From Pseudomonas sp. PDM18 (lineage in GTDB: Bacteria > Pseudomonadota > Gammaproteobacteria > Pseudomonadales > Pseudomonadaceae): a stretch of 64,000 nt of DNA. The stretch covers positions 1 to 64,000 of the forward strand of contig NZ_JACVBX010000014.1 of NCBI RefSeq assembly GCF_014852585.1, read 5' to 3'. How positions within the stretch are numbered: position 1 is the first letter of the stretch; each line of letters starts with the position of its first letter. Shown here piece after piece: positions 1 through 64,000 of the stretch. Made by a program: the position numbers and the translations under genes. The notes under the pieces are model-generated. The model had not been told where the DNA came from and made no database searches. It saw nothing but the letters and a program-made list of their open reading frames with translations.

Positions 1-16
1 CATCAGCGGGAGGCGC

Positions 17-44
17 ATTCTACAGCGATCAAACTCGCTGTCAA
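17..44 (-). promoter_or_regulatory. Proximal promoter of a probable rRNA operon
   Basis: Read on the minus strand there is a perfect -35 TTGACA (39-44) and a -10 TAGAAT (17-22) separated by 16 bases, followed by a GC-rich stretch typical of a stringently controlled discriminator. Together with a second strong promoter about 180 bases upstream this is the layout of a Pseudomonas rrn leader. Transcription would run off the left edge, so the 16S gene itself is not in the window. The rRNA identity is inferred from the tandem layout and resemblance to Pseudomonas rrn leaders; a tRNA operon is the alternative. Confidence 0.7.
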
Positions 45-197
45 CCACCTCGGCGATCTTCTTTTCAGCCCGCTACCGAAGCAGCGAATGAAGAGCGGCA
101 AGTGAATCACCCGCCTGACCACCACTCTCACCTCAGAACACCTGTAAGTACTTGATTTTCAAGTTCTTTCAGCGCTTCGTCGCTGGGAGTGGTGCGC

Positions 198-225
198 ATT
201 ATAGGGAGTTTAAATCGGCCGTCAA
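198..225 (-). promoter_or_regulatory. Distal promoter of a probable rRNA operon
   Basis: On the minus strand a -35 TTGACG (220-225) and a perfect -10 TATAAT (198-203) are 16 bases apart. The leader that follows contains a short perfect inverted repeat, ACTTGATTTTCAAGT at 150-164. No reading frame across 1-264 looks like a protein; short ORFs here are the leader read through. The adjacent MFS gene ends at 265 and is transcribed toward this promoter, so it would feed read-through into the leader. Confidence 0.7.
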
Positions 226-264
226 CGACTAATTTAATCTTTCTGCAAAAAACTGTCCGCCTGA

Positions 265-1584
265 TCAGTTTATAGCCACTTCCTGGCCTGCCAGCCGCCG
301 TTCCTGGCGCAACAGGTAGGCCCCCACCAGCAGGCCCACCACGCACAGGGCTACTACATAGTAGGCAGGGCCCAGCGGATCCTCCTTCATCAGAAGGGCA
401 ACGACCATGGGCGTCAGGCCACCGAAGATGGCGTAAGCCAGGTTGTAGGAGAAGGACAGGCCGGTGAAGCGCACAACTGCCGGGAAGGCGTTGACCATCA
501 CATAAGGCACCGCGCCGATGACGCCGACGCACAGGCCGGTGACCGCATACAGCGGGAACAGCCAATCCGGATGCGCCTTGAGGCTGGTGTAGAAGGTCCA
601 GGAGACGACGCCCAGCAGGATGCTTCCATATATAAAGGTGCGGCCCGCGCCGAAACGGTCGGCGAGACGCCCGGACAGGATGCAGCCGACGCTCAGGCAG
701 ACAATGGCCACGCTGTTGGCCTTGAGCGACGTAGCCGCGTCGAAGCCATAGACAGTCTGCAGCACCGACGGGGTCATCAGGATCACCACGACGATGCCGG
801 CGGACAGTACCCAGGTCAGCAGCATGGACAGCACGATGGCCGGGCGATGTTCACGCACCACCACACCCAGCGGCACCTCATCGGCCAGTTGCTTGCGCAG
901 CTGCAGTTCGGCGAATACCGGCGTCTCGTGCAGCCAGCGGCGCAGGTAGACGGAGAACAGGCCGAAGATGCCGCCCAGCAGGAACGGGATACGCCAGGCG
1001 TAACCCTGCACTTCTTCGGCGCTGTAGACGCTGTTGATCAGGGTCGCGACCAGCGAACCGATGAGGATGCCCGCGGTCAGACCCGACGTGAGCGTGCCGC
1101 AGGCATAGCCCACATGACGGTGCGGGACGTGCTCCGCTACGAACACCCAGGCACCCGGCACCTCACCACCGATGGCGGCGCCCTGGATGACACGCAGCAG
1201 TAGAAGCGCCAGCGGCGCCCAGATACCAATCTGTGCGTAGGTGGGCAGCAGGCCCATGATCAGGGTGGGAACGGCCATCAGGAAGATGCTCAGGGTGAAC
1301 ATCTTCTTGCGGCCCAGCAGGTCGCCGAAGTGGGCCATCACCACCCCGCCCAGCGGACGGGCCAGGTAGCCGGCGGCGAACAGGCCGAAAGTCTGCAGCT
1401 GGCGCAGCCAGTCGGGCATGTCGGCGGGGAAGAACAGCTTGCCGACCACGGTGGCGAAGAACACGAAGATGATGAAGTCGTAGAACTCGAGGGCGCCGCC
1501 CAAAGCGGACAGCGAAAGAGTCTTGTAGTCGCTGCGGGTCAACGGACGTGACGCAGGCGCGGCAGGAGCGTTCACAGAAGGCAT
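265..1584 (-). CDS. MFS transporter, metabolite:H+ symporter (MHS) type
   Basis: The 439-residue protein is hydrophobic throughout and fits twelve membrane segments. It starts with a short polar tail and enters the membrane near the phrase ALGGALEFYDF, a pattern typical of MHS transporters such as ProP and ShiA. The loop GDLLGRKKMF after segment 2 is the MFS signature, and a second copy-like motif GRLADRFGAGR lies after segment 8. These proteins import organic acids or osmolytes with protons across the inner membrane. The substrate cannot be read from sequence. I chose the ATG at 1584 over an upstream start because the extra residues would be non-membranous and lack a ribosome site. The nearby betIBA genes make an osmolyte or carboxylate substrate plausible but unproven. 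Confidence 0.85.
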   Translation of the reverse strand: MPSVNAPAAPASRPLTRSDYKTLSLSALGGALEFYDFIIFVFFATVVGKLFFPADMPDWLRQLQTFGLFAAGYLARPLGGVVMAHFGDLLGRKKMFTLSIFLMAVPTLIMGLLPTYAQIGIWAPLALLLLRVIQGAAIGGEVPGAWVFVAEHVPHRHVGYACGTLTSGLTAGILIGSLVATLINSVYSAEEVQGYAWRIPFLLGGIFGLFSVYLRRWLHETPVFAELQLRKQLADEVPLGVVVREHRPAIVLSMLLTWVLSAGIVVVILMTPSVLQTVYGFDAATSLKANSVAIVCLSVGCILSGRLADRFGAGRTFIYGSILLGVVSWTFYTSLKAHPDWLFPLYAVTGLCVGVIGAVPYVMVNAFPAVVRFTGLSFSYNLAYAIFGGLTPMVVALLMKEDPLGPAYYVVALCVVGLLVGAYLLRQERRLAGQEVAIN

Positions 1585-1728
1585 GGTGCTTGTTATCTCT
1601 GCTGGCAAGGAGGCTGCGGCCGGCAGCCGCAGGTGCCGCACCATAGCAAATTGCGCGGAGGCGACACAGCGGCCGCGCCCGCAGGAATTTCACCCTATCC
1701 TGCGGTCGTCGCGCCGGCCCTCCCTCTA

Positions 1729-1847
1729 TATAATGCGAGCAGGCCGATCAAAAGCTGTCCCAAGGCCTTGCGCCGGCAGGTGTCTTGGGAGAGTTTTTCC
1801 ATAACCTCACCATGAGTACGCCGGGGGCAAGAGGCCCTTACCTATGA
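1729..1847 (+). promoter_or_regulatory. Promoter candidate, leader hairpin and 11-codon upstream ORF of the thioesterase gene
   Basis: A perfect -10 TATAAT lies at 1729-1734 with no good -35. The leader holds an inverted repeat TCCCAAG / CTTGGGA (1758-1764 and 1784-1790) followed by a five-T run at 1794-1798, so it could fold like a weak terminator. An ATG at 1812 opens an 11-codon frame whose TGA at 1845-1847 overlaps the ATG of the next gene in the ATGA arrangement. This suggests attenuation or translational coupling. The promoter is tentative; the overlap is seen directly. Confidence 0.4.
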
Positions 1848-2248
1848 TCGAGCTCGAACAAGAAGATCCTATCCCGCAAGGCGACCTGGCCTTGCAGATC
1901 ACCGCCCTGCCGCGCGAGACCAACGGCTTTGGCGACATCTTCGGTGGCTGGCTGGTGGCGCAGATGGATCTCGCCGGAACCGCCATGTCCAGCCGCATCG
2001 CCGGAGGCCGCGTGGCCACGGTAGCAATCGACCGCATGGCCTTCCTGGTCCCGGTCGCAGTCGGCGCGCAGCTCTCCTTCTATACCCAGACCCTGGAAGT
2101 GGGCCGCAGCTCGATCCGCATGCTGGTCGAGGTATGGAGCGATGACCCGCTGTCCAGCGAATGGCGCAAGGTCACCGAGGCGGTTTTCGTCTTCGTCGCC
2201 ATCGACGGTAGCGGGCGTACCCGACCGGTTCCTCCGCGTCGTGGCTGA
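1844..2248 (+). CDS. Acyl-CoA thioesterase, YciA-like hotdog fold
   Basis: This 134-residue protein is the size of a single hotdog domain. The segment TNGFGDIFGGWLVAQMDLAG near residues 26-45 matches the YciA / BFIT acyl-CoA hydrolase pattern, in which the N-D-F-G-G-W-hydrophobic stretch forms the active-site helix and carries the catalytic aspartate. Such enzymes hydrolyse acyl-CoAs in the cytosol to free acid and CoA. The start is set by an AGAGG about 8 bases upstream and by overlap with a tiny upstream frame. A rho-independent terminator follows directly, so it is probably monocistronic. The preferred acyl chain is unknown. Confidence 0.85.
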   Translation: MIELEQEDPIPQGDLALQITALPRETNGFGDIFGGWLVAQMDLAGTAMSSRIAGGRVATVAIDRMAFLVPVAVGAQLSFYTQTLEVGRSSIRMLVEVWSDDPLSSEWRKVTEAVFVFVAIDGSGRTRPVPPRRG

Positions 2249-2258
2249 AAACTGAAAG

Positions 2259-2283
2259 CGCCGGCACTCTCGCCGGCGTTTTC
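2259..2283 (+). terminator. Rho-independent terminator after the thioesterase gene
   Basis: A 7-bp stem CGCCGGC / GCCGGCG (2259-2265 and 2272-2278) with a 6-base loop is followed by TTTTCGTTT. It sits just before the 3' end of betA and separates two converging genes. Confidence 0.8.
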
Positions 2284-2300
2284 GTTTCTTACCTTCGGAA

Positions 2301-4091
<1,791 letters not shown>

Positions 4092-4111
4092 TCATGGCTC
4101 GATCGCGGCGA

Positions 4112-5584
4112 TCAGAACACCGAGGTGTAGTCGCCCAGCTCTACCTGTACGGATTTGATGCGAGTGTAGTGAGCCAGGGTGGTCAGGCCGTTCTCACGAC
4201 CGACACCCGATTGCTTGTATCCGCCAACCGGCATCTCGGCCGGCGACTCGCCCCAGGTGTTGATCCAGCAGATGCCCGCTTCCAGGCGGTGGATCGCCCG
4301 GTGCGCGCGGGCCAGGTCCTGGGTCACGACGCCGGCGGCGAGGCCGTACTCGGTGTCGTTGGCGCGGCGGATGGCTTCGTCTTCGGTGTCGTAGACGAGG
4401 ATGCTCATGACCGGCCCGAAGATTTCCTCGCGGACGATGGTCATGTCGTCCGTGCAGTCGGTGAACACGGTCGGCGCGACGTATGCGCCCTTGCCGAACT
4501 CGCCGTGGGTGACGCGCTCGCCACCGCACAGCAGGCGGGCCTTCTGTTCCTTGCCGGACTCTATATAGGAGAGAACGCTCTCCATGTGCGGGAAGCTCAC
4601 CAGCGGGCCGAAGTTGGTGTTCTCGTCCTGCGGGTTGCCCAGGCGGATGCGCTTCACACGCTCCAGTACCTTGGCCTCGAATCGGGCCTGCAGGTTGCGG
4701 GGGATGAACACGCGGGTGCCGTTGGTGCAGACCTGGCCTGAGCTGAAGAAGTTGGCCATGACGGCGATGTCGGCGGCGCGGTCGAGGTTGGCGTCCTCGA
4801 AAATGATCAGCGGCGACTTGCCGCCCAGCTCCATGGTGACTTCCTTGAGCGAGGAGCTGGAGGCACTGGCCATGACCTTCTTGCCGGTGGCGGTGCCGCC
4901 GGTAAAGGAGATCTTCTCGATCAGTGGGTGCTCGGTCAGCCACTGGCCGACTTCGCGGCCACTGCCGGTGAGCACGTTGAACACGCCATCGGGCAGGCCG
5001 GCCGCGGTATAGACCTCGGCGAGCTTCAGCGCGGTCAGCGGGGTGACTTCGCTGGGCTTGAAGATCATCGCGTTGCCGGCGGCCAGGGCTGGGGCGGATT
5101 TCCACAGGGCGATCTGGATCGGGTAGTTCCAGGCGCCGATGCCGGCCACCACGCCCAGCGGCTCGCGGCGGGTATAGACGAAGCTGGTGTCGCGCAGCGG
5201 GATCTGTTCGCCCTCGATGGCGGGTACCAGGCCGGCGTAGTACTCGAGCACGTCGGCGCCGGTGACGATGTCGACGAAGCGGGTCTCGGCCAGCGGCTTG
5301 CCGGTGTCGAGGGTTTCCAGCTCTGCGAGTTCGTCGTTGCGCTCGCGGAGGATGTCCACGGCGCGGCGCAGGATGCGCGAGCGTTGCATGGCGGTCATTG
5401 CCGCCCAGACTTTCTGCCCTTGCACCGCCGCCTGCACGGCGCGTTCGACGTCGTCCTTCGAGGCGCGTTGTACCTGGGCGAGGACTTCACCGTTGGCCGG
5501 ATTGATGGTCTCGAAGGTGGCGCCGCTGGTGGCTTCCACGTAGCGACCGCCAATGTAGAGCTTCTGTACTTCGAATCGAGCCAT
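4112..5584 (-). CDS. betB: Betaine aldehyde dehydrogenase
   Basis: The 490-residue NAD(P)-dependent aldehyde dehydrogenase converts betaine aldehyde to glycine betaine in the cytosol. From the ATG at 5584 the catalytic glutamate is E252 in MELGGKSP and the nucleophile is C286 in SSGQVCTNG, the exact positions known for Pseudomonas BetB. The cofactor motif FTGGTATGK is near 227-235. A longer in-frame reading to 5707 exists but would overlap betI and is not conserved sequence. The gene follows betI with a 46-base gap and precedes betA, giving the usual operon order. Loss of this step would allow toxic betaine aldehyde to accumulate. Confidence 0.97.
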
Positions 5585-5630
5585 GGTGCGGTGGTCCTCT
5601 CTTGTCGGTGTCAGCGCAAGGCTGCGCCCG

Positions 5631-6224
5631 CTATCCGGGGCGCTTGGCCAGTTGTTGGTCGAGGTAGTCGTTGGCAATCGCCAACGCCTGCTCGGTTTCG
5701 AAGGCATCGCCCGAGAGCGCGCCCCGCAGCCACAGGCCGTCGATCAGCGCGGCCAGCCCGCGAGCGGCGCTGCGGGCCTGGGCCAGCGGCAGTTCGCGGC
5801 GGAACTGGCTGCACAGGTTCGAATACAACCGGTGGTCGTTGATCCGCTGCAGTCGGCGCAGCGCCGGCTGGTGCATGCTGGTCGCCCAGAACGCGAGCCA
5901 GGTCTTCATGGCCGGGCCGTTGACCTGCGAACTGTCGAAGTTGCCGGCGATGATGGCCCGCAGGTGCGAGCGCGGTTCGTCGTTGCGCAAGGTAGCGCGA
6001 CGCTCGGCGACGGCCTTGCTCAATGCCGACATCAAATGTCGCATCGTCGCTTCCAGCAGCCCGTTCTTGTCCTGGAAGTAGTGGCTGATGATGCCGTTGG
6101 AGACCCCCGCGAGGCGGGCGATCAGGGCGATGCTGGCGTCGCTCATGCCCACCTGGTCCACCGCCTCGAGGGTCGCGTGGATCAGCTGGGAGCGGCGAAT
6201 CGGCTGCATACCGACCTTGGGCAT
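5631..6224 (-). CDS. betI: TetR-family choline-responsive repressor
   Basis: The 197-residue regulator begins [11 protein letters not shown] like other BetI proteins and has an N-terminal TetR helix-turn-helix (about residues 10-55, with [22 protein letters not shown] as the recognition region). The rest is the ligand-binding domain. BetI represses bet genes and releases DNA when choline binds. It is first in the betIBA operon, so it controls its own transcription. An AGGAG site precedes the ATG at 6224. A matching palindromic operator lies about 75 bases upstream. Confidence 0.96.
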
Positions 6225-6294
6225 TTCGAATCTCCTCTTCGCCGGGCGTACCTGTGCCGTCCGGCGATAATGTGGGCCAGTCTATTCGTTTTTT

Positions 6295-6308
6295 ATTGAA
6301 CGCTCAAT
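6295..6308 (-). promoter_or_regulatory. BetI operator
   Basis: The near-perfect palindrome ATTGAACGCTCAAT lies upstream of betI and on the minus strand reads as part of TTGATTGAGCGTTCAATAA, which closely resembles the known BetI box. It would cover the promoter of betIBA. It also overlaps the -35 of a divergent plus-strand promoter candidate (TTGAAC at 6296-6301), so binding could control transcription in both directions. Confidence 0.8.
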
Positions 6309-6329
6309 CAACTAAGAATATGCTGCGTT

Positions 6330-6518
6330 GCATCAACACCTCCGAGGCGCCCGCATGGCGGGGCCCGTGCCGTTCATCGCTACGCCACATTCCAACCCGC
6401 AAGGATCGCAGAATCCGCGCCGGATGTGTCGCAGCCGCTCTCCCCGGTGACGTCGCCTGACGGCACCTGCCCGTTGCGACGGGCTTTTTACAGCCCGGCC
6501 CGTGCCGGGCTTTCTTTT
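6330..6518 (+). ncRNA. Candidate small RNA divergent from betI
   Basis: A plus-strand promoter candidate TTGAAC-17 bases-TATGCT (6296-6324) starts inside the BetI operator. No convincing protein frame follows. The stretch ends in two adjacent rho-independent terminators: GCCCGT / ACGGGC with TTTTT (6469-6489) and an 8-bp perfect stem AGCCCGGC / GCCGGGCT with TTCTTTT (6492-6518). The expected transcript is roughly 160-190 bases. No family was recognised. The terminators are clear; the RNA itself is inferred. Confidence 0.4.
6469..6518 (+). terminator. Tandem rho-independent terminators
   Basis: The first stem is GCCCGT (6469-6474) with ACGGGC (6479-6484) and a run of five T. The second is AGCCCGGC (6492-6499) with GCCGGGCT (6504-6511) and TTCTTTT. 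No protein-coding gene on the plus strand ends just upstream, so they must terminate a noncoding transcript or read-through. Confidence 0.8.
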
Positions 6519-6590
6519 GCCCCACGTCAGGGCCCGCCCCGCGCACCAGCGACTATGGTTTCAGCCATACCCCTCGCGAGGATCGCCGCC

Positions 6591-7151
6591 ATGTCGCAAC
6601 ACCCGCTCTGGCAAGCCCTGGGCCGCCACTGGAAATGGATCGCCCTGCGCGGCGTCGCCGCCCTGCTGTTCGGCATCCTGGCCATGGTCTGGCCGGGCAT
6701 CGTACTGACCGTGATGGTGCTGTTCTTCGGTGCCTACGCCTTCGTCGACGGCCTGTTCACCCTGATTGCGGCCGCGCAGATGCGCGAATCCGGCCGGCCC
6801 TTGTGGCCGCTGGTGCTGGTGGGATTGCTGGGGATCGCTGCCGGGCTGGTCGCCTTCCTCTGGCCGCAACTGACCGCGCTGGGCCTGCTGATGCTGATCG
6901 CCGGCTGGGCGCTGGTAATGGGCGTGCTGCAGATCATCGCCGCGATCCGCCTGCGCAAGGCACTGCAGAACGAATGGTGGCTGGGGCTTTCCGGCGCGGT
7001 GTCGGTTCTGTTCGGCGTGATGATGATCGCCAATCCGGGGGCCGGGGCGATCGCCGTGGCCTGGGTGATCGGTGCCTACTCGGTATTCTTCGGCGCCCTG
7101 CTGATAATGCTCGCGCTGCGCCTGCGCAAGACCTCGACTTTCAATGCCTGA
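6591..7151 (+). CDS. HdeD-family (DUF308) membrane protein
   Basis: The 186-residue protein has about six hydrophobic segments arranged as repeated pairs, with short loops. The phrases LRGVAALLFGILAMVWPGIVL and LSGAVSVLFGVMMIANPGAGA are the repeated DUF308 units seen in HdeD, an acid-resistance membrane protein of E. coli. The role in Pseudomonas is unknown but probably envelope or acid stress. I start at the ATG at 6591, which has a GAGG nine bases upstream; an earlier in-frame start would run back through the terminator region. Its last codons overlap the start of a 56-residue ORF. Confidence 0.85.
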   Translation: MSQHPLWQALGRHWKWIALRGVAALLFGILAMVWPGIVLTVMVLFFGAYAFVDGLFTLIAAAQMRESGRPLWPLVLVGLLGIAAGLVAFLWPQLTALGLLMLIAGWALVMGVLQIIAAIRLRKALQNEWWLGLSGAVSVLFGVMMIANPGAGAIAVAWVIGAYSVFFGALLIMLALRLRKTSTFNA

Positions 7152-7314
7152 GCAGCGGGACTGGTGCCTGCTGCGCCTGGACGACAACGGCAACCGCTTC
7201 GTCATGCACCGCCAGCTGGCCCGCGCCGAGGCCGAGGCCCTGGCGCGGGACTACCAGGCCCGCGGCCACCGGCAGACCTACTGGGCGGAGCGCGAGACGC
7301 CACGCCCGGAATGA
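7144..7314 (+). CDS. Small hypothetical protein, 56 residues
   Basis: The ATG at 7144 overlaps the end of the HdeD-like gene by eight bases and the frame runs to TGA at 7312-7314. The peptide is charged and soluble (it starts MPEQRDWCLLRLDDNGNRF and has an alanine/glutamate-rich middle). Codon use matches its neighbours. The overlap argues for translational coupling. Its end is one base from the convergent end of the next gene. I do not recognise a family; the LDDNGNRFVMHR pattern suggests a small beta-alpha fold but that is a guess. Confidence 0.6.
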   Translation: MPEQRDWCLLRLDDNGNRFVMHRQLARAEAEALARDYQARGHRQTYWAERETPRPE

Positions 7315-7315
7315 C

Positions 7316-8527
7316 TCAACAGCCGGTCAGGCGCTCTTGCACACGCTCGGCGGGGAAGAAGACCGGGCGCAGACGCACGCCCACCGCGTTACCGAAGAAC
7401 GCCGCCACCAGCCACAGCCAGCCGTGCAGGCTGCCGGAAGCGATGCCGCTGAAGTACGCGCCGATGTTGCAGCCATAGGCCAGGCGCGCGCCGTAGCCCA
7501 GCAGCAGACCACCGATCACCGCCGCGATGAGCGAGCGTGCGGGAATCTTCAAGCTCGGCGCAAAGCGACCGGCGAGGCCGGCGGCCAGCAGCGCGCCGAT
7601 CATGATGCCGAAGTCCATGACGCTGGTGACGTCCTGCCACACCGGAGCGGCCAGCGCCTTGGCGTTGGCTTCGACTTGCCAGAAGGCCCACTGGTCGACG
7701 GCGATGCCGAGGCTTTCAAATGCCTTCGCGCCCCACAGGGCAAAGGCCGAAGTGACGCCCCACGGGCGCCCGGCCAGCACCAGGGTGGCGAAGTTCAGCA
7801 GCGCCAGCGCCACTGCGCCCCAAACCAGCGGCCAGGGGCCACGGAAGAACCGGCCGATGCCTTTCTCGCCATTGCTGGCAATCAGCTCCAGCACACCATG
7901 GCGGCGGCGCTCCAGCACCACGCTGACGGCGGCGATGGCAGCGAACAGCGCCAGGCTCAGTGCCAGCGCCGGGAACAGGCCGAGACTCTGCACGATGGAA
8001 GTCGGCGGCAGCGACGGCAGGGCGAACCACCAGCCGATGTGGTGGGTCGCGACCACCGAGCCGATGATGAAGAACAGCAGCGTCACCAGCATCCGCGCAT
8101 TGCCGCCGCCCACGGTGAACAGCGTGCCGGAGGCGCAGCCGCCGCCCAGTTGCATGCCGATACCGAAGATGAAGGCGCCGACGATGACCGACGTGCCGGC
8201 CGGCGACACCAGCCCCTTCACCGGTTCGCCGAACAGCGTGCCGGCGGCCAGTGCCGGGAAGAACAGCAGCACCGCCAGCGCCAGCATCACCATCTGCGCA
8301 CGCAGGCCGGCACCACGGCGCTCACGGATGAACACTCGCCAGGCGGAAGTGAAACCGAAGGCCGCGTGGTAGAGCGTCAGCCCCAGCGCGCCGCCGACCA
8401 GGAACAGCAACGCCTGCCGGCCGCTCACTACCTGGGCGAGGAAAAGCGCACCCGCCAGCAGCAGGAGGAAGGCGACCCAGGGCGCCGTGGACTTGCGCTC
8501 GGGGACGGTGGACAGGGCTAGGCTCAT
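7316..8527 (-). CDS. YeeE/YedE-family sulfur transporter (TsuA-like)
   Basis: The 403-residue protein has about ten membrane segments in two YeeE/YedE halves. The key cysteines are visible in GGGCASGTLF (near residue 130) and YGCNIGAYF (near residue 355), the two conserved thiol motifs used to pass thiosulfate across the membrane in TsuA. The role is therefore probably uptake of thiosulfate or another sulfur species across the inner membrane. No small TusA-like partner is next to it, although the 56-residue ORF converges on it. The substrate is inferred from the family. Confidence 0.85.
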   Translation of the reverse strand: MSLALSTVPERKSTAPWVAFLLLLAGALFLAQVVSGRQALLFLVGGALGLTLYHAAFGFTSAWRVFIRERRGAGLRAQMVMLALAVLLFFPALAAGTLFGEPVKGLVSPAGTSVIVGAFIFGIGMQLGGGCASGTLFTVGGGNARMLVTLLFFIIGSVVATHHIGWWFALPSLPPTSIVQSLGLFPALALSLALFAAIAAVSVVLERRRHGVLELIASNGEKGIGRFFRGPWPLVWGAVALALLNFATLVLAGRPWGVTSAFALWGAKAFESLGIAVDQWAFWQVEANAKALAAPVWQDVTSVMDFGIMIGALLAAGLAGRFAPSLKIPARSLIAAVIGGLLLGYGARLAYGCNIGAYFSGIASGSLHGWLWLVAAFFGNAVGVRLRPVFFPAERVQERLTGC

Positions 8528-8650
8528 GGCGGCTCCGGGGTATTTTCGAGAGGGGCGATATTCTAGGGAGCCTGGTGCCTGCCGCCAACTTCGTAAGGCA
8601 GCTAAGGAAATAGCCGGGAGTTACAAGCCTCGGGGAAAGCCCGAGTTGAG

Positions 8651-8741
8651 CGTAGGGCGAATAACGCCCCAAGCGTTATCCGCCGCCCGACTGCGCCGGA
8701 GCTCGGACGGCGGATAACCGTAACCGGTTATTCGCCCTACG
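8651..8741. repeat. Palindromic repeat, GTAGGGCG / CGCCCTAC family
   Basis: The element opens with CGTAGGGCGAATAACGC and ends with GTTATTCGCCCTACG, with an internal GTTATCCGCC unit. Related copies occur at 12471-12534, 21018-21054 and 49152-49232. All are intergenic or at gene ends. Here the right end supplies the TAG stop codon of the MocR gene (8737-8739). It looks like a REP/BIME-type element. Confidence 0.8.
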
Positions 8742-10197
8742 TTCGAGCCCAGGCCTTGCGCAAAGCCTTCAACGCCTCGGCAATCCGCGCCTCCGGCACC
8801 GCGGCAAAGCCCAGCACCAGCCCGGCACGCTGGTCCGCCGGCTCGATGGACTCCGGCAGCCAGTAATCGCTCAGGGCATTCACCTCGACACCAACCGCCG
8901 CCGCACGCTGCACCAGTTCCAGCTCACGCTCGCGGCTGTCGACCCGCACGCACAGGTGCAAGCCTGCTTCCACCGCCGGCATCGGCGCGCAGCCAGCCAC
9001 CTCCGGCCAGCCGCGCAGCAGCGCATCGCGGCGACTGCGAGCAGCGCGGCGCATGCGCCGGACATGACGCTGGAAATGCCCTTCGGCGATGAAGTCCGCC
9101 ATCACCCGCTGGGTACCGACCTCGGAATGCCGCACATCCAGCGCACGGCGACGGGCGAAGGATTGCGCCAGCGCCGGGGGGACGACCAGGTAGCCCAGGC
9201 GCAGCGCCGGAAAGGCGATCTTGCAGAAGGTGCCGACATAGAGCACGCGATCATGGCGATCCAGCGCGGCCAGCGGCATCAGCGGCGTGCCACTGTAGCG
9301 GTACTCGCCGTCGTAGTCGTCCTCGACTATCCAGCCGCCGCTGCGCTCGGCCCACTCCAGCAGTTCCAGGCGCCGCGCCAGGGAAAGGGTCACGCCGGTG
9401 GGGTACTGATGCGACGGCGTGACGTAGACCACCCGGCAGTCCGGCAGTTGTTCCAGCTGCGCTGTGCACAGGCCATCGGCATCCACCGGCACGCCGTTCA
9501 GGCGCGCCCCCGCCGTGGCGAATGCATGACCCGCAGCGCGGTAGCCGGGGTTCTCGATGGCCGCGCCGTCACCTTCGGCGAGCAGCACCTGGGCACAAAG
9601 TGCGATGCCCTGTTGGGCGCCGCTGGTGACGATGATCTGTCCGGCATCGCAATGCAGGCCACGGGTGGTGCGCAGGTAGGCGGCGACCAGTTCGCGCAGG
9701 CGATGCTCGCCGGCCGGGTCGCCGTAACCCAGGCAATCCAGCGGCGGATCGCGCCAGAAGCGCGCCTGCAACCGCGCCCAGGTATCGAAGGGGAAGAGGT
9801 CGAAGGCCGGTACGCCGACCCGGAACGCCCGTGGCGCGCCGGTCGGAGGCAGCGGCAGATGGTGCCGCGCGAGGCGTTCCAGCGAGGGCGCATCCGGGCT
9901 GCGGGCTTCGCTGCGAACCGCATCGACCGAGGGCTGAACCCGCTCCGCCACGTAGGTGCCATCGCCCGTGCGGCCTTCGATGTAACCCTCGGCGTAGAGC
10001 TGCTCGTAGGCGCGCACCACGGTATTGCGCGAAACCCCCAACGATGAGGCCAGGTCGCGGCTGGCCGGCAGGCGCGAACGGGCAGCCAGGCGACCGTCGA
10101 GGATGCGCTCGCGCAACGCCTGCAACAGTTGCGCGCCCAGCGGTCGGGCGGGATCGAGGCGGATGCCGGACGGGTTGAAGGACAACGGGACGCTCAT
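8737..10197 (-). CDS. MocR/PdxR-family regulator (GntR domain fused to aminotransferase fold)
   Basis: The 486-residue protein has an N-terminal GntR winged helix (about residues 15-85, with SRLPASRDLASSLGVSRNTVVRAYEQL) joined to a fold-type I aminotransferase-like domain. The PLP lysine is K326 in VGTFCKIAFPALRLGY, and the phosphate-side motif VEDDYDGEYRY is near 291-301. MocR proteins sense PLP or amino compounds and regulate a neighbouring gene. It is divergent from two acetyltransferase genes, and repeated ATGGTTC-like sites lie between them. The stop codon comes from an inserted palindromic repeat. The ligand is unknown. Confidence 0.92.
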   Translation of the reverse strand: MSVPLSFNPSGIRLDPARPLGAQLLQALRERILDGRLAARSRLPASRDLASSLGVSRNTVVRAYEQLYAEGYIEGRTGDGTYVAERVQPSVDAVRSEARSPDAPSLERLARHHLPLPPTGAPRAFRVGVPAFDLFPFDTWARLQARFWRDPPLDCLGYGDPAGEHRLRELVAAYLRTTRGLHCDAGQIIVTSGAQQGIALCAQVLLAEGDGAAIENPGYRAAGHAFATAGARLNGVPVDADGLCTAQLEQLPDCRVVYVTPSHQYPTGVTLSLARRLELLEWAERSGGWIVEDDYDGEYRYSGTPLMPLAALDRHDRVLYVGTFCKIAFPALRLGYLVVPPALAQSFARRRALDVRHSEVGTQRVMADFIAEGHFQRHVRRMRRAARSRRDALLRGWPEVAGCAPMPAVEAGLHLCVRVDSRERELELVQRAAAVGVEVNALSDYWLPESIEPADQRAGLVLGFAAVPEARIAEALKALRKAWART

Positions 10198-10220
10198 GGA
10201 GGCTGATTCCAGATGACAGC

Positions 10221-10267
10221 AATGGTTCCTTTTATTTCACCATTAATGGCTCTTTAGCAGAACCAAT
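10221..10267. promoter_or_regulatory. Candidate MocR operator repeats
   Basis: AATGGTTC (10221-10228) and AATGGCTC (10245-10252) form a direct repeat with 24-base periodicity, and GAACCAAT (10260-10267) is the inverted form. They lie between the divergent MocR gene and the first acetyltransferase gene. Two direct sites plus one inverted site on nearby turns of the helix is typical of MocR dimers. Confidence 0.55.
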
Positions 10268-10313
10268 TTCCGACCTAGTCTGAAAGCATTCCAACGCACA
10301 CAAGGTTGTCAGC

Positions 10314-10763
10314 ATGTCCTCCGCCGTCGAGATCCGTCCGATCAGCGCCGCTGATCACGCTGCCTGGCTGCCACTCTGGCAGGGCTACCAGCGCTTCTAC
10401 AAGACCACCATTGACGAAGCCACCACGGCCGTCACCTGGCAGCGTTTCCTGGACGCGGCAGAACCGATGCACGCCGCCCTCGCCTGGCGCGATGGCGTGG
10501 CCATCGGCATGGTGCACTTCATTTACCATCGTTCCTGCTGGACCCAGGGCGACTACGTCTACCTGCAAGACCTGTATGTCGCTGAAGGCCAGCGCGGCGG
10601 CGGCATCGGCGCGCAGCTGATCGAGCACGTCTACGCCGACGCCCGCGCCAATGGCGCCTCGCGGGTGCACTGGCTGACCCACGAGAGCAACACCGACGCC
10701 ATGTTCCTCTATGACCGGATTGCCGACCGCTCCGGGTTCGTCCAGTACCGTAAGATCCTCTGA
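10314..10763 (+). CDS. GNAT-family N-acetyltransferase
   Basis: The 149-residue protein is a single GNAT domain. The acetyl-CoA binding stretch LYVAEGQRGGGIGAQLIEHV (about residues 88-107) contains the Q/R-x-x-G-x-G/A signature. The C-terminal WLTHESNTDAMFLYDRI fits the last helix of the fold. It would transfer an acetyl group to an amine in the cytosol; the substrate is unknown. It is divergent from the MocR gene and 12 bases upstream of a second GNAT gene, so the two are probably one transcript under MocR control. Confidence 0.88.
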   Translation: MSSAVEIRPISAADHAAWLPLWQGYQRFYKTTIDEATTAVTWQRFLDAAEPMHAALAWRDGVAIGMVHFIYHRSCWTQGDYVYLQDLYVAEGQRGGGIGAQLIEHVYADARANGASRVHWLTHESNTDAMFLYDRIADRSGFVQYRKIL

Positions 10764-10775
10764 GCCGGAGCGCCC

Positions 10776-11456
10776 ATGAACGACCAACCCCTGCTGAACT
10801 GGCGCCCCTCCACCAGCCCCGAACGCCGTACCCTGACCGGCCGCACCATCAACCTGGCGCCGCTGGACGCCGCCCTGCATGGCGATGACCTGTGGCAAGC
10901 GTTGCAAGGCCCGGACTCCGATCCGGTGCTGTGGGACTACCTGCCCTACGGCCCCTTCCCCGAGCGCGCGCCTTTCGATGCCTGGCTGGCGGGCAACGCA
11001 GCGAGCAACGACCCACTGTTCTTCGCCGTGATCGACCGCACCAGCGGGCGCGCCGTCGGCCTGCTCAGTTACCTGCGGATTTTCCCGAAGGACGGCAGCA
11101 TCGAGATTGGCCACATCGCCTACGGCCGTGTGATGCAACGCTCGCCGGCCTCCACCGAGGCGGTCTACCTGCTGGCCCGCTGGGCCTTCGAGATGGGCTA
11201 CCGACGCCTGGAGTGGAAGTGCAACGCGCTTAACGCCCGCTCCATGCGCGCCGCCGCGCGCCTGGGCTTCGTCTTCGAGGGCACCTTCCGCCAGGCCACG
11301 GTGGTCAAGGACCGTAACCGCGACACCGCGTGGTTCTCCATCATCGACAGCGAATGGCCACGCTGCCAGCAGGCCTTCGAGGCCTGGCTGGTCGCATCCA
11401 ATTTCGACGGCGAAGGACGGCAGCGGACACAGCTGGCAGACCTGCGCCTGCGCTGA
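10776..11456 (+). CDS. GNAT-family N-acetyltransferase, RimJ/RimL-like
   Basis: The 226-residue protein belongs to the RimJ-like GNAT group. The segments PLFFAVIDRTSGRAVGLLSYLRI, IEIGHIAYGRVMQRSPASTEAVYLLARWAFEMGYRRLEWKCNALNARSMRAAARLGFVFEG follow the usual order: beta-sheet core, pyrophosphate loop region and the N-x-x-S-x-x-A-x-x-x-G-F signature. The target may be a small amine or a protein N-terminus. It follows the first GNAT gene by 12 bases. Confidence 0.88.
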   Translation: MNDQPLLNWRPSTSPERRTLTGRTINLAPLDAALHGDDLWQALQGPDSDPVLWDYLPYGPFPERAPFDAWLAGNAASNDPLFFAVIDRTSGRAVGLLSYLRIFPKDGSIEIGHIAYGRVMQRSPASTEAVYLLARWAFEMGYRRLEWKCNALNARSMRAAARLGFVFEGTFRQATVVKDRNRDTAWFSIIDSEWPRCQQAFEAWLVASNFDGEGRQRTQLADLRLR

Positions 11457-11537
11457 TCTTTTCATTCTCCGGGAACTGCCTGCGGCGCGAAGGATCGGTG
11501 ATACTGAAACTTTCGCAGCGCAGTCCCGGAGAACACC

Positions 11538-12449
11538 ATGAGCAGCGACATCCAGACTCCCCGCGTCGAGCAGGTACAGATCGATCAACTGTCCTGCTGG
11601 CGCATCCACACCGCTTATGGTGAAGCCCTGATCGCCCAGCAAGGTGCGCAACTGCTCAGCTACCAGCCCCACGAACAGCCGCCTTTGGTGTGGCTGAGCG
11701 ATACCGCCGAGTATCGCCACGGCCAATCCGTGCGCGGCGGCGTGCCGGTGTGCTGGCCGTGGTTCGGCAACCTGGACCGCAACCCGGTGGACATCCGCAC
11801 CGCCTACCAGGGCGACAAGCCGCCGGCCCACGGCCTGGTGCGTGCTCTCGACTGGCAGTTGGACGACATCGCCGACGAGCAGGGCCAGCTGTCGGCGCAC
11901 TTCAGCTACGACGCCAGCCAGGGCCTGCCCGGCTGGGCGCACTCGGCGCGCCTGGAACTGGTGATGCGCTTCGGCGAACGCCTAACGCTGGAAATGACCA
12001 CCCACAACCTCGGCGACAAGCCGCTGCCGCTGACCCAGGCACTGCACACCTACTTCGCCGTCAGCGATTGCCGCCAGGTCAGCATCGAAGGCCTGCAGGG
12101 CAACCGCTACCTCGACGCCATGGAGAACTGGGAGGAGCGCCAGCAGCACGGACTGATCCGCTTCACCGGCGAGACCGACCGCGTCTACCTGGACGTGGAG
12201 AAGACCCTGGTGATCCAGGACCCGCTGTGGGAGCGCGGCATCCACATCAAGGCTGGCGGCTCGCGCTCGGCGGTGGTGTGGAACCCCTGGATCGACAAGG
12301 CCGCGCGCCTGTCGCAGATGCCCGACGATGCCTGGACCGGCATGCTCTGCATCGAGACCGCGCGGGTGATGGACGACGCCATGAGCGTGGCGCCGGGGCG
12401 CAGCGAGACCATGAGCGTGGAAATCTGGGGTGAGCCGCTGAAGGCCTGA
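11538..12449 (+). CDS. D-hexose-6-phosphate mutarotase, YeaD family
   Basis: The 303-residue protein is a full-length aldose-1-epimerase-fold protein. GGVPVCWPWFG (near residues 68-78), the PAHGLVR histidine motif (near 98-104) and LTQALHTYFAVSD (near 166-178) are diagnostic of the YeaD / glucose-6-phosphate 1-epimerase branch; the two histidines are the likely acid/base pair. It interconverts anomers of hexose 6-phosphates for sugar metabolism. A GGAG site precedes the ATG. A palindromic repeat of the GTAGGGCG family follows the gene. Confidence 0.92.
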   Translation: MSSDIQTPRVEQVQIDQLSCWRIHTAYGEALIAQQGAQLLSYQPHEQPPLVWLSDTAEYRHGQSVRGGVPVCWPWFGNLDRNPVDIRTAYQGDKPPAHGLVRALDWQLDDIADEQGQLSAHFSYDASQGLPGWAHSARLELVMRFGERLTLEMTTHNLGDKPLPLTQALHTYFAVSDCRQVSIEGLQGNRYLDAMENWEERQQHGLIRFTGETDRVYLDVEKTLVIQDPLWERGIHIKAGGSRSAVVWNPWIDKAARLSQMPDDAWTGMLCIETARVMDDAMSVAPGRSETMSVEIWGEPLKA

Positions 12450-12470
12450 TGGCCTTGGAGGGCGTCCAAC

Positions 12471-12534
12471 GCGCCAGCGTTATCCGCCGTAGACGGTCCG
12501 GCGAATAACCTGTTCCAGGTTATTCGCCCTACGT
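12471..12534. repeat. Palindromic repeat, GTAGGGCG / CGCCCTAC family
   Basis: GTTATCCGCC and its partner GGTTATTCGCCCTACG, with a GGCGAATAACC arm between, place this in the same family as 8651-8741. It sits between two converging genes and may help terminate both. Confidence 0.75.
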
Positions 12535-12586
12535 TCTCTCCTCGAGAATCGGTGTGCAGCCGCGAACGGTGGTACGCCGACAAGCC

Positions 12587-13129
12587 TTACAGATCGCTCT
12601 CTTCCACCGGCCGCACCTTGGCGTCGTCGATGGCGTAGGCTGCGTCGGCCAGGTCATTGCTGATCTTCTCCACCTTCAGCGTGCCGCTGACCCAGATCGG
12701 GTTGTAGATATCGTCGATCTGGATGCCCTTGGGATAGCGCACCAGCACGATCTGGTTCGGCGGCGGCGGCGGCACGTGGATGCAGGCGCCCGGGTAAGGC
12801 ACCAGGAAGAATTCGGTGACGCGGCCCTTCGCGTCGTTCTCCAGCGGCACCGGGTAGCCGCCCAGGCGCAACGCTTTGCCATTCAGCGCGGCCACGGTCT
12901 TGGTCGAATACATCACCTGCGGCAGCTTCTTGTCGGACTGCTTCAGCCCGCCCTTGTTGGTGAAGGTACCGTTGGCCTCGGGGCCGTTGTGGGTGATTTC
13001 CGGCATGTCCTCCAGCGCCTTGCGATCGCTCGGCGGCATCAGGGAAAGCCAGTCGGTTTCGGGGAGTTCGGCGGCAGACGCCAGGGACGTCAGCACTATC
13101 AGACAGCAGGCGAGCAATGGTCGGCGCAT
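12587..13129 (-). CDS. DUF3299 secreted protein
   Basis: The 180-residue protein has a signal peptide (MRRPLLACCLIVLTSLASAAE, cleavage near residue 20). The mature part contains the DUF3299 features: VPLENDAKGRVTEFFLVPYPGACIHVPPPPPNQIVLV with an invariant cysteine-histidine pair, then a C-terminal WVSGTLKVE strand. Several related proteins sit near transporter genes, but no function is established. It is probably periplasmic. The next gene on the same strand is a GlsB-like protein 85 bases upstream; a separate promoter is likely. Confidence 0.85.
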   Translation of the reverse strand: MRRPLLACCLIVLTSLASAAELPETDWLSLMPPSDRKALEDMPEITHNGPEANGTFTNKGGLKQSDKKLPQVMYSTKTVAALNGKALRLGGYPVPLENDAKGRVTEFFLVPYPGACIHVPPPPPNQIVLVRYPKGIQIDDIYNPIWVSGTLKVEKISNDLADAAYAIDDAKVRPVEESDL

Positions 13130-13214
13130 CGTGGACTCGAAGGGCCCGGTCGGGCACAGGCGGTAAGGGCTTCCTGCGCCCTCCCCCTGGGCGGGAGAGG
13201 GGCGGAAATCACCG

Positions 13215-13460
13215 TCAATTCTTCTTGATCAGGCCGTAAATGACCAGCAGCACGATGGCGCCGATTACCGCACCGATGAAGCCCGCCGCCTGGCCGGCCG
13301 CGTAGATGCCGAGCGCCTGGCCACCGTAGGTCGCCAGCAGCGAGCCGCCGATGCCGATCAGGATGGTCATGATCCAGCCCATGCTGTCGTCGCCCGGCTT
13401 CAGGAAGCGTGCGATGAGTCCGACGATCAGGCCGATGACGATGGTTCCGATGAAGCCCAT
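13215..13460 (-). CDS. GlsB/YeaQ/YmgE-family stress membrane protein
   Basis: The 81-residue protein has three glycine-rich hydrophobic segments, MGFIGTIVIGLIVGLIARFL, a middle one around GWIMTILIGIGGSLLATYGG and the C-terminal AGFIGAVIGAIVLLVIYGLI. This is the transglycosylase-associated / GlsB family, commonly induced in stationary phase or envelope stress. The ATG at 13460 has a strong AAGGAGGG site; a longer in-frame reading is discounted for lack of one. Precise function is unknown. Confidence 0.9.
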   Translation of the reverse strand: MGFIGTIVIGLIVGLIARFLKPGDDSMGWIMTILIGIGGSLLATYGGQALGIYAAGQAAGFIGAVIGAIVLLVIYGLIKKN

Positions 13461-13605
13461 GACAGTCCCTCCTTGTGGGATATGCGCGGCGTATTCGCGC
13501 GTGTCATGGGACAGTGTAGGAAAGCATCGCGTTCCGTGTTTCCCCGCGTGCCAGAGCGAGTCGGAGTGTTTCGCGAGCCTTACAGCAGTCTGCCGATCGC
13601 CCATG

Positions 13606-13640
13606 AAAAAAGCCGCGTCAGCGATTGACGCGGCTTTCTC
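13606..13640 (-). terminator. Rho-independent terminator of purEK
   Basis: A perfect 10-bp stem AGCCGCGTCA / TGACGCGGCT (13611-13620 and 13626-13635) with a 5-base loop is flanked by A-rich sequence on the left and TTCTC on the right. On the minus strand it ends in a T run, as expected just after purK. Confidence 0.9.
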
Positions 13641-13663
13641 CTGTCACCCTAGTCGGCGGGCCG

Positions 13664-14749
13664 TCAGGCCTTGGCGATCAGCGCCTCGACCTCGGCGATG
13701 CGCGCCTTCAGGGTCGGCAGGTCGGCGCTGCGCAGGGTGGCGTGGCCGACCTTGCGCCCGGCCTTGAAGGCCTTGCCGTAGTGGTGCAGGTGGCAGTCGG
13801 CAATGTTCAGCACATCGGCCACCGGCGGTACTTCGCCGATGAAGTTGAGCATGGCGCTCTCGCCCACTTTCGCGGTCGAGCCCAGTGGCAGGCCGGCGAT
13901 GGCGCGCACGTGGTTCTCGAACTGGCTGCACTCGGAACCTTCGATGGTCCAGTGGCCAGAGTTGTGCACGCGCGGGGCGATCTCGTTGGCCTTCAGGCCG
14001 CCGTCGACTTCGAAGAACTCGAAAGCCATCACGCCAACGTACTGCAGCTGGTCCAGCACGCGGCCGACGTAGTCTTCGGCCAGCGCCTGCAGCGGGTGGT
14101 CGGTGCTCGCCACGGAAAGGCGCAGGATGCCGTTCTCGTGGGTGTTGTGCACGAGCGGGTAGAAGCGCGTCTCGCCGTCGCGGGCGCGTACCGCCACCAG
14201 CGAAACTTCGCCGGTGAAGGGCACGAAGCCTTCGAGGATGCACGGCACGCTGCCCAATTCAGCAAAGGCGCCGCTGACGTCCTCGGCCTTGCGCAGGACC
14301 TTCTGGCCCTTGCCGTCGTAGCCCAGGGTGCGGGTCTTCATCACCGCCGGCAGGCCGATGCTGGCCACCGCGGCGTCGAGGTCCGCCTGGGACTGCACGT
14401 CGGCGAACGCCGGGGTCGGAATGCCCAGGTCCTTGAACATGGACTTCTCGAACCAGCGGTCGCGGGCGATGCGCAGCGACTCGGCGTTCGGGTAGACCGG
14501 GACGAACTGCGAGAGGAAGGCCACGGTCTCGGCCGGCACGCTCTCGAATTCGAAGGTCACCACGTCGACTTCATCGGCCAGCTGGCGCAGGTGATCCTGG
14601 TCGCTGTAGTCGGCGCGGATGTGTTCGCCCAGGGCTTGCGCGCAGGCGTCCGGCGCCGGGTCGAGGAAGGCGAAGTTCATGCCCAGCGGTGTACCCGCCA
14701 GGGACAGCATGCGGCCCAGCTGGCCGCCACCGATGACACCGATCTTCAT
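13664..14749 (-). CDS. purK: N5-carboxyaminoimidazole ribonucleotide synthase
   Basis: The 361-residue ATP-grasp enzyme converts AIR, ATP and bicarbonate to N5-CAIR in purine synthesis. It begins MKIGVIGGGQLGRMLSLAG, the PurK N-terminal nucleotide loop. The ATP-grasp core includes GLPAVMKTRTLGYDGKGQKV and the metal-binding ARVHNSGHWTIEG stretch is seen as APRVHNSGHWTIEGSECSQFENHVRAI. A much longer in-frame reading overlaps purE and is not real. It lies eight bases after purE on the same strand, as in other Pseudomonas. Confidence 0.97.
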   Translation of the reverse strand: MKIGVIGGGQLGRMLSLAGTPLGMNFAFLDPAPDACAQALGEHIRADYSDQDHLRQLADEVDVVTFEFESVPAETVAFLSQFVPVYPNAESLRIARDRWFEKSMFKDLGIPTPAFADVQSQADLDAAVASIGLPAVMKTRTLGYDGKGQKVLRKAEDVSGAFAELGSVPCILEGFVPFTGEVSLVAVRARDGETRFYPLVHNTHENGILRLSVASTDHPLQALAEDYVGRVLDQLQYVGVMAFEFFEVDGGLKANEIAPRVHNSGHWTIEGSECSQFENHVRAIAGLPLGSTAKVGESAMLNFIGEVPPVADVLNIADCHLHHYGKAFKAGRKVGHATLRSADLPTLKARIAEVEALIAKA

Positions 14750-14757
14750 GGTCGTAC

Positions 14758-15249
14758 TCAGGCCTCGCGCGGATCGGGATTGTCCAGCACCGTCTCGGTC
14801 TGGGTGGCGCGGAACTGCTTCAGCGCCTCGTGGTATTTGGGGTACTTGGCACCCAGGATGCTGGCGGAAAGCAGGGCTGCGTTGGTCGCGCCGGCCTTGC
14901 CGATGGCCAGGGTGGCGACCGGGACGCCGGCGGGCATCTGCACGATGGACAGCAACGAATCGACGCCCGAGAGCATGGAGGACTGGACCGGCACGCCGAG
15001 GACCGGCAGATGGGTCTTCGCGGCGCACATGCCCGGCAGGTGGGCGGCACCGCCGGCGCCGGCGATGATCACTTCGATGCCACGGCCATCGGCCTCTTCG
15101 GCGTACTGGAACAGCAGGTCCGGAGTACGGTGGGCGGAAACCACCTTCACTTCATACGGAATGCCGAGCTTGTCCAGCATGTCTGCGGTGTGGCTCAGGG
15201 TGCTCCAGTCGGATTTGGAACCCATGATCACGCCAACCAGTGCGCTCAT
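14758..15249 (-). CDS. purE: N5-carboxyaminoimidazole ribonucleotide mutase
   Basis: The 163-residue enzyme rearranges N5-CAIR to CAIR, the step after Pur[11 protein letters not shown] (residues 6-15) binds the phosphate and SAHRTPD (38-44) holds the catalytic histidine H40; [11 protein letters not shown] is near 74-84. Length is normal for class I PurE. The start at 15249 matches the family N-terminus [11 protein letters not shown]; an upstream in-frame extension is rejected. The leader carries a strong inverted repeat. Confidence 0.97.
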
Positions 15250-15293
15250 CGTCGTGCCTCTCTCAAGTGCGCTCTTGGGCGCGTCAGAAACCA

Positions 15294-15325
15294 ACAAGCC
15301 ACGACTCCGTGAGGGCGTGGCTTGT
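15294..15325 (-). promoter_or_regulatory. Hairpin in the purE leader
   Basis: A perfect 10-bp inverted repeat ACAAGCCACG (15294-15303) and CGTGGCTTGT (15316-15325) lies 45 bases upstream of the purE start. On the minus strand it is followed by TGGTTTCTG, a weak T-rich tail. It may be an attenuator or an RNA stability hairpin. I cannot match it to a known purine riboswitch. Confidence 0.45.
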
Positions 15326-15567
15326 ACGTGGCCAAACCGGCGGGCAGTGCCGGCTTGAAGGCGGCGCAGTATACCGCAAAGGGCGCGGCGGAGTGCACTG
15401 TGCGTGACCGTTGGTCCCGATTTCGTCATTACCCGATTGAATCGCCCTGCAATGAATTCGGAAAAGCTTGCCGCAGCTCAAGATGACCTAGGCTCAGAGG
15501 CTCAGACTCGTCTGACACGAACCTGCCCGGATGGGGCAGGTCCCTCACCCTTCAAGGAGCGAGCGCA

Positions 15568-16602
15568 ATGTCCACGACCCTGCCCACGACCATGAAAGCC
15601 GCCGTCGTCCACGCCTTTGGCGAGCCACTGCGGATCGAGGAAGTCAAAGTCCCGCTGCCCGGCCCGGGGCAGATCCTGGTGAAGATCGAAGCGTCCGGCG
15701 TCTGCCACACCGACCTGCACGCCGCCGAAGGCGACTGGCCGGTGAAGCCGAGCCTGCCGTTCATTCCCGGCCATGAGGGCGTCGGCTTCGTCGCTGCGGT
15801 CGGCGCCGGCGTCACCCGCGTGAAGGAAGGCGACCGCGTCGGCGTGCCCTGGCTGTACACCGCCTGCGGCTGCTGCGAGCACTGCCTGACCGGCTGGGAA
15901 ACCCTCTGCGAGAGCCAGCAGAACACCGGCTATTCGGTGAACGGCGGCTACGCCGAATACGTGCTGGCGGACCCGAACTACGTCGGCATCCTGCCCAAGG
16001 ACGTCAGCTTCCTGGAAATCGCGCCGATCCTCTGCGCGGGCGTCACCGTCTACAAGGGCCTGAAGGAAACCGGCGCGCGCCCCGGCCAGTGGGTGGCGAT
16101 CTCCGGTATCGGCGGCCTCGGCCACGTGGCTGTGCAGTACGCCAAGGCCATGGGCCTGCATGTGGTGGCGGTGGACGTGGATGACGCCAAACTGGAGCTG
16201 GCCAAGCGCCTGGGTGCCAGCCTCACCGTCAACGCGAAGAAGGAGGACCCGGTCGAGGTGGTGCAGCGCGATATCGGCGGCGCCCACGGCGTGCTGGTCA
16301 CGGCGGTATCCAACAGCGCCTTCGGCCAAGGCATCGGCATGGCGCGTCGCGGCGGTACCGTGTCGCTGGTCGGCCTGCCGCCGGGCGATTTCCCCACGCC
16401 GATCTTCGACGTGGTGCTCAAGGGCCTGCACATCACCGGCTCCATCGTCGGCACCCGCGCCGACCTGCAGGAAGCCCTGGATTTCGCCGGCGAAGGCCTG
16501 GTGAAGGCCACCGTCGCCTCCGGCAAGCTGGATGACATCAACGGCATCCTCGACCGCATGCGTGCCGGGCAGATCGAAGGGCGGATCGTGGTCGAGATGT
16601 AA
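15568..16602 (+). CDS. adhP: Zinc-dependent alcohol dehydrogenase
   Basis: The 344-residue enzyme interconverts short-chain alcohols and aldehydes with NAD. Catalytic zinc ligands are C46 (SGVCHTDL) and H69/E70 (PGHEG); the structural zinc cysteines are C100, C103, C106 and C114. The cofactor loop is [20 protein letters not shown]. It matches AdhP/AdhA of Pseudomonas, and the purK-purE-adhP order is as in P. aeruginosa. An AAGGAGCG site sets the ATG. The upstream 240 bases hold no gene; the only pattern seen is a tandem octamer AGGCTCAG at 15490-15505. Oxygen or carbon control is likely but not visible. Confidence 0.95.
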
Positions 16603-16625
16603 AGCTCCTCCCGCACAGAGCAAGA

Positions 16626-16672
16626 GCCCCTCACCTGACCCTCTTCCGCTAGCGGGAGAGGGTCAGAGTGAA
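16626..16672. repeat. CCCTCTCCC-type palindromic repeat
   Basis: CCCTCACCTGACCCTCTTCCGCT is answered by AGCGGGAGAGGGTCAG. This is the widespread intergenic CCTCACCC / GGGAGAGGG palindrome family. The remaining bases to 16837 include a remnant reading GGTATCGCTTCGCTCCACGCC, another common repeat type; no gene is seen there. Confidence 0.7.
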
Positions 16673-16837
16673 ACGCGCGTCGCCAGCACCACCTGCTCCC
16701 CTTCCTTTCTGAGCGAGGTCCTTGCGCCAAAGCCTACCTGCAACACGGCCGGGAGCGCCTGGCCCATGGGCGCTACTCCTACACCCATCGCCGACAGCAC
16801 GGGTATCGCTTCGCTCCACGCCACCCAACAAATGCAC

Positions 16838-17230
16838 TCAGGGCCTGGGCGCGGGACAGTTGAAGTCGCCTTCCTGGCAGTCGGACAGCGTCTGCAGTTC
16901 CTTGATGCGATTCTCGGTCATGGCCTTCAGGCAATTGCTGTAGGCCATCGGGTAGCCCGATCCGCCCTTGGCGCCCGCCGTCTCGAACTGGCAGCTAAGG
17001 TCGCGGTACTTCAGCCAGGCCTTCTGCGCGGCGGTCAGGGCCTTCTTCTGCCCGGCATCCAGGCGTTGACGGTACTGCCCGTAGAGGTCGTTGAGGCGCT
17101 TGTCGCTGGCCTTGTAGGCGGCGCCGGTGCAGGCGTTTATCTCGGCCTGGGTCTGGGCGTGGGCGCAGTCGTCGGCGAGAGCCGCAGCGCTGAGGACCAG
17201 CAGCGGCAAGGAAAGAAGCAGAGCTTTCAT
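16838..17230 (-). CDS. LprI-like (DUF1311) periplasmic protein
   Basis: The 130-residue protein has a signal peptide ending near residue 19 (LSAAALADD). The mature domain has the DUF1311 layout: DCAHAQTQAEINACTGAAYKASDKRLNDLY, then a helix with AAQKAWLKYRDLSCQFE, with paired cysteines (for example C22/C34 and C80/C99). LprI of Mycobacterium inhibits lysozyme, so a protective role in the periplasm is possible, but most members are uncharacterised. It is downstream of the deacetylase gene on the same strand but has its own 42-base gap. Confidence 0.85.
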   Translation of the reverse strand: MKALLLSLPLLVLSAAALADDCAHAQTQAEINACTGAAYKASDKRLNDLYGQYRQRLDAGQKKALTAAQKAWLKYRDLSCQFETAGAKGGSGYPMAYSNCLKAMTENRIKELQTLSDCQEGDFNCPAPRP

Positions 17231-17272
17231 GGGCGAATCGTCCTGACGTTCGATCCGCCCACTCTAGCAGTG

Positions 17273-18385
17273 TCAGCCGAGCAGCCTGGCGGCCATCCGC
17301 TCCAGCGCCTGGCGCTGGAAGGCGCGGAAGTCCGCGTCGGGCTGCTGGCCTTCGAGCATCGGCAGGAAGGGATCGACCACTTCGGTGCGCACGCCGGCCA
17401 TTTCCTCGATCACCGCGTGGCCGCAGAACGGCACGTAGGCTTCCGCGTAGCCGCCTTCGTGGACCACCACCAGGCGGCCATCGCACAGACGCTCGGCGGC
17501 ATCGCACACGGCGGCGGTCATGAAGCGGAAGGTCTCGCTGTGGGCGAGCATGCGCGCCAGCGGGTCCACGCCGTTGGCATCGAAGCCGCTGGCGACCACG
17601 ATCAGCTCCGGCTGGAAGCGTTCCAACGCAGGCACGATGATGGTTTCCATGGCCACGCGGTAGGCGTCGTCACCGCTGCCCGGATAGAGCGGCACGTTGA
17701 GGTTGTAGCCCTTGCCCGCACCCTCGCCGATGTCACCCACCGCACCGGTGCCGGTGGGGTAGCAGTCGGCCTGGTGGATCGACAGGGTCAGCACGTCGTC
17801 GCGGCCGTAGAAGATCGCCTCGGTGCCGTTGCCGTGGTGCACGTCCCAGTCGAGCACCGCCACGCGCTGGATCCCGTGGCGCGCCTTGGCCGTCTCTACC
17901 GCCACGGCGATGTTCGCCAGGTAGCAGAAGCCCATGCCGCGATCCGGCAGGCAGTGGTGACCCGGCGGGCGGGACAGCGCGTAGGCGTTGTCCAGCTCGC
18001 CGCGCAGCACCGCATCCACCGCGGCGATGGTCAGACCGGCGGACTGCCGGGCGATGTCGTAGGTGCCATGGCTGACCATGGTCTCCTCGCCCATGTCGCC
18101 GTGGCCGACTTCGCTGTAGGCCTTGAAGCGCTCCAGGTAGCTGGCCGGGTGGACCCGCAGCAGGTCTTCCTCGCTGGCCAGCGGAGCGCTGGACAGGTGC
18201 AGCTGGCTGCTCAGCCCGGAGACGTCCATCAGGCTTTTCAGGCGGCGCTTGCTCTCCGGTGACTCGGCGTGGCCGCCGCCCACCGGCGGCTGCAACCAGC
18301 CACCGACGGGAAGGATCAGCGCGTGCAGCCCGGTCGCGTGCCAGAAGCAGCGCTCGTCGAAGAAGAACCCGGTACGACGACTCAT
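17273..18385 (-). CDS. Class II histone deacetylase-family amidohydrolase (acetylpolyamine-type candidate)
   Basis: The 370-residue protein has the full zinc deacetylase core: RPPGHHCLPDRGMGFCYLAN (H143/H144), VLDWDVHHGNGTEAIFY (zinc ligands D181 and H183), SGFDAN (D269) and a C-terminal HEGGY stretch. The N-terminus with HPESP-like GGHAESPESKRRL fits the bacterial class II HDAH group. Bacterial relatives remove acetyl groups from small amines such as acetylpolyamines. Its ATG overlaps the stop of the upstream permease gene by four bases, so the two are translationally coupled, and the next genes encode amine-oxidising enzymes. This supports an acylated amine as substrate; the exact one is inferred only. 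Confidence 0.88.
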   Translation of the reverse strand: MSRRTGFFFDERCFWHATGLHALILPVGGWLQPPVGGGHAESPESKRRLKSLMDVSGLSSQLHLSSAPLASEEDLLRVHPASYLERFKAYSEVGHGDMGEETMVSHGTYDIARQSAGLTIAAVDAVLRGELDNAYALSRPPGHHCLPDRGMGFCYLANIAVAVETAKARHGIQRVAVLDWDVHHGNGTEAIFYGRDDVLTLSIHQADCYPTGTGAVGDIGEGAGKGYNLNVPLYPGSGDDAYRVAMETIIVPALERFQPELIVVASGFDANGVDPLARMLAHSETFRFMTAAVCDAAERLCDGRLVVVHEGGYAEAYVPFCGHAVIEEMAGVRTEVVDPFLPMLEGQQPDADFRAFQRQALERMAARLLG

Positions 18386-19773
18386 GCGCGAGCCGCCTTC
18401 AGGGCACGCTGGCGCTTGCGGCTGAACAGCCAGTAGACCGGCGAGACCACGCCCAGGCCGACCACCCAGGAGATGTCCGCACCGTTCATGGCCTGCGCGG
18501 CGGCGCCCGTGTAGAGCGCAGTGGACATGAACGGAACCTGCACCAGGATGCCGAGGATGTAACAGTTCACCGCGGTCCAGTTGAAGGTGCCGTAGATGCC
18601 GCCGTCACGACGGAAGAACGACAGCACGTCGTACTCGCCATGGGCGATCAGGTAGTAGTCGACCAGGTTGATCGCGCTCCAGGGCACCAGCACGTAGAGC
18701 AGCAGCAGGATGAAGTTGGTGTAGTTGGCCATGAAGTTGTCCTGGCCGAGCAGGGCGATGGTCAGCGAACCGCCGAACAGCGCCAGGGCGATCACCGCGC
18801 GCCAGCCGGCCTTGGCCGACCAGGCCGGGATCAGCGTCTGGCCGACGGTGATGGCCGAGAGGGTGCCGCAGTACAGGTTCATCGAGTTGGTGGCGGCGAT
18901 GCCGATGGAGAACACCGCGACCATGATGGCGCTGAAGCCGCCGGTCATCTCGATCAGGCCGGCGATGACGTCGCCCTCGCCCACCGACAGGCCGACCAGC
19001 ACGCCCAGCAGCATCGGCAGGATCGAGCCCAGGCAGCAGCCCCAGTAGCTCGACCAGAACGCGGTGCGCGAACCGGTGCCCTGCGGCATGTAGCGCGAGT
19101 AGTCGGAGACGTAGGGCGCATACGCTAATTGCCAAAGCGCGGCGATGGACAGCGCGCCGAGGAAGCCGGGGATGTTGTTCTCGTTACGCTCAAGCAGGTC
19201 CGCCGGCAGGCCGTGGACGAACACCAGCCAGAAGAAGCTGACCAGCAGCACCGCGCCGGACAGCCAGGACATCACGCGGGTGTAGCCGTGGATCAGGCGG
19301 TAGCCGAACACCGTGGCGATCACACTGATCGCGCCCACCAGCAGGATGCCGGTGTTGGTGCCGATCACCTCGAAGCGAGCATGCAGCGCCTGGCCGCCGA
19401 GCACCAGGTTGGAGGCGAAGAAGCCCAGGTACATGATCACCACCAGGGCGACCACCAGCAGGGAACCGAAAGAACCGAACTGGCCGCGGGTCTGCACCAT
19501 CTGCGGTACGCCCAGCTGCGGGCCCTGGGCCGAGTGCAGGGCCATGAACACGCCACCCACCAGGTTGCCGAGCACCAGCGCCAGCACGGCGGCGAAGAAT
19601 GGCAGCTTGAACACGGTGACCGCCAGGGCGCCGGTGACCACGGTCAGCAGCATGATGTTGCTGCCGAACCAGATGGTGAAGAGGTCGCGGGCGCGGCCGT
19701 GTCGTTCGTGCGCGGCGATGGGCTGGATGGTGCTCAGCTCCAGCGTCGTCGCCTGGTTTTGCGTCGTTGTCAT
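18382..19773 (-). CDS. NCS1-family permease (purine/cytosine permease type)
   Basis: The protein (463 residues from the ATG at 19773) has about twelve membrane segments. The N-terminal RARDLFTIWFGSNIMLLTVVTGAL, the WQLAYAPYVSDYSRYMP motif near the middle and the paired DYYLIAHGEYDV are NCS1 features. Such carriers import nucleobases, hydantoins, thiamin precursors or other small nitrogen compounds with Na+ or H+. It is coupled to the deacetylase gene, so it may import the acylated substrate. A GTG four codons upstream (19785) is an alternative start. The start region contains ACAATGACAACGAC, a CA-rich stretch that could bind Hfq/Crc. Confidence 0.88.
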   Translation of the reverse strand: MTTTQNQATTLELSTIQPIAAHERHGRARDLFTIWFGSNIMLLTVVTGALAVTVFKLPFFAAVLALVLGNLVGGVFMALHSAQGPQLGVPQMVQTRGQFGSFGSLLVVALVVIMYLGFFASNLVLGGQALHARFEVIGTNTGILLVGAISVIATVFGYRLIHGYTRVMSWLSGAVLLVSFFWLVFVHGLPADLLERNENNIPGFLGALSIAALWQLAYAPYVSDYSRYMPQGTGSRTAFWSSYWGCCLGSILPMLLGVLVGLSVGEGDVIAGLIEMTGGFSAIMVAVFSIGIAATNSMNLYCGTLSAITVGQTLIPAWSAKAGWRAVIALALFGGSLTIALLGQDNFMANYTNFILLLLYVLVPWSAINLVDYYLIAHGEYDVLSFFRRDGGIYGTFNWTAVNCYILGILVQVPFMSTALYTGAAAQAMNGADISWVVGLGVVSPVYWLFSRKRQRALKAARA

Positions 19774-19839
19774 TGTGTTTCTCACGCGTCGTTGGCAAGG
19801 CAGGCCCGGCGCGAGCGCCGGGCTTGGATCAGGAAAGGA

Positions 19840-20886
19840 TCAGCGGGCGGCCCAGGCGTTGAAGCGCTGTTCCAGCTCTTCGCCGTGGTCGACCCAGAAG
19901 GCCGCGTCCACCGAGCGGGCGCCTTCGAGGTTGGCCGGCGCGGTGGGCAGCGCGTCGCGCACGTCCGCCGGCAGCAGGTCCAGCGTGCCCTTGTGCACCG
20001 GGCCGTAGGGGATGTTCTCGGAGAAGGTTTTCTGGGTCTGCGGCTGGCTGGCGAAGGCGATGAACTTCTCGGCCAGCGCCTTGTTCGGCGTGCCCTTCAC
20101 CACGGCCCAGTATTCCGGGTCGTACAGGCTGCCCGGCCAGACGATGCCCAGCTTCACGCCTTCCTTCTGCGCGGCAGCGATGCGGCCGTTGTAGGCGGCG
20201 CTCATCACCACGTCACCGGCGGCCAGCCACTGCGGCGGTTGCGCGCCGGCTTCCCACCACTGGATATTGCCCTTGAGCTGGTCGAGCTTGGCGAAGGCGC
20301 GATCGACGCCTTCCTTGGTGCCGAGCACCGTGTAGAGATCTTCCTGTTTCACGCCGTCGGCCAGCAGGGCGATTTCCAGGGTGTACTTGGCGCCCTTGCG
20401 CAGGCCGCGCTTGCCCGGGTACTCGGCGGTGTTCCAGAAGTCGGCCCAGGATTGCGGGGCCTTGGCGACCTTGGCGCCGTTGTAGGCCATGACCATGGAC
20501 CAGACATAGGTGGCCACGCCGCACTCGCTGAGGGTGCCGGGGACGAAGTTCTTCTCGTCGCCGATGGCCGCCGGGTCGATGCGTTCGAACAGGCCTTCCT
20601 CGCAGCCGCGCAGCAGCTCGGGGCTTTCCACCTCGACCACGTCCCAGGTGACCTTGCCGACATCGACCATGGCCTTCACCTTGGCCATCTCGCCGTTGTA
20701 CTCGCCGGCGACGATCTTGCCGGCGCCGCTGGCCTCGAAGGGCTTGAAGTAGGCCTGCTCCTGGGCCGCCTTGGTGGCGCCGCCGAAGGAGATGACGGTG
20801 ATGCTTTGGGGCTGTGCATTAACGCTGCCGACAGCGGCAGCAAGGGCACAGGTGATGGAGATGCGCGTGAGCAAGGACACTTTCAT
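19840..20886 (-). CDS. ABC transporter periplasmic binding protein, PotD/PotF-like
   Basis: The 348-residue protein has a signal peptide (about residues 1-24, ending SVNAQ). The mature part fits the spermidine/putrescine binding group: ITVISFGGATKAAQEQAYFKPFEASGAG at the start, KVTWDVVEVESPELLRGCEEGLFERID, and WWEAGAQPPQWLAAGDVVMSAAYNGR. It would bind a polyamine-like ligand in the periplasm. No ABC permease or ATPase gene lies in the window, so it must use components from elsewhere or act as a sensor. It sits between the permease and aminotransferase genes. Confidence 0.88.
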   Translation of the reverse strand: MKVSLLTRISITCALAAAVGSVNAQPQSITVISFGGATKAAQEQAYFKPFEASGAGKIVAGEYNGEMAKVKAMVDVGKVTWDVVEVESPELLRGCEEGLFERIDPAAIGDEKNFVPGTLSECGVATYVWSMVMAYNGAKVAKAPQSWADFWNTAEYPGKRGLRKGAKYTLEIALLADGVKQEDLYTVLGTKEGVDRAFAKLDQLKGNIQWWEAGAQPPQWLAAGDVVMSAAYNGRIAAAQKEGVKLGIVWPGSLYDPEYWAVVKGTPNKALAEKFIAFASQPQTQKTFSENIPYGPVHKGTLDLLPADVRDALPTAPANLEGARSVDAAFWVDHGEELEQRFNAWAAR

Positions 20887-20911
20887 GGAACGACTCCCAC
20901 AGCCGGATTGG

Positions 20912-20925
20912 CGTTGTTGTGTTGC
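20912..20925 (-). promoter_or_regulatory. CA-rich Hfq/Crc-type site upstream of the binding-protein gene
   Basis: On the minus strand the leader reads GCAACACAACAACG about 26 bases before the ATG. This resembles the AANAANAA (CA) motif through which Hfq and Crc block translation of catabolic mRNAs in Pseudomonas. It is a short motif, but an even better one precedes the aldehyde dehydrogenase gene of the same cluster. Confidence 0.4.
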
Positions 20926-21017
20926 TGGGCAGTACCCCCGGCCAGAAGCCGGGCAAAAGGGTTCCATCGCGCGGGCGTCTTTGCGCTCGCGGCGTTGTTA
21001 TCAGGTATTCGTGGAGC

Positions 21018-21054
21018 CGTAGGGCGGATAACGCTGGCGCGTTATGCGCCCTAC
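21018..21054. repeat. Palindromic repeat, GTAGGGCG / CGCCCTAC family
   Basis: CCGTAGGGCGGATAACGC and GCGTTATGCGCCCTAC form a compact hairpin. It lies between the aminotransferase stop and the binding-protein leader and may reduce read-through between the two genes. Confidence 0.8.
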
Positions 21055-21070
21055 AGTCGGCTCCGGCGCC

Positions 21071-22453
21071 TTACAGCACGCCGATTTCCTGGGCCGTGCG
21101 GTCGACCGCGCGGCGGGTCTTGTCGACCAGCTCGTCGATCTCGGCACGGCCGGCGACCAGCGCCGGGGCCATGATCATGCGGCCGAGGGTGGAACGGATG
21201 ATCACGCCCTCCTCGAAGCCGATGGTGCGGCAGCGCCAGGCGATGTCGTTCTCGTTGTCGAAGCGCTTGCGGGTCGCCTTGTCCTGGACGAACTGCAGCG
21301 CGGCGACGAAGCCGGTGCCCTGGATGTCGCCCACCAGCGGGTGGTTGCCGAAGACTTCGCGCAGGCACTGCTGCAGGTACGGGCCGGTGTCGTTCTTCAC
21401 CGCATTCACCCAGCCCTCTTCGCGCAGCGCGCGCAGGTTGGCCACCGCCACCGCTGCCGCCACCGGGTGGCCGGAGTAGGTCAGACCGTGGGCGAACACG
21501 CCGCCCTCTTCCACCAGCGCCTGGGCGATGCGCTTGCTCAGCACCAGGCCGCCCATGGGGATGTAGCCGCTGGTCAGGCCCTTGGCGATGGACAGGGTGT
21601 CGGGCTGGAAGCCGAAGTGCTGGTGGGCGAACCACTCGCCGGTGCGGCCGAAGCCGCCGATCACTTCGTCGGCGCACAGCAGCACGTCGTACTGACGGCA
21701 GATGCGCTGGATTTCCGGCCAGTAGCTTTCCGGCGGGAAGATCATGCCGCCAGCACCCTGGAAGGGCTCGGCGATGAAGCCGGCGACGTTGTCGGCGCCC
21801 AGCTCGAGGATCTTCTCTTCCAGCTGCAGGGCGCAGCGACGGCCGAATTCGGCCGGGGTCAGGTCACCGCCGGCGGCGAAGAAGTAGGGCTCGTCGATGT
21901 GCGCGATGTCCGGGATCAGGCCGCCCATCTCGTGCATGAACTTCATGCCGCCCAGCGCGGTGGCTGCCAGGGTGGAGCCGTGGTAGCCGTTCCAGCGGCC
22001 GATCATGATCTTCTTCTGCGGCTTACCTTCGATCTGCCAGAAGCGGCGCACGGTGCGGATCAGCACCTCGTTGGCCTCGGAGCCGGAGTTGGTGTAGATC
22101 GCGTGGCTGTAGTGGTCGGGCAGCAGGCTGAAGAGGGTCTCGGAGAGTTCGATCACCGCCGGGTGAGTGGTGTGGAAGAACATGTTGTAGTACGGCAGCT
22201 CGTCCAGCTGGGCGGTGGCGGCGGCGGTCAGGTCCTTGCGGCCGTAGCCCAGGTTGGTGCACCACAGGCCGGACATGCCGTCGATGTACTTGTTGCCATC
22301 GTTGTCCCAGAGGTGCAGGCCTTCGCCACGCACCATTACGCGCGGGCCTTCGGCGTTCAGCGCCTTCTGGTCGAGGAAGGCATGGATGTGGTGGGCCGCG
22401 TCCGCTTTCTGGTATTCGCGGGTATCACGTGGCGCGCGGGTCTTGTCGGTCAT
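21071..22453 (-). CDS. Class III aminotransferase, putrescine-pyruvate type (SpuC-like)
   Basis: The 460-residue PLP enzyme has its catalytic lysine at K291 in SIAKGLTSGYIPMGG and the cofactor aspartate at D262 in ADEVIGGFGRTG. The phosphate loop is NSGSEANE (122-129). The overall sequence, including the DELPYYNMFFHTTHPAV segment, resembles SpuC and other diamine or omega-amino acid:pyruvate transaminases. It would convert a diamine to an aminoaldehyde with pyruvate as acceptor in the cytosol. A GGAGAAAG site precedes the ATG. The aldehyde product would be the substrate of the dehydrogenase encoded just upstream. Confidence 0.92.
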   Translation of the reverse strand: MTDKTRAPRDTREYQKADAAHHIHAFLDQKALNAEGPRVMVRGEGLHLWDNDGNKYIDGMSGLWCTNLGYGRKDLTAAATAQLDELPYYNMFFHTTHPAVIELSETLFSLLPDHYSHAIYTNSGSEANEVLIRTVRRFWQIEGKPQKKIMIGRWNGYHGSTLAATALGGMKFMHEMGGLIPDIAHIDEPYFFAAGGDLTPAEFGRRCALQLEEKILELGADNVAGFIAEPFQGAGGMIFPPESYWPEIQRICRQYDVLLCADEVIGGFGRTGEWFAHQHFGFQPDTLSIAKGLTSGYIPMGGLVLSKRIAQALVEEGGVFAHGLTYSGHPVAAAVAVANLRALREEGWVNAVKNDTGPYLQQCLREVFGNHPLVGDIQGTGFVAALQFVQDKATRKRFDNENDIAWRCRTIGFEEGVIIRSTLGRMIMAPALVAGRAEIDELVDKTRRAVDRTAQEIGVL

Positions 22454-22625
22454 CGACTTTCTCCTCTATCCCTCGGCGGTGCTCCGGCAGCCGGCCTGAG
22501 GGGTCTTCAGGGGATCGAGGGCGACGGACTTACCTAGGCAGTCTCACCGGCCGTCTCGAACGGTTCGGTTAGGAATTCGGGTGTTGCTCAGGTGCCGGGC
22601 GCGACCCCGGCGGCCTGTCTTTCAT

Positions 22626-24119
22626 TCAGTCGCGCAGCTGGAACCAGGTGGTCTTGAGCTGCGTGTATTTATCGAAGGAATGCAGCGAGAGGTCGCGGCC
22701 AAAGCCCGACTGCTTGCCGCCACCGAACGGAATCGCCGGGTCCAGCGCGTCCACGGTGTTCACCGACACGGTGCCGGCGTTCAACTTGCGCGCCACGCGG
22801 TGGGCGCGGTGCAGGTCGTCGCTCCACAGGGAGGCGGCGAGGCCGTAGATGCTGTCGTTGGCCAGGCGCACGGCTTCTTCTTCGCTGTCGAAGGGGATGA
22901 CTGCAAGCACCGGGCCGAACACTTCGTCGCGGGCCAGGGATTGCTCCGGGCGCACGCCGGTGAAGATGGTCGGTTCGATGAAGTTGTCCGAGCCGTTGAA
23001 GCTCAGCTGGCGGCCACCGCAGGCGAGCTGCGCGCCGTCGCTCTGGGCGCGGTCGATGCAGGCCATGATGCCGGCAGTCTGCTTGTTGTCGACGATGGAG
23101 CCGGCGCGGCTGGCCGGGTCCAGCGGGTCGCCCGGCGCCCAGTCGCGAGCCTTGGCGATCAGGCGTTCGACGAACTCGTCGTGGATCGAACGCTCCACCA
23201 GCAGGCGCGAGTTGGCCGAGCAGACTTCGCCCTGGTTGAAGAAGATACCGAAGGCGGCCTTCTCGGCGGCGAGGTCGAGGTCGCGGCAGTCGGCAAACAC
23301 CAGGTTCGGGCTCTTGCCACCGCATTCCAGCCAGACCTGCTTGAGGTTGGACTGCGCGGAATACTGCATGAAGTACTTGCCGACCTGGGTCGAACCGGTG
23401 AACACCAAGGCGTCCACATCCGGGTGCAGGCCCAGCGCCTTGCCGGCGGCTTCACCCAGGCCCGGCACGACGTTCAGCACGCCTTCGGGGATGCCGGCTT
23501 CCAGCGCCAGCTCGGCCAGACGCAGGGCCGAGAACGGCGACTGCTCGGCGGGCTTGAGCACCACGGAGTTGCCGGCAGCCAGCGCGGGCGCCAGCTTCCA
23601 GGCGGCCATGTCGAGGGGGAAGTTCCACGGCACCACGGCGCCGATCACGCCCAGCGGCGTGCGGGTGATGGTGGCCAGGGCGTTCTGCGCGGTCGGGGCG
23701 ACCTGGTCGTAGAGCTTGTCGAGGCTTTCGGCGTACCAGGAGAACACGCCAGCGGCGCCGGGCACGTCGATGTTCCAGGCGTCCATCACCGGCTTGCCCA
23801 TGTTCAGGGTGTCGAGCAGGGCCAGTTCGTCGCGGTGGGCCATCATCAGCTCGGCGAGCCTCTGCAGCACGGCCTTGCGCTCACGCGGCGCCATGCGTGC
23901 CCACGGGCCGGTCTCGAAGGCCTGGCGGGCGACGCGCACGGCGGCGTCGACTTCGGCCGCGCCACAGGCGGCGACATTGGCCAGCAGGCGATTGGTCGCC
24001 GGGTCGATGGCGGCAAAGGTCGCGCCATCCTGTGCAGTCACGCGGCGGCCGCCGATCAGCGCGCTGTCGATGAAAGTCTGCCGGGCAGCACGCTGCCGCC
24101 AATCGTTGAGCTTGTACAC
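22626..24119 (-). CDS. Aldehyde dehydrogenase, PuuC/KauB-like
   Basis: The protein (497 residues from the GTG at 24119) is a complete NAD-dependent aldehyde dehydrogenase. The general base is E265 in WLECGGKSP and the nucleophile C300 in FNQGEVCSANSR; the cofactor motif FTGSTQVGK is near 240-248. The start MYKLNDWRQRA and the family features match PuuC/KauB, which oxidise gamma-aminobutyraldehyde-type products of polyamine degradation. The GTG start is supported by AGGAG seven bases upstream; a longer in-frame reading lacks such support. An AACAACAAC motif 33-44 bases upstream suggests Hfq/Crc repression. Confidence 0.93.
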   Translation of the reverse strand: MYKLNDWRQRAARQTFIDSALIGGRRVTAQDGATFAAIDPATNRLLANVAACGAAEVDAAVRVARQAFETGPWARMAPRERKAVLQRLAELMMAHRDELALLDTLNMGKPVMDAWNIDVPGAAGVFSWYAESLDKLYDQVAPTAQNALATITRTPLGVIGAVVPWNFPLDMAAWKLAPALAAGNSVVLKPAEQSPFSALRLAELALEAGIPEGVLNVVPGLGEAAGKALGLHPDVDALVFTGSTQVGKYFMQYSAQSNLKQVWLECGGKSPNLVFADCRDLDLAAEKAAFGIFFNQGEVCSANSRLLVERSIHDEFVERLIAKARDWAPGDPLDPASRAGSIVDNKQTAGIMACIDRAQSDGAQLACGGRQLSFNGSDNFIEPTIFTGVRPEQSLARDEVFGPVLAVIPFDSEEEAVRLANDSIYGLAASLWSDDLHRAHRVARKLNAGTVSVNTVDALDPAIPFGGGKQSGFGRDLSLHSFDKYTQLKTTWFQLRD

Positions 24120-24151
24120 CAGGGCACTCCTGCTTCGCTCGCCCTCGAGGG

Positions 24152-24164
24152 ACGTTGTTGTTCG
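24152..24164 (-). promoter_or_regulatory. CA motif (Hfq/Crc-type) in the aldehyde dehydrogenase leader
   Basis: The minus strand reads CGAACAACAACGTC, containing the AACAACAA core that Hfq/Crc bind on catabolic mRNAs in Pseudomonas. It is 33-45 bases upstream of the GTG start. An AT-rich stretch around 24200-24235 with CATATAT could hold the promoter. Confidence 0.5.
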
Positions 24165-24314
24165 AATGTGGATTGGATGGTCGCCCAAGGCCTTGCCAAG
24201 GAAAATTATTAAATTTGTCTTCGGGATATATGAAAAAGCTGGGCAGCCACGCACCGGCCCGGTGCATGGCGCACCATCACGGTGCGCGCCTGCGCACCGC
24301 TGCAGGGCCCGTAT

Positions 24315-25112
24315 TCAGCGGGTCAGCGCGTCGTAAAGCTCGGGGCGACGGCACGGCAGGTAGGGGAAAGTGCCGGCCTGGCGGGCGCGCTGCTGCGGGT
24401 CCAGATCGACGATCAGCAGACTCTCCGCGGGCCCGGCGGCAGCCAGGCGTTCACCGTCCGGCGCGACGATGCAGGAGCCACCGAGGAAGGCCAGCCCGTC
24501 TTCCACGCCGCAGTGGTTGCAGTAGGCGACGAACAGCTGGTTCTCCACCGCCCGTGCCGGAACTATCACCCCCGGCACCGCGCCGTATTCGGGCGTCAGC
24601 GCGGTGGGAATGAGGATCAGCCCGGCGCCGTTCAGCGCGTGGGTGCGCACCGCCTCGGGGTACTCCACGTCGAAGCAGATCAGCAGGCCGATGCGCCAGC
24701 CGGCGTAGTCGAACGGCGCTTCCAGCACATCGCCGGCGCTGAACACCTCGCGTTCCATGGCACCGAACAGGTGCGCCTTGCGGTAGTGGCCCAGCGCGCT
24801 GCCGGACGGGCCGATCACCTGCACCGAGTTGTAAGGCTTGCCGCCCTGGGGATGGCGCTCGGCGTAACCGTAGGCGATGGCCAGCCCGAAGCGCTGCGCC
24901 AGCTCGCCGATGCGCCCGGCCGACGGCCCGTCCGCCGCTTCGGCCAGCTCGTTCATGCGCTGCGGCACGTTGTAGCCGCCCAGCCATAGCTCCGGGCAGA
25001 GCAGCAGTTGCGCGCCGGCGGCGGCCGCGGCGCCGGCCTGGCGCTCCAGTTGGTCGAGGTTGCCGGCGACATCGCCGGGGAGGCCGCAGGTCTGCCAAAG
25101 GGCCATACGCAT
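24315..25112 (-). CDS. Carbon-nitrogen hydrolase (nitrilase superfamily)
   Basis: The 265-residue enzyme has the nitrilase-superfamily triad E41 (LLLCPELWLGGY), K112 (YRKAHLF) and C146 (LLICFDVEYPE). Its length and motifs fit small amidases such as N-carbamoylputrescine amidase-like or omega-amidase enzymes. In this cluster it might release an amine or acid from an amide or ureido intermediate. It is the first minus-strand gene, divergent from the LysR gene, about 200 bases upstream of the dehydrogenase. The start at 25112 has a GGAG eight bases upstream. Substrate is inferred from neighbours only. Confidence 0.9.
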   Translation of the reverse strand: MRMALWQTCGLPGDVAGNLDQLERQAGAAAAAGAQLLLCPELWLGGYNVPQRMNELAEAADGPSAGRIGELAQRFGLAIAYGYAERHPQGGKPYNSVQVIGPSGSALGHYRKAHLFGAMEREVFSAGDVLEAPFDYAGWRIGLLICFDVEYPEAVRTHALNGAGLILIPTALTPEYGAVPGVIVPARAVENQLFVAYCNHCGVEDGLAFLGGSCIVAPDGERLAAAGPAESLLIVDLDPQQRARQAGTFPYLPCRRPELYDALTR

Positions 25113-25316
25113 GAGCTTTACTCCAGGCTGCGTGTACGGGATTTGCAGGGCGTTTTCACGCACTGCGCTGGAGTATGCTCGCGCCCGGAGGGTCGCAGCA
25201 GGCGGCCAAGGCCATGAAAAATGTGGTCCCCGGCGAGGAAAATCTTCGCCATGGGCCGCCCCCGCCGGCCGGCCCAACGCGGTATCTTGTATAAAAAAGC
25301 ATCAACGAGGCGTGCA

Positions 25317-26225
25317 GTGGCTTCCTATACCTTGCGGCAATTGAAGTATTTCGTGACCACCGTGGAATGCGGCAGCGTAGCCGAGGCGTCGCGCAAGCTG
25401 TACATCGCGCAGCCGTCCATTTCCACGGCGATCAAGGGGCTGGAAGAAAGCTTCGGCGTGCAGTTGTTCATCCGCCACCACGCCCAGGGCGTGTCGCTCA
25501 CCCCCAGCGGCGCGCGCTTCTACCGCAAGGCGCAGGAACTGCTGCGCATGGCCCACGAATTCGAGCAGAACGCCCTCGCCGACAACGACGTGGTGGCCGG
25601 GCAGATCGACATCGGCTGCTTCGAGACGGTCGCCCCGCTCTACCTGCCGCGCCTGATCTCGGGCTTCCGCGAACGCTATCCCGGCGTGGAAATCCGCATC
25701 AGCGATGGCGAGCAACAAGAGCTGGTGCAGGGCTTGACCGCCGGCCGCTTCGACCTGGCGCTGCTCTACGAGCACGACCTCGACGCCACCATCTCCACCG
25801 ACCCGCTGATGCCCGCCCAGCGCCCCTACGCACTGCTGCCGGAGAACCACCGCTTCGCCAAGCAGGACAAGGTTTCCCTGCGCGACCTGGTGCTGGAGCC
25901 GATGATCCTGCTGGACGTGCAGCCCAGCCGCACCTACTTCGTGCGCATCTTTGAGGAACTGGGGCTGAACCCGCACATCGCCTTCAGCTCGCCGTCGATC
26001 GAGATGGTGCGCGGCATGGTCGGCCAGGGTTTCGGCTTCTCCCTGCTGGTCACCCGCCCGCATTCCGAGTGCACCTACGACGGCAAGAAGGTGGTGACGG
26101 TGGACGTCGCCGAAGAGGTCAGCACCTCCGGCCTGGTCGCCGCGTGGCTCAAGCGCGCCCAGCTGACCAAGCCGGCGCAGCTGTTCGTCGACTTTGCGCG
26201 GGAGGAGTTGAGCGGGAAGCACTGA
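25317..26225 (+). CDS. LysR-family transcriptional regulator of the amine cluster
   Basis: The 302-residue protein has an N-terminal winged helix (about residues 4-62: LRQLKYFVTTVECGSVAEASRKLYIAQPSISTAIKGLEESFG) and the LysR substrate-binding domain behind it. I use the GTG at 25317, which has GAGG seven bases upstream and gives the standard LysR length; an earlier in-frame ATG gives a long basic extension. It is divergent from the amidase gene, the usual place for a LysR activator of the opposite operon. A likely promoter region contains CTTGTATAAAAAAG just upstream. Confidence 0.9.
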   Translation: MASYTLRQLKYFVTTVECGSVAEASRKLYIAQPSISTAIKGLEESFGVQLFIRHHAQGVSLTPSGARFYRKAQELLRMAHEFEQNALADNDVVAGQIDIGCFETVAPLYLPRLISGFRERYPGVEIRISDGEQQELVQGLTAGRFDLALLYEHDLDATISTDPLMPAQRPYALLPENHRFAKQDKVSLRDLVLEPMILLDVQPSRTYFVRIFEELGLNPHIAFSSPSIEMVRGMVGQGFGFSLLVTRPHSECTYDGKKVVTVDVAEEVSTSGLVAAWLKRAQLTKPAQLFVDFAREELSGKH

Positions 26226-26548
26226 GGCTGCTTTTCGCCTTTCGCTTTTCGTAGGACCGAGGGGGACACCTAGTCCTTGCTCGCGAATCACCCAACCTCC
26301 TGTGCGATGGCCTGCCCTCACCCTAACCCTCTCCCAGAGTGACAGGGGACAATTGGGCAGGCTCTGAAAGCTCGGCGCTCGCCGGCTGACTCCATAAACG
26401 ACCCAGCCCTGCGGACGGCCCCCTCTCCCACCGGGAGAGGGCTGGGGTGAGGGAAAAGCCCAAACACCGAGCCCTCCCGTCACTCCCCGTGCCCCGCGCC
26501 GACATCCGGGGTTACAATCTCGCCCCCAATCCGCAATGCCTTCCCCCC
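26226..26548. repeat. Intergenic repeat cluster
   Basis: No gene is seen in these 323 bases. 26251-26289 is a REP fragment (GTAGGACCGAGGGGGACACC ... TTGCTCGCGAAT), the same truncated type as 47462-47501. 26310-26345 and 26420-26456 are two halves of a CCCTCACCC ... GGGAGAGGG palindrome pair. The segment between them has no recognisable feature. It separates a LysR gene from a DUF5924 gene on the same strand. Confidence 0.7.
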
Positions 26549-27577
26549 ATGCCCATCTGGAAAGAGCGCGTGCAGCGCCTCATCACTCTCGTCGTCGGCC
26601 TGCTGCAGAAGTACCCGCGCGTCATCGCCCTGTTCGGCTTCTGCTCCGGGGTGTTCAGCTTCATCATGGTCGACCGCCACCGTGCCGGCTTCGCCCGCGC
26701 CATGGCCATCGTCATGCTAGTCAGCTGGATCTGGCTGATGCTGGAGAACTTGCTGACCAAACGCTTCAAGAGCCGCTTCGGCTGGGAAGTCCCGCCGGGC
26801 CTGCTGCGCTACGCGACCCAGCTGATCCACCAGGAAAGCCTGTTCTTCTGCCTGCCATTCTTCTTCGTCACCACCACCTGGAACAGCGGCCAGGCCCTGT
26901 TCACCGGCGTGCTGACCCTCGCAGGGCTGGCAGCGATCACCGACCCCATCTACTACAAGTGGCTATCGGTGCGGCGCTGGACCTTCCTCGGCTACCACAC
27001 CCTGACGCTGTTCGCGGTGCTGCTCACCGCGCTGCCGATCATCCTCCACCTGAGCACCCCGCAGAGCTACCAGGCGGCGCTGGGCATCGCCGTGCTGCTG
27101 TCCTTCCCGAGCCTGGCGGTGACGGTGAAGATCCACAAATGGTGGCGCTGGTTCGCCCTCGTCGGCCTGACGCTGTCCATTGGCGCGGTGGGCTGGTTCG
27201 CTCGCGCCTGGGTGCCGCCGTCGACCCTGTGGATGACCGAAATGGCAGTGACCGAGAGCTTCGACAACGCCCAACGCACCCCCGGCGACAGCCTGGAGAC
27301 GGTCAGCGTTGCGCAGATCAAATCCCAGGGTCTCTACGCCTACACCGCGATCAACGCCCCGCGCGGATTGAACGAGCGCATCTACCACGCCTGGCGGCTG
27401 AACGGCCAGGAAGTTGACCGCATCGCGCTGGACATCAAGGGCGGCCGCGAGGCTGGTTATCGCGCCTGGACGCACAAGCAGAACTTCCCCACCGACCCAA
27501 GCGGCGACTGGCAGGTGCAGGTGCTTACCGAGGCCGGGCAAGTCATCGGCACATTGAGGTTCGAGGTCACGCCCTGA
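26549..27577 (+). CDS. DUF5924/DUF2914 membrane protein
   Basis: The 342-residue protein has about seven or eight hydrophobic segments in its first 220 residues and a soluble C-terminal domain of about 100 residues with the DUF2914-like pattern AINAPRGLNERIYHAWRLNGQEVDRIALDIKGGREAGYRAWTHKQNFP ... GDWQVQVLTEAGQVIGTLRFEV. The C-terminal part is probably periplasmic. The start at 26549 gives a polar MPIWKERVQRL before the first membrane segment; a longer frame would start in the repeat region. No function is known to me for this family. Confidence 0.8.
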   Translation: MPIWKERVQRLITLVVGLLQKYPRVIALFGFCSGVFSFIMVDRHRAGFARAMAIVMLVSWIWLMLENLLTKRFKSRFGWEVPPGLLRYATQLIHQESLFFCLPFFFVTTTWNSGQALFTGVLTLAGLAAITDPIYYKWLSVRRWTFLGYHTLTLFAVLLTALPIILHLSTPQSYQAALGIAVLLSFPSLAVTVKIHKWWRWFALVGLTLSIGAVGWFARAWVPPSTLWMTEMAVTESFDNAQRTPGDSLETVSVAQIKSQGLYAYTAINAPRGLNERIYHAWRLNGQEVDRIALDIKGGREAGYRAWTHKQNFPTDPSGDWQVQVLTEAGQVIGTLRFEVTP

Positions 27578-27655
27578 CCACTCGGTATCCTTGACCCAAC
27601 GCGGCGCTTTCCCCTACAAGACCCTCTCCCCAGAACAAAAAGCGCCGAGACAGTC

Positions 27656-28495
27656 ATGACCGATACCACCCTGCACCCGTTCGACCGCGCCGTGGCCCTG
27701 CAACCCGTGGCCGACCAGCCCAACCTCTACGATGGCCACACCAGCCAGGACTACTGGAACATGGTCGGTCCCTTTGGCGGCGTCACCGCTGCGGTCCTGC
27801 TGCAGGGCGCGCTGCGCCACCCGCAGCTGCTCGGCAGCCCGGTGTCGCTGACGGTGAACTATGCGGCAGCGGTGGTGGCCGGCGCTTTCCAGGTCGAAGC
27901 CGTGCCGGTGCGCACCAACCGCTCCACCCAGCACTGGCTGCTGCAACTGACCCAGGCCGATGAGGCCGGCGAGCAGCAGGTCACCACCACCGCTACCCTG
28001 GTCACCGCGCTGCGCCGCGAGACCTGGAGCCTGACCGACATCCCCGCGCCGGACCTCGCCCCGCCCAGCGACTTCGAGCCGATGAGCCCTGCCGCCAAGG
28101 GTGTGGCCTGGCCCAAGCAATATGAGATGCGCCCGGTCTCCGGCGCCTTCCCCACCCAATGGGACGGCAGCGGTGAGACCAGCCGCAGCCAGCTCTGGCT
28201 GCGCGACGCCCAGGACCGTCCGCTGGACTTCCTGTCCCTGGCGGCGATGAGTGACATCTTCTACCCGCGCATCTGGCTGCGCCGCGCCACCCCGGTGCCG
28301 GCCGGCACCGTGTCGATCACCACCTACTTCCACACCGACGCCGCGCAGATGGCCGAAGTCGGTGCCGGCTACCTGCTCGGCGACGCCCGCGCCCAGGAAT
28401 TCCGCAACGGCTTCTTCGACCAGAGCGCCCAGCTGTGGAGCCAGTCCGGCGCACTGCTGGCGACCAGCAACCAGGTGGTTTACTACAAGGAATGA
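27656..28495 (+). CDS. Acyl-CoA thioesterase, double hotdog
   Basis: The 279-residue protein has the length and pattern of a TesB-like / 4HBT_3 thioesterase with two fused hotdog halves: DYWNMVGPFGGVTAAVLLQGAL (about 33-54) in the first and PLDFLSLAAMSDIFYPRIWLR (about 190-210) in the second, where the aspartate is a likely catalytic residue. It would hydrolyse acyl-CoA in the cytosol. A rho-independent terminator follows 25 bases after the stop. Substrate preference is unknown. Confidence 0.85.
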   Translation: MTDTTLHPFDRAVALQPVADQPNLYDGHTSQDYWNMVGPFGGVTAAVLLQGALRHPQLLGSPVSLTVNYAAAVVAGAFQVEAVPVRTNRSTQHWLLQLTQADEAGEQQVTTTATLVTALRRETWSLTDIPAPDLAPPSDFEPMSPAAKGVAWPKQYEMRPVSGAFPTQWDGSGETSRSQLWLRDAQDRPLDFLSLAAMSDIFYPRIWLRRATPVPAGTVSITTYFHTDAAQMAEVGAGYLLGDARAQEFRNGFFDQSAQLWSQSGALLATSNQVVYYKE

Positions 28496-28520
28496 CTCCT
28501 GCAGGGGGAACCCAATGAAA

Positions 28521-28545
28521 AGCCCGGCACATGGCCGGGCTTTTT
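28521..28545 (+). terminator. Rho-independent terminator after the thioesterase gene
   Basis: An 8-bp perfect stem AGCCCGGC / GCCGGGCT (28521-28528 and 28534-28541) with a 5-base loop runs into TTTTTG. It lies between converging genes and the A-run on its left lets it act in both directions. Confidence 0.9.
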
Positions 28546-28562
28546 GTTAGCGCTGAGAAGGC

Positions 28563-28904
28563 TCAGACCTTCTTCACGAACTCCGACTTCAGCTTCATCG
28601 CGCCGATGCCGTCGATCTTGCAGTCGATGTCGTGGTCGCCGTCCACCAGGCGGATGTTCTTCACCTTGGTGCCGACCTTCACCACCAGGGACGAACCCTT
28701 GACCTTGAGGTCCTTGATCACGCTGACAGTGTCGCCGTCCTGCAGCAGGTTGCCGACCGCGTCCTTGATCACGCGGGCATCGCTGTCGGTCTCGCCCGAG
28801 CCGGCGGCCGACCACTCATGGGCGCACTCGGGGCAGACCAGCTGGGCGCCGTCTTCGTAGGTGTATTCGGAGTTGCATTTGGGGCAAGGCGGCAGCTGGC
28901 TCAC
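28563..28904 (-). CDS. yjdM: Zinc-ribbon protein YjdM (PhnA family)
   Basis: The 113-residue protein has an N-terminal zinc ribbon with CPKC (residues 7-10) and CPEC (24-27), then the compact PhnA/YjdM domain [58 protein letters not shown]. Despite the old phn name it is not itself a phosphonate-degrading enzyme; the role is unclear. I place the start at the GTG at 28904, which gives the family length and begins [10 protein letters not shown]; a longer frame runs into the upstream AT-rich region. Confidence 0.92.
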
Positions 28905-29010
28905 GGCGGTTCTCACAATGAAAGCGGTAAAAAGACCGCAGAGTATATAAGGTTTCTCCCTTTCCTGCCCGGCGACCCAGTTGGCAAAGAGCGGCAAAGC
29001 GCCAGCACCG

Positions 29011-29041
29011 TTACAGAACATTCATAATCCATCGCTATAAA
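29011..29041 (+). promoter_or_regulatory. Promoter candidate for the autotransporter gene
   Basis: TTACAG (29011-29016) and TATAAA (29036-29041) are separated by 19 bases, slightly long for sigma-70. The surrounding sequence is more AT-rich than its neighbours. The gene start follows 37 bases after the -10, with an AAGGA ribosome site. Confidence 0.45.
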
Positions 29042-29077
29042 AGGCGGCCTCTTTGATAAGAAAAAGGACGCCGCGCC

Positions 29078-32056
29078 ATGCTGCACAAGCCCTCCCCGCT
29101 CGCGCTGAGCATCACCCTGGTGCTGGCGAGCCTCGCCGCTGAAACCGTCGCTGCCGTTCCGGTGTCGCCCATCATCAGCGACGCGCAGACTGGCAGCCGG
29201 ACCCTGGCCAACCAGGACACCCTGACCGTCACCAGCACCGGCAGCCTGGTCACCAGTGGTAAGAGCGTGGACCTCAAGGGCGCAGCCACCGGCACCGGCG
29301 TGGTCATCGACAACAGCGGCCTGATGCAGTCCACCACCGGCCGCGTGGTCGATACTTCCGGCAGCGACAGCACCACCCGCTTCTACCAGATCGTCAACCG
29401 CGAAGGCGGGCGCATCCTCGGCTACGACGACGCAATCCGCATGAACAACCCGTTCAGCGCCGGCAACGTGCTGGTCGACAACGCCGGCACCATCTATTCC
29501 GCCACCGGCCAGGCGCTGGACTTCGACAAGCTGCAGAGCAACGCCACTGTCACCCTGATCAACCGCGCCAGCGGGATCATCCACAGCGATGGTAACGACG
29601 GCATCCGCCCCGGCGGCAACGCGACGATCACCAACTATGGCGAGATCAGCAGCTCGGACATGATCACCGCCGACACCAAGAACGACGGCATCGACTTCCA
29701 GGGCGCCTCGGGCGGCTACGTGGAAAACCACGGCCTCATCAGTGGCGGCCGCCACGGCATCACCACCGATGTCGGCGCCACCCTGATCAACTACGCCGAT
29801 GGCGTGATCATCGGCCGCAATGGCTCTGGCTTCGGTTCCGACGGCGACGGCACGGTGATCAACTACGGGCGCATCAGCGGCGCCTACAACGGCCTGGTGC
29901 CAAACGGCGACGGCGACGGCGTGGACATCGACTACACCGGCCATATCGAGAATCACGGCGTCATCGAAGGCCTGGGCGCTGCCGGCGAGAAAGACGGCTC
30001 GCCGAACAGCAGCGAAGGCATAGCCATGGGAGGCGGCACCATCATCAACTACGCCGGCGCGGTGATCCGCAGCGTCGATCGCGGCATCCTGGTCGACGAC
30101 GGCAACGGTAATAGTGGCTTCAGCTCCACCTACCTGGAAAACCACGGCACCATCACTGGCGAGAAGCTCTCCGGCGTGACCCTGTCCGGCGACCTCGACG
30201 ACACCGTGGTCAACGACGGCCTGATCCACGGTGGGAACGGCGTAGCCCTGGAAATGGGTGGCGGCAATGACAGACTGGTGCAGCACTCCGGCAGCCGCTT
30301 CGAAGGCCTGGTGGACGGCGGCAGCGGCCGCGACACCGTGACCCTCGACGACGACGACGCCGCTGGCGGCAGCTTCGGCAACAGCGCCAACTTCGAATGG
30401 CTGGACGTGAAACAGGGCAGCTGGACGCTCTCCAGCACCAACGACTTCAGCGAAGGCGGCGAAGTCTTCAGCGGCGCCAGCCTGAACAACACCGGCAGCC
30501 TCCTCGGCACCCTGCAGATCGACCAGGGCGCGACCTACTCGGGCAGCGGCCGTGTTGGCGGGCTGAACGTCGCCGGCACCTTGGTCACCTCGCCGGCAAC
30601 CGGCGCCGCCCATGTGACCGGCAACCTGGACCTGCAGAGCGGCTCGACCCTGTCCTTCGGCGTGGAGCCCAGCGGCGCCCACGCCACCGTGCAGGTGGAC
30701 GGCAGCACCCGCATCGACGGCTCGCACCTCTCGGTGCAGGCCGGCAGCGGCAACTGGCCGTGGCAGAGCAACGTGCAGGTGATCAGCTCTACCGGCGGCG
30801 TCAGCGGCCAGTTCGCCGACGTGAAGAGCAACTTCGCCTTCCTCACCCCGACCCTGAGCTACAGCGCCAACAGCGTCGACCTGCAACTGACCCGCAACGA
30901 CGTGCAGTTCGGCGACCTGGCCAGCAGCGGCAACGGCCGTAACGCCGCCTCCGCCCTGCAGAGCCAGAACGGCGGCGCGCTGTACAACGCGCTGATCACC
31001 AGCGACGCGGACAACGCCACGGCGGCCCTGGAGCAACTGGCCGGCGCCAGCAACGCCAGCCTGGCCGCCGCGACCATCGCCGGCAGCCAGCAGGTCGGCA
31101 GCGCCATGCTCAATGCCGTGCGCCAGCTGGGCAGCAGCAGCCTGCTGGCGGCCACCGAGCGCAGCGACACGCCGATGCTCGCCGCCACCGGCGTGCCCAG
31201 CGCAGCGCGCAACCTGAACGACCCGAACGCCGCCGGCCGCCTCTGGGTGCAGGGTATCGGCAGCCACGGCAAGCTCGACGAACACGACAACAGCGGCGAC
31301 CTGCAACAGAACACCGGCGGCACCCTGCTCGGCGCCGACTGGGCGGTGACTCCGGACTGGCGCCTGGGCGTGCTCGGCGGCTACTCGCACACCGACCTGG
31401 ACGGCAGCAGCGGCGTCTCCGGCGACATCGACAGCTGGCACCTGGGCGCCTATGCGCTGCACCAGAGCGGCCCGCTGGCAGTGCGCCTGGGCGCGGCCTA
31501 CAGCAGCCACGACGGCGAGAGCAAACGCCGAGTCGAGTTCGACGGCTTCAGCGATCGTCCCAAGGGCGACTACGACGCCGACAGCTGGCAGGCGTTCGCC
31601 GAGACTGGCTACGCCATGGGCAGCGGCCGTCTGAGCGCCGAGCCCTACGCGCGCCTGGACTACCAGCGCTACGAGCGCGATTCGTACGACGAGAAGGGCG
31701 GCGCCGCCGCGCTGCACGTCGATTCCCAGGACCAGGACAACCTGAGCAGCACCCTTGGCCTGCGCATCGCGCGCCTCGACACCCTGAGCAACGGCATGAG
31801 CTTCACCCCGCGCCTGGGCCTGGGCTGGCGCCACACCTTCGGCGACATCGACAGCGAAACCCGCCAGTCCTTCATCGCCGGCGGCGACGCCTTCAGCGTT
31901 CAGGGCACCGCGCTGGATCGCAACAGCCTGCTGCTGGACGTCGGCTTCGATGTCGGCGTCTCGGCGCGCAACACCGTCGGCATCGGCTACAGCGGCCAGA
32001 TGGGCAGCAACGCGCAGAACCACGCCCTGATCGCGCAGTGGCAGATGGCGTTCTGA
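29078..32056 (+). CDS. Type Va autotransporter with beta-helix passenger
   Basis: The 992-residue protein has a signal peptide (residues 1-26, ending ETVAA). The passenger (about 27-700) is built from recurring coils such as VINYGRISG, YVENHGLISGG, IENHGVIEG and YLENHGTITG, whose N-Y/H-G pattern is typical of right-handed beta-helices; the first part also contains acidic loops such as DGDGDGVDIDY. Residues about 715-992 form the outer-membrane beta-barrel, with the standard opening GRLWVQGIGSHGKLDE and a C-terminal phenylalanine (QWQMAF). It would be exported by Sec and display or release the passenger. No catalytic triad was seen, so adhesion or aggregation is the best guess. It is flanked by its own promoter candidate and a strong terminator. 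Confidence 0.92.
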   Translation: MLHKPSPLALSITLVLASLAAETVAAVPVSPIISDAQTGSRTLANQDTLTVTSTGSLVTSGKSVDLKGAATGTGVVIDNSGLMQSTTGRVVDTSGSDSTTRFYQIVNREGGRILGYDDAIRMNNPFSAGNVLVDNAGTIYSATGQALDFDKLQSNATVTLINRASGIIHSDGNDGIRPGGNATITNYGEISSSDMITADTKNDGIDFQGASGGYVENHGLISGGRHGITTDVGATLINYADGVIIGRNGSGFGSDGDGTVINYGRISGAYNGLVPNGDGDGVDIDYTGHIENHGVIEGLGAAGEKDGSPNSSEGIAMGGGTIINYAGAVIRSVDRGILVDDGNGNSGFSSTYLENHGTITGEKLSGVTLSGDLDDTVVNDGLIHGGNGVALEMGGGNDRLVQHSGSRFEGLVDGGSGRDTVTLDDDDAAGGSFGNSANFEWLDVKQGSWTLSSTNDFSEGGEVFSGASLNNTGSLLGTLQIDQGATYSGSGRVGGLNVAGTLVTSPATGAAHVTGNLDLQSGSTLSFGVEPSGAHATVQVDGSTRIDGSHLSVQAGSGNWPWQSNVQVISSTGGVSGQFADVKSNFAFLTPTLSYSANSVDLQLTRNDVQFGDLASSGNGRNAASALQSQNGGALYNALITSDADNATAALEQLAGASNASLAAATIAGSQQVGSAMLNAVRQLGSSSLLAATERSDTPMLAATGVPSAARNLNDPNAAGRLWVQGIGSHGKLDEHDNSGDLQQNTGGTLLGADWAVTPDWRLGVLGGYSHTDLDGSSGVSGDIDSWHLGAYALHQSGPLAVRLGAAYSSHDGESKRRVEFDGFSDRPKGDYDADSWQAFAETGYAMGSGRLSAEPYARLDYQRYERDSYDEKGGAAALHVDSQDQDNLSSTLGLRIARLDTLSNGMSFTPRLGLGWRHTFGDIDSETRQSFIAGGDAFSVQGTALDRNSLLLDVGFDVGVSARNTVGIGYSGQMGSNAQNHALIAQWQMAF

Positions 32057-32171
32057 TCACGATCCGCTGACGATAAAGCCCGGCGGAACAAGCTGCCGCT
32101 CCGGCCCAACGGGCCGTCGAAACAGCCAAGCCAGCCGACAAGCAGCAGTAAACACCCGCCGCTCAGCACAA

Positions 32172-32204
32172 CAGCCAGCCGCCTCGGGGCGGCTGGCTGC
32201 TTTC
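32172..32204 (+). terminator. Terminator between autotransporter and cytochrome genes
   Basis: A 12-bp perfect stem CAGCCAGCCGCC / GGCGGCTGGCTG (32172-32183 and 32188-32199) with a TCGG tetraloop is followed by CTTTC. It serves the two converging genes. The preceding 115 bases after the autotransporter stop hold nothing I recognise. Confidence 0.8.
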
Positions 32205-32838
32205 AGGGCTGCAACTGGCTGAGGTAGGCGGTCAACGCAGGGATATCGTCGTCATTGAGCAACGCCGCCACCGCCAGCATCGGCGAATCCGCGCGGCTCG
32301 GGTCCTTGTCGCGGTATCGCTGCAGAGCATGGGTGAGATAGACCTGCGGCTGGCCGGCAATGCGCGGGAAGCCATCGCGCCCCATGGCCTTCTCGCCGTG
32401 GCAGGTAATGCAGACCGTGGCGAAGCGCTGGGCGCCCTGCTCCACCAACGCCCTCTCCGGCGCCGCCTCCGCACGTGGCAGGACCTTCTGCTGGCTGAAG
32501 TAGTAGGCGATGTTGACCCGCTCGTTGATGGTCAGCAGCTTGGCCGCCTGGTTCATCACGAAGTCGGTGCGTTGGCCGTCGACATACTTCTCGAAAGCAT
32601 CGAAGAGGTACTGCGGATTCTGCCCGGCCAGGTTGGGGATGTAGTCGCGCTTGCTGTTGCCATCCTCGCCGTGGCACTTGCTGCACAGCAGGATGCGCTC
32701 CTGCGCGGCGGCATAGGCCTGCTCGCGCTTGGCAGGATCCTGCTCCAGCGCAGCGAGCCGATCCATCATCTCCGATGATTGCGCCAAAGCCTGGGAGGCC
32801 CCGCACAGCAGCACCCACAACAGAACGACTCTCCCCAT
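32203..32838 (-). CDS. Dihaem cytochrome c (c4-like)
   Basis: The 211-residue protein has a signal peptide ending near residue 19 (ASQALA) and two haem c sites, C52-S-K-C55-H56 and C143-I-T-C146-H147, each starting a roughly 90-residue cytochrome c domain. Likely distal methionines lie in TDFVMNQAAKL and ADSPMLAV. It is periplasmic and would shuttle electrons, for example to an oxidase or from a dehydrogenase. It is alone on its strand, so its partner is not evident. The start at 32838 removes a non-signal-like extension of the frame. Confidence 0.9.
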   Translation of the reverse strand: MGRVVLLWVLLCGASQALAQSSEMMDRLAALEQDPAKREQAYAAAQERILLCSKCHGEDGNSKRDYIPNLAGQNPQYLFDAFEKYVDGQRTDFVMNQAAKLLTINERVNIAYYFSQQKVLPRAEAAPERALVEQGAQRFATVCITCHGEKAMGRDGFPRIAGQPQVYLTHALQRYRDKDPSRADSPMLAVAALLNDDDIPALTAYLSQLQP

Positions 32839-32943
32839 CACCACACCCTGGTCAGTTTTCCCAGGGTCGACGCTAATGGGTTTCTGAAGGAAATTTCCGA
32901 CCTGGATCAACCAATCGGTCTGAGCAAAAGCGAACCGGCACGC

Positions 32944-32970
32944 AAAAAAAAGGGGAGCATCGTGCTCCCC
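32944..32970 (-). terminator. Rho-independent terminator of pycAB
   Basis: On the minus strand an 8-bp perfect stem GGGGAGCA / TGCTCCCC with a 3-base loop ends in eight T residues (the A run at 32944-32951). It lies 37 bases after the pycB stop. Confidence 0.95.
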
Positions 32971-33006
32971 CGTGGGACTGAACCTTAAAGACCCGTCTGT
33001 CCTTGG

Positions 33007-34821
33007 TCAGCCTTCAATTTCAACCAGGATCTCACCGGGATTGACCCGGTCGCCCTTGGCTACGTGGATGGCCTTCACGGTGCCAGCGATGCCTGCCTGC
33101 ACTTCGGTCTCCATCTTCATTGCTTCGGTGATCAGCACGGCCTGGCCGGCCTTCACACTGTCGCCTTCCTTGACCAGCACATCGACGATGTTGCCCGGCA
33201 TGGTGGTGCTGACATGGCCCGGCTCGCTGGCCTGCTTTCGCTTGCTGCCGCCACCGGCGACGAATTCATTGAGCGGCTCGAACACCACTTCCTCGGGCAT
33301 GCCATCCACCGACAGGTAGAAGTGGCGTTTGCCGTCGGTCTTCACGCCGACGCCGGTGATGTCCACGCGGTAGCTTTCGCCGTGCACGTCGACCACGAAC
33401 TCGGTCGGTACGCCTTCACCGCCAGCAGCGGCGACGCCCTTGCCGTTGGGAATCGGCAGCAGCTCTTCGGGTTTCAGGGTGCCGGCGGCACGCTCTTCGA
33501 GGAACTTGCGGCCAATGTCCGGGAACATGGCGAAGGTCAGCACGTCTTCTTCGGACTTGGCCAGGCTGCCGATCTCCTCGCGCAGCTTGTTCAGCTCCGG
33601 TTTGAGCAGGTCGGCCGGGCGTACGTCGATCACTTCCTCGTTGCCGATGGCCTGGCGGCGCAGGGTCTCGTCGATCTTGCCCGGCGCCTTGCCGTAGCGG
33701 CCCTGCAGGTAGAGCTTCACCTCGTTGGTGATGGTCTTGTAGCGCTCGCCGGCCAGCACGTTGAAGAACGCCTGGGTGCCGACGATCTGCGAGGTCGGGG
33801 TGACCAGGGGCGGGAAGCCGAGGTCTTCGCGCACCCGCGGGATTTCCGCGAGCACTTCGGCCATGCGGTTCAGCGCGCCCTGTTCCTTGAGCTGGTTGGC
33901 CAGGTTGGAAATCATCCCGCCCGGCACCTGGTTGACCTGCACGCGGGTATCCACGCCGGTGAACTCGCTCTCGAACTGGTGGTACTTCTTGCGCACGGCG
34001 TGGAAGTACATGCCGATTTCCTGGATCAGCTCCAGGTCCAGGCCGGTGTCGAACGGCGTGTCGCGCAGGGCGGCAACCATGGATTCGGTGCCCGGGTGGC
34101 TGGTGCCCCAGGCCATGCTGGAGATGGCGGTGTCGATGCGGTCAGCGCCGTTTTCCACAGCCTTGAGCTGGCACATGCTGGCGACGCCGGCGGTGTCGTG
34201 GGAGTGCACGACCACGTCCAGCGGCAGCGCGTCCTTCAGCGCCTTGACCAGCTCGCCGGTGGCGTAGGGGGTCAGCAGGCCGGCCATGTCCTTGATGGCG
34301 ATGGAATCCACGCCCATGTCGGCCATGGCCTTGCCCTGGGCAACGAAGGCATCGATGGTGTGCACCGGGCTGGTGGTGTAGGCGATGGTGCCCTGGGCGT
34401 GCTTGCCGGCGGCCTTCACGGCCTCGATGGAAACGCGCAGGTTACGCACGTCGTTCATCGCGTCGAAGATGCGGAACACGTCGATGCCGTTGACCGCCGC
34501 CTTGGCGACGAAGGCGCGGACCACATCATCGCTGTAATGGCGGTAGCCCAGCAGGTTCTGCCCGCGCAGTAGCATCTGCAGGCGGGTGTTGGGCAGCGCG
34601 GCCTTGAGCTTGCGCAGGCGCTCCCACGGGTCTTCCTTGAGGAAGCGCACGCAGGCGTCGAAGGTGGCGCCACCCCAGACTTCCAGCGACCAGTAGCCGA
34701 CCTGGTCGAGCTTGTCGCAGATCGGCAGCATGTCTTCGGTGCGCATCCGGGTCGCCAGCAGCGACTGGTGAGCGTCGCGCAGGATGGTATCGGTGACGGT
34801 GACTTTCTTGGAAACGGTCAT
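33007..34821 (-). CDS. pycB: Pyruvate carboxylase subunit B (carboxyltransferase and biotin carrier; OadA-like)
   Basis: The 604-residue protein has a pyruvate carboxyltransferase barrel at the N-terminus (TDTILRDAHQSLLATRMRTEDM, residues 9-30, and HSHDTAG with metal-binding histidines near 200). A conserved carboxylase domain follows, and a biotinyl domain ends the protein with EAMKMETEV, the biotin lysine being K569. With PycA it makes oxaloacetate from pyruvate, replenishing the TCA cycle. An oxaloacetate decarboxylase role is unlikely because no membrane subunits are nearby. It lies 11 bases after pycA and is followed by a strong terminator. Confidence 0.95.
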   Translation of the reverse strand: MTVSKKVTVTDTILRDAHQSLLATRMRTEDMLPICDKLDQVGYWSLEVWGGATFDACVRFLKEDPWERLRKLKAALPNTRLQMLLRGQNLLGYRHYSDDVVRAFVAKAAVNGIDVFRIFDAMNDVRNLRVSIEAVKAAGKHAQGTIAYTTSPVHTIDAFVAQGKAMADMGVDSIAIKDMAGLLTPYATGELVKALKDALPLDVVVHSHDTAGVASMCQLKAVENGADRIDTAISSMAWGTSHPGTESMVAALRDTPFDTGLDLELIQEIGMYFHAVRKKYHQFESEFTGVDTRVQVNQVPGGMISNLANQLKEQGALNRMAEVLAEIPRVREDLGFPPLVTPTSQIVGTQAFFNVLAGERYKTITNEVKLYLQGRYGKAPGKIDETLRRQAIGNEEVIDVRPADLLKPELNKLREEIGSLAKSEEDVLTFAMFPDIGRKFLEERAAGTLKPEELLPIPNGKGVAAAGGEGVPTEFVVDVHGESYRVDITGVGVKTDGKRHFYLSVDGMPEEVVFEPLNEFVAGGGSKRKQASEPGHVSTTMPGNIVDVLVKEGDSVKAGQAVLITEAMKMETEVQAGIAGTVKAIHVAKGDRVNPGEILVEIEG

Positions 34822-34832
34822 GGACGAATTCC

Positions 34833-36248
34833 TCACAGGCCAGCGTGGGCGGCAATGGCGGTAGCGATGGCGATGGCCAGGTGCGACGGGGTGCGCTTGA
34901 TCGAGTACTGGGTCAGTTCCGGGTGGCTTTCAACGAAGCTGGTATTGAACTGGCCGTTACGGAATTCCGGGTTCTTGAGGATTTCCTGGTAGTAGGCCGC
35001 GGTGGTCTTCACGCCCTGCACGCGCATGTCGTCCAGCGCACGCAGGCCGCGGTCCAGCGCCTCTTCCCAGGTCAGCGCCCAGACCACCAGCTTCAGGCAC
35101 ATCGAGTCGTAGTACGGCGGGATGGTGTAGCCGGTGTAGATCGCCGTGTCGGTGCGCACGCCAGGGCCGCCTGGCGCGTAGTAGCGGGTGATCTTGCCGA
35201 AGGACGGCAGGAAGTTGTTCTTCGGGTCTTCGGCGTTGATCCGGAACTGCAACGCGAAGCCGCGGTGAATGATGTCTTCCTGCTTGACCGAGAGCGGCAG
35301 GCCGGAGGCCACGCGGATCTGCTCGCGGACGATGTCGATGCCGGTGATTTCCTCGGTGATGGTGTGTTCCACCTGCACGCGGGTATTCATCTCCATGAAG
35401 TACACCTCGCCGTCGGCGAGCAGGAACTCCACAGTGCCGGCGTTCTCGTAGCCCACGGCCTTGGCCGCGCGCACGGAGAGGTCACCAATGTAGGCACGCT
35501 GCTCGGGGGTGAGCTGCGGGCTGGGGGCGATCTCGATCAGTTTCTGGTTGCGGCGCTGGATCGAACAGTCGCGCTCGAACAGGTGCACGGTGTTGCCGAA
35601 GGAGTCGGCGAGAATCTGCGCCTCGATGTGCTTGGGGTTGACGATGCACTTCTCGAGGAAGACTTCCGCGCTGCCGAACGCCTTGGTGGCCTCGGAGATC
35701 ACGCGGGGGAAGTTCTGCTCCAGCTCTTCGCGGCTGTTGCAGCGGCGGATGCCGCGGCCGCCACCACCGGAGGTGGCCTTGAGCATCACCGGGTAGCCGA
35801 TGCGCTCGGCTTCGGAGAGTGCTTCGGCCAGGTCGGCGACATTGCCTTCGGTGCCGGGAGTGCAGGGCACGCCGGCGGCGATCATGCTGCGGCGCGCTTC
35901 GGTCTTGTCACCCATGCGGCGGATGACTTCCGCCGACGGGCCGATGAACTTGATCCCGCGCTCGGCGCAGATATCGGCCAGCTCGGCGTTCTCGGAGAGG
36001 AAGCCGTAGCCCGGGTGCAGCGCGTCGCAACCGGTTTCCACCGCCAGGTTCACCAGGGCGCGGGGGTTCAGGTAACCCGCCAGCGGATCGGCGCCCAGGC
36101 TGTGGGCTTCGTCGGCGCGCTTGACGTGCAGGGCGTGACGGTCGGCATCGGAATAGACGGCCACCGAACGGATGCCCATCTCAGCACAGGCGCGCACGAT
36201 CCGGACAGCGATCTCCCCACGGTTGGCGATCAGGATTTTCTTGATCAC
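34833..36248 (-). CDS. pycA: Pyruvate carboxylase subunit A (biotin carboxylase)
   Basis: The 471-residue ATP-grasp enzyme carboxylates biotin on PycB. It opens MIKKILIANRGEIAVRIVRACAEMG, and shows the glycine-rich ATP loop KATSGGGGRGIRRC and the metal-site motif YFMEMNTRVQVEHTITEEITGID. It resembles AccC, but the adjacent pycB and divergent pycR identify it as pyruvate carboxylase. The start is a GTG at 36248 with GAGGGAAAG upstream. The leader includes a widely spaced inverted repeat, and two palindromes suited to a LysR regulator lie beyond. Confidence 0.95.
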   Translation of the reverse strand: MIKKILIANRGEIAVRIVRACAEMGIRSVAVYSDADRHALHVKRADEAHSLGADPLAGYLNPRALVNLAVETGCDALHPGYGFLSENAELADICAERGIKFIGPSAEVIRRMGDKTEARRSMIAAGVPCTPGTEGNVADLAEALSEAERIGYPVMLKATSGGGGRGIRRCNSREELEQNFPRVISEATKAFGSAEVFLEKCIVNPKHIEAQILADSFGNTVHLFERDCSIQRRNQKLIEIAPSPQLTPEQRAYIGDLSVRAAKAVGYENAGTVEFLLADGEVYFMEMNTRVQVEHTITEEITGIDIVREQIRVASGLPLSVKQEDIIHRGFALQFRINAEDPKNNFLPSFGKITRYYAPGGPGVRTDTAIYTGYTIPPYYDSMCLKLVVWALTWEEALDRGLRALDDMRVQGVKTTAAYYQEILKNPEFRNGQFNTSFVESHPELTQYSIKRTPSHLAIAIATAIAAHAGL

Positions 36249-36286
36249 TGCAGCTTTCCCTCGGCCCGGGCCTTTTGGACCCCGGC

Positions 36287-36359
36287 GTAAAAACCCATCG
36301 GCAGCTCCGCTCGCGGCAGCTGGCTCTCTCGGCCGGAGCGGGTTCCGGCGTGTTTTTAC
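36287..36359 (-). promoter_or_regulatory. Long-range inverted repeat in the pycA leader
   Basis: GTAAAAAC (36287-36294) and GTTTTTAC (36352-36359) are exact complements enclosing 57 bases that contain further GC-rich complementarity (CAGCTCCGCTC with GAGCGG). The leader RNA could fold into a closed structure just before the pycA start. No known riboswitch was recognised. Confidence 0.35.
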
Positions 36360-36389
36360 CCTAGCGCGGGAGGGAGGATTAACCAAAAT

Positions 36390-36425
36390 CAATAATTATT
36401 GGGGTAGCCATAAAGAATGCTTTAT
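36390..36425. promoter_or_regulatory. Candidate LysR (PycR) binding palindromes
   Basis: A perfect 12-bp palindrome CAATAATTATTG (36390-36401) and a perfect-armed 16-bp palindrome ATAAAGAATGCTTTAT (36410-36425) lie between pycA and the divergent LysR gene. The second has the T-N11-A form of LysR boxes. One may be the regulatory site and the other the activation site. Confidence 0.6.
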
Positions 36426-36460
36426 AGTTGAGCGGAATTGTCGCGATCAGGCCGAGTTCT

Positions 36461-37411
36461 ATGCGTAAGTCATTGATGCGTATGACCCTTCGCCAGCTGC
36501 AGGTTTTCCGCGCGGTGTGCGAAAGCCGTTCCTACAGCCGCGCCGCGGAGGAAATGGCCCTGACCCAGCCGGCGGTGAGCCTGCAGATCCGCCAGCTGGA
36601 AGAGCTGGTCGGCCAGCCGCTGTTCGAGTACATCGGCAAGAAGCTCTACCAGACCGATGCCGCCGACGCCCTGCTGCGCGCCACCACCGACATCTTCCAG
36701 CGCCTGGAAGTGCTGGACATGAACCTCTCCGACCTCAAGGGCTCGCTGCAGGGCCAGCTGCGCCTGGCGGTGGAATCCAGCGCCAAGTACATCACCCCGC
36801 ACCTGTTCGCCGCCTTCCACGCGCAGCACCCGGACGTCAGCCTGAACCTCACGGTGGTCAACCGCGCGCAGGTGATCAAGCGCCTGTCGGACAACCGCGA
36901 CGACCTGGTGATCATGTCCCTGGTGCCGCAGGACATGGCGCTGGAATTCCTGCCCTTCCTGAACAACCCGATCGTTGCGGTGGCGCCGCCGGACCATCCG
37001 CTGTGCAACGCCGCGAAGCTTTCGCTGAAGGACCTGGAACCCTACCCGCTGCTGGTCCGCGAGCCCGGCTCGGGCACGCGCAAGGCCTGTGAGGAACACT
37101 TCCAGCAGAAGCGCGCACACTTCCCGCAGACGCTGGAATTCGCCTCGCTGGAGGGTTCACGCGAAGGGGTGCTGGCGGGTCTGGGGCTGGCGCTGCTGCC
37201 GCGCCACGCGGTGAGCCGCGAACTGCAATCCGGGCTGCTCCACGAGCTGCCGGTGGAAGAGCTGCCGCTCTACCGCAGCTGGTGTCTGGTGCACGCCCGC
37301 GGCAAGCGCCTGAGCCCGGTGGCCCAGGCGTTCGTCGCCTTCATCCGTGAAGAGCGGGCGCTGATCAGCCAGCTGGCCGAACGCTTCGCCGGCCCTGCCT
37401 CGCCGAAGTGA
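36461..37411 (+). CDS. pycR: LysR-family regulator of pyruvate carboxylase
   Basis: The 316-residue protein has the LysR winged helix (LRQLQVFRAVCESRSYSRAAEEMALTQPAVSLQIRQLEELVGQPLFEYIGK, about residues 8-58) and effector domain. Its divergence from pycA is the arrangement known for PycR in P. aeruginosa. Several in-frame starts are possible at 36461, 36476 and 36482; none has a strong ribosome site, and I use 36461. Its 3' end overlaps a small convergent gene by 47 bases. Confidence 0.9.
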   Translation: MRKSLMRMTLRQLQVFRAVCESRSYSRAAEEMALTQPAVSLQIRQLEELVGQPLFEYIGKKLYQTDAADALLRATTDIFQRLEVLDMNLSDLKGSLQGQLRLAVESSAKYITPHLFAAFHAQHPDVSLNLTVVNRAQVIKRLSDNRDDLVIMSLVPQDMALEFLPFLNNPIVAVAPPDHPLCNAAKLSLKDLEPYPLLVREPGSGTRKACEEHFQQKRAHFPQTLEFASLEGSREGVLAGLGLALLPRHAVSRELQSGLLHELPVEELPLYRSWCLVHARGKRLSPVAQAFVAFIREERALISQLAERFAGPASPK

Positions 37412-37580
37412 GGTAGACGGCGGCGATCAGGTCGGGATAATCGGAGGTTTCGAGGGCGAGGCGCTGGGCCTCCATGCGATCCTCGATGGCGCGACGGAAC
37501 TGCATGCGTCGTTGGTCTTCGAGCTTGCGGCGGGTCTTGCTATCCACTTGCAGCTGGGTGTCGTCGATATGGCGGGGCAT
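37365..37580 (-). CDS. PA3496-family small putative envelope integrity protein
   Basis: The 71-residue protein reads MPRHIDDTQLQVDSKTRRKLEDQRRMQFRRAIEDRMEAQRLALE, a highly charged N-terminal half, followed by a short ETSDYPDLIAAVYL tail. This matches from memory the small Pseudomonas family named for PA3496. A GGAG site lies eight bases before the ATG. The tail beyond about residue 56 (TSARQGRRSVRPAG) overlaps the convergent pycR gene by 47 bases and may be a recent extension. Function is not established. Confidence 0.75.
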   Translation of the reverse strand: MPRHIDDTQLQVDSKTRRKLEDQRRMQFRRAIEDRMEAQRLALETSDYPDLIAAVYLTSARQGRRSVRPAG

Positions 37581-37726
37581 CTCGCATCTCCCAAGGCCTG
37601 AGGGCTGGAGACGCCAGCATGCTGACGATGGATGACCGTTTGACGACGCGGGAATGAAGCGCCGGTGACGCCGACGGGCGGTTGGCATCGGGGCGATTTC
37701 GGATAACCCGAGGAGCCTTTGATCTT

Positions 37727-37805
37727 CGTAGGAGCGAGCTTGCTCGCGAACCGCCCGCCGTCAGAGTTCCCAGTCGACGCTATTCGCGAGCAAGCTCGCT
37801 CCTAC
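37727..37805. repeat. REP pair (GTAGGAGCGAGCTTGCTCGCGAA)
   Basis: Two inverted REP units face each other: CGTAGGAGCGAGCTTGCTCG at the left and GCGAGCAAGCTCGCTCCTAC at the right, separated by about 40 bases. Related pairs are at 48262-48354, 50510-50581 and 56832-56943. This one lies just after the hexR stop. Confidence 0.9.
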
Positions 37806-37837
37806 AGAAAAGCCTTCTCTCGCCTACAGGTACTGTC

Positions 37838-38722
37838 TTAGGACGCCTCTTCCGGGCGCTCTTCGTGGTTCTTCACCACCTTCGGCGACAGGCGCAGGCT
37901 GCGCAGGCTGCGCTTCACGCTCTTGAGGTGATTCACCAGGTCCGGGCCGCGGGCCATGGCTACGCCCATCGCCAGCACGTCGATCACCACCAGGTGAGCG
38001 ATACGCGAGGTTAGCGGGGTGTAGATATCGGTGTCTTCGTGCACGTCTACCGCCAGATTGACCGTGGCCAGGTCCGCCAGCGGAGTCTGGCTGGGGCACA
38101 GGGTGATCAGCGTGGCGCCGGCTTCGCGCACCAGGTTGGCGGTCACCAGAAGGTCCTTGGAACGGCCGGACTGGGAGATGCAGATTGCCACGTCCGAGGG
38201 CTTCAGGGTCACCGCCGACATGGCCTGCATGTGCGGGTCGGAGTAGGCCGCCGCCGACAGGAGCAGGCGGAAGAACTTGTGCTGGGCATCCGCCGCCACC
38301 GCGCCGGAGGCGCCGAAACCGTAGAACTCGACGCGCTGGGCGTGGGCGATGGCCGCGATGGCGCGTTCCAGGGCGTGGGTGTCGAGGTTCTCGCGCACCT
38401 CCATCAGCGAGTGCAGGGTGGTGTCGAAGATCTTCAGGCTGAAGTCCGCCACCGAGTCGCTCTCGTTGATCGAGAACTGGCCGAAACTGGCGCCGGCGGC
38501 CAGGCTCTGCGCCAGCTTGAGCTTGAGGTCCTGGAAGCCGCTGCAACCAATGGCGCGGCAGAAGCGCACGATGGTCGGCTCGCTGACGCCAACACTGTGG
38601 GCGAGGTCCGCCATGGAGCTGTGCATGACCGATGCAGGGTCCTGCATCACGTGATCGGCAACCTTGAGCTCCGACTTGCGGAGCAGATGACGCGACTGGG
38701 CAATGTGCTGCAAAAGGTTCAC
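37838..38722 (-). CDS. hexR: HexR-like RpiR-family regulator
   Basis: The 294-residue protein has an N-terminal RpiR helix-turn-helix domain (about residues 1-77, with MADLAHSVGVSEPTIVRFCRAIGCSGFQDLK) and a C-terminal SIS sugar-phosphate domain (about 120-260, with FYGFGASGAVA and ISQSGRSKDLL). HexR represses central carbon genes and releases DNA with 2-keto-3-deoxy-6-phosphogluconate. It is divergent from zwf, and a perfect HexR box lies between. The start is a GTG at 38722. Pseudomonas may carry a second HexR in its main glucose cluster; this pair corresponds to the extra copy in P. aeruginosa. Confidence 0.88.
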   Translation of the reverse strand: MNLLQHIAQSRHLLRKSELKVADHVMQDPASVMHSSMADLAHSVGVSEPTIVRFCRAIGCSGFQDLKLKLAQSLAAGASFGQFSINESDSVADFSLKIFDTTLHSLMEVRENLDTHALERAIAAIAHAQRVEFYGFGASGAVAADAQHKFFRLLLSAAAYSDPHMQAMSAVTLKPSDVAICISQSGRSKDLLVTANLVREAGATLITLCPSQTPLADLATVNLAVDVHEDTDIYTPLTSRIAHLVVIDVLAMGVAMARGPDLVNHLKSVKRSLRSLRLSPKVVKNHEERPEEAS

Positions 38723-38766
38723 AGGGATAGGCTCGGTGATAGTTGTCTGAAATTTATGTAGTCTTG

Positions 38767-38783
38767 TTGTAGTTATACTACAA
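38767..38783. promoter_or_regulatory. HexR operator
   Basis: The 17-bp sequence TTGTAGTTATACTACAA is a perfect palindrome around a central base and matches the HexR consensus TGTARTTAHACTACA. It sits 30 bases before the zwf start and 45 bases before the hexR start, so one site may control both. Confidence 0.9.
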
Positions 38784-38812
38784 AACTAACCGCCACGCCC
38801 AGGGAATAAGTC

Positions 38813-40288
38813 TTGAATACGCCCGCCAGCCTTAGTCTTCCCAGCTCCTGCGACATTCTGGTGTTCGGCGGCAGCGGTGACCTGGCGCTGCACAAGCTGC
38901 TGCCGGCGCTCTATCACCTGCACCGGGAGAATCGCCTGCCGGCCGACACGCGGATCTTCGCCCTGGCCCGCAGCCAGCGCGACAACGCCGCCTACCTCGC
39001 CCTGGCCGAACGCAACTGCCGCGCCCAGGTGGCGCGCAGCGACTTTTCCGCCGAGGCCTGGCGCAGTTTCGCCCAGCGCCTGGAATACGTGGCGATGGAC
39101 GCCTCGCAGAGCGCCGACTTCGCCCGTGTGGCCAAGGCCCTCAAGCGCACGGAAGGCCGCGTGCTGGTGCACTATCTGGCCACCGCGCCGAGCCTGTTCG
39201 CGCCGATTGCGCAGAACCTGAAGATCGCCGGCCTCGCCGGGCCGCTGGCGCGCATCGTGCTGGAGAAGCCGCTGGGGCATTCGCTGGAGTCGGCGGTGGC
39301 GATCAACCAGGCCATCGGTGAAGTATTCGACGAGTCGCGGGTGTTCCGCATCGATCACTACCTGGGCAAGGAAACCGTGCAGAACCTGATGGCCCTGCGC
39401 TTCGCCAACACCCTGTTCGAGCCGGTGTGGCGCAACGGGCACATCGACCACGTGCAGATCACCGTCAGCGAAACCCTGGGCGTGGAGAACCGCGGCAGCT
39501 ACTACGACCATGCCGGGGCCATGCGTGACATGGTGCAGAACCACCTGCTGCAACTGCTCTGCCTGGTGACCATGGAGGCGCCGGTGCGCTTCGACGCCGA
39601 GGCGGTGCGCAACGAGAAGGTGAAGATCCTCCAGGCGCTCCGGCCGATTTCCGGGCAGGACGTGCAGGACAAGACCGTGCGCGGCCAGTACACCGCCGGG
39701 CACATCGGCGGGCAGGAAGTGCCGGCCTACTGGTTCGAGAAAAATGTCGACAACGACAGCGATACCGAGACTTTCGTCGCCGTTCAGGCCGAGATCGACA
39801 ACTGGCGCTGGAGCGGCGTTCCGTTCTATTTGCGCACCGGCAAGCGCATGGCGAAGAAATGCTCGGAGATCGTCATTCAGTTCAAGCCGGTGCCCAACAG
39901 CCTGATCGGCAGCGGCGCCGGCGCGGCCAACCGCCTGTGGATAAGACTGCAGCCGGAGGAGCGCATCAGCGTGCAGCTGATGGCCAAGGCCCCCGGCAAG
40001 GGCATGCAACTGGAACCGGTGGAACTGGACCTCAACCTCGCCCAAGCCTTCAACACTAACAAGCGCCGCTGGGACGCCTACGAACGCCTGCTGCTGGACG
40101 TGATCGAGGGCGATTCGACGCTGTTCATGCGCCGCGACGAGGTAGAAGCGGCCTGGAGCTGGATCGACCCGATCATCAAGGGCTGGCACGAGCATTACCT
40201 GAGCCCGCGCCCCTACCCCGCCGGCAGCAATGGGCCGGAGCAGGCGCAGACGCTGCTGGAGTTGCAGGGGCGGCGCTGGCTGGAGTGA
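38813..40288 (+). CDS. zwf: Glucose-6-phosphate 1-dehydrogenase
   Basis: The 491-residue enzyme oxidises glucose 6-phosphate to 6-phosphogluconolactone with NADP or NAD, feeding the Entner-Doudoroff and pentose phosphate routes. The nucleotide loop is GGSGDLA (19-25), the substrate motif is EKPLG (151-155) and the active-site signature is RIDHYLGKE (179-187). The only plausible start is a TTG at 38813 with GGGAATAAG upstream; the next ATG is far inside the fold. It is controlled by the HexR box just upstream. No edd, eda or pgl gene is nearby. Confidence 0.95.
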   Translation: MNTPASLSLPSSCDILVFGGSGDLALHKLLPALYHLHRENRLPADTRIFALARSQRDNAAYLALAERNCRAQVARSDFSAEAWRSFAQRLEYVAMDASQSADFARVAKALKRTEGRVLVHYLATAPSLFAPIAQNLKIAGLAGPLARIVLEKPLGHSLESAVAINQAIGEVFDESRVFRIDHYLGKETVQNLMALRFANTLFEPVWRNGHIDHVQITVSETLGVENRGSYYDHAGAMRDMVQNHLLQLLCLVTMEAPVRFDAEAVRNEKVKILQALRPISGQDVQDKTVRGQYTAGHIGGQEVPAYWFEKNVDNDSDTETFVAVQAEIDNWRWSGVPFYLRTGKRMAKKCSEIVIQFKPVPNSLIGSGAGAANRLWIRLQPEERISVQLMAKAPGKGMQLEPVELDLNLAQAFNTNKRRWDAYERLLLDVIEGDSTLFMRRDEVEAAWSWIDPIIKGWHEHYLSPRPYPAGSNGPEQAQTLLELQGRRWLE

Positions 40289-40391
40289 TGCACCGCGCGG
40301 GTTTTGCCGGATGAAAGCCTCCTGGGATGGCGAGGAGCACAGCGATACCCATCCCGCAATTGCCGTGCGTGCCCGCCACGAGTCGCCCGGA

Positions 40392-42824
40392 TCAGAACTC
40401 CACCGTGGTCGAAAACTCGAACTGCCGAGGCTCGCCGATAGCCACGTAGAGGTTGTTCGCCGCCGACGGGTAATAGGTGCGGTCGAACAGGTTCTTCACG
40501 TTGAACTGGAAACCGACGTTGTGCCCGCCCACTTTGGTGTCGTAGCTGGCGAAGGCGTCGGCCACGGTGTAGGACGGCAGCTCGAAGGAGTTGGACGGAT
40601 CGCCCGCGCGCTTGCCCACATAACGCGCGCCGCCGCCCAGGCGCAGGTCGTCGCCGCCGAGCAGCGAGCCGGCGTCGTACACCGCCGTCAGCGAGGCGGT
40701 TTCCTTCGCCACGTTCTGTAGTCGGTTGCCCTCCAACTCCGGATCCTCGGTCACTTCCGCATCTAGCCAGGCGTAGCTGCCGAGCAGGCTCCAGCTGTCA
40801 GTCAGTTGGCCGGTGACATCCAGCTCGGCGCCATAGGAGCGCACCTTGCCGGCGGTGCTGACGCGGCTGTCGCCGTTGGCGTCGAGCTGGGTGACCATCA
40901 CGTTGCGCTTGCGGATGTCGAAGAACGCCAGGTTGGCGGTGACGCGGCCGGGCATATCGAGCTTGCCGCCGATTTCCCAGGACGACGCCTCCTCAGGCTG
41001 GATCGCCGAGTCGATCACCTCGCCCGTGGAGAGCGGCGCGATGGTGGAGTTGGGCTTGAACGACTGGGTATAGCTGCCGTAAAGCGACATCTCGTCGTTG
41101 ATCTTGTAGATCACCCCGGCGCGTGGCACCCACTTCTGCCCGCTGATATCGGTGTTGGCCTTGAATGGCCGGCCACGCCCGGCGTACTGGTCGTACATCT
41201 GGTAGCGCCCGCCAGCGACCAGGATCCAGTGGTCGTCCAGATGCCAGGAATCCTGCAGGAACAGCGAATCACTGCGCAGCTTGTCAGTCTGGTCGCTGTC
41301 CGACGGGCTGACGCGGGTGGCCGGGGAAATCTGCCCGTAGACCGGATCGAGGTAGTTCAGGGTGGTGTTCTTGGTGTCGCGGATCAGGTCGGCGCGATAG
41401 ATCTTGCGCTTCTCGCTGTCGACGCCGACCACCAGTTCGTGGCGAAAGCCGCCCAGTTGCAGGTCGCCGTTCAGGCTGGCGGTGGCGAAGCTGTCGCTGC
41501 TCACCGCACCGTGGGTGCCGTCGACGCGACGGGTGACGGTGCCGTTGCCGTTGCCGTTGACCTTGGTCACCCGCGCCTGGTTGTCGTCGTAGGTCTCGCG
41601 GGTCCAGCCGTAGGCGAAGTGCGCCTTCCAGGCGTCGTCGAGGCGGTGCTCGATGTCCAGGCGGCTCAGGTCGGAGCGGCCTTCAGTGATATTGAACGGC
41701 TCGTCCAGCCGGCGGCTGCGCGGGATGTCCAGCGGCCTGTTGGTGCGTGGATCGATGGCGGTGCCACGGTCGAACGGCGTCTTGAACTCGCGGTGCTCGT
41801 AGCTGAGGTTGATCGTGGTGTCCTCACCGAACCAGGCCAGCGATGGCGCGACGAGGGTTTCGCGCTGCTGGCCGAAGTTGCGCCAGTAGTTCTCGTCCTG
41901 GTGATCGACGATCAGCCGGTAGGCCAAGTTGCTCTCGCCCAGCGCGCCGGTGGTATCGATCTGCGCGCCGCTGCCCTGCTTGCCGTGGGCGAAGGTCGAG
42001 CCACGCAGGGTGACGGCGTTGTATTGCTGCAGCTGCGGCTTCTTGCTCACCACATTGACCACGCCGCCCGGGTCCTGGATGCCGTAGAGAACGGAGGCCG
42101 GACCTTTTAGCACTTCGACGTGATCGGCGGTGGCGGTGAGGTTGCGGCCCAGCACCGAGGGCAATCCGTCGCGCATGATCGAGCCGTCGCGGTTGTCGCC
42201 GAAGCCGCGCTTCATCACCGCGTCCTGGGTGCCGCCGAGGGTGTTGGCCTGGGTCACGCCGCTGACGTTGCCCAGCGCGTCGTCGAGGTTGCGCGGCTTC
42301 TGGTCGCGCAGCGCCTGCGCCGGAACGGTGACGATGCTCTGCGGGGTTTCCAGCACCAGCGTGTCCGTGCGGCCGATGGAGGCCACCGGCGCTGGCTGGT
42401 AGCTGGTGGCAGCAGTCTGACCGGTGACGGTGGTGTCGTTGAGACTCAGGGTGTCGACGGGCAGGCGCTCCAGGGTCAGGGTATGACCATCGAGGGCGCG
42501 GAAGCGGTAACCGGAACCGGCGAGGAGACGGTTCAGCGCGTCATTGCCGCTGAGCTGGCCGGAGACCGCCGGGGCCTTGAGGTCGTAAGGTGCGTCATCG
42601 GTGTAGACCACGCTCAGGCCGCTCACCCGGCTGAACTCGCTGAGCGCCTGGGGCAGCGGCTGGGCGGCGATGTCGAAAGCGAATTTCGCCTGCAGCGCGG
42701 AACTGGTGGCGGCTTCTTCGGCTATTGCGGCCGGTGCCTGCGCGGCGACCAGAGCGGTGCCGAGCACGAAGGCGGCGAGCGGTTTCAGGGACAGTTCGGG
42801 GACAGCGCGGCGCAGCGGGGTCAT
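40392..42824 (-). CDS. TonB-dependent siderophore receptor with STN signalling domain
   Basis: The protein (about 810 residues from the ATG at 42824) has a signal peptide ending near AIAEEA, then an STN domain (about 45-100: FDIAAQPLPQALSEFSRVSGLSVVYTDD), a plug domain (about 135-250, with VLETPQSIVTVPAQALRDQ and RDGLPSVLGRNLTATADHVEVLKGPASVLYG) and a 22-strand barrel ending in phenylalanine. STN receptors transport a ferric siderophore and signal to an anti-sigma factor. The upstream sigma/anti-sigma genes complete the system. It resembles ferrichrome/ferrioxamine receptors, but the ligand is not certain. An upstream ATG in the palindromic leader is an alternative start. Confidence 0.93.
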   Translation of the reverse strand: MTPLRRAVPELSLKPLAAFVLGTALVAAQAPAAIAEEAATSSALQAKFAFDIAAQPLPQALSEFSRVSGLSVVYTDDAPYDLKAPAVSGQLSGNDALNRLLAGSGYRFRALDGHTLTLERLPVDTLSLNDTTVTGQTAATSYQPAPVASIGRTDTLVLETPQSIVTVPAQALRDQKPRNLDDALGNVSGVTQANTLGGTQDAVMKRGFGDNRDGSIMRDGLPSVLGRNLTATADHVEVLKGPASVLYGIQDPGGVVNVVSKKPQLQQYNAVTLRGSTFAHGKQGSGAQIDTTGALGESNLAYRLIVDHQDENYWRNFGQQRETLVAPSLAWFGEDTTINLSYEHREFKTPFDRGTAIDPRTNRPLDIPRSRRLDEPFNITEGRSDLSRLDIEHRLDDAWKAHFAYGWTRETYDDNQARVTKVNGNGNGTVTRRVDGTHGAVSSDSFATASLNGDLQLGGFRHELVVGVDSEKRKIYRADLIRDTKNTTLNYLDPVYGQISPATRVSPSDSDQTDKLRSDSLFLQDSWHLDDHWILVAGGRYQMYDQYAGRGRPFKANTDISGQKWVPRAGVIYKINDEMSLYGSYTQSFKPNSTIAPLSTGEVIDSAIQPEEASSWEIGGKLDMPGRVTANLAFFDIRKRNVMVTQLDANGDSRVSTAGKVRSYGAELDVTGQLTDSWSLLGSYAWLDAEVTEDPELEGNRLQNVAKETASLTAVYDAGSLLGGDDLRLGGGARYVGKRAGDPSNSFELPSYTVADAFASYDTKVGGHNVGFQFNVKNLFDRTYYPSAANNLYVAIGEPRQFEFSTTVEF

Positions 42825-42857
42825 CGGGGGCTCACTTGCTCGAAAGGTCGACTTCAC

Positions 42858-42934
42858 ATGCGAATAAATCGCATTCATGACCACTACACGGAGCAGCCGC
42901 GTCGGTACCTCATCCCTTTTTCGAAAATATTTTC
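42858..42934 (-). promoter_or_regulatory. Palindromes upstream of the receptor gene
   Basis: ATGCGAATAAATCGCAT (42858-42874, 6-bp arms) and GAAAATATTTTC (42923-42934, fully symmetrical) are markedly AT-rich in a GC-rich setting. They lie between the anti-sigma gene and the receptor, where the ECF sigma factor would act. No clear FecI-type promoter could be called. Confidence 0.4.
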
Positions 42935-42939
42935 CGCGC

Positions 42940-43944
42940 TCAGCGAATCAGCACGAAGCGCCCGAGCAGCGGCTGCTGGCGGAAGCCCACCACCGCCTGC
43001 AGCGAATCCAGCGCGGCCTGTGGGTCGGCGCTGCGGAAACTGCCGCTGACCCGACGCTGTGCCAGCTCCGGGTCGAGCAGTACGATGCGCCCCGGGTAGT
43101 AGGTGCCCAGACGCTCCAGCACCTCGCCCAGCGGCGCGCGGTAGAAGGTCAGCCAACCCTGGCGCCAGGCGAGCGCGGCCTGTGCGTCGTCGGGCTGTGC
43201 CTCACCCAGCTTCGTGCCGTCGATTTCAATACGTTCGCCAGCCCCGAGCACCACTTCCGGTCCGCCAACCGCGTGGCTGCCACGCACCGAGACGCGGCCT
43301 TCGGCGACGGTGACGCGGGTCTGCCCGCCCAGACGACGGACTTCGAATTCGGTGCCCAGCACCCGCGCTTCGCCTTCGCCCGCGCGCACTACGAAGGGCT
43401 TCGGCAGGTGCTTTACGGCAAAGGAGGCGGCGCCGCGCAACAGCTCGACGCGGCGTTGCTCGCCGTCCAGGGAGACGGCGACGGCGCTGTCGGCATCCAG
43501 GGTCAGGCGCGAGCCGTCGTCCAGGGTGATCTCGCGGACTTTGCCCGGTGCGCTGACGTAGTCCGCGGAGAGGTCGGTGAGCCAGTTGCCCGGCGACCAC
43601 CAACCACCGGCCCAGAGCATCAGCAGCAGGCACGCGGCGCTGGCCAGCGGATAGCCCCAGCGTCGGTGATTGGGTTGCGCGCGACGATTCGCGGGGCGCT
43701 CCATCTGCGCCAGATAGGCGCTCAAGGCGTCGCCCTCCTCCATCGCCAGCCGTTGCGCCGGCGCGGCACTGGCCTGCCAGAGCGCATCGACTTCGGCATA
43801 GGCGCTGGCGTGCCGGGGATCAGCCGCCAGCCAGGCCTGGAAAGCACCCAACCAGGCTTCGCCGCCGCGATCATACAGACGCAGCAGCCACTGGCGCGCC
43901 TGACGCTGGGCGTCCTCGGGCGAGGTGGCGATGTCGGGCTTCAT
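42940..43944 (-). CDS. FecR/FpvR-family anti-sigma factor
   Basis: The 334-residue protein has a cytoplasmic N-terminal DUF4880-type region (AQRQARQWLLRLYDRGGEAWLGAFQAWLAADPRHASAYAEVDALWQ, about residues 12-57), one membrane segment (about 94-112: LASAACLLLMLWAGGWW) and a periplasmic FecR domain with YVSAPGKVREITLDDGSRLTLDADSAV. Its C-terminal domain would contact the receptor STN domain. Its ATG overlaps the stop of the sigma gene by one base. Confidence 0.94.
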   Translation of the reverse strand: MKPDIATSPEDAQRQARQWLLRLYDRGGEAWLGAFQAWLAADPRHASAYAEVDALWQASAAPAQRLAMEEGDALSAYLAQMERPANRRAQPNHRRWGYPLASAACLLLMLWAGGWWSPGNWLTDLSADYVSAPGKVREITLDDGSRLTLDADSAVAVSLDGEQRRVELLRGAASFAVKHLPKPFVVRAGEGEARVLGTEFEVRRLGGQTRVTVAEGRVSVRGSHAVGGPEVVLGAGERIEIDGTKLGEAQPDDAQAALAWRQGWLTFYRAPLGEVLERLGTYYPGRIVLLDPELAQRRVSGSFRSADPQAALDSLQAVVGFRQQPLLGRFVLIR

Positions 43945-44528
43945 CAGTCGGCGGCTCCACGGCGATTGGCCGGCGCGGCGGGCATCAGGCTCGCCTTGCA
44001 AGCATCGAGGGCGCGCATCATATGTTTTTCCACCGCGCTCTGGGAAAGCCCCATGGCGGTGGCGATCTCGCCGTAGGTGCGGCCATGCACGCGGCTGAGC
44101 AGGAAGATGTGGCGGGTGCGCTCGGGCAACTGGCGCAGGGCGTCTTCTATGAGTGCCAGGTCGGCGCCGGCCTGTACCGCCTGTTCCGGCGAAGGCTGGG
44201 CATCGTCGTCATCGGGCAGCAGCGCGCTCAGGGTGCGGCCGCGCGAGTCCTCGCCGCGCAGGTGGTCGATGGCGAGGTTGCGCGCGCTGCGCAGCAGATA
44301 GCTTCCGAGTTCTTCCACTGGCGCCTGCTGGCGCTTCCAGAAGCGCAGGAAAAGGTCCTGCACCAGGTCCGCCGCGGTGGCGCGGCAACCGACGCGGCGT
44401 TGCACCAGGGCCTCCATGCGCGGGCGCTGGGAGAGGAACACCCGCAGGAAATCCTCGCGCGGCAGCGCCTCGGCGGGCGCCGGGGCGTCCGCGGCACGGG
44501 AGTCGGCCGGGCGGTCGGAATGGGACAT
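43944..44528 (-). CDS. ECF sigma factor, FecI/FpvI type
   Basis: The 194-residue protein has region 2 (about 45-105: VQRRVGCRATAADLVQDLFLRFWKR ... LLRSARNLAIDHLR) and region 4 (about 130-185: ALRQLPERTRHIFLLSRVHGRTYGEIATAMGLSQSAVEKHMMRAL). It belongs to the iron-starvation group that transcribes TonB receptor genes. The order sigma, anti-sigma, receptor on one strand and a Fur box upstream support this. The ATG at 44528 is chosen over a longer frame that runs into the Fur box region. Confidence 0.94.
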   Translation of the reverse strand: MSHSDRPADSRAADAPAPAEALPREDFLRVFLSQRPRMEALVQRRVGCRATAADLVQDLFLRFWKRQQAPVEELGSYLLRSARNLAIDHLRGEDSRGRTLSALLPDDDDAQPSPEQAVQAGADLALIEDALRQLPERTRHIFLLSRVHGRTYGEIATAMGLSQSAVEKHMMRALDACKASLMPAAPANRRGAAD

Positions 44529-44594
44529 CGGTGACGGAGGCTCGCCAGCGGTCCGCACCGAAGCCGGCGCAAGGGGAAGACCCTGGGAAGCCGC

Positions 44595-44613
44595 AAATGA
44601 TAATGCTTATCAA
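44595..44613 (-). promoter_or_regulatory. Fur box
   Basis: The 19-base stretch AAATGATAATGCTTATCAA matches the GATAATGATAATCATTATC consensus at most positions. It lies about 70 bases upstream of the sigma gene, so iron-loaded Fur would repress the sigma/anti-sigma genes. Confidence 0.85.
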
Positions 44614-44654
44614 ATAAACAGAACAGCCCCGGTCGTCCGCCTCCGCGCGGCGGA

Positions 44655-45569
44655 TCAGGGCGTCTCGTCCAGCCCCAGGCCGCCTTCCAGCTTGCGCCAG
44701 AGCAGGCGAATCTGCGCCTTGCGCACCAGGGCGCAGCGGTACAGGCGGATTTCCTGCGGGACGATCCAGTGCGGGCCGCCGCAAAGCGCCAGCTCGCCGC
44801 GCGCCAGCTCCGACTCCATGCTCAGGCGCGGCACCCAGGCCACACCCATGCCCTGCAGCGCCATGCTCTTCAGGCTGTCGGCCATCGCCGTTTCATAGAC
44901 CGTCGTGTAACGCAGGTTGCGCTGGCGCAGCAGCAGGTTCACGCCGCGACCGAGGAAGGCACCGGCACTGTAGGCCAGCAGCGGCACGCTCTGCCCGCTG
45001 TCGAGATCGAAGAGCGGCACGCCGGCGGAGTTCACCGCGCACACCGGCAGCATTTCGGTGCGCCCCAGGTGCAGCGAGGGGAAGACTTCCGGGTCCATCT
45101 GCAAGGCAGCGTCCGGGTCGTAGAAGGCCATCATCAGGTCGCAGCCGCCTTCGCGCAGCAGGTGTACCGCCTCGCCGACGTTGGTCGCCACCAGGCGGCT
45201 GGCGATATTCAGGCCTTCCGAGCGCAGCCGGGAAATCCACGCGGGGAAGAATCCCAGCGCCAGCGAGTGCGCGGCGGCGAACTGCAGCACCTCGCCCTGC
45301 CCGCCTTCCAGGTGGTGCAGGTGGCGCACCACCTGGCCGAGTTGCTCAACCACTGCGCGGGCGGTGACGAGGAACAGTTGCCCCGCTTCGGTCAGTTCGA
45401 TGGGCGTGCGCTGGCGGTTCACCAGGGTCAGGCCGAGGGCATCTTCCAGGCTGCGGATGCGTCGGCTGAAGGCCGGCTGGGTGACGAAGCGCTTTTCGGC
45501 GGCCTGGGAAAAACTGCGGGTGGTGGCCAGGGTGCTGAAGTCTTCCAGCCATTTGGTCTCGAGGTTCAC
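44655..45569 (-). CDS. LysR-family regulator next to aspA
   Basis: The 304-residue protein starts with the LysR winged helix (WLEDFSTLATTRSFSQAAEKRFVTQPAFSRRIRSLEDALGLTLV, about residues 7-50) and a full effector domain. It is divergent from aspA, the same arrangement known in P. aeruginosa, so it probably regulates aspA. The start is GTG at 45569 with a GGAG seven bases upstream. Confidence 0.9.
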   Translation of the reverse strand: MNLETKWLEDFSTLATTRSFSQAAEKRFVTQPAFSRRIRSLEDALGLTLVNRQRTPIELTEAGQLFLVTARAVVEQLGQVVRHLHHLEGGQGEVLQFAAAHSLALGFFPAWISRLRSEGLNIASRLVATNVGEAVHLLREGGCDLMMAFYDPDAALQMDPEVFPSLHLGRTEMLPVCAVNSAGVPLFDLDSGQSVPLLAYSAGAFLGRGVNLLLRQRNLRYTTVYETAMADSLKSMALQGMGVAWVPRLSMESELARGELALCGGPHWIVPQEIRLYRCALVRKAQIRLLWRKLEGGLGLDETP

Positions 45570-45780
45570 GTCAACTCCAACGCATTCACACGCTGATCGA
45601 TTGGTCAGGAGCCGGGCGCGCGTAGCACAGTCGCACGCTCGCCGTCATCAATTCGTCACAGGGTACATTATGCCGTTCGTGCATGAGGCAGCCTTTAACA
45701 GCATTGGCCGACGAAAGGCGAAATCCCTAGTCTACCGGGCATCGCGGCACTGGCCGTGTTTCCCTGAGACAATCCCCGTC

Positions 45781-47205
45781 ATGTCCCCTGTTGCATCGTT
45801 CCGCATCGAGAAAGACCTCCTCGGCACCCTCGAAGTACCTTCTGACGCCTACTTCGGCATCCAGACCCTGCGCGCTGTGAACAACTTCCGCCTCTCGGGC
45901 GTGCCGCTGTCGCACTACCCGAAACTGGTCGTCGGCCTGGCGATGGTCAAACAGGCGGCAGCCGATGCCAACCACCAGCTTGGCCACCTGTCGAACGAGA
46001 AGCACGCTGCCATCAGCGAAGCCTGTGCCCGCCTGATCCGCGGTGACTTCCACGACCAGTTCGTGGTGGACATGATCCAGGGTGGCGCCGGTACTTCCAC
46101 CAACATGAACGCGAACGAAGTGATCGCGAACATCGCGCTGGAAGCCATGGGCCACACCAAGGGTGAGTACAAGTACCTGCACCCGAACAACGACGTGAAC
46201 ATGGCGCAGTCGACCAACGACGCTTACCCGACCGCCATCCGCCTGGGCCTGCTGCTCGGCCACGACACCCTGCTGGCCAGCCTCGACAGCCTGATCCAGG
46301 CCTTCGCCGCCAAGGGCGTCGAGTTCGCCGGCGTACTGAAGATGGGCCGTACCCAGCTGCAGGACGCGGTACCGATGACCCTCGGCCAGGAATTCCACGC
46401 CTTCGCCACCACCCTGGGCGAAGACCTCGACCGCCTGCGTCGCCTGGCGCCGGAACTGCTGACCGAAGTGAACCTCGGCGGCACCGCGATCGGCACCGGC
46501 ATCAACGCCGACCCCGGCTACCAGAAGCTGGCTGTCGAGCGCCTGGCTGAAATCAGCGGCCACCCGGTCGTTCCGGCTGCCGACCTGATCGAAGCCACCT
46601 CCGACATGGGCGCCTTCGTGCTGTTCTCCGGCATGCTCAAGCGCACCGCGGTCAAGCTGTCGAAGATCTGCAACGACCTGCGCCTGCTGTCCAGCGGCCC
46701 GCGCACCGGCATCAACGAGATCAACCTGCCGCCGCGCCAGCCGGGCAGCTCGATCATGCCGGGCAAGGTCAACCCGGTGATCCCGGAGGCGGTGAACATG
46801 TGCGCCTTCGAAATCATGGGCAACGACCTGGCGCTGACCATCGCGGCCGAAGGCGGCCAGCTGCAGCTGAACGTGATGGAGCCGCTGATCGCCTACAAGA
46901 TCTTCGACTCGATCCGCCTACTCCAGCGCGCCATGGACATGCTGCGCGAGCACTGCATCACCGGCATCACCGCCAACGTCGAGCGCTGCCACCAACTGGT
47001 GGAGCACAGCATCGGCCTGGTCACCGCGCTGAACCCGTACATCGGCTACGAAAACTCCACCCGTATCGCCAAGACTGCGCTGGAAACCGGCCGCGGCGTG
47101 CTGGAGCTGGTTCGCGAGGAGAAGCTGCTGGACGAAGCCACCCTGGCCGACATCCTGCTGCCGGAAAACATGATCGCCCCGCGCCTGATTCCGCTGCGCG
47201 CCTGA
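45781..47205 (+). CDS. aspA: Aspartate ammonia-lyase
   Basis: The 474-residue enzyme splits aspartate to fumarate and ammonia in the cytosol. The fumarase/aspartase signature GSSIMPGKVNP is at 322-332, with the catalytic serine in this loop. Other conserved blocks are GGAGTSTNMNANEV (101-114) and DVNMAQSTNDAYPT (138-151). The frame is open far upstream, but the ATG at 45781 gives the standard N-terminus. The ribosome site is weak. It is divergent from the LysR gene and followed by a structured region and a strong terminator. Confidence 0.97.
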   Translation: MSPVASFRIEKDLLGTLEVPSDAYFGIQTLRAVNNFRLSGVPLSHYPKLVVGLAMVKQAAADANHQLGHLSNEKHAAISEACARLIRGDFHDQFVVDMIQGGAGTSTNMNANEVIANIALEAMGHTKGEYKYLHPNNDVNMAQSTNDAYPTAIRLGLLLGHDTLLASLDSLIQAFAAKGVEFAGVLKMGRTQLQDAVPMTLGQEFHAFATTLGEDLDRLRRLAPELLTEVNLGGTAIGTGINADPGYQKLAVERLAEISGHPVVPAADLIEATSDMGAFVLFSGMLKRTAVKLSKICNDLRLLSSGPRTGINEINLPPRQPGSSIMPGKVNPVIPEAVNMCAFEIMGNDLALTIAAEGGQLQLNVMEPLIAYKIFDSIRLLQRAMDMLREHCITGITANVERCHQLVEHSIGLVTALNPYIGYENSTRIAKTALETGRGVLELVREEKLLDEATLADILLPENMIAPRLIPLRA

Positions 47206-47211
47206 TCCTCC

Positions 47212-47411
47212 GCCCGGCGCGAGCCGGGCACGTCTCACCGGTTGAGGGGGAGTATTCCTCCCTCACCTTTCAGGGATTGGTTACCCCCACTCCCTTCTTT
47301 TATGCCCGGCGCGGCGGACTTGTCCGAAGCGCCACGTCTCACCGGTTGAGGGGCCTCTTGGCCCACTCTCCTTTAGAAGGGACACCGCTTACCCCGGTGT
47401 CCCCTTTTTTT
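47212..47411 (+). ncRNA. Two tandem hairpin/repeat modules and terminator after aspA
   Basis: Module 1 is a perfect 7-bp hairpin with a GCGA loop (47212-47229), then CACGTCTCACCGGTTGAGGGG (47229-47249), then a second hairpin starting within the repeat (GAGGGGGA with TCCTCCCTC, to about 47264). Module 2 repeats the plan: hairpin GGCGC/GCGCC (47308-47333), the identical 21-nt sequence (47333-47353), then GGGCC-TCTT-GGCCC (47351-47364). In both, the last base of the first hairpin is the first base of the repeat. A strong plus-strand terminator closes the region. This may be an aspA 3' UTR-derived RNA. No known RNA family was recognised. Confidence 0.5.
47379..47411 (+). terminator. Strong rho-independent terminator
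   Basis: A perfect 9-bp stem GGGACACCG / CGGTGTCCC (47379-47387 and 47395-47403) is followed by C and seven T. It ends the aspA-side transcript. Confidence 0.95.
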
Positions 47412-47461
47412 GCCTGCGATTTGGGTATGCCCAAGCTCGGAAGGTGCCGGTGCAGGATCAG

Positions 47462-47501
47462 GTTCGCAAGCAAGGACCAGGCGTCCCCCACGATCCTACG
47501 A
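47462..47501. repeat. Truncated REP fragment
   Basis: On the minus strand this reads TTCGTAGGATCGTGGGGGAC ... CTTGCTTGCGAACC, nearly the same as the fragment at 26251-26289. It lies between the terminator and the end of zapA. Confidence 0.7.
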
Positions 47502-47520
47502 ATGGCAGAAACGCGGGAGA

Positions 47521-47817
47521 TCAGTCCTGCCGTTGCAGGTGATCGAGAATCCGCCGGTTGAGGGCGGCGATACGCTCCACGGCGTCCGCCTCGTCGCACT
47601 CCTCGTCCTGCGCGCCGAGCTGGCGGGCACAGAGATTGAGCGCGGAAAGCACCATCAGCTCGTTGCTGGTGACGTAGGGGAATTTCTTCTTGCTGGCGGT
47701 GATCTCCGCCTGCAACAGCGCGGCCGCGTCCTGCAGCCGGCGCTCTTCACCGACCGGCGCCCGGACGCTGTATTCGCGTCCGAGGATGCGCAGGACGCGG
47801 ACGCCGTCGCCACTCAT
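47521..47817 (-). CDS. zapA: Cell division protein ZapA
   Basis: The 98-residue protein is ZapA: the N-terminal strand region VRVLRILGREYSVRAPVGEERRLQDAAALL is followed by a long helix (about 45-95) with SNELMVLSALNLCARQL. It bundles FtsZ filaments at mid-cell. Its ATG overlaps the stop of the ZapB-like gene by four bases. In many proteobacteria the 6S RNA gene follows zapA, but the sequence downstream here does not look like it. Confidence 0.95.
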   Translation of the reverse strand: MSGDGVRVLRILGREYSVRAPVGEERRLQDAAALLQAEITASKKKFPYVTSNELMVLSALNLCARQLGAQDEECDEADAVERIAALNRRILDHLQRQD

Positions 47818-48044
47818 GCGTGGGCGCGGCTATCGCTGACGCGGCGGATCAGCGCCTGCAGGCGGGTGGCCGTGGCGTTGTGCTTCTCTTCCTGCTCCAT
47901 CAGGGACAGCTGCAAGCTGTCGTTTTCCTCACGGGCCTTGAGCAGCTCTTCACGCACAGCGGCGTTGTCCTGCACCAGCACTTCGTTCTGCTGCAGCAGT
48001 TCGGCGACCAGCTGTTCAAGTTGTTCGAGGGTGGAATCAAGCAT
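47814..48044 (-). CDS. TIGR02449/ZapB-like coiled-coil protein
   Basis: The 76-residue protein is almost entirely a coiled coil (MLDSTLEQLEQLVAELLQQNEVLVQDNAAVREELLKAREENDSL with leucines in heptads). It corresponds to the small TIGR02449 family found next to zapA. It probably acts as a ZapB-like partner in the divisome. GGAGG lies five bases before the ATG. It is the first gene of a two-gene operon. Confidence 0.88.
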   Translation of the reverse strand: MLDSTLEQLEQLVAELLQQNEVLVQDNAAVREELLKAREENDSLQLSLMEQEEKHNATATRLQALIRRVSDSRAHA

Positions 48045-48361
48045 GGGAGCCTCCGCAAAGCCTTTCAAAGGGTGCGGAGGATAAAGAAAGGGGCGCGGCG
48101 GGGCCAGCAGAAACGGGATTCTTCTGACAAGCCGTATACTGTCAATTCAATAGCTTACGAGATGATTCTCGTGTCATTTCAATGATTTCCGGCTACCAGC
48201 GCGAATTGGACCGGAAAATCGCCCGCAAGGTTCGCTGCCACGCCTACGGTGAAGCAAACCGGTAGGAGCGAGGGGGACGCCCTCGTTATTGCTCGCGAAC
48301 CGCTTGACGCCGGAACGGCCGGTAATCCGTTCGCAAACAAGCTCGCTCCTACGAAGAGCCG
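48045..48361. other. Intergenic region with REP pair
   Basis: These 317 bases hold no gene I can support. 48116-48180 is AT-rich with TTGACAGTATACGG on the minus strand, which could serve the zapB-zapA promoter. A 27-codon frame at 48182-48265 has no ribosome site and takes its stop from the REP. 48262-48354 is an inverted REP pair (GGTAGGAGCGAGGGGGACGC ... AAGCTCGCTCCTACG). Confidence 0.6.
48262..48354. repeat. REP pair
   Basis: GTAGGAGCGAGGGGGACGCC and the inverted AACAAGCTCGCTCCTAC flank about 50 bases. The left unit has the variant GAGGGGGACGCC insert seen in the fragments at 26251 and 47462; the right unit is the standard form. Confidence 0.85.
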
Positions 48362-49138
48362 TCAGATACGAATCACGCCTTCTTCACGCAGCAGCTTGAA
48401 GATCGCCTCGGCGCCCGCTTCAGCCGTGACGTCCTTGAGCACCTGCCCGGTACCGCCGGATGCCTTGGCGGTGGCGGCCTTCATGCGCTCGGCACCCGTC
48501 TTCGCCTTGATCACCTTCAGGCGCTTGGGACGCGGGCGCGCCGGTTGAAGATTGCCTTCGGCAAGCAGCGGGTCATCCACTACTTCTACTTCATGGGCTT
48601 CCAGGTAGCCGCGACGTGCCGGGCCGAATGCACTCTGCCGGGCTACCGGCGCGGCATTGTCGACGCTGGCGACGAAGGGCAGGCGCACCTTCAGCCGACG
48701 GCGCTGGCCGCGGGGCAAAGCCTGCAGCACCTGGGCGCTGCCGCCTTCCACCTTCTCCACTTCCGCCAGGCCGACCACCAGCGGCCAGCCCAGGCGCTCG
48801 GCCAGCAGGAAGGGCAGCATGCCGGAGCCTTCGCCGGTTTCCGCCTGGGTGCCGGTGAGCACCAGTTGCGCATCGCTGTCTCCGAGATAGGCCGTCAGCG
48901 CCGGCAAGGCGTCGGCGCCAGCGGGCTGCTCGAGCACCGCCAGTTCATCCAGGCCCATGCCGAGGTAGCCGCGCAGCGCTTCTTCGCCGGCATCACCGGC
49001 ATGCACCACGCGCAGGCGCTTGCCAGCGAGGCTCATGCCCAGTTCCACCGCGCGGGCATCCTGATCGGCGCGGCGCGCGCGGCCGGATGCGGGGTGGGCA
49101 CCGATGGAAACCAGGGCGACGATGTTCAGGTCGTTCAT
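48362..49138 (-). CDS. etfB: Electron transfer flavoprotein beta subunit (dimethylglycine catabolism)
   Basis: The 258-residue protein is an EtfB-type subunit with the characteristic AVELGMSLAGKRLRVVHAGDAGEEALRGYLGMGLDELAVLE nucleotide-binding region and LTGTQAETGEGSGMLPFLLAERLGWPLV. It pairs with EtfA, the next gene upstream, to carry electrons from dimethylglycine or sarcosine-type demethylation to the membrane. The dgcA-dgcB-etfA-etfB order is as known in P. aeruginosa. A palindromic repeat separates it from etfA. Confidence 0.92.
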   Translation of the reverse strand: MNDLNIVALVSIGAHPASGRARRADQDARAVELGMSLAGKRLRVVHAGDAGEEALRGYLGMGLDELAVLEQPAGADALPALTAYLGDSDAQLVLTGTQAETGEGSGMLPFLLAERLGWPLVVGLAEVEKVEGGSAQVLQALPRGQRRRLKVRLPFVASVDNAAPVARQSAFGPARRGYLEAHEVEVVDDPLLAEGNLQPARPRPKRLKVIKAKTGAERMKAATAKASGGTGQVLKDVTAEAGAEAIFKLLREEGVIRI

Positions 49139-49151
49139 GCTGCAATCTCGA

Positions 49152-49232
49152 CGTAGGGCGAATAACGCGCAGCGTTATCCGCCGTTGTGACGATAGTGGC
49201 GGATAAAGCCTTTGGCTTCAGGCGCCCTACGA
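49152..49232. repeat. Palindromic repeat, GTAGGGCG / CGCCCTAC family
   Basis: CGTAGGGCGAATAACGCGC and GCGTTATCCGCC at the left, with GGCGCCCTACG at the right, make a long imperfect hairpin between etfA and etfB. Confidence 0.8.
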
Positions 49233-49246
49233 AGAAGCCGGAGGCG

Positions 49247-50479
49247 TCAGGCAGCATCGCGCGCCGCTCCATTGCGATGGGCTTCGGCCAGGGCCATCAG
49301 AGCCTTGAGGATCGCGGCGGAATCGCCGATCACCGAGAGGTCGGCGCGTTTGATCATGTCGCAGCCCGGGTCCAGGTTGATCGCCACTACCTTGTCGCAG
49401 GAGCCGATGCCCTGCAGGTGCTGGATCGCGCCGGAAATGCCAACGGCAAGATAGACCCGCGCGGTGACCCAGGTGCCAGTCGCGCCGACCTGGCGGGTGC
49501 GGGGCATGTGGCCATCGTCCACCACCACGCGCGATGCGCCTTCTGTGGCGCCGAGGGCGATGGCGGCGCGGTGGAACAGCTCCCAGTCCTTCACTCCATT
49601 GCCGCCGGAGAGGATGAACTCCGCCTCGGCCATGGGAATCTGCGCCGGATCTACGGCCACCGGGCCGAGGTCTTCGATGCGCGGGAGATTGCGTGCGACG
49701 CCGGAGTCCAGCTCCACCGCGCGGGCTTCGTGGCGGGTCTCGCTGACCGGCTCGGCGCACTCGGCGGCAGCCAGGATCAGGCGCGGCAGCTCGCGATGCA
49801 GGTCCTGCTGACCAGCGCCGGCACGGCCGACGCAGCGTTCGCCTTCGGCCAGCCAGACGCGGGTCGCCGGGCGTTCGCCGAGGCTCGCGGCCAAGCGCCG
49901 GCCCAACTCGCCGCCACCGCTGCGGCTGTCGGGCAGCAGCCAGTGGCGCGGGGCGAGCTGGCTGTTGGCCGAGCGCAGCGCCAGCACCCGTTGCTCCGGG
50001 GCGTAGCCGTCGTACTCGTTGCCTTCTATCTGCAGCAGGCGGTCGACGCCAGCGGTATCGAAGGCACTTTCCTTGTGCTCGCCGAACACCACGGCCAGCA
50101 CCGCGCCGTCGCTACCGGCGAGCTTGCGGGCCAGGCCCAGCAGGTCGCGGTCGTGGCTGGAAAGACGGCCACCGATCATGTCCGGTACCACGGCAATCAG
50201 GAACGCAGGCTGTTCGAGGATGACCAGCGGCAACTGCACCACTTCCGGCGCGCTGCTGCGCTTGCCTCCAGTACCCTGCTGGCTCCCGGAGCGGTCGATG
50301 CGCTTGACGCCATTGGGACCGATGAAGCCGACCGCGTGGGGGTTCTTGCGCACCACGCCGTTGGGGCCCATCCAGCGGCTTTCGCCGCCCTGGGCCGATT
50401 GCACGGCCGCGTGCAGCGGGTGAAGGCGGTTGCGGGCGATCCACTCGGCGCGCGGGTCGCGGCGGATGATGTCGCTCAT
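49247..50479 (-). CDS. etfA: Electron transfer flavoprotein alpha subunit (dimethylglycine catabolism)
   Basis: The 410-residue protein ends in the EtfA FAD-binding domain: GATGTWVTARVYLAVGISGAIQHLQGIGSCDKVVAINLDPGCDM. It is about 100 residues longer than housekeeping EtfA. The extra part is at the N-terminus and contains two GPNGV motifs (WMGPNGVVRKNPHAVG and FIGPNGVKRIDRSG), typical of catabolic paralogues in this cluster. It works with EtfB and probably takes electrons from DgcAB. The following gene is 15 bases past a palindromic repeat. Confidence 0.92.
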   Translation of the reverse strand: MSDIIRRDPRAEWIARNRLHPLHAAVQSAQGGESRWMGPNGVVRKNPHAVGFIGPNGVKRIDRSGSQQGTGGKRSSAPEVVQLPLVILEQPAFLIAVVPDMIGGRLSSHDRDLLGLARKLAGSDGAVLAVVFGEHKESAFDTAGVDRLLQIEGNEYDGYAPEQRVLALRSANSQLAPRHWLLPDSRSGGGELGRRLAASLGERPATRVWLAEGERCVGRAGAGQQDLHRELPRLILAAAECAEPVSETRHEARAVELDSGVARNLPRIEDLGPVAVDPAQIPMAEAEFILSGGNGVKDWELFHRAAIALGATEGASRVVVDDGHMPRTRQVGATGTWVTARVYLAVGISGAIQHLQGIGSCDKVVAINLDPGCDMIKRADLSVIGDSAAILKALMALAEAHRNGAARDAA

Positions 50480-50509
50480 GACAAGGCCTCCAGCGCGAAG
50501 GTGCTTTTC

Positions 50510-50581
50510 GTAGCAGCGAGCTCGCTCTCGAAAGGATCAGCACCGAAGTTTGGGCGGTTCGCGAGCAAGCTTGCTCCTACA
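50510..50581. repeat. REP pair
   Basis: TTCGTAGCAGCGAGCTCGC and the inverted GCGAGCAAGCTTGCTCCTAC lie between dgcB and etfA. The left unit is diverged (TAGCAG for TAGGAG). Confidence 0.8.
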
Positions 50582-50606
50582 GGTTCAGGTCTGTGCAACG
50601 AGTTCA

Positions 50607-52580
50607 TCAGTGCACCTCCTCCGCTGCTTCACGGCGCGCCAGCGAGGGCTTTTTTGCCGGCACCTCGGTGGCCTCGATGAGGACCTCGGCGACCAGTTCG
50701 GCAATGTCCTTGATCTCTGGGCGCGGTGCGACAACGCCCTCGAGCATCGCAGTGCATTGCGGGCAGCCCACGGCCACCAGCTCGGCGCCGGTTTCCTTGA
50801 TGTCGACCATGCGCATGTCGGGAATCCGCTGCTTGCCGGGGATGTCGGTGATCGGCGCGCCGCCGCCACCGCCGCAGCAACGTGAGCGGAAGCCGGAGCG
50901 GGCCATTTCCTTCACTTCGATGCCGATGGCCTTGAGCACAGCGCGTGGGGCTTCGTACTCGCCGTTGTAGCGGCCGAGGTAGCACGGGTCGTGGTAGGTC
51001 ACGCTGCCAGCCTTGCTCTGGCCGAGGTTCAGCGCACCCTTGCGCACCAACTCATCGATGAAGGTGGTGTGGTGCAGCACCTCGTAATTGCCGCCAAGGG
51101 CGCCGTATTCGTTCTTCAGCACGTGGAAGCTGTGCGGGTCGCAGCTGACGATGCGCTTGAAGCGGTACTTGGCCAGGGTGGCGATGTTGCGTTTGGCCAG
51201 AGTCTGGAAGGTGGCTTCGTCACCCAGGCGGCGGGCCACATCACCGCTGTCGCGCTCTTCCAGGCCGAGCACGGCGAAGTCGACATGCGCGGCCTTGAGA
51301 ATCTTCACGAAGGACCGCAGGGTGCGCTGGTTGCGCATGTCGAAGGCGCCGTCGCCAACCCAGAACAGTACGTCGGCCTGCTGCTTGTCGGCCAGCAGCG
51401 GCAGGTTCAGGTCCGCCGCCCAGTTCAGCCGGCCGCCGGGGGCGAAGCCGCCAGGGTTGTCGGTGGCGATGAGGTTTTCCAGCACCTCGGCGCCCTTATT
51501 CGGGGTCGCGCCCTTTTCCAGGGTGAGGTGGCGGCGCATGTCAACGATGGCGTCGACGTGCTCGATCATCATCGGGCATTCCTCGACGCAGGCGCGGCAG
51601 GTGGTGCAGGACCAGAGGGTGTCGGCATCCACCAGCGCTTTGCCGTCCAGCGCAACGATGGGCTGGTGCGGGCCGCCGCTGTGTTCGCCGAGCGGTTTGC
51701 CCGGATACGGGGAGCCGGCGAAGTGGGCGTCATTGCCGCCGGCCAGGCCGATGACCATGTCCTGGATGAGCTTCTTCGGGTTCAGCGGCTGACCGGCGGC
51801 GAACGCCGGGCACATGGCCTCGCACTTGCCGCACTGCACGCAGGCGTCGAAGCCGAGCAGCTGGTTCCAGGTGAAATCGGTGGGCTTCTCGACGCCCAAC
51901 GGCGCCATCGGGTCCTGCAGGTCCAGAGGCTTGAGGCCGGTGGAGCGGCCGCCACCGAAGCGTTCAGAGCGACGATGCCAGGCCAGGTGCAGGGCGCCGG
52001 CGAAGGCGTGCTTCATCGGGCCGCCCCAGGTCATGCCGAAGAACAGCTCGGACACACCCCAGGCCACGCCGATGGCGAGGATTACCGCGAGGAGCCAACC
52101 GCCGAAACCTTCCGGCAGGATGCCGGCCACCGGCAGGGTGGCGATGAAGAAGCTCGCCGAGAACATCAGCAGGCTTTTCGGCAGGCGCATCCACGGGCCT
52201 TTCGACAGGCGCGAAGGCGGGTCGAGGCGGCGCTTGGCGACGAACAGCGCACCGCCGAACATCAGCGCGGTGGCAGCCAACAGGGCGAAGCCGAGGATGC
52301 GGCTGTGCAGGCCGAAACCGTGGACGAGAATGGCCAGCAGCGCGGCCAGCACGAAGCCGCCGGCGGTGGCGACGTGGGTCTTGGACATGTACTTGTCACG
52401 CTCGACCACGTGGTGCAGGTCCACCAGGTAGCGGCGCGGCATCTTCAGCAGACCGCCGATCCAGTCGACCTGGGCGGGCCGGCCGCGGCGCCACATCGAA
52501 AAACGCTTCACAGCGCCCAGGACGGCAAGGCCGAGGGCGCTGAAGAGCAGGATGGGGAGGATGATGTTGAGCATTGTCAT
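50607..52580 (-). CDS. dgcB: Dimethylglycine catabolism membrane iron-sulfur protein
   Basis: The 657-residue protein starts with several membrane helices (about residues 1-20, 58-100, 125-170). Two 4Fe-4S motifs follow, CVQCGKCEAMCP and CTTCRACVEECP, then CCG-type cysteine-rich domains (DPCYLGRYNGEYEAPR and SRCCGGGGGAP). The layout resembles heterodisulfide reductase / glycolate oxidase iron-sulfur subunits and matches DgcB. It should pass electrons between DgcA or EtfAB and the quinone pool at the inner membrane. GAGGAGA lies before the ATG at 52580. Confidence 0.92.
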   Translation of the reverse strand: MTMLNIILPILLFSALGLAVLGAVKRFSMWRRGRPAQVDWIGGLLKMPRRYLVDLHHVVERDKYMSKTHVATAGGFVLAALLAILVHGFGLHSRILGFALLAATALMFGGALFVAKRRLDPPSRLSKGPWMRLPKSLLMFSASFFIATLPVAGILPEGFGGWLLAVILAIGVAWGVSELFFGMTWGGPMKHAFAGALHLAWHRRSERFGGGRSTGLKPLDLQDPMAPLGVEKPTDFTWNQLLGFDACVQCGKCEAMCPAFAAGQPLNPKKLIQDMVIGLAGGNDAHFAGSPYPGKPLGEHSGGPHQPIVALDGKALVDADTLWSCTTCRACVEECPMMIEHVDAIVDMRRHLTLEKGATPNKGAEVLENLIATDNPGGFAPGGRLNWAADLNLPLLADKQQADVLFWVGDGAFDMRNQRTLRSFVKILKAAHVDFAVLGLEERDSGDVARRLGDEATFQTLAKRNIATLAKYRFKRIVSCDPHSFHVLKNEYGALGGNYEVLHHTTFIDELVRKGALNLGQSKAGSVTYHDPCYLGRYNGEYEAPRAVLKAIGIEVKEMARSGFRSRCCGGGGGAPITDIPGKQRIPDMRMVDIKETGAELVAVGCPQCTAMLEGVVAPRPEIKDIAELVAEVLIEATEVPAKKPSLARREAAEEVH

Positions 52581-52617
52581 GGGTCTCCTCGCAGGGACCG
52601 AAATGGGGACTCCGGAC

Positions 52618-52731
52618 CAGTCCCCTCTCCCTTCAGGGAGAGGGTTAGGGAGAGGGTGTTCGAGCCGGCACTGCGCATGGCCTGAAACACCCTCTCCCCC
52701 CGCCCTCTCCCGCAAGCGGGAGAGGGCGCTA
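52618..52731. repeat. CCCTCTCCC-type palindrome pair
   Basis: CCCCTCTCCCTTCAGGGAGAGGG and CCCTCTCCCGCAAGCGGGAGAGGG are two perfect or nearly perfect hairpins about 75 bases apart, between dgcA and dgcB. Confidence 0.85.
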
Positions 52732-52765
52732 TCCGAGCCAGCCGGAGATCCTTACCGGGCCTGTA

Positions 52766-54826
52766 TCAGAAGTCCTTGCACAGACGCAGCGCGTCATAGA
52801 TCGCGGCGTGGGTGTTGCGCTGGGCCACGCAGTCGCCGATGCGGAACAGCAGGTAACCGTCGCCAGCCTCGCTGAGGCACGGCTGCGGCTTGATCGCGAA
52901 CAGCGCTTCGACGTCGATCTGGCCCTTGTTGCGCGAGCCCTGCTTGAGTGCGTAGTAGAGGGTTTCGTCCGGACGCACGCCGTTCTCCACGACGACCTGG
53001 TCGACCACCCGCTCTTCCTTCGCGCCGGTGTATTCGTTCTCCAGTACCGCCACCAGCTTGTCGCCCTCGCGGTAGACCCTCTCCAGCATCAGGTCGCCGG
53101 TCATGATCACTTCCTTGGGGTACATGCTGCGGTAGTAGGTCGGGAAGGTGGTGCCGCCGATGGCCACGCCCGGCTTGATGTCGTCGGTGACGATCTCGAC
53201 CTGGGCGCCCTTGTCGGCGAGGAAGTCCGCCACCGACATGCCGGAAAATTCGCAGATGGTGTCGTAGACCAGCACGTTCTTGCCCGGCGCAACCTTGCCG
53301 TCGAGCACGTCCCAGCTGCTGACCACCAGCCCATCGGCGGCGCCCCAGTGTTTGTTCTGTTCGATGAACGGGTGGCCGCCGTTGGCCAGCACCACCACGT
53401 CGGGGCGCAGGTCCAGAATGGTGTCGGCGTCCGCGCCGGTGCCCAGGCGCAGGTCGACGTTCAGCCGCGCCAGCTCCAGCTGGTACCAGCGGGTGATACC
53501 GGCGATCTGGTCGCGCTGCGGGGCCTTCGAGGCGGTGGTGATCTGCCCGCCGAGCTGCTCCTTCTTCTCGAACAGGGTGACGTCGTGGCCGCGCTCGGCG
53601 GCGACGCGCGCCGCTTCCATGCCGGCCGGGCCGCCACCGACGACCACCACCTTGCGCTTCACGCCAGTGGTCTTCTCGATGATGTGCGGCACGCCCATGT
53701 ATTCACGGGACGTGGCGGCGTTCTGGATACACAGCACATCCAGGCCCTGGTACTGGCGGTCGATGCAGTAGTTGGCGCCGACGCACTGCTTGATCTGGTC
53801 GATCTGGCCCATCTTGATCTTGGCGATCAAGTGCGGGTCGGCGATGTGCGCGCGGGTCATGCCGACCATGTCCACGTAGCCGCCCTCAAGGATGCGCGTG
53901 GCCTGGTTCGGGTCCTTGATGTTCTGCGCGTGCAGCACCGGCACATTGACCACTTCCTTGATGCCGGCAGCCAGGTGCAGGAAAGGCTCCGGCGGATAGG
54001 TCATGTTCGGGATGACGTTGGCCAGGGTGTTGTGGGTGTCGCAGCCCGAGCCGACCACGCCGATGAAGTCGATCATCCCGGTGTCGCTGTAGTACTTGGC
54101 GATCTGCTTCATGTCGTCGTGGGTGAGGCCGTCCGGGTGGAACTCGTCACCGCAGATGCGCATGCCGACGCAGAAGTCGTCACCGACTTCCCGGCGCACG
54201 GCCTTGAGCACTTCCAGGCCGAACTTCATGCGGCCCTCGAAGGTGCCGCCCCACTCGTCGGTCCGCTTGTTGACGCGCGGGCTCCAGAACTGGTCGATCA
54301 TGTGCTGGTGCACGGCGGACAGCTCGACGCCGTCCAGGCCGCCTTCCTTCGCCCGGCGTGCCGCCTGGGCGTAGTTGCCGATCACCCGCCAGATCTCTTC
54401 CGGCTCGATGGTCTTGCAGGTGGCGCGGTGCACCGGTTCGCGGATGCCCGAGGGCGACATCAGGGTCGGCCAGTTGAAGCCATCCCAGCGCGAGCGGCGG
54501 CCCATGTGGGTAATCTGGATCATGATCTTGGCCCCATGCTTGTGCATGGCGTCGGCCAGGTTCTGGAAGTGCGGGATGATGCGGTCGGTGGAGAGGTTCA
54601 CCGAGCTCCACCATTCCTGCGGGCTGTCGATGGCGACCACGGAGGAACCGCCGCAGATGGCCAGGCCGATACCGCCCTTGGCCTTCTCCTCGTAGTACTT
54701 CACGTAGCGCTCGGTGGTCATGCCGCCGTCGGTGGCGTAGACCTCGGCGTGGGCGGTGGAGAGCACGCGGTTGCGGATGGTCAGCTTGCCGATCTGGATC
54801 GGCTGGAACATAGACTCGAAAGCCAT
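52766..54826 (-). CDS. dgcA: Dimethylglycine catabolism flavoprotein (TMADH-like)
   Basis: The 686-residue protein has an N-terminal Old-Yellow-Enzyme FMN barrel (1 to about 340), an iron-sulfur loop and a C-terminal FAD/NAD domain with VVVVGGGPAGMEAARVAAERGHDVTLFE (near 396). It resembles trimethylamine dehydrogenase and oxidatively demethylates dimethylglycine. Three cysteines of the usual iron-sulfur motif are at C348, C354 and C366, but the expected second cysteine is A351. AGGA lies eight bases before the ATG. A large inverted repeat sits in its leader. Confidence 0.93.
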   Translation of the reverse strand: MAFESMFQPIQIGKLTIRNRVLSTAHAEVYATDGGMTTERYVKYYEEKAKGGIGLAICGGSSVVAIDSPQEWWSSVNLSTDRIIPHFQNLADAMHKHGAKIMIQITHMGRRSRWDGFNWPTLMSPSGIREPVHRATCKTIEPEEIWRVIGNYAQAARRAKEGGLDGVELSAVHQHMIDQFWSPRVNKRTDEWGGTFEGRMKFGLEVLKAVRREVGDDFCVGMRICGDEFHPDGLTHDDMKQIAKYYSDTGMIDFIGVVGSGCDTHNTLANVIPNMTYPPEPFLHLAAGIKEVVNVPVLHAQNIKDPNQATRILEGGYVDMVGMTRAHIADPHLIAKIKMGQIDQIKQCVGANYCIDRQYQGLDVLCIQNAATSREYMGVPHIIEKTTGVKRKVVVVGGGPAGMEAARVAAERGHDVTLFEKKEQLGGQITTASKAPQRDQIAGITRWYQLELARLNVDLRLGTGADADTILDLRPDVVVLANGGHPFIEQNKHWGAADGLVVSSWDVLDGKVAPGKNVLVYDTICEFSGMSVADFLADKGAQVEIVTDDIKPGVAIGGTTFPTYYRSMYPKEVIMTGDLMLERVYREGDKLVAVLENEYTGAKEERVVDQVVVENGVRPDETLYYALKQGSRNKGQIDVEALFAIKPQPCLSEAGDGYLLFRIGDCVAQRNTHAAIYDALRLCKDF

Positions 54827-54870
54827 TGCGGCATCCTCTGAAAACTACTGCGCTCGGTTATGCAGCGTTG

Positions 54871-54929
54871 GAGGCTGAATCGAAAATGCTCATTTACTAC
54901 TCGTAAACTCCGCTTTTCGATTCAGCCTC
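54871..54929 (-). repeat. Large inverted repeat in the dgcA leader
   Basis: GAGGCTGAATCGAAAA (54871-54886) and TTTTCGATTCAGCCTC (54914-54929) are perfect 16-bp complements, with TTTAC / GTAAA (54893-54897 and 54903-54907) inside. The flanks TGCAGCGTTG and CTTCGCTCGCTACG are unlike nearby coding sequence. It is more AT-rich than its surroundings and differs from all other repeat families in the window. Confidence 0.85.
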
Positions 54930-54985
54930 CGCCTCGCCTACCCTTCGCTCGCTACGTTTTCAATCTCAATGGGGTTAAGGGGCGT

Positions 54986-55516
54986 TTAAAGGGGTTTGAC
55001 GACGAACAGGCCGTCGTCGTGGCCTTCCTCGGCGCCGCTGTAGACCTGCTCGGCAACAGTGCGCAGGTCGCTGCCGCGCGCCTGGAGGATCTGGTCCATC
55101 GCGCCGGCGAACCAGCCGGTGAACATGTAGTCGACCTTGCGGTTGACCTTGCCGTAGACGTAGACGAAGGCCGAGTGCTTCAGGCGCACCTGGGCGGTGC
55201 CCTTGTCGAGGTCGATCTGCTCGATCTGGAACAGGCCCCAGCCGCGCTGCGACAGGCGCTTCATGTAGTGCTCGAAGACTTCCACGCCGACCAGGCCGTG
55301 GCACTCGGCTTCTTTCTCGCACCAGTGCCAGGCGGACTTGTAGCCGGCCTTGTAGAGGATTTCGGCGTAGCGCTCGGCGCCCAGCTCTTCCTCGATGCCC
55401 ATGTGGTTGTTGACGAAGAAGTGCCGCGGTACGTACAGCATTGGCAGGGCGTCGGAGGTCCAGACGCCGGTTTCGCTGTCGACTTCGATGGGCAGTTCGG
55501 GGGCGTGCTTGGCCAT
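54986..55516 (-). CDS. DUF5943 protein of the dimethylglycine cluster
   Basis: The 176-residue protein reads MAKHAPELPIEVDSETGVWTSDALPMLYVPRHFFVNNHMGIEEELG and continues with a V4R-like core (AGYKSAWHWCEKEAECHGLVGVEVFEHYMKRLSQRGWG) and a KHSAFVYVYGKVNRKVDYMFTGWFAGAMDQIL strand/helix pair. It corresponds to the conserved protein next to dgcA in P. aeruginosa (PA5397 in memory). It may bind a ligand or assist assembly, but no activity is known. GGAG precedes the ATG at 55516. Confidence 0.88.
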   Translation of the reverse strand: MAKHAPELPIEVDSETGVWTSDALPMLYVPRHFFVNNHMGIEEELGAERYAEILYKAGYKSAWHWCEKEAECHGLVGVEVFEHYMKRLSQRGWGLFQIEQIDLDKGTAQVRLKHSAFVYVYGKVNRKVDYMFTGWFAGAMDQILQARGSDLRTVAEQVYSGAEEGHDDGLFVVKPL

Positions 55517-55542
55517 GAGGTTTCGCTCCAATTCTTTTGGCT

Positions 55543-55628
55543 CCCTCTCCCTTGGGGAGAGGGTTGGGGTGTGGGGTTCTGCGGGTGAGTGCGGCTGGCC
55601 CTCACCCCGGCCCTCTCCCGGTGGGAGA
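55543..55628. repeat. CCCTCTCCC-type palindrome pair
   Basis: CCCTCTCCCTTGGGGAGAGGG and CCCTCTCCCGGTGGGAGAG occur about 50 bases apart, between the dipeptidase and DUF5943 genes. Confidence 0.8.
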
Positions 55629-55641
55629 GCGCAAAAGCGAC

Positions 55642-56619
55642 TTACTCGCCCCAGACTTCGCCGAGGACGCGCACCCAGTTCTCGCCCATGACCTTGCGCA
55701 CCACGCGCTCGGGCATGCCACGTTTGAGCAGGGTCTCGGTGAGGTTGGGGAATTCGCCCACAGTGCGGATGCCCAGCGGGTTGACGATCTTCCCGAAGTT
55801 GGTGAGGCGGCGGGCGTAACCCTTGTCGTGGGTCAGCCACTCGAAGAAGTCCTGGCCGTGGCCCTGGGTGAAGTCGGTGCCGATGCCGATGGCGTCCTCG
55901 CCGACGATGTTCATCACGTACTCGATGGCTTGGGCGTAGTCGTCGATGGTCGAGTCGATGCCCTTGGCGAGGAATGGCGCGAACATGGTCACGCCAACGA
56001 AGCCGCCGTGGTCGGCGATGAACTTCAGCTCGGCGTCGGACTTGTTGCGCGGGTGTTCTTTAAGGCCCGACGGCAGGCAGTGGGAATAGGTGACGGGCTT
56101 CTTCGATTCGAGGATGACTTCCTCGGAGGTCTTGGAGCCAACGTGGGACAGGTCGCACATGATGCCGACGCGGTTCATCTCCGCGACGATCTCGCGGCCG
56201 AAGCCGGAGAGGCCGCCGTCGCGCTCGTAGCAGCCGGTGCCGACCAGGTTCTGGGTGTTGTAGCACATCTGCACGATGCCCACGCCCAGCTGCTTGAATA
56301 CCTCGACGTAGCCCAGTTGGTCCTCAAACGCGTGGGCGTTCTGGAAGCCGAAGAGGATGCCGGTCTTGCCCTGCTCCTTGGCCTTGCGGATGTCAGCGGT
56401 GGTGCGCACCTGCAGCACCAGGTCGCTGTTGTCGCGGATCAGCTTGCTGCTGGAGACGATGTTGTTCACCGTCGCCTGGAATCCTTCCCACACCGACACG
56501 GTACAGTTGGCGGCGGTCAGGCCGCCCTTGCGCATGTCCTCGAACAGCTCGCGGTTCCACTTGGCGATGATCAGGCCATCGATGACGATGCTGTCGGCGT
56601 GAAGTTCGGCTGGGCTCAT
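55642..56619 (-). CDS. Membrane dipeptidase family (M19) hydrolase
   Basis: The 325-residue protein fits renal dipeptidase-like enzymes: DGLIIAKWN replaces the usual DGHNDL first metal motif, then HVG in MCDLSHVGSKT, SHCLPSGLKEHPRNKSD and GIGTDFTQGHGQDF. It lies in the dgc cluster, as in P. aeruginosa, so it may release glycine-type products or act on a betaine derivative. The altered first metal site means peptidase activity should not be assumed. It is the first minus-strand gene of the dgc/etf group. Confidence 0.9.
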   Translation of the reverse strand: MSPAELHADSIVIDGLIIAKWNRELFEDMRKGGLTAANCTVSVWEGFQATVNNIVSSSKLIRDNSDLVLQVRTTADIRKAKEQGKTGILFGFQNAHAFEDQLGYVEVFKQLGVGIVQMCYNTQNLVGTGCYERDGGLSGFGREIVAEMNRVGIMCDLSHVGSKTSEEVILESKKPVTYSHCLPSGLKEHPRNKSDAELKFIADHGGFVGVTMFAPFLAKGIDSTIDDYAQAIEYVMNIVGEDAIGIGTDFTQGHGQDFFEWLTHDKGYARRLTNFGKIVNPLGIRTVGEFPNLTETLLKRGMPERVVRKVMGENWVRVLGEVWGE

Positions 56620-56831
56620 CTTGGCGTCTCTCTATTCAGGCAAGGCTGGTGCGGCGGGACTTGTGCCGACGCTTTGCAGGCAGGATATCCCTGCACCCCG
56701 AGAAGACCCGGTTCGAAAGCGACCAGGGTCGAACCGAAAGCGTCAAGGCGACGACATGGGCGACAGCGTTTGCGTCGCGATGGGGAAGGCGGGGGGATGG
56801 TGGCCGCGAATTAGGGGTGCGCAGGCGATGA

Positions 56832-56943
56832 AGGAGCGAGCTTGCTCGCGAACGCTCTTCATTGCAGGCACGGCGCAAGAGGGTGATTCGGCGGCGGCAC
56901 GGAGCCCGCCGGGGAGAGGTTCGCGAGCAAGCTCGCTCCTACA
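56832..56943. repeat. REP pair
   Basis: GAAGGAGCGAGCTTGCTCG at the left and GCGAGCAAGCTCGCTCCTAC at the right are inverted units about 70 bases apart. Confidence 0.9.
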
Positions 56944-56966
56944 AGGGGCAAGTCACGCGACAGGCG

Positions 56967-57053
56967 TCAACGCTTGCGCCAGCAGGCAAAGAGGTTCCAC
57001 GCCACCAAACCGGTGACGAAAGCGGAGCTGCTGTAGAAGAGCAGGGCGTCCAC
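56967..57053 (-). CDS. Small membrane peptide ORF downstream of gbcA, 28 residues
   Basis: A GTG at 57053 is preceded by AAGGAGGA seven bases away, one of the best ribosome sites in the window. The frame encodes 28 residues: MDALLFYSSSAFVTGLVAWN, then a short cysteine-containing end with a basic RKR tail, and stops at 56967. It is one membrane segment with positive charge on the C-terminal side. It lies 59 bases after gbcA, beyond a hairpin with only a weak T tail, so read-through expression is likely. I do not recognise it. It could help stabilise a membrane-linked electron partner of GbcAB. Confidence 0.6.
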   Translation of the reverse strand: MDALLFYSSSAFVTGLVAWNLFACWRKR

Positions 57054-57075
57054 GTGGCTTCCTCCTTAACGACAA

Positions 57076-57096
57076 CGCCCCCGAAAGACGGGGGCG
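57076..57096 (-). terminator. Hairpin terminator after gbcA
   Basis: A 7-bp stem CGCCCCC / GGGGGCG (57076-57082 and 57090-57096) with a 7-base loop. On the minus strand the tail is TTGTCGTTAA, weaker than a true T run, so partial read-through into the small ORF is plausible. Confidence 0.7.
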
Positions 57097-57111
57097 CTGG
57101 CTGGCTGGGGC

Positions 57112-58401
57112 TTACTTCTCGGCGACCAGGCGGGCGTGAGCGGACTGCTCGCCCAGGTTGTTCAGCAGGCGCTCGCTGTACCAGTCGAGGAAATTGATCA
57201 CGCCGAACTCGTAGGTCTTGGAGTAGGGCCCCGGCTGGTAGGCGGTGGAGTTGATGCCGCGCTGGTTCTCTTCGGCCAGGCGACGGTCCTGGTCATTGGT
57301 GGCGTCCCAGACTTCGCGCAGGCGAGCGACGTCGTAGTCGACGCCTTCCACCGCATCCTTGTGCACCAGCCACTTGGTGGTGACCATGGTTTCCTGCGCG
57401 CTGATCGGCCACACGGTGAAGACGATCATGTGGTCGCCCATGCAGTGGTTCCACGAGTGCGGCAGATGCAGGATGCGCATCGAGCCCAGGTCCGGATTCT
57501 GGATGCGGCCCATGAGCTTCTTGCTGCCCTGCTTGCCGTCCATGGTCATGGACACGGTGCCCTGCAGCAGCGGCATGCGCACGATGCGGTTGCGCAGGCC
57601 GAAGCTTTCGTGGGCATAGGGAATCTTCTCGGCTTCCCAGGCCGTGGTGCAGGCGGCGACCTGGTCCTTGAACGCCTGGCTGGCGCGCGGGTCGGTGACG
57701 TCGTCCCACTCCAGCAGGGTGTTCAGCAGCTCAGGGTGCGAACCGTTGCAGTGGTAACACTCACGGTTGTTCTCCAGCACCAGCTTCCAGTTGGCCTTTT
57801 CCATCAGCGTGGTCTGCACCGCGACCTTGGTGTTCTCCATGTCATACGGCTCCATGTAGTGCTCAAGCGTACGCAGGAAGTCATCGATGGCCGGCGGGTT
57901 CTCCGACAGCGAGATGAAGATGTAGCCGCCGGCGGTCTTCACGTTCACCGGCTTGAGGCTGTAGTCCTTCATGTCGAAGTCAGCGCCCATCTCGGTGCCG
58001 GCGAACAGCAGGCGGCCGTCCAGCTCGTAGGTCCACTGGTGGTAGGGGCAGACCAGCTTGGCGACTTTGCCCTTGTCGCTGACGCACAGGCGCGAGCCGC
58101 GGTGGCGGCAGACGTTGTGGAAGGCGTGGATCTTGCCCTCGGCGCCGCGCAGGACGATCACCGGGTTGTCGCCGATCTGCAGGGTGAGGAAGTTGCCCTT
58201 GGCGGGGATCTCGCAGGTCATGCCGGCGATCAGCCACTCCTTGTGGAAGATCTCCTGCATGTCCAGCTGGAACAGGCGCTCGTCGTTGTAGAAGGGCTGC
58301 GGCAGCGAGAAGCTGTGGTCGCGGCTGCGCAGCATCTCGGCGGTGGCCTTGCGGGCCGGTTCCAGCGGGTCGCCCAGACTCAGGGTAGTGGTGACGTCCA
58401 T
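57112..58401 (-). CDS. gbcA: Glycine betaine demethylase, Rieske oxygenase subunit
   Basis: The 429-residue oxygenase has the Rieske site C98-R-H100 and C118-P-Y-H121, and the mononuclear iron region ENNRECYHCNGSHPELL with its E-x-Y-H-x-x-x-x-H spacing near residues 205-221. With GbcB it converts glycine betaine to dimethylglycine and formaldehyde using oxygen and NADH. It is divergent from gbcB across a 426-base regulatory region where GbdR is expected to bind. Confidence 0.96.
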   Translation of the reverse strand: MDVTTTLSLGDPLEPARKATAEMLRSRDHSFSLPQPFYNDERLFQLDMQEIFHKEWLIAGMTCEIPAKGNFLTLQIGDNPVIVLRGAEGKIHAFHNVCRHRGSRLCVSDKGKVAKLVCPYHQWTYELDGRLLFAGTEMGADFDMKDYSLKPVNVKTAGGYIFISLSENPPAIDDFLRTLEHYMEPYDMENTKVAVQTTLMEKANWKLVLENNRECYHCNGSHPELLNTLLEWDDVTDPRASQAFKDQVAACTTAWEAEKIPYAHESFGLRNRIVRMPLLQGTVSMTMDGKQGSKKLMGRIQNPDLGSMRILHLPHSWNHCMGDHMIVFTVWPISAQETMVTTKWLVHKDAVEGVDYDVARLREVWDATNDQDRRLAEENQRGINSTAYQPGPYSKTYEFGVINFLDWYSERLLNNLGEQSAHARLVAEK

Positions 58402-58827
58402 TGCTAGTCCTCATGCCGCAGCCCGGTCGGGCTGCAGGCGGAAATAAGTGGCTGATACGGTTTGCCACGCAGGGCATGTGCGGCGGGTGCCAGGCGCGCC
58501 GAGTGCGCCGTTTCCCGCCGTCTCGCTCAACCTTGGGGGTTGCTCGGCATGGAGCTGAGTGTGGGGCCGCAACCCCGAATTACCCTTATCCATGGGCGAC
58601 ACGGCCAGATCATTTCCCGACGCGCAAGGGCACGTGCCAGGCGGCAGGTCGCGATAAGCATGCAAATGTCGCTGGCAGGTAAATGCAGCGGCCATCCTCG
58701 TGCACACAATCCGCTCCATCAGGCATGCCGACAGGCCCCGTGCTTTCTACGCTCAGACAACGTAGGCAAGCGGGCCCCGGCGCTGCCCCATCAGGCCCAG
58801 CACGGCCCGCGTGCGCGGAGAGACAGC
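58402..58827. promoter_or_regulatory. gbcA-gbcB divergent regulatory region
   Basis: No gene is seen in these 426 bases. GbdR, an AraC-type activator, is known to control both genes in P. aeruginosa and a site is expected here. The only repeats I see are two GGCAGGT heptamers (58643-58649 and 58674-58680), 31 bases apart, with related GTCGC sequences next to them. I cannot place the promoters with confidence. Confidence 0.5.
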
Positions 58828-59931
58828 ATGTCGACGAACAACTTCCTCAATCCGGTGAACACCCAGACCTGGGCCAACGGGCGCCACCTGGTGCGCTGCG
58901 TGAAGGCCATCCAGGAAACCTGGGATGTGCGCACCTTCTGCTTCATGGCCGACGCGCCGATCATGTTCTTCTTCAAACCGGGGCAGTTCGTCACCTTGGA
59001 GCTGGAGATCGACGGCCAGCCGATCATGCGCTCCTACACCATCTCCAGCTCGCCCTCGGTGCCCTACAGCTTCTCCATCACCATCAAGCGCGTGCCCGGC
59101 GGCAAGGTCTCGAACTGGCTGCATGACAACCTCAAGGAAGGCGACCAGATCCCGGTGCACGGGCCGGTGGGCAACTTCAACGCCATCGACTTCCCGGCCG
59201 AGAAGGTGCTGTTCCTCTCCGGCGGCGTCGGCATCACCCCGGTGATGTCCATGTCGCGCTGGTTCTTCGACACCAACGGCAACGTCGACATGGTCTTCGT
59301 ACACAGCGCGCGCACGCCCAAGGACATCATCTACCACCGCGAGCTGGAGCACATGAACTCGCGGATCAACAACTTCAAGCTGTACCTGGTCTGCGAGAAG
59401 TACGAGATGGGCGAGTCCTGGGCCGGCTACCGGGGCTTCCTGAACAAGGCGATGCTGCAGCTGATGGCGCCGGACTTCCTCGAGCGCGAAGTCTTCTGCT
59501 GCGGCCCGACGCCTTACATGCACGCGGTCAAGCGCCTGCTCGAAGCCGAGGGCTACGACATGTCGCGCTACCATGAGGAGGCCTTCGGCCCGACCCCGCC
59601 GGAAGTCCGCGCCGAGGTGAAGGAACTGGCCGCCGAAGCCGCCGAGGCGCCAGCCGTGCCCCTGGCCGAGCAGAACCTGGTGGAATTCTGCGAAACCGGC
59701 AAGAGCATCCGCGTGGCGCCGGGCGAGACCGTCCACGCCGCCGCCGCGCAACTCGGCCTGCACATTCCCAAGGCCTGCGGCATGGGCATCTGCGGCACCT
59801 GCAAGGTGATGAAGCGCTCCGGCGAGGTGGAGATGGAACATAACGGCGGAATCACCGACGAAGACGTCGCCGAGGGCTACATCCTGTCTTGCTGCAGCGT
59901 GCCCAAGGGCGACGTGGTGATCGAATACTGA
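58828..59931 (+). CDS. gbcB: Glycine betaine demethylase, reductase subunit
   Basis: The 367-residue protein has a FAD domain with RSYTISS (68-74), an NADH domain with LSGGVGITPVMSM (130-142) and a C-terminal plant-type 2Fe-2S domain with C317, C322, C325 and C355. It passes electrons from NADH to GbcA. The ATG at 58828 has GGAGAGA upstream; a longer frame reads through the regulatory region. A DnaA-like box lies 42 bases after its stop. Confidence 0.96.
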   Translation: MSTNNFLNPVNTQTWANGRHLVRCVKAIQETWDVRTFCFMADAPIMFFFKPGQFVTLELEIDGQPIMRSYTISSSPSVPYSFSITIKRVPGGKVSNWLHDNLKEGDQIPVHGPVGNFNAIDFPAEKVLFLSGGVGITPVMSMSRWFFDTNGNVDMVFVHSARTPKDIIYHRELEHMNSRINNFKLYLVCEKYEMGESWAGYRGFLNKAMLQLMAPDFLEREVFCCGPTPYMHAVKRLLEAEGYDMSRYHEEAFGPTPPEVRAEVKELAAEAAEAPAVPLAEQNLVEFCETGKSIRVAPGETVHAAAAQLGLHIPKACGMGICGTCKVMKRSGEVEMEHNGGITDEDVAEGYILSCCSVPKGDVVIEY

Positions 59932-59972
59932 TCACAGCCTGCCCCCACCTGCCACACATGTTACCCACTGAG

Positions 59973-59981
59973 TTATCCACA
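59973..59981 (+). promoter_or_regulatory. DnaA box, perfect consensus
   Basis: TTATCCACA at 59973-59981, within TTATCCACAGGCTGG, is the strict DnaA 9-mer. A weaker ATATCCACA is at 60153-60161. Both are in the short region between gbcB and the EF-G-like gene, about 2.3 kb from the denser cluster beyond that gene. Confidence 0.6.
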
Positions 59982-60166
59982 GGCTGGAGGTATCCCGAGG
60001 CAAGCTCGGAGACACCTCTGGCCGACTCGTCTGGCCGCTTCGATCCCACCCGCAACCCGCATGCCACGTGGCTTCCGCCTTTCCAGCAGACACGCCGGAC
60101 AGGCGCGCGCCAAGGCCCAACCACAGGCCTTTTCGGGCAGCGGCTGCGACGAATATCCACATTCGC

Positions 60167-62215
60167 TCAGTCTTCTTCCGGGACCGCCTTGTAGCCACTC
60201 GACAGGCGTTGCTGCACGTCTTGTGGGACGGCGCTGTAATGGCTGGAGGAAAGGCTGTAGAGGCCCTGGCCGGCGGTGATGGATTTCAGCCGGTTGGCGT
60301 AGCCATCCAGCTCCGCCAGCGGCACCTGCCCGCGCACCAGTGCGACGCTGGCCGAGAGGGATTCGGTGCCCAGCACCTGGCCACGCCGGCCGGTGAGGTC
60401 GGCGGTGATATCGCCCAGATGGGAATCCGGCGTCGTCACCTCGATCTGCATCACCGGCTCCAGCACGATGCCGCCGGCATTGCGCAGCGCATCGAGCATA
60501 GCCTTGCGCCCGGCGGCCTGGAAGGCGATGTCCTTGGAGTCCACCGAGTGGCTCTTGCCGTCGAAGACCGTGACCTTCACGTCCTCCACCGGGAAGCCAG
60601 CCAGCGGCCCGGCCGCCAGCGCCGAGCGCACGCCTTTCTCCACCGAGGGGATGAAGTTGCCGGGAATCACCCCGCCCTTGATCGCGTCGACGAAGGCGAA
60701 GCCCTCGCCGCGCGGCAGCGGCTCGATGCGCAGGAATACCTCGCCGAACTGCCCCGCGCCGCCAGTCTGCTTCTTATGCCGGCTGTGACCTTCGGCGCTG
60801 CGGGTCGCCGTTTCGCGGTAAGGCACGCTGGGCGCGCGGGTCTGCACTTCCAGCTTGTACTGCCCGGCCATGCGTTCGAGCAGATAACGCAAGTGCATCT
60901 CGCCCATACCGCGCAGCACGGTTTCCTGGGTGGAGGCGTTGTAGTCCAGGCGCACGCAGGGGTCTTCGGCCTGCAGGCGCTGGAGGATTTCCGCCAGGCG
61001 CTGCTCATCGCCGCGCCGGCTCGCCTCGATGGCCAGGCCCTGCATGGGCGTGGGGAAATCCAGCGGCTTGAGGTGGATGTGGTCTTCGTCGTGGGAGTCG
61101 TGCAGCACCACGCCGTACTCCAGTTCATCGACCTTGCTCAGCGCCCCGAAGTCACCGGGGATCAGCCATGGCGCCTCCTCGTGCTTCTTTCCCTGCAGGC
61201 GCAACAGATGGCCGACCTTGAACGGCTTGCGCCCGTCGCCGGCGAACAGCTGCATCTCCCGGCGAATCGTGCCCTGGTGCACGCGGAACACTGCGAGGCG
61301 GCCGACAAAGGGGTCGATCACCACCTTGAACACGTGGGCCAGCACATGGGCGGCCGGGTCGGGGCTGGATTTCACCGGGTGCTCGGCGCCCTTGTCGTCG
61401 GTGCGCAGGAACAGCGGCGGGTTGCCCTCGGTGGGGTTCGGCGCGAGGCGCGCGAGGATGTTCGCCAGCTCCGGCACGCCGGCGCCGGTACGTGCGGAAA
61501 CGAAACACAGCGGAATCAGGTGGCCTTCGCGCAGGGCACGCTCGAAGGGTTCGTGCAGCGCCTCGGGCGCCACCTCGCCTTCCTCCAGGTAATGCGCCAT
61601 CAACGCCTCGTCCACTTCCACCACCTGGTCCACCAGCGCCTGGTGCGCCTCGGCCACCGAGGAGAAGTCCGCCTCGCCGTCGGGATTGAAGAAACAATCC
61701 ACAACGCGGGCGCCGCCCTCGGCAGGCAAGTTGATGGGCAGTACCTCCTTGCCGAACGACTCGCGCAAACCCGCCAGCAGGCCCGGCAGGTCGATGCGCT
61801 CGGCATCGATCTTGTTTACCACCAGCATCCGGCACAACCCGCGCTCGCCGGCCCAGTCCATCATGTGGCGGGTGCTCAGCTCGATGCCGCTTTGCGCATT
61901 GACCACCACCAGCGCGGTTTCCACCGCCGCCAGTGCCGGCAGTGCGTGGCCGATGAAATCGGGATAGCCGGGGGTGTCGATCAGCCGGACCTGCGCGCCC
62001 TCATGCTCGAAGTGCGCCAGGGCGGCGGCGAGGGAGTGATGGTATTCGCGCTCCAGCGGATCGGAGTCGCACAGGGTGTCGCCGCGCTCCAGCGAGCCCA
62101 TGCTGGGAATGGCGCCGCTGTGCTGCAGCAACGCTTCGGCAAGCAGGGTCTTGCCGCTGTCGCCATGGCCGACCAGGGCCACGGTGCGGATCTGTTCCAC
62201 CGAGTAACTGGACAT
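60167..62215 (-). CDS. EF-G-like translational GTPase (EF-G2 type)
   Basis: The 682-residue protein has the GTPase motifs VALVGHGDSGKT (G1, 13-24), DTPGYPD (G3) and NKID (G4), followed by EF-G-like domains II to V. The G1 motif GHGDSGKT differs from AHVDAGKT of canonical EF-G, which marks the EF-G2-like branch whose function is not settled. It keeps the domain IV/V region (SHRHKKQTGGAGQFGEVFLRIEPL and KGGVIPGNFIPSVEKGV). GGAG lies eight bases before the ATG. It stands alone, next to a 911-base noncoding region. Confidence 0.92.
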   Translation of the reverse strand: MSSYSVEQIRTVALVGHGDSGKTLLAEALLQHSGAIPSMGSLERGDTLCDSDPLEREYHHSLAAALAHFEHEGAQVRLIDTPGYPDFIGHALPALAAVETALVVVNAQSGIELSTRHMMDWAGERGLCRMLVVNKIDAERIDLPGLLAGLRESFGKEVLPINLPAEGGARVVDCFFNPDGEADFSSVAEAHQALVDQVVEVDEALMAHYLEEGEVAPEALHEPFERALREGHLIPLCFVSARTGAGVPELANILARLAPNPTEGNPPLFLRTDDKGAEHPVKSSPDPAAHVLAHVFKVVIDPFVGRLAVFRVHQGTIRREMQLFAGDGRKPFKVGHLLRLQGKKHEEAPWLIPGDFGALSKVDELEYGVVLHDSHDEDHIHLKPLDFPTPMQGLAIEASRRGDEQRLAEILQRLQAEDPCVRLDYNASTQETVLRGMGEMHLRYLLERMAGQYKLEVQTRAPSVPYRETATRSAEGHSRHKKQTGGAGQFGEVFLRIEPLPRGEGFAFVDAIKGGVIPGNFIPSVEKGVRSALAAGPLAGFPVEDVKVTVFDGKSHSVDSKDIAFQAAGRKAMLDALRNAGGIVLEPVMQIEVTTPDSHLGDITADLTGRRGQVLGTESLSASVALVRGQVPLAELDGYANRLKSITAGQGLYSLSSSHYSAVPQDVQQRLSSGYKAVPEED

Positions 62216-62271
62216 GCTGAATCTCCCGCCCCCAGGGTGAGTGAAGTATAGGCAGCAGGCCCTGCGCCCCT

Positions 62272-62334
62272 GGACAAATATTGAGCAGCCCGACGCGAGC
62301 CAGCCACGGCGGGGCTCGCAGCGATTCATCCACA
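62272..62334 (+). repeat. 63-nt hairpin element, copy A
   Basis: GGACAAATATTGAGCAG (62272-62288), a 6-base spacer, stem GCGAGCC (62295-62301), an 11-base loop, stem GGCTCGC (62313-62319), four bases, and ATTCATCCACA (62324-62334). The internal distances are identical in copy B. Confidence 0.75.
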
Positions 62335-62605
62335 ACCCGCCCACAAGTTCCTGGCAGAACGCTGCACAGCCAATGTGGAAAACCCAGCGGAAAATATGCT
62401 GTAAGCCAGTAACGGCGGGACTTTCGTCGATTGATCAAAAAACGTACCAAGCCAACGAAGGCGCGCCCCGCGTGGCCTGCAGCGATCTGGGTACAGGTTG
62501 TCAACACCTTCTGCGAGGTTCGCCCCACAGGCATTGTGGAAAGTTTCGCGCAGCCTGCGCCACTGGGGAAAAGTCGCTCTGGATCAGTCTCTTACATCCT
62601 TCGCT

Positions 62606-62668
62606 GGTCAATCTTTGAGCAACATTCCGGAAGCCGCGCAGGGCATGGCGCCGGCGAAGTTTTCCACA
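62606..62668 (+). repeat. 63-nt hairpin element, copy C (diverged)
   Basis: GGTCAATCTTTGAGCAA (62606-62622) is followed, at exactly the same 52-base offset as in copies A and B, by AGTTTTCCACA (62658-62668). Its central part pairs less well, with CCGG (62627-62630) and CCGG (62651-62654) as the best stem. After the box, this copy and copy A both read on to CACAAG at the same distance. Confidence 0.6.
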
Positions 62669-63126
62669 GGCGGCGCACAAGTGGGTCAACACAAACCGGG
62701 GATAGCGGTGGAAGGATCGTGCACAGGAAACTCGCTGCAATCGATACACAGGCTCGCAAGTGATTGAAAAAGCGCGACTGATCAGAAAACAGCCAGCTTC
62801 AGGGAAGCCCCGCCCCATCGGTTCCGCAGCCACCTCCAAACAGTTTTTCCACAGGTTGGACAAGCATGCCTCCACAGCGGCTGTGGAGATCTCCACATCT
62901 CCCTCATCCACCTCTGAAAGCCAGGAATGACGGGGCTTATTTGAAATCCTGAGGCGATTTTCGGCTGTTCATGAAAGTGCCACGCCGCCGTCATCTTCCA
63001 CCCCTTTATCCACAGCTTTATCACAAGGTTGCCCCCGGATTCTCGGCAAATGCTGAAACACAGCCGACGCGGCGTTCAGAGGGGGGCGGAGCTATGCTGG
63101 ATTTCCCCCAGCAGAGGAGCCAACCC

Positions 63127-63444
63127 ATGATCCTGACCACCACGCCCACCATCGAGGGCAAGACCATCCAGGAATACCGCGGCATCGTGGTTGGCGAGGC
63201 GATCCTCGGCGCCAACGTGTTCCGCGACCTGTTCGCCGGCCTGCGCGACATCATCGGCGGCCGCTCCGGGGCATACGAGAAGGAACTGGGCAGGGCGCGG
63301 GAGATCGCCTTCGAGGAGCTGCAGGAGCGCGCGCAGGAGCTGGGCGCCAATGCCGTAGTCGGCATCGACCTGGATTACGAGGTCGTGGGGCAGAACGGCA
63401 GCATGCTGATGGTCAGCGTGAGCGGGACGGCAGTGCGTATCTGA
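63127..63444 (+). CDS. YbjQ/UPF0145-family protein
   Basis: The 105-residue protein is a full YbjQ (DUF74) domain: [59 protein letters not shown] with the conserved GGRS motif, then [15 protein letters not shown] and a C-terminal strand. Relatives form pentamers and are sometimes called heavy-metal binding, but function is unknown. GAGGAG lies seven bases before the ATG; the longer frame upstream runs through the DnaA-box region and is rejected. Confidence 0.92.
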
Positions 63445-63458
63445 CGTCGGGGGTAGCT

Positions 63459-63505
63459 GTAGGAGCGCACCATGCGCGCGATCGCGGGCATGGCGCGCTC
63501 CTACA
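63459..63505. repeat. REP-like hairpin after the YbjQ gene
   Basis: TGTAGGAGCGC and GCGCTCCTACA flank CCATGC / GCATGG arms, making a long near-perfect palindrome of 47 bases. It may terminate the YbjQ transcript. Confidence 0.8.
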
Positions 63506-63511
63506 GGCATT

Positions 63512-63574
63512 GGTCAAATCTTGAGCAGGATAATGCAGGCCATGCCAACAGTGGCCTGCAGGCATTCATCCACA
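63512..63574 (+). repeat. 63-nt hairpin element, copy B
   Basis: GGTCAAATCTTGAGCAG (63512-63528), a 6-base spacer, stem GCAGGCC (63535-63541), an 11-base loop, stem GGCCTGC (63553-63559), four bases, and ATTCATCCACA (63564-63574). Compared with copy A, two stem positions differ and both partners change to keep the pairs. Confidence 0.75.
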
Positions 63575-63629
63575 GGTTGGCGACAGCTTGCGCGAGCAAC
63601 CGTCCCCAGCGCCTGGGGACAACTCAGGC

Positions 63630-64000
63630 TCAGGCGCCCATGACTTTGCGGATGTCCGCCGCCAGTTCCTCGACGCGGGCGGTCTCGGTATCCCACGAGC
63701 ACATGAAGCGGGCGCCGCCGGCGCCGATGAAGGTATAGAAGCGCCAGCCCAGCTGACGCAGGGCTTCCAGAGCGGGTTCGGACATCTGCAGGAATACGCC
63801 GTTGGCTTCCACCGGGAACATCAGCTGCACGCCCGGTACATCGGCGACGCGCTCGGCCAGCAGTTGTGCACAGCGGTTGGCGTGGCTGGCGTAATGCATC
63901 CAGGCGTCGTCCTGCAGCACCCCGACCCAAGGCGCGGCGAGGAAGCGCATCTTCGAGGCCAGTTGGCCGGCCTGCTTGCAGCGGTAGTCGAAGCCTTCGG
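63630..64000 (-). CDS. ltaE: Low-specificity L-threonine aldolase, 3' part
   Basis: The frame is open to the right edge, so only the last 123 codons are present. The residues YRCKQAGQLASKMRFLAAPWVGVLQDDAWMHYASHAN and VQLMFPVEANGVFLQMSEPALEALRQLGWRFYTFIG match the C-terminal domain of the PLP-dependent threonine aldolase. The enzyme splits threonine into glycine and acetaldehyde or runs in reverse. In P. aeruginosa it lies close to gbcAB, fitting a role with glycine made from choline. Confidence 0.9.
   Translation of the reverse strand, partial: EGFDYRCKQAGQLASKMRFLAAPWVGVLQDDAWMHYASHANRCAQLLAERVADVPGVQLMFPVEANGVFLQMSEPALEALRQLGWRFYTFIGAGGARFMCSWDTETARVEELAADIRKVMGA

Follow-up and report, generated by a model that had tools for sequence, protein, structure and literature searches.

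What is known of the control of the initiator protein DnaA comes largely from E. coli, where DnaA is recharged at DnaA-reactivating sequences (DARS). We take DARS1 to lie at bioD-uvrB and DARS2 in the rppH-mutH stretch; pseudomonads, to our knowledge, possess neither SeqA nor Dam. Boxes II and I of DARS are arranged head to head and are functionally essential (PMC10380432; similarly PMC8682772; excerpts of both). DARS2 is further described as needing Fis and as conserved in seven E. coli-like species (PMC8682772, excerpt), and datA as needing an IHF site (PMC10380432, excerpt). Excerpts of PMC10380432 and PMC6090056 report DARS-like sequences in many proteobacteria, V. cholerae being named, so that elements of this kind are already known. 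Within the open-licence literature we found no description of DARS in Pseudomonas, of DARS in tandem arrays, of at least 12 copies, or of a fixed Fis spacing, and these features of the locus described here appear to be new.

The DNA analyzed (the window) is a stretch of 64,000 nucleotides from a Pseudomonas genome of 6.4 Mb. Non-coding DNA within it, including a stretch of approximately 0.9 kb, carries repeats which probably represent a DnaA-control region composed of five Fis-linked modules of the DARS type, one of several such loci in the vicinity of the origin. The original prediction, made from the letters of the window, had recognized three copies of a 63-nt element (A, C and B). The coordinates of these copies and their 17-nt openings were confirmed, as were the 7-bp stems, 11-nt loops and two compensated differences in A and B; two further copies, D (62433) and E (62780), had been missed, giving a total of five. 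The unit itself is longer than proposed: it continues to +110 (+99 in C), the 63 nt being the front half of a module. An 11-mer thought to be common to the three copies is identical in A and B (ATTCATCCACA), whereas C has AGTTTTCCACA, and TCCACA alone is therefore shared by all three. The features are listed below; bit scores are those of model R2 (114 nt, 51 rows), which was constructed from Pseudomonadaceae modules alone.

60167..62215 (-): gene bordering the array, start taken at ATG 62215; presumably elongation-factor-G-like, so called by eye without a family search
62272..62382 (+): module A, long type; Fis-type dyad 62272-62286; palindrome 62293-62321; R2 70.7 bits; DnaA boxes forward at 62326, 62337, 62348 and 62360, reverse at 62374
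62433..62543 (+): module D, long type; Fis-type dyad 62433-62447; R2 72.3 bits; DnaA boxes forward at 62487, 62498, 62509 and 62521, reverse at 62535
62606..62705 (+): module C, short type; Fis-type dyad 62606-62620; R2 55.0 bits; DnaA boxes forward at 62660, 62671 and 62683, reverse at 62697
62780..62890 (+): module E, long type; Fis-type dyad 62780-62794; R2 67.6 bits; DnaA boxes forward at 62834, 62845, 62856 and 62868, reverse at 62882
63006..63025 (+): DnaA boxes TTATCCACA (consensus) and, 11 bp on, TTTATCACA; CCACAGCTTTATCACAAG over 63006-63028; kept in 16 orthologs
63127..63444 (+): small gene between modules E and B, which we take to be ybjQ-like (DUF74-like)
63512..63622 (+): module B, long type; Fis-type dyad 63512-63526; palindrome 63533-63561; R2 80.6 bits; DnaA boxes forward at 63566, 63577, 63588 and 63600, reverse at 63614
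63630..64000 (-): 3′ part of a gene continuing past the window end, presumably the threonine-aldolase-like ltaE

Modules A and C thus lie in the 0.9-kb stretch between the elongation-factor-G-like and ybjQ-like genes, and module B between ybjQ and ltaE. The box pair at 63006-63028 belongs to no R2 match and is perhaps a decayed sixth module. Module B is adjoined by a 25+25 inverted repeat (63457-63506; 92% complementary), which resembles many places in this genome and its relatives and which we assume to be of the Pseudomonas REP type.

The modules, 100-111 bases in length, are built to a common plan. The 15-bp Fis-type dyad at +0 is followed by a palindrome from +21 to +49, centered 35 bp on, and by DnaA boxes, forward at +54, +65, +76 and +88 and reverse at +102. 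A, D, E and B are in register over 111 nt without an indel, and C lacks exactly one 11-nt unit; the register alignment of the five modules was viewed in six of 16 genomes. In all five window modules a gap of 5 bp separates the reverse box from the last forward box, to which it is oriented head to head, an arrangement like that of boxes II and I in E. coli DARS. Copies of box II in the window match 5-6 of 9 letters and those of box I 6-8 of 9. The register of box III in A, D, E and B matches 3-4 of the 9 letters of TTATCCACA; in these four of the five window modules the better box is located 11 bp further out and is separated from box II by 11 additional bases. The spacing of 3 bp between box III and box II, which was read from E. 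coli sequences, is present in C (where box III itself is weak, at 4 of 9 letters), at a second locus discussed below, and at most of the loci from other families.

The array is exceptionally dense in boxes. Positions 62233-63118 contain 12 DnaA-box-like 9-mers (TTWTNCACA with at most two mismatches, CACA being kept), as against a mean of 2.07 and a maximum of 8 in 500 dinucleotide shuffles. Expressed per 900 bp, the array has 12 boxes and the second locus 13, compared with no more than 8 in any of 14 further 20-kb stretches from this genome, one of which includes oriC and which were partly picked for TTATCCACA sites. In 18 cluster regions chosen for their box density, some of them orthologous, the distances between convergent boxes peak at 26 (35 cases, 0.4 expected), 37 (24 cases), 14 (14 cases) and 48 (seven cases), and those between tandem boxes at 12 and 11 (15 and 13 cases, 0.8 expected); the peak at 14 is the distance of the head-to-head pair. 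Both A and B are kept in 16 loci (that of the window and 15 in relatives), the alignment of which reveals long conserved blocks around the boxes; a plain BLAST search with this locus also aligned copy A with the position of B in a different genome (G004:6079195-6079260; E 1.7e-5).

Among the described systems closest to the module is E. coli DARS1, which has three boxes at spacings of 3 and 5, boxes II and I facing, together with a 7-11-7 palindrome at the same upstream distance. Model R2, although it holds no enterobacterial sequence, recognizes DARS1 with a score of 16.8 bits (E 4.7e-5 in a search of 12.5 kb). Across 262,503 bases of E. coli DNA (the DARS1, DARS2 and datA stretches plus five 50-kb stretches, one with oriC), nothing else reaches E≤10. 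The match to DARS1 covers the palindrome GCAAGCC-N11-CGCTTGC (6 of 7 pairs) and the boxes TAATACACA-3-TTATCCACA-5-AGTGGATAA. Palindrome arm and box III of the module are 42 nt apart, which may be coincidence. DARS1 differs from the array in having one core and another chromosomal place. DARS2 resembles the module in its 3/5 triplet spacing and needs Fis (PMC8682772, excerpt), for which the module has a predicted site, but it is not detected by R2, with scores of 5.0 and 3.6 bits. When a triplet of boxes at the 3/5 spacing was scored, DARS1 matched 24 of 27 letters and the DARS2 stretch 22, while datA and the 50-kb oriC stretch both matched 19. A further difference is that neither DARS1 nor either of the DARS2 core candidates has a Fis-type dyad 65-66 bp before box III.

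The openings of A, B and C fit the Fis consensus GnnYAnnnnnTRnnC (PMC4585315, PMC10380432; excerpts), and those of D and E do so with one mismatch; by this comparison the module opening is a predicted Fis-type site at +0 in all five. Assignment of the openings as IHF sites was ruled out, since the TTR part does not fit. A tighter form of the Fis consensus is GNTYAAWWWTTRANC. Among 57 module matches (58 picked from 108 by leaving out antisense and weak ones, minus one with an indel), G1 and C15 are invariant. G1 is also present in all 23 matches that were aligned solely from model position 8 or later; as it was unscored in these, its invariance was not forced by the search, though several of the 57 and of the 23 are orthologous to one another. 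Outside the family, the best Fis-like 15-mer, scored with a pattern of 13 specified positions, was located in 20 loci; in 12 of them (17 with ties; three do not conform) it precedes box III by 65-66 bp, compared with 32 of 2000 random anchors. These 20 loci come from 28 partial matches whose alignment began at model position 14 or later, and were thus found without the Fis part. An earlier version gave 20/20 at 65-66 bp; its loci had been chosen by a search that included the Fis part, which makes that figure biased and 12/20 the fairer one.

The expectation that further copies would be found in related genomes was borne out. Model R1 (63 nt) matched all 24 genomes of the same genus that were searched (E≤0.1), after which a reading confined to the window locus was dropped. 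R2 matched 294 of 298 Pseudomonadaceae genomes, representing 18 of 19 genera, at E≤0.01; copy counts from this search are lower bounds, because 12 candidates per genome were scored. The four non-matching genomes are all four of genus g33 (G056, G072, G083 and G094), with sizes of 1.9-3.3 Mb. Eleven genomes searched more deeply contain 12-21 modules each at E≤0.001. In a class-level sample R2 matched 55 of 229 genomes at E≤0.001, 53 of the 55 lying outside the family; under strict filters the remaining 174 gave no R2 match at this threshold. The usual layout of 20 loci from other families is a Fis dyad, approximately 50 bp, and a core like TTTTCCACA-AAG-TTATCCACA-GCTTT-TGTGGATAA.

The copies were also mapped against oriC, as had been suggested, in ten complete genomes in which its position was taken from rpmH. 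The best 136 of 187 matches are all on the origin side, within 0.41 of the half-chromosome (about 1.3 Mb) from oriC, and none of these 136 is in the terminus half. The array is found 166-224 kb from oriC in 10/10 of these genomes, with 3-5 modules, although on the other arm in G008. The second locus (493-608 kb from oriC; 2-4 modules) is likewise present in 10/10; in the genome of the window it presumably lies between rarD and gcvR, and in the others it was assigned by position alone. A third locus occurs 443-559 kb from oriC in 7/10, and in G001 adjoins what we take to be secB and gpmI. Some genomes carry additional loci, at about 70-200, 690-1010 and 1120-1300 kb. As judged from the aligned sequences, the order and spacing of the module parts and the distance of the array from oriC are conserved. 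The array does not adjoin ltaE in every genome: among 20 ltaE-side loci, a density of 9-15 boxes per 900 bp is seen in 14, two others show 6 and 8, and the remaining four no more than 4. Genome G006 has four modules approximately 8.5 kb from ltaE (C171:57.4-58.0 kb; L107) and none was seen beside ltaE, from which we surmise a possible displacement of the array with respect to the neighboring genes.

Position and density also bear on an alternative, namely that the array serves chiefly as a sink for DnaA or in the manner of datA, acting by titration or by ATP-DnaA hydrolysis after passage of the fork and without nucleotide exchange. Like the array, datA is an origin-proximal cluster of DnaA boxes, and the crowding of boxes at both loci, the constant closeness of the array to oriC and the many copies, which suit titration, would all be accommodated. 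Against it, facing boxes with a 5-bp gap are a trait of DARS, and the R2 score of datA is 2.6 bits, as opposed to 16.8 bits for DARS1. Moreover, a complete facing core is absent from datA (19 of 27 letters), which possesses a perfect IHF consensus; the array offers two single-mismatch IHF sites and no perfect one. IHF sites are a trait of the DARS2 subtype as well, and for these too the array has single-mismatch candidates. We consider a sink or datA-like function unlikely. Homology to datA was ruled out on the missing IHF consensus and the poor R2 score.

The hairpin, which the original prediction had regarded as selected on the strength of its paired changes, presents a mixed picture. The claim holds in part: in 16 orthologs of A the stem covaries (0.458 versus a shuffle mean of 0.237), a value reached in 0/500 shuffles and exceeding all slides, with a shuffle control that ignores the relatedness of the copies. 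No covariation is seen in the 16 orthologs of B (0.031 versus 0.036 shuffled) or over 150 modules (0.161 versus 0.161 shuffled). A pool of 33 A, B and C copies, which mixes sets, gave 0.278 versus 0.151, and RNAalifold predicted no pair for these 33 copies. Module C lacks such a stem: of the 15 orthologs found, none has the complete set of 7 pairs. A covarying hairpin is not a property of the modules in general. A structured RNA with a selected hairpin, one of the three options originally offered, would account for the covariation in the A orthologs and in the pool. The lack of covariation in B orthologs and in the 150 modules, the absence of a consensus structure and of an Rfam family (a search of 61500-64000 returned two matches, both far below threshold) nevertheless render it highly improbable. 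Quasi-palindromes undergo mirror-image mutation, and such correction is a possible source of the pattern in A.

Dyad symmetry is a different matter: over the 150 modules 56.4% of cells are paired, compared with at most 43.5% when slid. Since this symmetry is real without general covariation, the arms are better read as a palindromic DNA site, most simply one with a symmetric consensus of about TGCARGCCACG-N5-CGTGGCYTGCA, drawn by eye. In 20 full-length loci of other families, 71 candidate dyad centers were compared, and the one 30 bp ahead of box III scored highest (3.05 of 7 pairs; mean 1.84). It is only tied for second place (2.37; mean 1.79, best 2.53) among 19 loci recovered without the 5′ part, one of 20 having been dropped because its core score was under 20.

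A second replication origin is a similarly improbable explanation, although the array, like oriC, has many DnaA boxes between genes. Jiang et al., in Plasmid 55:194 of 2006, reportedly described two putative origins in P. aeruginosa. An excerpt of PMC4403523 also mentions two autonomously replicating elements, the second being a fragment from P. aeruginosa, the place of which we did not find in the open-licence literature. The array has no AT-rich unwinding stretch, its richest 40-mer being 62.5% AT versus 77.5% at oriC; the oriC of this genome differs also in having five consensus boxes, and the module recurs at several loci, sometimes singly. Least probable of all is that the element is a mobile palindrome ending in a DnaA box, another of the original options, since, even though dispersed copies exist and a REP-type repeat adjoins module B, the copies keep similar distances from oriC across the ten complete genomes, with none of the best 136 of 187 matches in the terminus half.

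A DnaA-linked protein site is the one option of the three that the sequence supports, and we return to the probable reading of the locus as a DnaA-control region of DARS-type modules. DnaA bound to the facing boxes II and I would be held head to head, Fis at its fixed upstream site would control the complex according to growth phase, and the modules would raise or set the pool of ATP-DnaA before initiation, as the DARS of E. coli do. We infer the step from box geometry to ADP release, and the biochemical activity of the modules, be it ADP release, ATP hydrolysis or titration, is to be read with the same qualification.

More tentatively, and leaning slightly against it ourselves, we raise a twofold proposal: that the DnaA cycle of the Pseudomonadaceae may run through 12-21 origin-centered, Fis-linked DARS modules (five of them approximately 190 kb from oriC) instead of two sites, and that a Fis dyad placed six turns of the helix ahead of the core may be an older gammaproteobacterial design which E. 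coli DARS1 and DARS2 have left. If so, DnaA recharging would scale with gene dosage in the origin region and with Fis. A conserved DARS-like module in many copies provides exact targets (the facing boxes, the Fis dyad and the palindrome) for the study of replication timing, and the fixed spacing from Fis dyad to core, found also outside the family, amounts to a testable statement on how DARS are constructed.

Two further observations concern DNA near oriC and near ltaE. On contig C7 of genome G000 (73.4-133.2 kb), 34 of that genome's 140 TTATNCACA boxes are concentrated in 60 kb by oriC; R1 revealed no clear module in this cloud of boxes. Beside ltaE, the DNA at 63577-63627, which overlaps the boxes of module B, is of the form GGTTGGGGACAGGTTGCGCGAGCAACCGTCCCCAGCGCCTGGGGACAAC; it is nearly unchanged in 16 genomes and, as judged by eye, could fold into two alternative hairpins.
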